Virus record (IMG/VR): IMGVR_UViG_3300021389_000173
Coordinates: 1-21,996 of that record
Origin: a virus
Strand: one strand, 5' to 3'
DNA length: 21,996 nt
Shown here: in pieces, positions 1 through 21,996 of the stretch
Position numbering within the stretch: the first letter of the stretch is position 1
How the letters are laid out: each line of letters opens with the position of its first letter
Notes under the pieces: generated by a model
The model's input: only the letters and a program-made list of their open reading frames with translations
Database searches by the model: none
Told to the model about the DNA's origin: nothing
Position numbers and translations under genes: made by a program

Positions 1-3000
1 TAACACCCCAATCATCAGTGACTGGTGATTTATGGTCTCCACCCTCGTTATATGATATTAAACCTCCAGTTTGCACTATGACTCGAGTAGACTCATATGT
101 AGCTTGTTTAGTGTCTAAAAACCCTTGCGAAGTGTAGTTAGTTGAAGCCATTGCTGCAGCATCAGTCTCTTTGTCTACACTTATATCTAACACTTTAAAT
201 TCTCTAGTTCCAGTTCGTATTCTAGTTGTATCATTGTTTGGCACTATAAATGATCCAGAAACTGTTCCATTTGCATCTGTAACGAGTGTTGAAGATCCTG
301 ATGGGTGTATTGTTACATCACTTAGTGTATTACCAAAATCAGAATCTGTGTCTGAATAATGTTGGAACAAAGTAGGACCGCCGCCACCGTTTGTTAAGCT
401 TGTAATATTGACTCCGTCTAAGAAAGTAAATACTCGTGTATTAGGTCTTAAACCTTCAGCTCTAAAATAAACTTTTCTTGATCTCATAAAATTTGCTGTT
501 GTAGTTTCAATAATTCTATCATTTACTATATTCAACAACGTTTCTCCAGTTGCAACTGCAGGAACAGCATCTTTACCACTATTTCCAGCCCAGTTTGCGA
601 TGTGATCATTAAATTGATAAGCGGGTATAGGTGAAATAAGAGTGCCTCCTTGAATTATCTTGTCAGGAACTCTTTCTACATCTCTCCATTCATCAGAAGA
701 AGGTGACAGTGTAATTGTTCCTTCATATATAGTAACTGAAAACGGATTAACTTTAACAGCTTTACTTGCTGTTGTCTGATTTATGTATTCACTTTGATCA
801 TACTTTATATAAACGTTATCACCTCTTTTTATAGTGTTAGTAGATGATGCTGAATCATATGTTAATCGTATTTGATCATGTCTTGTCATAGGCCTTACTA
901 CTCGATTTGTAAAATCAGTTGAAGCTCTATATTCATACGGCACTGACATTTCTGCACCGCGATGATCTTTAAATGCATCTACAAAAAAGCCACTCTTAGT
1001 TCTATCATTTCCAGAAGAATCTAAAACTTGTAAATATTTAGTATCAGTTTCTAATAAATTTAATGTAGTTGTTTCTTCAAGTCTCTCTACTCTGTTTTCT
1101 AATTTACCTATATCTTTCATAGTAAATCTTTTAAAATTGTATTTTGATAAAGACACGTCAGAATCATTTAGTACACCAGGATTCATTATTATATCATATA
1201 ATGGTAAACTACCATCTGGAGTTACAGGCAAAATCGGATTAAATCCAGGAGCTCCGAATACAAAATCTAATTTTGAGTTTTTATCTATGACTAGTTTTGC
1301 TGGAGTAGCTAAATTGTAAGTAACATCTGCAGTTATAGTGCTTCCATCTTGAGGAGTTTCTAACATAGTTGCACCACTGGTATTAAAGTTTCCAGCAGAA
1401 TCTGATACTGACCTAAAATCTATGACATCTCTTAAATTTATTAACTGGCCTCCACCTAAATTATAATTAGGTATTTTATCATAATCAACTTGACCAGCAT
1501 ACGAATTTACAGAAAAGTAATCTCCACCGCCAGTTGGATCAAAGAATTTGTATTTCATAGAAACACTTCCAGACGGCGCCGATTGACCTGATCTTAATAT
1601 TAGTCTACCAACATCATAATGTGATGGGCGTTGACCGTTGTCAACAATAAACCTCGTTGCATAGCTTTCATTACTGTCAGATGCATTAACAATTTCATCT
1701 ACTTCATAAATATCTGCACGTTTCATATTAACAAATTTAAAACCTGCACCATCTGATTCAACAGTATTTGTTAAAGTCATATTTGTCAATGTTTTAGTTT
1801 TAGGAGTTGTTTGTGTTTTACTTACAAATGCTGCGAGTTCTATATTAGAAGAACTTGAAATAGTTGCAACATCTGCAGCTGTTCCAAAGTTTGCAGTACC
1901 ACCTGTTGGTGCTGAAGCACTAGGTGTTAAAGAATATGAAGGTGTAGCTGCCGATACATCACTATCTGCCTTTGCAAAAACAAAATCACCTGTCTGTGTA
2001 TAAATTTCTCCAGCTGTTGTTAATCCCGTAAGTGTTACTACACCCGAACCATTTGCAGACAGAGTTGGAAATCTTCTTTGAGCTGTGTAAGTTAAATCTG
2101 ATAGAGCTGTAGGCCTTGGATTAGGTAATGAGAAAAAATTATATTTTTCATAAGGTTCTTTTAGTACACCTTTAGAGTTTTCAAGTGTAATATTAAAAAA
2201 GTTACTAGTAGATGTGCCTATACTTTTGACATCTCTAAAAACTTCGCCAGAATTAAGATTAATATCTATGAGATGCATTTTTAAATTAGTACCACTTTTA
2301 GTTATTGCTTTAACTCGTGCTGTACCAATTGTACTTCCACCATGCGTGACAGCTGATCTTAAATTCATTTCTTCTAATTGATTGAAGTTTGGTATACCTT
2401 TTGTTTTTCCTAAACCGCTATGTGCCACATCTACAAATACATATGCTCCATGAGTTGCACCCACTGGTTCGTTGTTTACAGTGGTCGTTACAGCTGGTTT
2501 TGTTATTCTAAAGGTTGAAGGTTTTGTTACAATTGATCTAAAACCTCTAACCACTGCAACACCGTCACTAACATTTAAAAGTAAATGTGTGTTTTGTGAA
2601 TCTAAGTCAAATCTAGCAGAGAAAGGTTTGACTATATAATCACCAGAATTCTCTTCTATTCTCTTTGCAATAAGTTCATTAGGTATATTATATGAATTTG
2701 TTGTGGCAACTGCACTATATATCTGACCTTTTTTAATTGTTGCAACATGAACAAAGTTATCACTTGATGTCATTTCACTACGTTCAGCTATTGTAAGCGT
2801 TATACGATATCTATCAGCGCCTGGAGCAGAAACATTCGGAACACTTCCTTGATTATCGTATAATGCATTGTTATCACTTGCAGTTACAACGTCTTCAACT
2901 GTTTTAAATCCGATATCAGTATCTGGTATATCAGTATATTTTGATATTATCTTAGATTGATCTTGAGTTAATACAAAATTACCTCTTACATAATATATAC

Positions 3001-3553
3001 CGCCTAAAGCCGTAACTTGTGTTCCTTTTCCAGTTGATGGATCTGCTATTGTAGAAAGTTTTACTTTTAAATCAGTTCCGTCTGACACATCCATTACTTC
3101 GTTACCAGACATTCGTTGTGTTACAACATCAGTGCTGCCTTGAGCTGAACTTGTGTTTGTGTACTTAACATAAAGAGTTGCAGGATCACTGCCTACTGCA
3201 GCAACCACTTCTAGTATTGTTGCAACTATTGATGAAGTTTGCCCTGTTACAGTTTTACCTACAAGTGTTGTTATATCTGTTGGTAAAACATGCGATGGAT
3301 CAGTTGTATCGAGTTTTATAAATTCATATTGAGGATTTACATTTACTCCGCCTGGTTTTACTACAGCACCTTCTTTAAATACGTTATTACCAAATCTTTC
3401 TATTTGACTTTGCAATATCGTTTGAAGTTGTGTTAACTCTCTTGCTTGTAATCCAACACCTGTATTGAATAATATTCTATGATAGTTATCACTATCACGA
3501 AAATCATCTTTATATGTGGTTGCTAAACTGGTTTCTGTGAATGTTGTCGCCAT
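1..3553 (-). CDS. DUF4815-type baseplate structural protein, 3' end beyond window
   Basis: The minus-strand frame opens at the ATG at 3553-3551 and stays open to the left edge, giving about 1,184 residues without a stop. An AGGAT ribosome-binding site lies a few bases upstream, in the 12-bp gap after gp8. The N-terminus has the motif GLQARELTQLQTILQSQIER followed by FGNNVFKEGAVVKPGG, which I recognise as the start of the DUF4815 family of large T4-like cyanophage and pelagiphage virion proteins. A coiled-coil-like stretch, MKDIGKLENRVERLEE, begins at about residue 812, also a family hallmark. A G-K-T-V-T-G-Q-T-S type beta module follows the N-terminal domain. Its place after gp8 matches that of the outer baseplate genes gp10 and gp11 in T4, so I infer a peripheral baseplate or fibre-attachment role. 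The exact function is not established here. Confidence 0.85.
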   Translation of the reverse strand, partial: MATTFTETSLATTYKDDFRDSDNYHRILFNTGVGLQARELTQLQTILQSQIERFGNNVFKEGAVVKPGGVNVNPQYEFIKLDTTDPSHVLPTDITTLVGKTVTGQTSSIVATILEVVAAVGSDPATLYVKYTNTSSAQGSTDVVTQRMSGNEVMDVSDGTDLKVKLSTIADPSTGKGTQVTALGGIYYVRGNFVLTQDQSKIISKYTDIPDTDIGFKTVEDVVTASDNNALYDNQGSVPNVSAPGADRYRITLTIAERSEMTSSDNFVHVATIKKGQIYSAVATTNSYNIPNELIAKRIEENSGDYIVKPFSARFDLDSQNTHLLLNVSDGVAVVRGFRSIVTKPSTFRITKPAVTTTVNNEPVGATHGAYVFVDVAHSGLGKTKGIPNFNQLEEMNLRSAVTHGGSTIGTARVKAITKSGTNLKMHLIDINLNSGEVFRDVKSIGTSTSNFFNITLENSKGVLKEPYEKYNFFSLPNPRPTALSDLTYTAQRRFPTLSANGSGVVTLTGLTTAGEIYTQTGDFVFAKADSDVSAATPSYSLTPSASAPTGGTANFGTAADVATISSSSNIELAAFVSKTQTTPKTKTLTNMTLTNTVESDGAGFKFVNMKRADIYEVDEIVNASDSNESYATRFIVDNGQRPSHYDVGRLILRSGQSAPSGSVSMKYKFFDPTGGGDYFSVNSYAGQVDYDKIPNYNLGGGQLINLRDVIDFRSVSDSAGNFNTSGATMLETPQDGSTITADVTYNLATPAKLVIDKNSKLDFVFGAPGFNPILPVTPDGSLPLYDIIMNPGVLNDSDVSLSKYNFKRFTMKDIGKLENRVERLEETTTLNLLETDTKYLQVLDSSGNDRTKSGFFVDAFKDHRGAEMSVPYEYRASTDFTNRVVRPMTRHDQIRLTYDSASSTNTIKRGDNVYIKYDQSEYINQTTASKAVKVNPFSVTIYEGTITLSPSSDEWRDVERVPDKIIQGGTLISPIPAYQFNDHIANWAGNSGKDAVPAVATGETLLNIVNDRIIETTTANFMRSRKVYFRAEGLRPNTRVFTFLDGVNITSLTNGGGGPTLFQHYSDTDSDFGNTLSDVTIHPSGSSTLVTDANGTVSGSFIVPNNDTTRIRTGTREFKVLDISVDKETDAAAMASTNYTSQGFLDTKQATYESTRVIVQTGGLISYNEGGDHKSPVTDDWGV

Positions 3554-3565
3554 ATTAATATCCTA

Positions 3566-4936
3566 TTATAGTGTAACTACTACTTTAATATCTTCTGTTT
3601 GTGTAGAAGTTCTAATAACTGGTGCTCTATTTTCTATATATAAAACTTCTCCAGAAGTGTTAATGTATAACTCATTTGAATCTGCAACTACAGCAATTGT
3701 TCCGGTTTGACTTCCTTCGTCAGTAAGAGTATCTCCTACTGAGAACGGTGTATAACCGGTACTGTCGGTTTGATGATAGTAAACTTTCATACTAGAGGCA
3801 GCAAAATTTACTTTTTCATTAACGTATGCTTTTGCTGGTGGTGTTAAGCTATTTGTAATCAATTCGTCAATAGATAATTGATTTCCAAAAGCTGAATCCA
3901 CTTGTAAATATTTTAAAGCTTTAGCAGTAGTTGCAGTAAGAATTGTTCCATTAGCTGAGTCAGTACGTGGATTTCTAATCAACATTACTTGTCTGTAGTC
4001 TTGACTAGTTCCTGTTAAAAAATCTCCATTTTCTGTTCCAGCTGGTTTAGAGTTAAACATCAATGATGTAGCTTTCAATTCATCTCTTGGATCTGCACCA
4101 ATTCCATCAGGTGGACCGAGCACAGCTCTTGCTGTTGCACCGCTTCCACCGCCACTTGAAATTGTAACTGTTGCATTTGTAAAATTCTTCCCTGAACCTG
4201 CACTTTCATTTAACATGTCAATCTTAACAATTTTTTCACCTGATACAATTGCAGTTGCTTGTGCACTATCACCTATAGCGCCACCGTTTCCTGTTATTGT
4301 AACAATAGGAGTGCCTGTGTATCCTGACCCTTGATTCTCTACTACAATATTAAGTATTCTACCTGCATCTGCAGAGTCTTGCGCAGCTTTTTGTTGTATT
4401 TCAAACGTATCGCTGGCAGTGGTTACAAGTTTAACTGGAATAAAGTTAGCCGATAAGAATGCAGCTGTATCACTACCAGATAATCCATATAAAAACCTCC
4501 AAGTGTACCCATCTGAAGTTTTAAATGGTTTTGGTGATGTGCCAGTAGGTTTAACTGTTGATTTATTTATAGTACCAGTTCCGCTTTTGCTTTGCTGTAA
4601 ACAAATATAAACATGGTTATCTTCAGTAAGAACATAATAAGTATTTGATGGTATTGTGCTATAATCGTCATCATAACCGCTATATTCGCTACCAGAGCTC
4701 CAATTGTGTCTTGGTATTACAAAGGATGTTGAGCCTACAGCTTTTACGGATTGTAAAGCATTTTGTGCTTCTCTTATTGTTTTAGGTGTATCTGTCGGCG
4801 TTGGAACAGTTTCGGTTGAGTTCCATTGATCATTTTTTCCAATACCTATATAATATCTTGCAGTTAAACCTGAAGCTTCATCAAATATTTTTTGCATGAA
4901 TTGTTTTTTAAACGAGTCTGTTATTATTGCTGACAT
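3566..4936 (-). CDS. gp8: Baseplate wedge protein gp8
   Basis: 456 residues, against about 334 in T4 gp8. Three stretches match remembered T4 gp8: the aromatic GDGYVWEYLF-like motif (here SDGYTWRFLYG, 141-151), GFRQISIITNP (here DYRQVMLIRNP, 313-323), and the C-terminus GEMIYMENRPPII (here GEVLYIENRAPVI, 429-441) followed by a TQTEDI segment. gp8 is a wedge component that binds gp7 and gp10 in T4. The extra length comes largely from a glycine-rich insert at about 193-274 holding two G-x-G-type beta repeats that end in ATA(I/R)A-like strands. The gene follows the gp9-like gene with a 10-bp gap and belongs to the promoter unit that starts near 5900. Confidence 0.9.
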   Translation of the reverse strand: MSAIITDSFKKQFMQKIFDEASGLTARYYIGIGKNDQWNSTETVPTPTDTPKTIREAQNALQSVKAVGSTSFVIPRHNWSSGSEYSGYDDDYSTIPSNTYYVLTEDNHVYICLQQSKSGTGTINKSTVKPTGTSPKPFKTSDGYTWRFLYGLSGSDTAAFLSANFIPVKLVTTASDTFEIQQKAAQDSADAGRILNIVVENQGSGYTGTPIVTITGNGGAIGDSAQATAIVSGEKIVKIDMLNESAGSGKNFTNATVTISSGGGSGATARAVLGPPDGIGADPRDELKATSLMFNSKPAGTENGDFLTGTSQDYRQVMLIRNPRTDSANGTILTATTAKALKYLQVDSAFGNQLSIDELITNSLTPPAKAYVNEKVNFAASSMKVYYHQTDSTGYTPFSVGDTLTDEGSQTGTIAVVADSNELYINTSGEVLYIENRAPVIRTSTQTEDIKVVVTL

Positions 4937-4946
4937 ATTCTATTCC

Positions 4947-5879
4947 TTATGATACCGTTACTTCGCCTTGGTTACCTATTAAGAACCAATTAGTTCCATC
5001 CCAAATACAGGTACAACCATCATTTTGTGCTAATACAAACTTAGTGCCTTGAGCAAAATTTGCAGGTGTAACATGCATTGCACCTGCACCTTTATTTGTA
5101 AAAATTTTATATTCACCTACTGTTGTTCCATCAGCTAATGATACATCTAGTTGAGAACTTTTATTTCCTATTATTAAAGTTGCTGCTGTACTTGCCGCAC
5201 CGTTTGCAGTTATAGTTGAAGAACTAAAAGCTGCCTTATTTAATTCTACCGAACCTGTACCTTTAGGTGCCATTATAATATTTAAATTAGCTCCACCTCC
5301 TGTTGCAGAAAGTGTAGGACCAGTAGTTGATGCACCGTTTGCAATTGTTAATTCGTTTACTGCACTTCCAGTTTTTACAAATTTAATTAATTCGTTACCT
5401 GTTGAATCTGATATTTGTGTACCAATTTTCGGATTATTTATTAATGGTGAAGATAATGTTTTATTAGTTAATGTATCTGTTGTGGCTCTTCCTATAAGTG
5501 TATCTGTTGATGTAGGTAGAGTTAATGTTCCTGTATTCTTTATTGATGCGATTATTGGTGCTGTTAGTGTTTTGTTAGTTAACGTCTGAATTGCATTGTC
5601 AAGTGTAATAATTCCTGTAGAATCTGGTAATGTAATAACATTGTCCTGTGTAGCGTTTGTTGCTTTTAATCTTGTTTCAAAATCATTGGCACTTGAACCT
5701 TCAAATGTTACTGCATCATTTTCTAAAGTGATTTGTGTTGATAAGTTACTACTATCACCTCCACCGAGTAATGCATATACTTCAGCAAAGTTTGAATTTA
5801 TCTTTGTTCCGGCTTGTCGTAATGTATCACCATTACCGTCATTAGCTGAACTGCCTATACCAATATTTTGTCTAGTCAT
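4947..5879 (-). CDS. gp9-like baseplate/tail-fibre connector protein
   Basis: 310 residues. The N-terminus has IGIGSSANDGNGDTL then GTKINSNFAEVYALLGG (about 24-40). This resembles the T4 gp9 N-terminus (IGNASTGDILFDGGNKINSDFNAIYNAFG), which forms a trimeric coiled coil joining long tail fibres to the baseplate. The middle has repeated (Q/D)TLTNKTL motifs at 98-105 and 135-142, common in phage fibre shafts, and LPDSTGIITL. The C-terminal part (about 255-305) has a beta-rich NDGCTCIWDGTNWFLIG ending seen in many marine phage fibre proteins. It could be the fibre adaptor or a short fibre itself; only the first 40 residues argue for gp9. It is first in its unit, with AGGAAG 5 bases before the ATG and a late promoter at 5900-5907. 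Confidence 0.75.
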   Translation of the reverse strand: MTRQNIGIGSSANDGNGDTLRQAGTKINSNFAEVYALLGGGDSSNLSTQITLENDAVTFEGSSANDFETRLKATNATQDNVITLPDSTGIITLDNAIQTLTNKTLTAPIIASIKNTGTLTLPTSTDTLIGRATTDTLTNKTLSSPLINNPKIGTQISDSTGNELIKFVKTGSAVNELTIANGASTTGPTLSATGGGANLNIIMAPKGTGSVELNKAAFSSSTITANGAASTAATLIIGNKSSQLDVSLADGTTVGEYKIFTNKGAGAMHVTPANFAQGTKFVLAQNDGCTCIWDGTNWFLIGNQGEVTVS

Positions 5880-5899
5880 TTAATCTTCCTAATAAGTTC

Positions 5900-5907
5900 T
5901 ATTTATA
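5900..5907 (-). promoter_or_regulatory. T4-type late promoter core TATAAATA before the gp9-like gene
   Basis: The minus strand reads TTATGTATAAATAGAAC here, with the core about 20 bases before the ATG at 5879. The flanking 18 bases, TTTTTATGTATAAATAGA, are identical to those at the gp25 promoter near 9259. T4 late promoters (TATAAATA, read by gp55 with the gp45 clamp) have this core and no -35 box. It would drive the gp9-like, gp8 and DUF4815 genes, with a short leader of roughly 15 bases. Confidence 0.8.
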
Positions 5908-5921
5908 CATAAAAATAATCG

Positions 5922-6905
5922 TTATGTGTTAAAAGATGAATCGAACTGTGCGTTATCCATTGTCTCAAGAGTAAGTGAGAAATCTGGTGCAGCTGCTTCA
6001 GCACTATCACCTAATGCACCAACAAAGTCTTTTCCTTGGCCACTATCATCAAATGTAAATGAATTAGGCGTAATGATTTCTTCAACGTTTCTATAAAATC
6101 CCTGAAGTTGTAAAGCAGTAAGTGACTGATATACACTAATTTTTTGGTCAAGGCCTACTCTGATAGATGTTCCATCAGAATCAAGCAGTGCAGTCATTTG
6201 TGTAAATGGTACAAATGCTGATCCAATTCCAATGCCTTCTAGTACTCTAGATGCACTATCGAGATTTGCTAATGGTGCAGATGCATTTCCTATAGCTTCA
6301 GTGTCTGTTACAACACTTCCTGCAATGTAAAACCCTGCAGGATGCACAAACTTTTTATATAGTTCTATCCAAGTGGTTTGCGATAATGGGCTTTTTATTA
6401 ATATAGAATAAACCTGGTATAGCGCATTATTTCTAATAAGTTTATTTGATTCTGCACCAATTCTGCTTAGTGGTCCAGCAGAATCATGGCCTACCGTAAA
6501 TATATCTCTCTTTGGATATTCTACTTCTGCATTTTGTTGAAAGAAAGCTCTAAAAAATTCTTCAATTGAAAACCTACTACCTTTAGTTCTATGTAATTCG
6601 TGTATTCTTTGTGCATAAAAATTAGGATCAGTGAAGTTGTCACCAGTGTTGCCTGCAGCTATTTCTGATATCAATGTACTTAAAAGCTTTGAAGGTACTT
6701 CTTGAGTATCACGTGTTTGATATATTTGTCTTAGTTGATTATCAAAGGAACTAACATCATCTGAATCTAAGTAGTCATAATACTTTTCTAAAAAAGTGAC
6801 GAGCTTTGGAAAATCTTGTGTAAAAAATTCAGGTAAAGCATCACGTACTTTTCTATGGATAAAGTTACGTGGTCTACGATTTTGATGATATTTAATTTCA
6901 GCCAT
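5922..6905 (-). CDS. gp7: Short baseplate wedge protein gp7
   Basis: 327 residues, about a third of T4 gp7 (1,032). It aligns with the C-terminal part of T4 gp7. Here LVTFLEKYYDYLD (35-47) matches FEAFCEAYIQYLS. The helical segment with LHRTKGSRFSIEEFFRAFF (104-122) and EVEYPKR (127-133) matches YSTKGIEASYKFLFKVL and EVEIEIE. FVHPAGF (186-192) matches FVHPVGF. The long beta-rich N-terminal region of T4 gp7 is absent. gp7 binds gp6, gp8, gp10 and gp53 in the T4 wedge. The start codon overlaps the gp6 stop by one base (TAATG), indicating translational coupling. In marine phage annotations this family is often just called a virion structural protein; the FVHP and TKG motifs and its place right after gp6 support gp7. 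Confidence 0.8.
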   Translation of the reverse strand: MAEIKYHQNRRPRNFIHRKVRDALPEFFTQDFPKLVTFLEKYYDYLDSDDVSSFDNQLRQIYQTRDTQEVPSKLLSTLISEIAAGNTGDNFTDPNFYAQRIHELHRTKGSRFSIEEFFRAFFQQNAEVEYPKRDIFTVGHDSAGPLSRIGAESNKLIRNNALYQVYSILIKSPLSQTTWIELYKKFVHPAGFYIAGSVVTDTEAIGNASAPLANLDSASRVLEGIGIGSAFVPFTQMTALLDSDGTSIRVGLDQKISVYQSLTALQLQGFYRNVEEIITPNSFTFDDSGQGKDFVGALGDSAEAAAPDFSLTLETMDNAQFDSSFNT

Positions 6906-8761
6906 TAGTAACTCGAACTCGTTGTGCTATTAGAACTTCCACCCAGAGAAACTTGAGTTTCTTGATAGTCAAGTACCGCAGATGCCTTTGAAGCTGCAGC
7001 ATCAATATCTAAAACAGTAGCTCTCAGTGGTCGTATTGTACTTTGATTTGCAGGTGTGGCTGAGAATTTAATTGCATCTCCTGAAAAACTTGTAGGATTG
7101 AATCCAACTAAATCAACTCTTCCAGCTACAGTATTGTAAGAACCTATGTTATCAACTGCTACTACTCCATCGGTGTTTACTATCTGTAAAACATTAGAGT
7201 TTAGCCTATTTTCAATTGTACATTCTCTTGAATTGAAAATAAATCTTGAAGATGTTATAATTTTAAATGTATCATTTGATGCAGCCAATGCTACAGGAAA
7301 TGTTATATTATAATTTTTAGCTATGCCTACAGATGGTATCAACTTTTGTTGAACTTTTATTGTCATTTTTGTGTTTAATATAGCTTCGTCTATATCATCA
7401 ATAATAGTTAATAAATTTGATCTTCTAAACACACTTCCAAATTTTTTTAAGTTATTTGCAAAGAATGTATTGATGTTTGTTTGTATTAAATCTTGTGTAG
7501 CACCTGACGTACTACTAGTTAAATCCGGATCAAAATTAAATGTAGTAGTTAATTCTAAAAATGTAGTTTGTGGATCTATAAACACCGTATCGATACTAGC
7601 AACTGCAAAATTATCCGTTAACTCACTTATGATTCGCGTTTTAACGTCTAACTGAGTTGCATCATCAACATCTGATTTAAATTTTGTTGACACGTACACT
7701 CTACCGTAAACAGGAGGATCGTTGTCTGCTCCGCCCCAAGATGTAACATCATCGATGTATGATCCATAATTAGTTAAAATTTGTGCAGTGTAATCTTCAG
7801 CTGTTACCATTCGTCTTTGAGATGTAAAATATAAAGGAGCATTTTGTCTGATTGATTCTATGCCTTCTCTAAATGATCCACCAGCTGCAGCCGATGTAGT
7901 AGTACTTACAACATTAACACCACTCACTTGTGCTGTTGTTGAAAAGATACTTGCTCCGTTAGCATCAGGTCCTTTTGTAGATAAGTAATCTATTACAATT
8001 TTATTACCTGCTTCTGGAGCTTTTCCTGTGCTTATACCATCTCCAAATATTACTTCATAATACCCGTTAGGTACTTCTTTAATTTGATAATGTGTGGAAG
8101 CAGCAGTTATTCTAGTTGCCTCTTTAATGTTAGTGTAAGTATCAAAGGTAGAACCACCTGCATCATCAAATACTCTAACACGTATTGTAGTCGTATCCAT
8201 AGTTAAATCAGGTATGACATATATCTGTGAATCAGTTGTGTCGCCTACAAAGAATGTTTTTGTTTTTTCTATTCCTTCATAAATTGGAATATCCGATAAG
8301 CCTTGAGATGTTTTAAATATGTATGTTCCTGACGAATTAGGCACTGCAGTATATGCTTCTCTTGTTTGAAAAGTATAACTAACACTGTCTATTGAAGTGG
8401 TGAATTGTGTATTTCTTGGTAAAGTAATAAGGCTCGGTCTGTTAGCAGCATCTGCTATAGTGATGGTGATTGCAAGTTTAGCTAGTGATGAAGCATAAGA
8501 TCTTGGAACATAACCTAAAGCTTCTGCATGAGATATAATAGAACTTCTTAATTGTGCAGTATTTAAAAAACTTTCATTAAGTGCAAAGTTAGTTGTCAAT
8601 CCATTAAAGTGTGTATTGTAAGCTAATACATCTAGTATGTTACTTAAACCAGAAGCTTCAAAATCATAATCAGCAAATTCACTTTGTCTTTTAAAGTAAT
8701 CTTTAAGTCGTGTTTTGATACTATCGAAATCGAGATCTGTTGATGTTATTGTTGTTGCCAT
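6905..8761 (-). CDS. gp6: Baseplate wedge protein gp6
   Basis: 618 residues, close to T4 gp6 (660). The N-terminal domain has the family pattern DFDSIKTRLKDYFKRQ (about 11-26), then SGLSNILDVLAYNTHFN and a Leu-Asn-Glu-Ser-Phe-Leu helix. The middle has the baseplate_J-like core: FGDGISTGKAPEAGN and the stretch LYFTSQRRMVTAEDYTAQI. gp6 dimers form the inner ring that joins wedges around the hub. The gene begins the base after the gp25 stop and overlaps gp7 by one base, matching the T4 order 25-6-7. The C-terminal tail is rich in serine, threonine and asparagine. Confidence 0.93.
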   Translation of the reverse strand: MATTITSTDLDFDSIKTRLKDYFKRQSEFADYDFEASGLSNILDVLAYNTHFNGLTTNFALNESFLNTAQLRSSIISHAEALGYVPRSYASSLAKLAITITIADAANRPSLITLPRNTQFTTSIDSVSYTFQTREAYTAVPNSSGTYIFKTSQGLSDIPIYEGIEKTKTFFVGDTTDSQIYVIPDLTMDTTTIRVRVFDDAGGSTFDTYTNIKEATRITAASTHYQIKEVPNGYYEVIFGDGISTGKAPEAGNKIVIDYLSTKGPDANGASIFSTTAQVSGVNVVSTTTSAAAGGSFREGIESIRQNAPLYFTSQRRMVTAEDYTAQILTNYGSYIDDVTSWGGADNDPPVYGRVYVSTKFKSDVDDATQLDVKTRIISELTDNFAVASIDTVFIDPQTTFLELTTTFNFDPDLTSSTSGATQDLIQTNINTFFANNLKKFGSVFRRSNLLTIIDDIDEAILNTKMTIKVQQKLIPSVGIAKNYNITFPVALAASNDTFKIITSSRFIFNSRECTIENRLNSNVLQIVNTDGVVAVDNIGSYNTVAGRVDLVGFNPTSFSGDAIKFSATPANQSTIRPLRATVLDIDAAASKASAVLDYQETQVSLGGSSNSTTSSSY

Positions 8762-9235
8762 TTATCTTAACCTTGTTAAATTTAATTCTACTGAATCTTG
8801 TTGTAAAGTAGCTACTATTAAAAAATTTACTTTAACTCTTACTTCGTGCATATCTGGACTTACTACGCTCGTAATATTTATTACTCGAGCTCTCGGTTCA
8901 AACGCTTCAATGGCGCTTGCAATATCACTCTCTAAATTTACATCATCTATTTCAGTGCTCAATCTAAACAGCATGGCAGAAAGGTTACCACCAAACCTAT
9001 GCATAAAAGGTCTTTCAGTAAAATTAGTTAATAGTAAATTTCTCACTGCTTGTTTTACAGCGGCTCCACTTGTTTTTTTAAAAACATCTGCAGGTAAATT
9101 TATGCCATCACTATCTAATCCTATAAATTTTGCAGCAAATGATAGATCAATATCTTGATCAACACGTTTTCGCGAAACAGCTATAGTGTTTTTATTAAGA
9201 TTTCCATCTTCATTCGAAAAAACTCTTGTAGGCAT
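8762..9235 (-). CDS. gp25: Baseplate wedge protein gp25
   Basis: 157 residues (T4 gp25 is 132). It has the gp25/T6SS TssE-type fold signature: ERPFMHRFGGNL at 74-85 and the EPR triad at 113-115 within FEPRARV, followed by strands ending EVRVKVNFLIVATL. gp25 sits at the start of the sheath and with gp6 and gp53 helps trigger sheath contraction; the EPR motif is known from TssE and gp25. It is first in its unit: AAGGAA lies 5 bases before the ATG, and a late promoter core sits at 9259-9266. It abuts gp6. Confidence 0.94.
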   Translation of the reverse strand: MPTRVFSNEDGNLNKNTIAVSRKRVDQDIDLSFAAKFIGLDSDGINLPADVFKKTSGAAVKQAVRNLLLTNFTERPFMHRFGGNLSAMLFRLSTEIDDVNLESDIASAIEAFEPRARVINITSVVSPDMHEVRVKVNFLIVATLQQDSVELNLTRLR

Positions 9236-9258
9236 TCTGTTTCCTTAAGTATTTGTTC

Positions 9259-9266
9259 TATTTATA
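9259..9266 (-). promoter_or_regulatory. T4-type late promoter core TATAAATA before gp25
   Basis: The minus strand reads TTTTTATGTATAAATAGAA across this site, about 23 bases before the gp25 ATG and in the 41-bp gap after the upstream hub gene. The same 18-base block occurs at 5900. It would start the gp25-gp6-gp7 unit. Confidence 0.82.
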
Positions 9267-9276
9267 CATAAAAACA

Positions 9277-10227
9277 TCAGTAATTTCCTAAGCCTGCAGA
9301 TGATGAGCCGGAACTAGTTCCACCACTTGAAGAAGTACTTACTTCATTAGAAGGATATAGTGTGTATATATTTGCATTATAATCTGACTTAGCATGATTT
9401 TGATTTGATAGAGGCATATAGAATTCTATTTCCGGATATTCTGTAAATGTGTGCTTGTGGAATGATTCACCAACTTTACTACTATCTAAATAAATCGGAT
9501 AGAAATAACCTTTTTGGTCTGATGTACTTCCAAAATTACTTGTACCATAAACTGCATAAGGTTTAGATTCATCTAATGGCTGTGGTGCAGATGAAGTTGT
9601 TGTTTCTTCTTCACCAACTTCTAAAAATTCACCTGTGGCTTGAACAGCATTATTAAATCTTGTTTCAATAACTTCATTATATGTTACATTCCATGGTGCT
9701 ATTATTTCAGGCATGATTAGCACTATATCAACATGCAATCTACCATTTGTATTGTAGCTGTCATAGTTTAATATTATCTTATCATAATCTATATTATTTT
9801 TAAGATAAACCGCAAGATCGAATGTTTTATCAAATGCTATTTCTCCATCATCACCAATCAATTCATACACTACAGCTCTTCCATTTGTTTTTAAGTAATT
9901 TATACCATCTGTTACATCTAAATCTTCGTTTGGCCCTTCTCTATAAAAACCTTCAGATACTACTAATCTAAAATTTTCAAAACCTTTTGCACCTCGTAAA
10001 CCCGGTGATGAATTTATTGATTGCATTACTTGAGCATGTAAGTAATATTGTTTAGCTAATAACAGTTTATCAGGAGTTGCTAAATGATTTAAACTACTAG
10101 GATCACTGTAACTACCTAAAAATTTAGATAGTGTAATACTATGTGCTAATCGTGTACGTCCTGTTATTTCAGATTGAAAAGTTGGATCGTATTGAGAATC
10201 AGGTAATATATCTTGTGTACGTGCCAT
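9277..10227 (-). CDS. Hub-region protein with degenerate M15-peptidase-like domain
   Basis: 316 residues. Residues about 75-170 follow the layout of M15 D,D-carboxypeptidases: a conserved strand FRLVVSEGFYR (86-96, as in R-(L/I)-x-S-G-(F/Y)-R), a G-R-A strand (116-118), a helix before DYDKIILNY (147-155) and a final L-H-V (164-166). The usual zinc signature H-x2-G-x-A-x-D is not kept: Lys113 stands where His is expected and Val120 where Asp is expected. Only His165 remains. Activity is therefore doubtful and a structural role more likely. A second region (254-283) is rich in aromatic and histidine residues (FHKHTF, NQNHAK) and resembles C-terminal parts of marine phage hub proteins. The last 20 residues are Ser/Gly-rich. 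It overlaps the spike gene by one base. The M15 relation is inferred from motif layout only. Confidence 0.6.
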   Translation of the reverse strand: MARTQDILPDSQYDPTFQSEITGRTRLAHSITLSKFLGSYSDPSSLNHLATPDKLLLAKQYYLHAQVMQSINSSPGLRGAKGFENFRLVVSEGFYREGPNEDLDVTDGINYLKTNGRAVVYELIGDDGEIAFDKTFDLAVYLKNNIDYDKIILNYDSYNTNGRLHVDIVLIMPEIIAPWNVTYNEVIETRFNNAVQATGEFLEVGEEETTTSSAPQPLDESKPYAVYGTSNFGSTSDQKGYFYPIYLDSSKVGESFHKHTFTEYPEIEFYMPLSNQNHAKSDYNANIYTLYPSNEVSTSSSGGTSSGSSSAGLGNY

Positions 10228-11597
10228 TATGTGTTGTATACTTTCGATTTAGGATTAGAAGGTCCCATAGGTTCATTTCCTCTTTGTGATTTATCTTTAA
10301 TACTTACAGACTTTCCAAATTTTGGTGGAATAGTATTTGCAAAATCTTTTGAAACCAATCCTTCTGATATAACCTCACCAACAAATGTTTCATTAGCAAG
10401 AGTCTTAGGATCACGTAACTTTGATCGAGTAGATTTTGCATTCAAATCAGTCACGGTTATTCCGCCATAGTTTCTACTTCTATCAACTGTAAATTTTAAA
10501 TCATCAAACGTATCTATTTCAACTTGTCTAACACCATATTCTGGATTAGCTAACGCAGAATTTATTTCAGTTGATGTTGGTCTTGCTGTTTGAACAGTAT
10601 CAGTTGCAGTGTTTGTTGGAGCTGATGCAGATCCGCTTGCGCCGATAGCTCCTGCTGTTCCAGATTTTTGAGCTTCAACTGCTTTATCAGCTGTGCCTTT
10701 AACATCACCATGAAATGTTGGTGCAGTTACACCATTAGTAAAAGTTGATGATTTGCCGAATATATTTTGTGAATAAAAAGTTACTTGATCGCCACCTATT
10801 GTTCCAGTGTTTCCAACTGCAGTTAAACTTGTTGCAGTAATGTTTATATCTGGTGAAGATGTAATTATCTTTTGTTCACTTGTCATAACTAATTGTCCGC
10901 CAGCATCTAATTCAATTATGCCTTGAACATTGTTTTCATAATTACCTTTAACTATTTGGTTTTTATCACTTAAGACTGTTTGTGTATCTGTACCTAAAAC
11001 CGTTTCAGCTTTGTTTTGACCTATGTCTGTAGTTTTATTTTTAGTGACGCTTTGTATTGAATTACTTTTTATTATTTCTTCTTTATCACCTACAACGTTT
11101 ACATTAAAATCACCACCAACTTCTAAATCAAAATCACCTGCAACTTTCATTTTTAAATTACCATTATATACTACTTCACCATCGCCTTCAACTATGACTT
11201 TTTCATTGGCCGCTACAATTCTTAATGCATTATTTGTAGAACTATAAATTACAGTTCCGTCTGCACGCATCTCTACGCCTGAACCAGTTCTATGTCGAAT
11301 CATAACTCTTTCACGGCCATTAGTATCATCATATTCTATTATATGACCTGATGCAGTTTCTTTGACTTGATTTTCTGGATATTGTGTAGAAGGCTCATCA
11401 TTTAATTCTAAATCAACACCAGGCACACTTCCACCAATATACACATTTGCAACACGTGTACCACGTGCAATATTGTTTACTCCAGAAACACCTACGTATT
11501 CTTTCCTAGGAAATCTTTTATCTGGGTCTGATCTTCCATCATCTGGATTTTTTATAGATTCAAATTCTCTAGGATCTATATCATCAATTTCAGCCAT
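10227..11597 (-). CDS. Central spike protein, equivalent of the gp5 C-terminal domain
   Basis: 456 residues. Residues 83-97 (SGHIIEYDDTNGRER) match the T4 gp5 segment SGHIQEFDDTPGQER, which starts the gp5 C-terminal domain. They are followed, as in T4, by a strand with MIRHRTGSGVEMRADGT. Residues about 126-225 hold short valine/glycine repeats (VIVEGDGE, LKMKVAGD, LEVGGDFNVNVVGD), the pattern of the T4 gp5 triple-stranded beta-helix needle. This should be the membrane-piercing spike. Residues about 300-340 are an Ala/Thr/Ser-rich linker, and 345-456 form a separate domain I do not recognise. Unlike in T4, the spike is not fused to the OB-lysozyme part but is a separate gene 2.1 kb away. One-base overlaps join it to both neighbours. 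Confidence 0.85.
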   Translation of the reverse strand: MAEIDDIDPREFESIKNPDDGRSDPDKRFPRKEYVGVSGVNNIARGTRVANVYIGGSVPGVDLELNDEPSTQYPENQVKETASGHIIEYDDTNGRERVMIRHRTGSGVEMRADGTVIYSSTNNALRIVAANEKVIVEGDGEVVYNGNLKMKVAGDFDLEVGGDFNVNVVGDKEEIIKSNSIQSVTKNKTTDIGQNKAETVLGTDTQTVLSDKNQIVKGNYENNVQGIIELDAGGQLVMTSEQKIITSSPDINITATSLTAVGNTGTIGGDQVTFYSQNIFGKSSTFTNGVTAPTFHGDVKGTADKAVEAQKSGTAGAIGASGSASAPTNTATDTVQTARPTSTEINSALANPEYGVRQVEIDTFDDLKFTVDRSRNYGGITVTDLNAKSTRSKLRDPKTLANETFVGEVISEGLVSKDFANTIPPKFGKSVSIKDKSQRGNEPMGPSNPKSKVYNT

Positions 11598-13699
11598 TAA
11601 GTACTCCTATTTTGTTTTAAAGTAGAACCAAGAGTTTTAACACTATTTGCATCTGTATTAACTTTGTTAACAATATTATTAATCAACTTATTGTTTTCTT
11701 TCATTTTAGCTTGAGCTGCTTTGTAATCTGTGTCGAAATTTGCTTTTAAATCTCCATCAGGTAAATTTTCAGCACCAAATTTATCACTTATTGCATTTTT
11801 GCTATCACCGTTTAAAGATGCTAACGCAGCACCTGCTTTCTTAAACATTCCATTAATATCGTTATTAAATCTTTTACTTTCTGCAAGATCCGTAATAGTT
11901 TTATTTGCCTCTGCATAAGATACAGGTTTTTGTATTGTTGATGATGTTTTAGCAATAGTTGCAGGTCTTGTTACTGCCGTTTGAAGCTTCGGTGGAAACT
12001 CATCAAGATCAGTAAGATCGTCATACCTATACACAAATCTATATTTAGATTTTACATTTTGTCTTACATCAAAAGTATTTACTACACGATCACTTGCTTC
12101 ACTTGTACCATATACACCACAATCTGGAAATACTGTAAACCAAGCTTTTAAAAATCTATCATATGTTTCAAATTGTTTAGCGTTAGGAGGTGATCCGCCA
12201 GAAAGTATACTTAGTTGTGCACCAGTTTTATAAAATCTTGGATATGCTATAGGTGTACGAGTTTTATCTATTGGTCTTCCTCTCTGTAAACTTCCATCTG
12301 TTAAAATTAAATAATGAGAGTTTATTCCATATTCGTTAGGTCTTATTGATATTCTTTCAAGTGCGGTTTCTGCTGCAGTTTTACCGTCAGCAGCTGTATT
12401 TGTATTTTCGATTTCTCTTGTTAATACACGTAATTGGGCTTTTTTAACTCTTTCTTGCATATCTTTAGCATTAGCTTTTTCTGGAAGACCGGTGTATTTT
12501 TTAGGTTCATGAATAAACAATCCTCCTATAAAATCATCACCATCATTCTTTGGACCTCTATTACAATTTTTAAATTCTGTGATTAATTCTTCTACGGAAC
12601 TAACGAAAGTAAATTCATAACTTTCAGGTGTTGCGTATCCAGCAAATGCATTTTGATCTTGCAATACATATGATATTTTCGGTGTACTAACACTTACTAA
12701 GTTTCCTCTACTCATGTAATCAGCTACATTAGTTTGACTTCCACCAGATTCAATTAAATCTAAAGCGGCACCAGCAATTCCAGATATTCCATTTTTAATA
12801 TCACCAAATGCACTTGATACTTTATTCAACAAACCAGCTACAAATTGCGCACCTAAATTTTGTTTACTTCTACCTAATCCAGAAAATGCTGCAAGTGGAT
12901 TTAAGTTAAAGCCTGCTGAATTCAATTTGTCTTTTAATTTATCTTTATAAATCTTGGATGAAGTTTGCACAGCAACTGTTGAAGGATTGTTTTCTGGTTT
13001 TAAAGATTCAATAGTCCTTGATGGACTTATAGAAACATTTGATGCATATGTTCTTATTTTCTCTGGAGAAAGATTTGAAAAGTTTTTTTGCATTTGTTTA
13101 AGTAAAGATGCTGGAGATCCACTAGTAACTATTTTTTTCAATGAACCTGAAGCTGCAGGTGCAACACCGAATATACTCGTGAGTTGAGATGCATTAGTAG
13201 TATTTAATGTTAAACTTCCATCACCCGCTGATCCTGTTAGTTTAACTGGCATTGCTCTTTTAGTTATTGTTTCGCTTTCTTTAGCAAATGGTGTTAAAGA
13301 TTTAAATCCATTGACTTCTTTTAAATTACCAATGGTTGTACCTTCGTTACTAATTTTATTAGTTTGTGTATTTTCTAATTTTGTAGAAAAGAAAGGTTGA
13401 TTGTTTTTAGCAGCTCGATTAACATCTTCTTTTGTAATCAACTGACCAAACTGATCTCTTTGTGCAAAACCAGTTTCTGAAAATGAAACTTCAACTTTAT
13501 CAACTGCACGGATTAAATTTATTATACCTGCAACTTCATTATACTTATATAAACCATCAAGATCTTGATACTGAGGACTTTTTAAACCTAAAACTTTAAT
13601 TTGTTCTGGAGTATAATCAAGTCTACTTCTTACACTATGAAGAAGAGCTCCAGGAGGTATTTGAAGCTTATTAGAATTTAAAAATATTTTAGTTGCCAT
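11597..13699 (-). CDS. Hub protein with degenerate amidase-like domain
   Basis: 700 residues. Residues about 385-545 resemble the T7-lysozyme/amidase_2 fold: LFIHEP (394-399) for the first zinc His; NSHYLILTDGSLQRGRPI (460-477) for GYHFIIKRDGTVEAGR; AQLSILSGG (494-502) for IGVCLVGG; a helix FETYDRFLKAWFTVFPD (510-526); and GTSEASDRVVNTFDV (531-545) for HHEVAPKACPSFDL. His397 is kept, but the second zinc His is Thr532, the zinc Cys is Val540, the catalytic Lys is Arg538 and the Tyr is Ser461. The domain is therefore probably inactive. The N-terminal 350 residues and the C-terminal 130 (helical, charged) are not recognised. The gene lies between the gp5 lysozyme part and the gp5 spike part, with one-base overlaps on both sides, so a structural hub role is likely. 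Related marine phage proteins may be annotated as amidase. Confidence 0.68.
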   Translation of the reverse strand: MATKIFLNSNKLQIPPGALLHSVRSRLDYTPEQIKVLGLKSPQYQDLDGLYKYNEVAGIINLIRAVDKVEVSFSETGFAQRDQFGQLITKEDVNRAAKNNQPFFSTKLENTQTNKISNEGTTIGNLKEVNGFKSLTPFAKESETITKRAMPVKLTGSAGDGSLTLNTTNASQLTSIFGVAPAASGSLKKIVTSGSPASLLKQMQKNFSNLSPEKIRTYASNVSISPSRTIESLKPENNPSTVAVQTSSKIYKDKLKDKLNSAGFNLNPLAAFSGLGRSKQNLGAQFVAGLLNKVSSAFGDIKNGISGIAGAALDLIESGGSQTNVADYMSRGNLVSVSTPKISYVLQDQNAFAGYATPESYEFTFVSSVEELITEFKNCNRGPKNDGDDFIGGLFIHEPKKYTGLPEKANAKDMQERVKKAQLRVLTREIENTNTAADGKTAAETALERISIRPNEYGINSHYLILTDGSLQRGRPIDKTRTPIAYPRFYKTGAQLSILSGGSPPNAKQFETYDRFLKAWFTVFPDCGVYGTSEASDRVVNTFDVRQNVKSKYRFVYRYDDLTDLDEFPPKLQTAVTRPATIAKTSSTIQKPVSYAEANKTITDLAESKRFNNDINGMFKKAGAALASLNGDSKNAISDKFGAENLPDGDLKANFDTDYKAAQAKMKENNKLINNIVNKVNTDANSVKTLGSTLKQNRST

Positions 13700-14550
13700 T
13701 ATACGTTCACCAATTTATCGAATACTTCTTTTGCGTAGCTTATTCTTTTTTCTGTATGTGCAAATTGTTTATTAGGTCTTTCATAATTATCTTGAAATAA
13801 TTCTGCTGCTCTTTTGACTGTAGTTGATTTTCTTAATGGGCCATCACCTAGGTAGTTAAATGTTTCTAACTCGTACTTAGTAAATAATAACTGTGCGCCT
13901 AGTGTTAAATGATCTAAACCTAAGTTAGCTGAATATTCTCTTAGTTGACCTAGTCTATTACCGGCTGCTTGCGCTGGATTCCATTGTGCTATTCCAACTG
14001 AACCTTCGCCTTGAAATCCTGATACTGTTGTTGGATCCAGTGATGGACCACATTCTACACAAAAGTTACCTATAATACCACAAGCTTGTTCTACAGTATA
14101 ATCACCACCTTCTTCTGAAACAAAGAAATTAAATGCTTTTTCAATGTTAGTGTTTCCATCTAAATCCAAGTCTATATTCCCTATTCCAGATTTTTTATTA
14201 AACGATGGATATGATGGATCAGCATCACCGCTTTGGTTTGCATAAGTTTCTATCTTAGGTATTGACCCTATAACTAAAGGCAATTGCGAATTTCTTCCAT
14301 CTAAAAATATACCATACACCTGCGCTCTTGGTTTTAAACTACTATTAGCGCCTAAACCCGAACTACCGCCTTCTGTTACAGGTATTGCGACTTGTGCCCA
14401 AGGTAAGTCTACATTAGGTATTAATGTAGTATCTGGAGTATGTATACCTTGTATACGAACTTTAACTCTATCGAGTTTAAGTGGATCATTTACATCTATA
14501 ACTAATCCTATAAACCATCTATTGTGATCACCATAAAAGATTTGACTCAT
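13699..14550 (-). CDS. gp5: Baseplate hub OB-fold protein with tail lysozyme domain (gp5 N-terminal equivalent)
   Basis: 283 residues. Residues 10-100 match the T4 gp5 OB domain: NRWFIGLVIDVNDPLKLDRV (10-29) against NLNWFVGVVEDRMDPLKLGRV, LPWAQVAIPVT (49-59) against LPWMSVIQPIT, and VYGIFLDG (78-85) against VYGHFLDK. Residues about 135-280 are a lysozyme domain that is not T4-type. The pattern GIIGNFCVECGPS (158-170) then GSVGIAQWNP (183-192) resembles the phage tail lysozyme family (Phage_lysozyme2), with Glu166 the likely catalytic acid. It would cut peptidoglycan during injection. There is no C-terminal beta-helix; that part is a separate downstream gene. The start overlaps the stop of the gp27-like gene by 4 bases (ATGA), fitting the gp27-gp5 complex of T4. 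Confidence 0.88.
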   Translation of the reverse strand: MSQIFYGDHNRWFIGLVIDVNDPLKLDRVKVRIQGIHTPDTTLIPNVDLPWAQVAIPVTEGGSSGLGANSSLKPRAQVYGIFLDGRNSQLPLVIGSIPKIETYANQSGDADPSYPSFNKKSGIGNIDLDLDGNTNIEKAFNFFVSEEGGDYTVEQACGIIGNFCVECGPSLDPTTVSGFQGEGSVGIAQWNPAQAAGNRLGQLREYSANLGLDHLTLGAQLLFTKYELETFNYLGDGPLRKSTTVKRAAELFQDNYERPNKQFAHTEKRISYAKEVFDKLVNV

Positions 14551-15899
14551 AATGAAAAATCCTCTTCTAACGAAGCAAGTCTACCACACAGCAACGTAGT
14601 ATTGTAAAAAGATTCAAATGCGTGTTTTGCTGAAACAATTACATAATCACCTGATTTTTTAGTATCAAATTTTATTATGTCGCTCCCTTGTGCTGAGCTT
14701 TCATTATCTACAAATAATATTCTTATAATTTTTCCTATCGTATAGTTTTCATCTCCAGTTAAAAACTCTCTGCCTTTTACAGTTATTTCAATAGGTGATT
14801 TACTTAAAAACGATTTTAAAGCTCCTGATATTATTTTCTTTTTATGATTTCCTGCATTGTCATCATCGTGTAAACTTTTAAAATTTTGTAGTCCATTTAC
14901 ATATGCACCTGATTGTGATATCTGTGTTATAGATCTGGCGTTATATGTGGAAATATTTTTATCATTTAACTTATATTCAGGTGCATATACATATCTTTCG
15001 TTTCTACCACCTAATAAATTATTAGAAGCTAGTTCTTGAAACACGTCTTCTACATCAAACTTAACTCTGTATGGCACTGCTGTCATAGTATTATAAAAAT
15101 AGTATTCTGCTCCAACAAACCCGTCGTCTATAAGTGAATGTAGATTTTCTGTGTCTGCTATTTTAAAATTTAAAATATTATAATGTTTAGCATTACTGAT
15201 AGCGTTTGTAGCTAAGCTAGGTGCGTATATAAACGGAGTTGCAGTGTTAATTACTTGATCTTCTAATATTGAACCTAAATCTCTCATTATTAAATTATCA
15301 GTTCCTAATACTGAATACAAATAATACGGCATACCAGTTTGACTTAATGCTCGTGATTTTAACCAATTGCTTGCTTCTATAGGATTTAAATTTGGTATTA
15401 TAACTTTTAAATTACTTATTAACTCATCACCTAAAACTAAAAGTTCTCTATCAAGGTATTCACTCATAATTTTACTAATGATAGAGCCTGGACTACCAGT
15501 GTAAGACCTACTTATATTTTGTAATGACGATTTAAATGTATGATATTCTATGCAATGAATCATAACAGAATCTGAAGCTTCATCGATTTTTACAATTTTT
15601 TCTATTCTATCAATTAAAAATTCTTTTGTAATAAAAGATCCTTCATTAATCTCTTCAGCTTGAGTTAGTGATAGTGTTAACTTTTCTCCACCTTGGAAGT
15701 CTATATCTTGAACTATATTGTTAGTATCTACAAAAACAACCTCAGCCGTTAAGTACGAATTATCGATATGTTCGAATATCTGAAATGAAGATATTAGTCT
15801 TTTAACATCAGCTTCAAAATTAGGAGATCGATCACTGTTGGTTATAACCGCAGATATTATTTGATAGTCAGTTTGAGCATCAATTGCAAATTCAGACAC
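14547..15899 (-). CDS. gp27: gp27-like baseplate hub protein
   Basis: 450 residues (T4 gp27 is 391). The beta-rich N-terminal part (ISSFQIFEHIDNSYLTAEVVF, then GEKLTLSLT and FLIDRIEKI) and the C-terminal pattern (KSPIEITVKGREFLTGDENY then SGDYVIVSAKHAFES) fit the gp27/VgrG-type tube domains, where a C-terminal strand set ends FYVDEVIHELSN in T4. gp27 trimers form the collar that carries the gp5 spike and adapts 6-fold tube to 3-fold spike. The 4-base overlap with the gp5-like gene and the one-base gap after gp53 support this. Overall identity to T4 is weak, so the call rests on domain layout and position. Confidence 0.75.
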   Translation of the reverse strand: MSEFAIDAQTDYQIISAVITNSDRSPNFEADVKRLISSFQIFEHIDNSYLTAEVVFVDTNNIVQDIDFQGGEKLTLSLTQAEEINEGSFITKEFLIDRIEKIVKIDEASDSVMIHCIEYHTFKSSLQNISRSYTGSPGSIISKIMSEYLDRELLVLGDELISNLKVIIPNLNPIEASNWLKSRALSQTGMPYYLYSVLGTDNLIMRDLGSILEDQVINTATPFIYAPSLATNAISNAKHYNILNFKIADTENLHSLIDDGFVGAEYYFYNTMTAVPYRVKFDVEDVFQELASNNLLGGRNERYVYAPEYKLNDKNISTYNARSITQISQSGAYVNGLQNFKSLHDDDNAGNHKKKIISGALKSFLSKSPIEITVKGREFLTGDENYTIGKIIRILFVDNESSAQGSDIIKFDTKKSGDYVIVSAKHAFESFYNTTLLCGRLASLEEDFSL

Positions 15900-15900
15900 A

Positions 15901-16644
15901 TTATTCTCTTATTGCTTTTTTGTAACTAGTCACTAATGTATTTATTAGGTTAGGTCTTATGACTCTTATCAGCCTTAAGCCTTCATTTACATTGTAGTAA
16001 GCTTGTTCATTAGTTATTTCGTTTTTAGTTGCACCAGGAGCCAGCAAATTTCCGTCACTATCAACACCTAGATCAACAATTCCACCTGAAGTGTCAGTAT
16101 AATAGTTGGCTGCGTTATGTTCATCGGATGCAGAAACAATCGATAACGATTCAAGAGTACTTGCACTATTCGTAGAAGTAACTGTTTCACCTGATGTTGA
16201 AAAAGAAACTTTACCTTCAATTACAATTTGACCTAAATCAAGATTTCTTCTTATGATTTTTCCTGATGCACCAGAAGTATTACCTGAAACAGTTTGACCA
16301 ACTTTAAACTTAGTTGAAATATTTTCTCTAGTAGTTAATACTGTGTTTGGAAATATCTTTTTAATATATGTTTGAAATTCGTTATTAATTAAAGGCCAAC
16401 CTTGTTGTCTTATATTGTCGTTTAACAGGTAAAATGTCCAGTAATGCAGAGGTGTATCATAAAGTTCTATAGAGACTTGATCTGGTCTATATCCTTCTTG
16501 TATATTATAAAAAGTTAAAAAAGATATATCATCTTTTATTTGATCTACAACATCTACGTATTTACTTAAATTTTGTGTTATTACTGGACCAGCTTCGTTA
16601 CCATAACGGTAATTAAGTTTTTGAAAATTTTTAAAGTATTGCAT
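15901..16644 (-). CDS. gp53: Baseplate wedge protein gp53
   Basis: 247 residues (T4 gp53 is 196). Residues 50-95 carry the gp53 signature: GYRPDQVSIELYDTPLHYW (51-69) and LLNDNIRQQGWPL (73-85), against the T4 pattern GSPRPEELANAIYGNPQLYW and CNDNYDPYYGW. gp53 has a LysM-like fold and clamps neighbouring wedges together in T4. Residues about 113-175 are an inserted beta module (VGQTVSGNTSGASGKII) of a kind also seen in the DUF4815 protein here. The C-terminal helix contains NEGLRLIRVIRPNLI. It overlaps gp48 by one base. Confidence 0.9.
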   Translation of the reverse strand: MQYFKNFQKLNYRYGNEAGPVITQNLSKYVDVVDQIKDDISFLTFYNIQEGYRPDQVSIELYDTPLHYWTFYLLNDNIRQQGWPLINNEFQTYIKKIFPNTVLTTRENISTKFKVGQTVSGNTSGASGKIIRRNLDLGQIVIEGKVSFSTSGETVTSTNSASTLESLSIVSASDEHNAANYYTDTSGGIVDLGVDSDGNLLAPGATKNEITNEQAYYNVNEGLRLIRVIRPNLINTLVTSYKKAIRE

Positions 16645-18041
16645 TAGTAACCATTCCTAACATCTTTTTGATTAAGTGTTTTATGCTCCACAAAGCTTAA
16701 AGTTAAATCTATTTCATTTGGTGCACCATCTCTTCTCATTGCTCCACCAGTTGGGTTAACTGTCGTACTTACTGTTCTCAAGTAACACTTATGTATTTTA
16801 GGAATATTCCTATTGTTACTGCCATTATACCTAAAATCTATTTGAAACATATTTGGAAATTTAAATCCAATATCAGCTGTGCCAATACTATACACGTCTG
16901 GATACATTTGTTCTCTAAAATGTTTTACAATTTGTCTTACTTCTTCAGATTCACGTTGAGATCTAGCTATCATTTTAAATTGAAATGTAAATTCTCTTAA
17001 GCCTACACCCCTAAATAACGCTCTTATATTAGGATTAATAATTGTTCTATTTTGTAGTGTTAAAGCATTAGCTACACCTGATGAAACACTATTAACTTTA
17101 TCAATCGCTCGAGCTGCACCTAACTTAAACGCAGTATTGCCTAATTCATCATTACCAGTAGCAACATCAATAATACTAGTGAAAGATTTACCTGCTTCGC
17201 TGATTGCTGCTTCTAATGCGCCTTGGCCGCCTTGAACTGCAGCTTCAACACCTGCACCTAAAGCTCCAAGCGGTGCATTGTCATATTGCGCGTTGTCGTT
17301 AAATTGCATTGTAAGAGGAAAGTACATATCTACTACAGGCGCACCTTGAACTTTGTGAGGAGTTAATTGTCCAGATAGAGTATTACCTATGAAACGCACT
17401 TCATCAGATTTTTTTAAATCTGATAGTTTATTATTATATGCGTCTTTTATATAACCAAGTCCTCTGTCTGTTCTTGCACTTATAGATGTGTCTGTAGTTG
17501 TGGCTTGTGGACCAGAAGCGTCTGCATTATTATTGCTTTTTCCTACTTGTGTTGCAATAGCTCCACCGTATGCTCCAGGGCTAAGCCTAGGTGCTGTTTC
17601 TCTAAAGTCATCTACTACGAGTTGACCTTTTTCATCTGCAGATTTTGCAACGGATTTAGTACCTTTAGTGTTATCAGTAGCTATTTTGTTAAATCGTTTT
17701 TGTGTAGTTCCATCTTGATTCGATTTCATTTCAAACATTGTAAATTGAACTCGTGCTTGATATGCACCGCCTTCAGTTTCAAGTGGATATTTTAAATCGG
17801 TTTTGCTACCACGACCAAATAAACCTCCTAAAAGATCTTGTGTTGCATCTAATAATCCAGATATATCTGGAGCATCTACACTTTTAATTGCTTCACCTGC
17901 TTCGTTTATAGCTTTACCACCAGGGCCAAATGGTGATAAGCTCGACGTTGTGTCATTAACACTACCAGCTATAGTTTCTCCATTAGGTCCGATTTTACTA
18001 AGAGCCGTTGATGAAAGTCCTGTTAATCCGATATCTGACAT
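16644..18041 (-). CDS. gp48: Baseplate tail-tube cap protein gp48
   Basis: 465 residues (T4 gp48 is 364). The C-terminal 130 residues have the tail-tube-like motifs of the marine gp48 family: LFRGVGLREFTFQFKM (342-357), a helix with EEVRQIVKHFREQMYP, then CYLRTVSTTVNPTGGAM (419-435) and DLTLSFVEHKTL (445-456). Residues 84-100 (YPLETEGGAYQARVQF) are a conserved N-terminal strand. gp48 caps the gp27 hub and with gp54 starts tube polymerisation. The N-terminal 75 residues and the 105-230 region are low-complexity. It is first in the leftward hub unit: AAGGAT stands 5 bases before the ATG and a late promoter core at 18078-18085. Confidence 0.85.
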   Translation of the reverse strand: MSDIGLTGLSSTALSKIGPNGETIAGSVNDTTSSLSPFGPGGKAINEAGEAIKSVDAPDISGLLDATQDLLGGLFGRGSKTDLKYPLETEGGAYQARVQFTMFEMKSNQDGTTQKRFNKIATDNTKGTKSVAKSADEKGQLVVDDFRETAPRLSPGAYGGAIATQVGKSNNNADASGPQATTTDTSISARTDRGLGYIKDAYNNKLSDLKKSDEVRFIGNTLSGQLTPHKVQGAPVVDMYFPLTMQFNDNAQYDNAPLGALGAGVEAAVQGGQGALEAAISEAGKSFTSIIDVATGNDELGNTAFKLGAARAIDKVNSVSSGVANALTLQNRTIINPNIRALFRGVGLREFTFQFKMIARSQRESEEVRQIVKHFREQMYPDVYSIGTADIGFKFPNMFQIDFRYNGSNNRNIPKIHKCYLRTVSTTVNPTGGAMRRDGAPNEIDLTLSFVEHKTLNQKDVRNGY

Positions 18042-18077
18042 GATAATCCTTATAGATATAATTAAATATTATTTTTC

Positions 18078-18085
18078 TATTTATA
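18078..18085 (-). promoter_or_regulatory. T4-type late promoter core TATAAATA before gp48
   Basis: The minus strand reads TTTTGTTATAAATAGAAAAA across this site in the 53-bp divergent gap. The predicted start would be near 18072, leaving a leader of about 30 bases before gp48. It should drive the hub unit from gp48 to the M15-like gene. The 11-mer GTTATAAATAG is shared with the plus-strand site at 18594. Confidence 0.82.
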
Positions 18086-18094
18086 ACAAAAAAC

Positions 18095-18598
18095 ATGGCT
18101 TATTCAGGTAGATATACAATCAAAAATGCATCCAAGTACAAGGGTGACACAGCCAATATAATATATAGGTCGTTGTGGGAGAAGGCTGCATTTCAGTGGT
18201 GCGACAAGAATCCTAAAGTAAAGCAATGGAGTTCTGAAGAAATTGTAGTGCCATATTACTATGAAGTAGATAAAAAATATCACAGGTATTTTGTTGACAT
18301 GAAAATAGTATTTGAAGATAAAACATTACTAGTAGAAATAAAACCTGAGAAAGAAACGCTTCCGCCCGCGGGCCCGCGAAGAACTAAGCAGTATATTTCT
18401 GAAGGATTATCTTATGTAAAGAATATGAATAAGTGGGAAGCCGCAACTGAATATGCAAGAGATAGAGGTTGGGTGTTTCAAATATGGACGGAGAAGACAT
18501 TACAAGAAATGAAGTTGTTAAAAGGACCGGTTCCGGGTAAACTGAAGAAGCTTACACCATATAAACCTTTTCGAAAAAAGCGTAGAAAAAAGTTATAA
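18095..18598 (+). CDS. gp4: Head completion protein gp4
   Basis: 167 residues (T4 gp4 is 150). The N-terminus KYKGDTANIIYRSLWEKAAF (14-33) and WSSEEIVVPY (45-54) are gp4 hallmarks. A PD-(D/E)xK/TnsA-like nuclease core is visible: Asp68 in YFVDMKI and E81-I-K83 in LLVEIKPEKE. T4 gp4 acts with gp50/gp65 in completing packaged heads before tail joining; the nuclease-like fold is known for the family, and its activity here is inferred. The C-terminus is strongly basic (FRKKRRKKL). The ATG is supported by family length although no Shine-Dalgarno sequence precedes it (AACAAAAAAC). A 17-base all-G/C patch at 18362-18378 falls in the Pro-Pro loop after the ExK motif. Confidence 0.93.
   Translation: MAYSGRYTIKNASKYKGDTANIIYRSLWEKAAFQWCDKNPKVKQWSSEEIVVPYYYEVDKKYHRYFVDMKIVFEDKTLLVEIKPEKETLPPAGPRRTKQYISEGLSYVKNMNKWEAATEYARDRGWVFQIWTEKTLQEMKLLKGPVPGKLKKLTPYKPFRKKRRKKL
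18362..18378 (+). other. All-G/C patch with two overlapping palindromes inside gp4
   Basis: Seventeen consecutive G/C bases in a strongly AT-rich genome. They contain the perfect palindromes GCCCGCGGGC (18364-18373) and CGCGGGCCCGCG (18367-18378), which could form alternative short hairpins in the mRNA. They encode the proline-rich loop Leu-Pro-Pro-Ala-Gly-Pro-Arg-Arg of gp4. No T run follows, so this is not a terminator. Confidence 0.6.
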
Positions 18599-18601
18599 AT
18601 A
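18594..18601 (+). promoter_or_regulatory. T4-type late promoter core TATAAATA overlapping the gp4 stop
   Basis: The plus strand reads AAGTTATAAATAGTCTTATG: the core overlaps the last codons of gp4 and ends only 5 bases before the next ATG at 18607. If the start lies 6 bases past the core, as in T4, transcription begins at the A of the ATG and the message is leaderless. The 11-mer GTTATAAATAG is identical to the gp48 promoter on the other strand. Confidence 0.6.
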
Positions 18602-18606
18602 GTCTT

Positions 18607-19197
18607 ATGAGTAACTTATTTCAAAAATTAGAACTTGAAGCTTTTAGAGCAGGTATTAATCCTCGTACACAAGAATCACGCGAATGGTTTCGTAAAAGAA
18701 TTCAAAGACTTACGAGAGTTAACCGTGATGCTTTAATGAGAGAAGATGAAATTAATCGTAGAGCATCTCATAGTTATGGTTCTATGTTTATGTACTTTTA
18801 TGATCCTAAGCATAAAGACAAATTGCCTTTCTATGATAGGTTTCCATTAACAATACCAGTTGAACCGGCTCCTGGCGGATTCAGAGGAATAAATTTACAT
18901 TATCTTCCTCCAGTATTAAGAGCAAAGTTTTTAGATGCATTATTAGATGCAACCAATAACAAAAAATATGATGAATCAACGAGATTTAAATTAACATACG
19001 ATTTGTTAAAAGGTGCACGTAAAATGAGATATTTTCAACCGTGTTTTAAACATTATTTGCTTGCACATGTTAAATCACGTTTTGCAGAAGTACCTGCACC
19101 TGAATGGGAAATAGCAGCATTTCTACCAACTGCACAATGGGAGAAAGCAAGTGCTGGAACAGTTTATACAGATTCAAGAAAGAAAGTAAATGGCTAA
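18607..19197 (+). CDS. Conserved T4-like marine phage protein, function unknown
   Basis: 196 residues. I recognise the pattern (FRAGINPRTQESREWFRKR, 13-31; MFMYFYDPKHKDKLPFYDRF, 60-79; PGGFRGINLHYLPP, 89-102) from proteins next to gp4 in T4-like cyanophage and pelagiphage genomes, but no function comes with it. The N-terminus is basic and helical, and the rest appears globular with many aromatic residues. There is no signal peptide or membrane segment. Its neighbours are head completion and tail-tube genes, so a virion or assembly role is likely. No Shine-Dalgarno sequence precedes the ATG; a late promoter core lies 5 bases upstream. It overlaps the next gene by 8 bases. Confidence 0.8.
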   Translation: MSNLFQKLELEAFRAGINPRTQESREWFRKRIQRLTRVNRDALMREDEINRRASHSYGSMFMYFYDPKHKDKLPFYDRFPLTIPVEPAPGGFRGINLHYLPPVLRAKFLDALLDATNNKKYDESTRFKLTYDLLKGARKMRYFQPCFKHYLLAHVKSRFAEVPAPEWEIAAFLPTAQWEKASAGTVYTDSRKKVNG

Positions 19198-19870
19198 TAG
19201 TATTGAAGATCTTAAAGCATTAATGAACACTAAGTTAGGTTTTGCAAGACCTAATAAATTTTTAGTTACATTACCATCTGTAGGTGTAGGAGGCGGTTTA
19301 CTAAATGGATTGATAGGTGCATTTAGTGCAATGGGTGGAGGAGCAAGTCCAAGAGAATTGAATATATTATGTTCAAACGCAACTATGCCAGCAAAACAAG
19401 TACTCACTAATGATAGAAGAATTGGAATGGAATTTCAAAAAGTAGCTTACGGATATGCTGTAGATGATGTAAGCATGACATTTTATTTAATGAATGATTA
19501 CGGGATAAAAGATTATTTTGATAGTTGGAGAAGTACAATACTCGATGAGTTTGGCCAAGCATCTAACTACAAGAACGAATATGCTAAAACAGTAACTATA
19601 CATCAATTAAGACAACCATTAAAAGGTTTTAGCAAACAAGTCGGGCCAATAAGATTTAATGCTGGTCTCGGCGGAGGAAGTGTCTATTCAGTAGATTTAC
19701 TTGAAGCTTTTCCAATAGCATCAAGTGCGATTGAATTGAACAATGAACTCGACGGTTTAGTGCAATTAACAGTTACATTTGCATATACAAACTGGAGAAG
19801 AGCTAGTGGTGGACAAAACTTTATCAACATGGATATTGATACACCTCTTGGCGGAATTGATATAATATAA
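19190..19870 (+). CDS. gp54: Tail-tube-fold protein, probable baseplate tube initiator gp54
   Basis: 226 residues (T4 gp54 is 320; gp19 is 163). The tail-tube fold is shown by PNKFLVTLPS (21-30), CSNATMPAKQ (61-70), VSMTFYLMNDYGIKDYFDSW (94-113) and LDGLVQLTVTFAYTNWR (187-203). These match the strand order of gp19/gp54 (for example DPLVISFRMD, then FDVTFAYR). gp54 sits on gp48 and is the first ring on which gp19 polymerises. I prefer gp54 over gp19 because the protein is longer than gp19 and lies between hub and tape-measure genes, but gp19 cannot be excluded. Residues 31-53 are a glycine-rich insert. The ATG lies within the end of the upstream gene (8-base overlap). Confidence 0.75.
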   Translation: MANSIEDLKALMNTKLGFARPNKFLVTLPSVGVGGGLLNGLIGAFSAMGGGASPRELNILCSNATMPAKQVLTNDRRIGMEFQKVAYGYAVDDVSMTFYLMNDYGIKDYFDSWRSTILDEFGQASNYKNEYAKTVTIHQLRQPLKGFSKQVGPIRFNAGLGGGSVYSVDLLEAFPIASSAIELNNELDGLVQLTVTFAYTNWRRASGGQNFINMDIDTPLGGIDII

Positions 19871-19880
19871 GGAGTGAAAC

Positions 19881-20597
19881 ATGGCGTTGCCAATATTATC
19901 TAATGATAAACCAATGTATGAGGTAGTAGTACCTTCATCACAAGAAACATTTAAATTTAGACCGTTTCTTGTAAAAGAGCAGAAAAGTTTATTGATTGCT
20001 TTTGAATCACAAGACAATAAACAAATTTTAACGACTATGCTAAATTGTATAGAATCGTGTGTGCCGGGTATAGACTTAAAAAAATTAGCTACATTTGATA
20101 TGGATTATGTTTTTACACAAATAAGAGCTAAATCTGTAGGTGAAAAAAGCACTATATTGACAAAATGCACAGAGTGTGAAGAAGAAAATAAAGTTGAAGT
20201 AAACTTAGAGCAAATCAAAATGGGAAAAGCTGAACTCAAAAACACTCTTATTCCTATAACAGATACAATAAATGTACAAATGAAATATCCTACTTATGTA
20301 GATATTGTACAACAACCTAATATTATGAAAGAAGATGCATCACAAGTTGAAGTTTTATTTCAGTCTATAAAATCTTGTATGCACGCAGTTCAGACCGGTG
20401 AAGATAACATCATTATAAGTCAAGAACCTATTGAAGAAGTTGAAAAGTTTGTTAATTCATTGACGAACCAACAGCTTGAAAAAATCACTGAGTTTGTTAA
20501 TGACATGCCTACACTAGAACATAAAGAAAAATTTAAGTGTGAAAAGTGCGGACATGATAATACATTAGCATTGAAAGGGTTACAAGATTTTTTTTAA
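19881..20597 (+). CDS. gp26: Baseplate hub protein gp26 (T4_baseplate family)
   Basis: 238 residues (T4 gp26 is 208). The N-terminus LPILSNDKPMYEVVVPSSQ and FRPFLVKEQKSLLIA (26-40) are typical of the T4_baseplate family (PF12322), which includes gp26. Two CxxC pairs, Cys96/Cys99 (TKCTEC) and Cys220/Cys223 (FKCEKCG), suggest a split zinc ribbon. T4 gp26 is needed for hub assembly. AAGGAG lies 6 bases before the ATG. The gene ends in GAT TTT TTT TAA at an eight-T run, a slippery site that would join it to the -1 frame extension downstream. Its place just before the tape measure matches tail-assembly chaperones of other phages. Confidence 0.88.
   Translation: MALPILSNDKPMYEVVVPSSQETFKFRPFLVKEQKSLLIAFESQDNKQILTTMLNCIESCVPGIDLKKLATFDMDYVFTQIRAKSVGEKSTILTKCTECEEENKVEVNLEQIKMGKAELKNTLIPITDTINVQMKYPTYVDIVQQPNIMKEDASQVEVLFQSIKSCMHAVQTGEDNIIISQEPIEEVEKFVNSLTNQQLEKITEFVNDMPTLEHKEKFKCEKCGHDNTLALKGLQDFF
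20588..20594 (+). promoter_or_regulatory. Candidate -1 ribosomal frameshift site T TTT TTT before the gp26 stop
   Basis: In the gp26 frame the codons are GAT TTT TTT TAA, giving a perfect X XXY YYZ heptamer directly followed by the stop codon, itself a known stimulator of slippage. An SD-like AAAGGG at 20574-20579 lies 8 bases upstream, comparable to the dnaX stimulator. In the -1 frame, reading continues TTA ATT AAC CTC without a stop to 20776. The run is of eight T's at 20588-20595. Confidence 0.65.
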
Positions 20598-20647
20598 TTA
20601 ACCTCTCTCATGAAACTTTGGAAAACTTTTTTAAGACCAATTTTTTA

Positions 20648-20776
20648 ATGATGCAACATTTTAATTATTCTTTAACAGAATTAGAAGGAATGTTACCGTG
20701 GGAGAGAGAGGTATATTTAATGTTACTTAATGATCATTTAGAAGAAAAAGCTCGAATAGAACAAACACGAGGATAG
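20648..20776 (+). CDS. Small gp26-extension ORF (gp51 or chaperone-like), probably read by -1 frameshift
   Basis: 42 residues from the first ATG at 20648, containing YSLTELEGMLPWEREVYLML and an acidic-basic tail. I recognise this pattern (S-L-T-E-(L/I)-x-x-M-x-P-(W/F)-E-R) from short proteins after gp26 in T4-like marine phages. No Shine-Dalgarno sequence precedes the ATG. The frame is open back to the gp26 slippery run and the added residues (LINLSHETLENFFKTNF) look like real protein. The likely product is therefore a gp26 fusion of about 298 residues, with the extension covering 20594-20776. In other tailed phages the gene pair before the tape measure gives short and frameshifted long chaperones; T4 uses gp26 and gp51 as hub assembly factors. 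Independent start or coupling remains possible. Confidence 0.7.
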   Translation: MMQHFNYSLTELEGMLPWEREVYLMLLNDHLEEKARIEQTRG

Positions 20777-20780
20777 AAAA

Positions 20781-21996
20781 ATGACAGCAACACTAGCAGA
20801 TGTCAACACAACCTTAGGCATTACTAATATAGCGTTATCAAGTGTAGTCTCTGAACAGAAAGAAACCAATAAAGGTATCTCTGCTTTTGTAGACTTCATT
20901 AAAGATAAAGATGCAGATGATGCACGTAGAGCGTTAGAAGATTCTCGAGAATCTAAGCCTATATTAAAAAGCATAGGTGGTGGAGCTTCTGCAATAGGAG
21001 GCGGATTAGTATCAGCCGGCAAATCAACTTTTGGATTTGGTAAAGGACTTCTCAGCAAGCTTGCAATTCCTGCAGGATTTGTTGGTGGGTTTTTAACAAG
21101 TTTACTTTCTTCTAAGTTACTTAGAGGAGGTATTGCTGGTTTAGGATTTATGTTTGGTGATCAAATAGCAGAAATGTTAACTGGTCCTAATGCTAAAAAA
21201 GAAGTTAAAGATCAACTAGCAGGTGCAATTAAAGGTGGCGCTCTTGGATTTTTACTTGGACCAAAGTTTGCAGCTATTGGTTTTGTTTTAGGTGGATTAA
21301 TTAAAAATGATAAAATAGATAAAGAAGCAGGTGATCTAGTAAAAACTTTAGAAGATATGAAAATTACACTACCATCATTAAGTGGAATATTTAAATCTAT
21401 TAACACCGGTGTTGCCGATGGTCTTAAAGGTATTAATGCTGTGCTAAAAGGTAACTTTAGTGTGGATTCTACTGTTGATGCATTAAAGCTTTTAGGTGGA
21501 GCTGCTTTTTTGATATCACCGGCAGGATCGTTGTTCTTACTTAAAGGAATGGCAAAAAGCAGAGTTGGCAGAGTATTAATGGCTATAGCTGGTTTAGGTG
21601 TTGCAGCAAATAGTATATTTGGTGGTGATTCAAAACAAGCTACAAGTAATCCAAACGAAATGAGAGCTAATGAAGCAAAGCCTGTAGGAGGAGATGTTGG
21701 TGGATTATCAAGTATTTTTAGTTTAGATAATATAATTGGTGTAGGTACTGCAGCTTATTTAGGTAAGCAATTATATGATCTTGGAACAGGCGCATTAGGT
21801 TTATTTAAAAAATTCGGTAAGTTTGGAAAAGTTACTGACACTGCAACAGACGCAGTAAACGTAATGCAACAAGCTAACAAAGGCCCTGGTTTTTTTAAAA
21901 CAATGGCGAATTCTCTTAAATCAGGAGCTAGTAAATTTGGTATGCTCATGACGAGAGCCGGACCTATAGCCTTACCATTAGCAGCTATAGGTAAGG
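20781..21996 (+). CDS. gp29: Tail tape measure / hub protein, gp29-like, 3' end beyond window
   Basis: Open from the ATG at 20781 to the right edge (405 codons), with GAGGAT 6 bases upstream. The sequence is rich in Gly, Ala, Leu and Lys. Several hydrophobic stretches fit the transmembrane-like segments of tape measures: about 94-124 (AIPAGFVGGFLTSLL), 148-174 (IKGGALGFLLGPKFAAIGFV), 237-256, 264-280 and 392-405. Residues 1-60 are a helical, charged head. There are few Cys or Trp and no enzyme motif. In T4, gp29 forms the inner hub and sets tail length. The position after gp26 and its extension supports this. The exact family was not matched by a specific motif, so the gp29 name rests on composition and context. 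Confidence 0.72.
   Translation, partial: MTATLADVNTTLGITNIALSSVVSEQKETNKGISAFVDFIKDKDADDARRALEDSRESKPILKSIGGGASAIGGGLVSAGKSTFGFGKGLLSKLAIPAGFVGGFLTSLLSSKLLRGGIAGLGFMFGDQIAEMLTGPNAKKEVKDQLAGAIKGGALGFLLGPKFAAIGFVLGGLIKNDKIDKEAGDLVKTLEDMKITLPSLSGIFKSINTGVADGLKGINAVLKGNFSVDSTVDALKLLGGAAFLISPAGSLFLLKGMAKSRVGRVLMAIAGLGVAANSIFGGDSKQATSNPNEMRANEAKPVGGDVGGLSSIFSLDNIIGVGTAAYLGKQLYDLGTGALGLFKKFGKFGKVTDTATDAVNVMQQANKGPGFFKTMANSLKSGASKFGMLMTRAGPIALPLAAIGK

Follow-up and report, generated by a model that had tools for sequence, protein, structure and literature searches.

Does the short open reading frame behind the gp26 gene of this T4-like marine phage encode a protein of its own, or is it reached from within gp26 by a programmed −1 ribosomal frameshift, as the initial annotation had proposed? 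We analysed the whole stretch of 21,996 nt (the window) together with its relatives, and we regard a −1 ribosomal frameshift at the end of gp26 as the probable answer, with a probability of roughly 93% estimated from comparative sequence evidence.

The gp26 junction in the window and in related phages

In the window the 3′ end of gp26 reads GAT TTT TTT TAA, and the following features, all on the forward strand, surround it:

19881..20597 (+): gp26 (238 aa), predicted to be the shorter form of a tail assembly chaperone (PF12322, E 3.5e-55; phrog_150, E 1.7e-56); stop TAA at 20595-20597
20574..20579 (+): SD-like element AAAGGG, 8 nt to the heptamer; anti-SD peak at family level, z −10.5 against a synonymous null
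20588..20594 (+): slippery heptamer T TTT TTT; T TTT TTN in 191/191 junctions (log10 P −49.5 under codon usage, relatedness ignored)
20594..20776 (+): −1 frame extension, 60 codons plus stop, domain of the gp51 C-terminal type; phrog_634 match, coding-type substitutions
20601..20612 (+): 5′ arm of a candidate downstream long-range stem; pairing gain over the null, covariation
20697..20712 (+): 3′ arm of this stem; family register 20697-20708, window's best 20704-20712

The heptamer touching the stop codon, the AAAGGG 8 bases before it and the −1 frame that stays open for 60 codons are located exactly as the initial annotation had them. The −1 frame comprises codons 20594-20773 and a stop at 20774-20776; its 60-residue product is LINLSHETLENFFKTNFLMMQHFNYSLTELEGMLPWEREVYLMLLNDHLEEKARIEQTRG, and the predicted fusion with gp26 has 298 aa, in agreement with the length of about 298 residues given before. 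The earliest ATG in this frame lies at 20648 (codon 19), and the sole start offered by the ORF caller is a TTG at 20618. Upstream of gp26 lies the tail tube gene (phrog_45 match). The pair had also been placed directly before the tape measure; an ORF does follow from 20781 on, but homology searches with it returned no family match and its identity as tape measure is an unconfirmed assignment from position.

A tblastn search located gp26 in 731 and the extension in 583 phage records. Loci with both parts, collected by IMG/VR scans (with gp26, an extension profile and a gp26 profile) and from annotated phages, numbered 194. The extension lies on the same strand and in the −1 frame in 191 of them, the other three being T4, RB49 and Aes012. 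In all 191 same-strand junctions (161 distinct ones) an in-frame T TTT TTN is kept, the gp26 stop follows 0–8 codons past the heptamer, the −1 frame is open and the extension domain of 60 residues is conserved. Loss of the T run or stops in the −1 frame, which had been named in advance as observations that would speak against frameshifting, thus occur in none of these junctions; the heptamer is absent from the Ackermannviridae, which are arranged differently (see below). The final heptamer base of the distinct junctions is most often T (82), followed by C (61) and A (18). The codon before the T run varies as well (GAT, AGT, AAT, TCT, CAT or GCT), always with T in third position. Junctions with the heptamer include those of Mosig, P-SSM2, S-CAM1, VH7D, Cr30, phiM7, Astolliot and Desulfovibrio phage 7757, and it is also found in loci fetched later, i.e. 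Ceceduovirus AS-zj, Menderavirus Bhz51 and Rhizobium phage RL38J1, the last with G as final base (T TTT TTG). Since loci L117-L196 had been collected by gp26 alone, the heptamer count there is free of bias from the extension.

For statistics we used 139 representatives with <85% identity. Elsewhere in these gp26 genes, T TTT TTN occurs in frame at only 21 of 31,986 positions. Given their own codon usage, T|TTT would be expected at the junction in 46% of the representatives (29% for the GC-richer genes) but is observed in all (log10 P −49.5 over the 139 representatives, a statistic that ignores relatedness).

Candidate stimulatory elements on either side of the heptamer

Of the features canonical for X XXY YYZ sites, this locus has the in-frame heptamer ahead of the 0-frame stop as well as the open −1 frame; suitably spaced stimulators are present at the level of the family. 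Upstream, the mean anti-SD duplex energy of the family is strongest 7 nt before the heptamer (−6.2 kcal/mol), compared with about −0.3 at most nearby positions and a weaker peak of about −2 at 30–34 nt upstream. Against a synonymous-codon null the element reaches z −10.5, and glycine-containing control windows elsewhere in gp26 show no excess over this null. The key codon of the element is GAG rather than GAA in a ratio of 49:24, against a background of 26:74. These data support the SD-like element 7–8 nt upstream as a putative frameshift stimulator.

Downstream of the heptamer the mRNA is predicted to be more stable than its synonymous recodings (mean z −1.2 over 15 codons and −2.5 over 45 codons). 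Counting the last heptamer base as position 1, the pairing with the largest gain over the null, determined without any prior structure, joins positions 8–19 with 104–115, and its core has a pair probability of about 0.5 compared with 0.05–0.1 in the null. Within these arms two wobble–wobble pairs alternate between pairing combinations: (9,114) is C-G in 51 and U-A in 37 representatives, with pairing in 103/137 against 74.5 expected by permutation; (12,111) is C-G in 54 and U-A in 37, with pairing in 99/137 against 75.4. In a covariation scan with edge-disjoint comparisons on a gp26 protein tree built without the stem columns, and with all branches included, also unsupported ones, (12,111) ranks first (14.2 to 0.3 in the paired sense) and (9,114) second (14.4 to 0.9) of 905 wobble combinations. 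With supported branches alone (Treekit sign test) the signal is marginal (median p 0.016–0.25). Positions 9 and 87 (20602 and 20680 in the window) covary strongly (−12.6), but in combinations that do not pair (C with A, T with G), and no structure that we considered explains this; the tails of the scan are thus not perfectly clean.

The duplex energy of the two arms averages −12.8 kcal/mol, against −5.8 kcal/mol in the recodings. In the window the best arm pairing joins 20601-20609 with 20704-20712 (−16.6 kcal/mol), and the fold excess of the window alone over its recodings does not reach significance (z about −1.5). Of the 12 pairs, 9 or more can form in 92/137 representatives; in 21/137 fewer than 7 can, i.e. 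the stem is weak or absent. Because the stem is not universal, RNAalifold over all 137 sequences returned no consensus structure, and only pairing probabilities compared with synonymous recodings revealed it. Five loci (L105, L153, L169, L176 and L194) have the heptamer but no long-range stem and may rely on a different stimulator. Taken over the family, the comparative data support the long-range stem, which starts 6–7 nt after the heptamer, as a putative second stimulator that is new here.

Homology to T4 gp26 and gp51 and the chaperone class

The extension matches phrog_634 (baseplate hub assembly catalyst, i.e. gp51; E 5e-22). A second match, to the very C-terminal end of phrog_150, the profile of the gp26 family, suggests that this family includes members annotated as fused. 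When the fused long form is aligned with T4 gp51 by hhalign, the alignment (prob 99.5, E 1.3e-22) runs over 237 columns and passes the junction without a break; that of the short form with T4 gp26 (E 4e-29) stops at the junction. The two T4 proteins are themselves paralogues (E 1.6e-21), the Pfam family T4_baseplate spans residues 1–201 of T4 gp51, and the extension aligns with gp51 206–246 and not with gp26. The predicted structure of gp51 matches the gp26 models too. Judged by these alignments, T4 gp51 is the complete long form, consisting of a gp26-like domain plus the extension, and T4 gp26 is the short form. The earlier suggestion that gp26 and gp51 of T4 correspond to a chaperone pair had already been published; as two halves of a single fusion they do not fit, since gp51 has a gp26-like domain of its own. 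In T4, RB49, Aes012 and Cronus the short and long forms are encoded by two divergent genes and no frameshift is involved. The Ackermannviridae (L197, L198, L199 and L200) apparently represent a third arrangement, split and coupled: gp26 ends in ATT TTC, GTT TTC, GTT TTT and CTT TTT, none of which makes the heptamer, and in three of the four loci the ATG of the extension overlaps the gp26 stop (TAATG).

The layout of a G/GT-type pair is found at sequence level: two forms with a common N-terminal domain and a C-terminal extension on the long one. The assignment as short and long tail assembly chaperones follows from the homology to T4 gp26 and gp51 together with the gene position; the binding partners are inferred. 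AlphaFold models were obtained with a mean pLDDT of 88 for gp26 of the window and 87 for a T4-type gp51, modelled as a natural long form. For residues 1–96 of the gp26 model the best PDB matches are 3fgx (Z 7.6), the HK97 tail assembly chaperone 2ob9 (Z 7.1) and 3klu (Z 7.0), and the next ones fall to Z 4.5 and 3.6. The modelled fold may resemble the HK97 chaperone, a resemblance that is suggestive only, as Z values under 8 can reflect a common arrangement. We take 3klu (YqbN) and 3fgx to be of phage or prophage origin and to belong to this class. Comparison of the T4-type gp51 model with the PDB (Foldseek, VIA-align) gave chance matches only, so that the resemblance to a chaperone fold comes solely from the gp26 model. 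Sequence searches of the PDB with gp26 and with the gp51/extension profile found nothing, NCBIfam gave nothing useful, and a Pfam search with gp26 showed no Phage_TAC match.

Two further observations concern this region. The CxxC motifs of gp26 (KCTECEEE and KCEKCGHD) lie far apart and look like a split zinc ribbon, in line with a weak TFIIS-type Pfam match and a LysW match of 2.0 Å over 39 residues; their cysteines are lost in several relatives. The head-closure (gp4-like) gene at 18095-18598 carries a TnsA-like endonuclease N-terminal domain (PF08722, E 8e-17).

Probable frameshifting, its alternatives and known systems

If the extension were a separate small gp51 protein, made by re-initiation (at ATG or a non-AUG codon) after the gp26 stop, no frameshift would be needed. 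Such a product is possible in the 20 of 137 representatives with an ATG among the first nine −1 frame codons (e.g. P-SSM2, Vibrio, Cr30 and phiM7). P-SSM2 and others are indeed annotated with a separate gene, and most Ackermannviridae have the TAATG overlap without the heptamer. However, 117/137 representatives have no ATG within these nine codons and 70/137 have neither ATG, GTG nor TTG. The first −1 frame ATG is usually codon 19-20, yet the codons before it are constrained as protein: counted over 60 disjoint nearest-neighbour pairs, substitutions in extension codons 3–18 are distributed 124/124/349 over −1 frame codon positions 1/2/3. This bias toward position 3 indicates that the otherwise ‘intergenic’ stretch is translated in the −1 frame, bearing out the protein-like character ascribed to it from the window alone. 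Moreover, re-initiation leaves the invariant heptamer, the spacing of the SD-like element and the stem 6–7 nt after the heptamer unexplained, and the homologous T4 gp51 is an uninterrupted fusion. We therefore consider re-initiation very unlikely as the general explanation. As to the annotation of single genomes, the extension is given as a separate gp51 or left unannotated in Mosig (L024), P-SSM2 (L025), S-CAM1 (L026) and ACG-2014j (L027), and the public records examined carry no ribosomal slippage annotation.

Less probable still is transcriptional slippage, in which RNA polymerase would add or drop bases at the T run, so that some mRNAs join the two frames. The run of eight T in the window, and runs of eight or nine in 56/139 representatives, would suit this mechanism, whereas 72/139 have a run of only six; the run keeps the frame and length of the ribosomal heptamer, and the SD-like element and downstream stem fit ribosomal slippage instead. 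A chance origin, i.e. a T run made by two Phe codons in an AT-rich genome (TTT accounts for 71% of Phe and GAT for 74% of Asp codons in these genes) before a neutral −1 ORF or decayed gene, is refuted at family level by retention of the heptamer in 191/191 junctions, far above codon-usage expectation also in GC-richer genes, by the conserved −1 coding and by the homology to the intact T4 gene, and for the window it is practically negligible.

We therefore return to −1 ribosomal frameshifting, which very probably operates in the window phage and, T4's own group and one other family apart, in almost every relative examined. Comparison of the relatives establishes the conservation of the heptamer and of −1 frame coding, both cis elements and the homology of the fusion to gp51; from these we infer that frameshifting takes place, and its efficiency. 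Most ribosomes would terminate at 20595-20597 and yield the short form of 238 aa. In a minority, the tRNAs of the P and A sites, positioned on TTT TTT, would slip by −1 on T TTT TTT, and these ribosomes would read on to 20773, giving the 298-aa long form with a helical C-terminal domain of the gp51 type. As in dnaX, the SD-like element might base-pair with the 16S rRNA of the ribosome during elongation and set the efficiency together with the stem. The 3′ arm of the stem would be formed by the PWERE codons of the extension, so that shifted ribosomes would have to unwind it. By analogy with gpG/gpGT of lambda, the short form may cover the tape measure and the long form, made in smaller amounts, may provide a bridge to proteins of the tail tube or hub; both would be absent from the virion.

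In the −1 frameshift of E. coli dnaX, an SD-like element at a fixed upstream distance is combined with a stem downstream. Both kinds of element recur here, but the stem at gp26 is long-range, encloses roughly 84–94 nt and has its 3′ arm in conserved extension coding sequence. Lambda gpG/gpGT, whose chaperone function and ratio are described in PMC5009743, shifts at G GGA AAG and not at T TTT TTN; the gp26 locus differs further by its SD-like element, its covarying long-range stem and a gp26 without a Phage_TAC Pfam match. The T4 proteins belong to the same family as those of the window, with gp26 as the short and gp51 as the long form, but come from two divergent genes without a frameshift. 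For the chaperone of the Vandenendeviridae/Andersonviridae (phage Adele, PMC12846349), which are other families than that of the window phage, the −1 frame is open in every genome, as here; a GTTTTT motif lies near the end of the short form there, compared with a full T TTT TTN and two putative stimulators here.

The chaperone pair of T4 is already known. Both gp26 and gp51 are listed as hub assembly chaperones (PMC3004832), and the T4-like chaperone genes were identified by Vladimirov, Gautam and Davidson (2022, Virology 566:9-15), as cited in PMC10885494 and PMC12846349. The cited passages also mention that some T4-like phages have a longer, fused gene beside the short one (PMC10885494) and that poly-T frameshift signals occur in T4-like short-form genes (PMC12846349). 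The initial annotation knew of no published demonstration for this family; going by these passages, the assignment of the T4 chaperones, and apparently the poly-T signals too, had been published before. In the open-access literature searched, the hits of which were examined in part, we found no description of the SD-like element or the long-range stem at gp26, and the three-part signal of SD-like element, heptamer and long-range stem is possibly undescribed so far. What our analysis adds is this signal and the evolutionary picture.

A 2016 review described G-T frameshifting as conserved ‘except T4’ (PMC5009743). Our comparison shows this exception to be narrow: the signal is present in all sampled loci of the Kyanoviridae type and in several further groups of T4-like phages. 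We lean towards the view that frameshifting with the three-part signal is the ancestral way in which T4-like phages make both chaperone forms, and that it was replaced in the T4 lineage by duplication (gp26 + gp51) and in the Ackermannviridae by a split gene with overlapping start. In T4, gp51 is the long form, encoded by a gene of its own, and the covarying long-range stem offers a concrete cis-element for testing. The T4-like group presents an evolutionary series of routes to the same two proteins.
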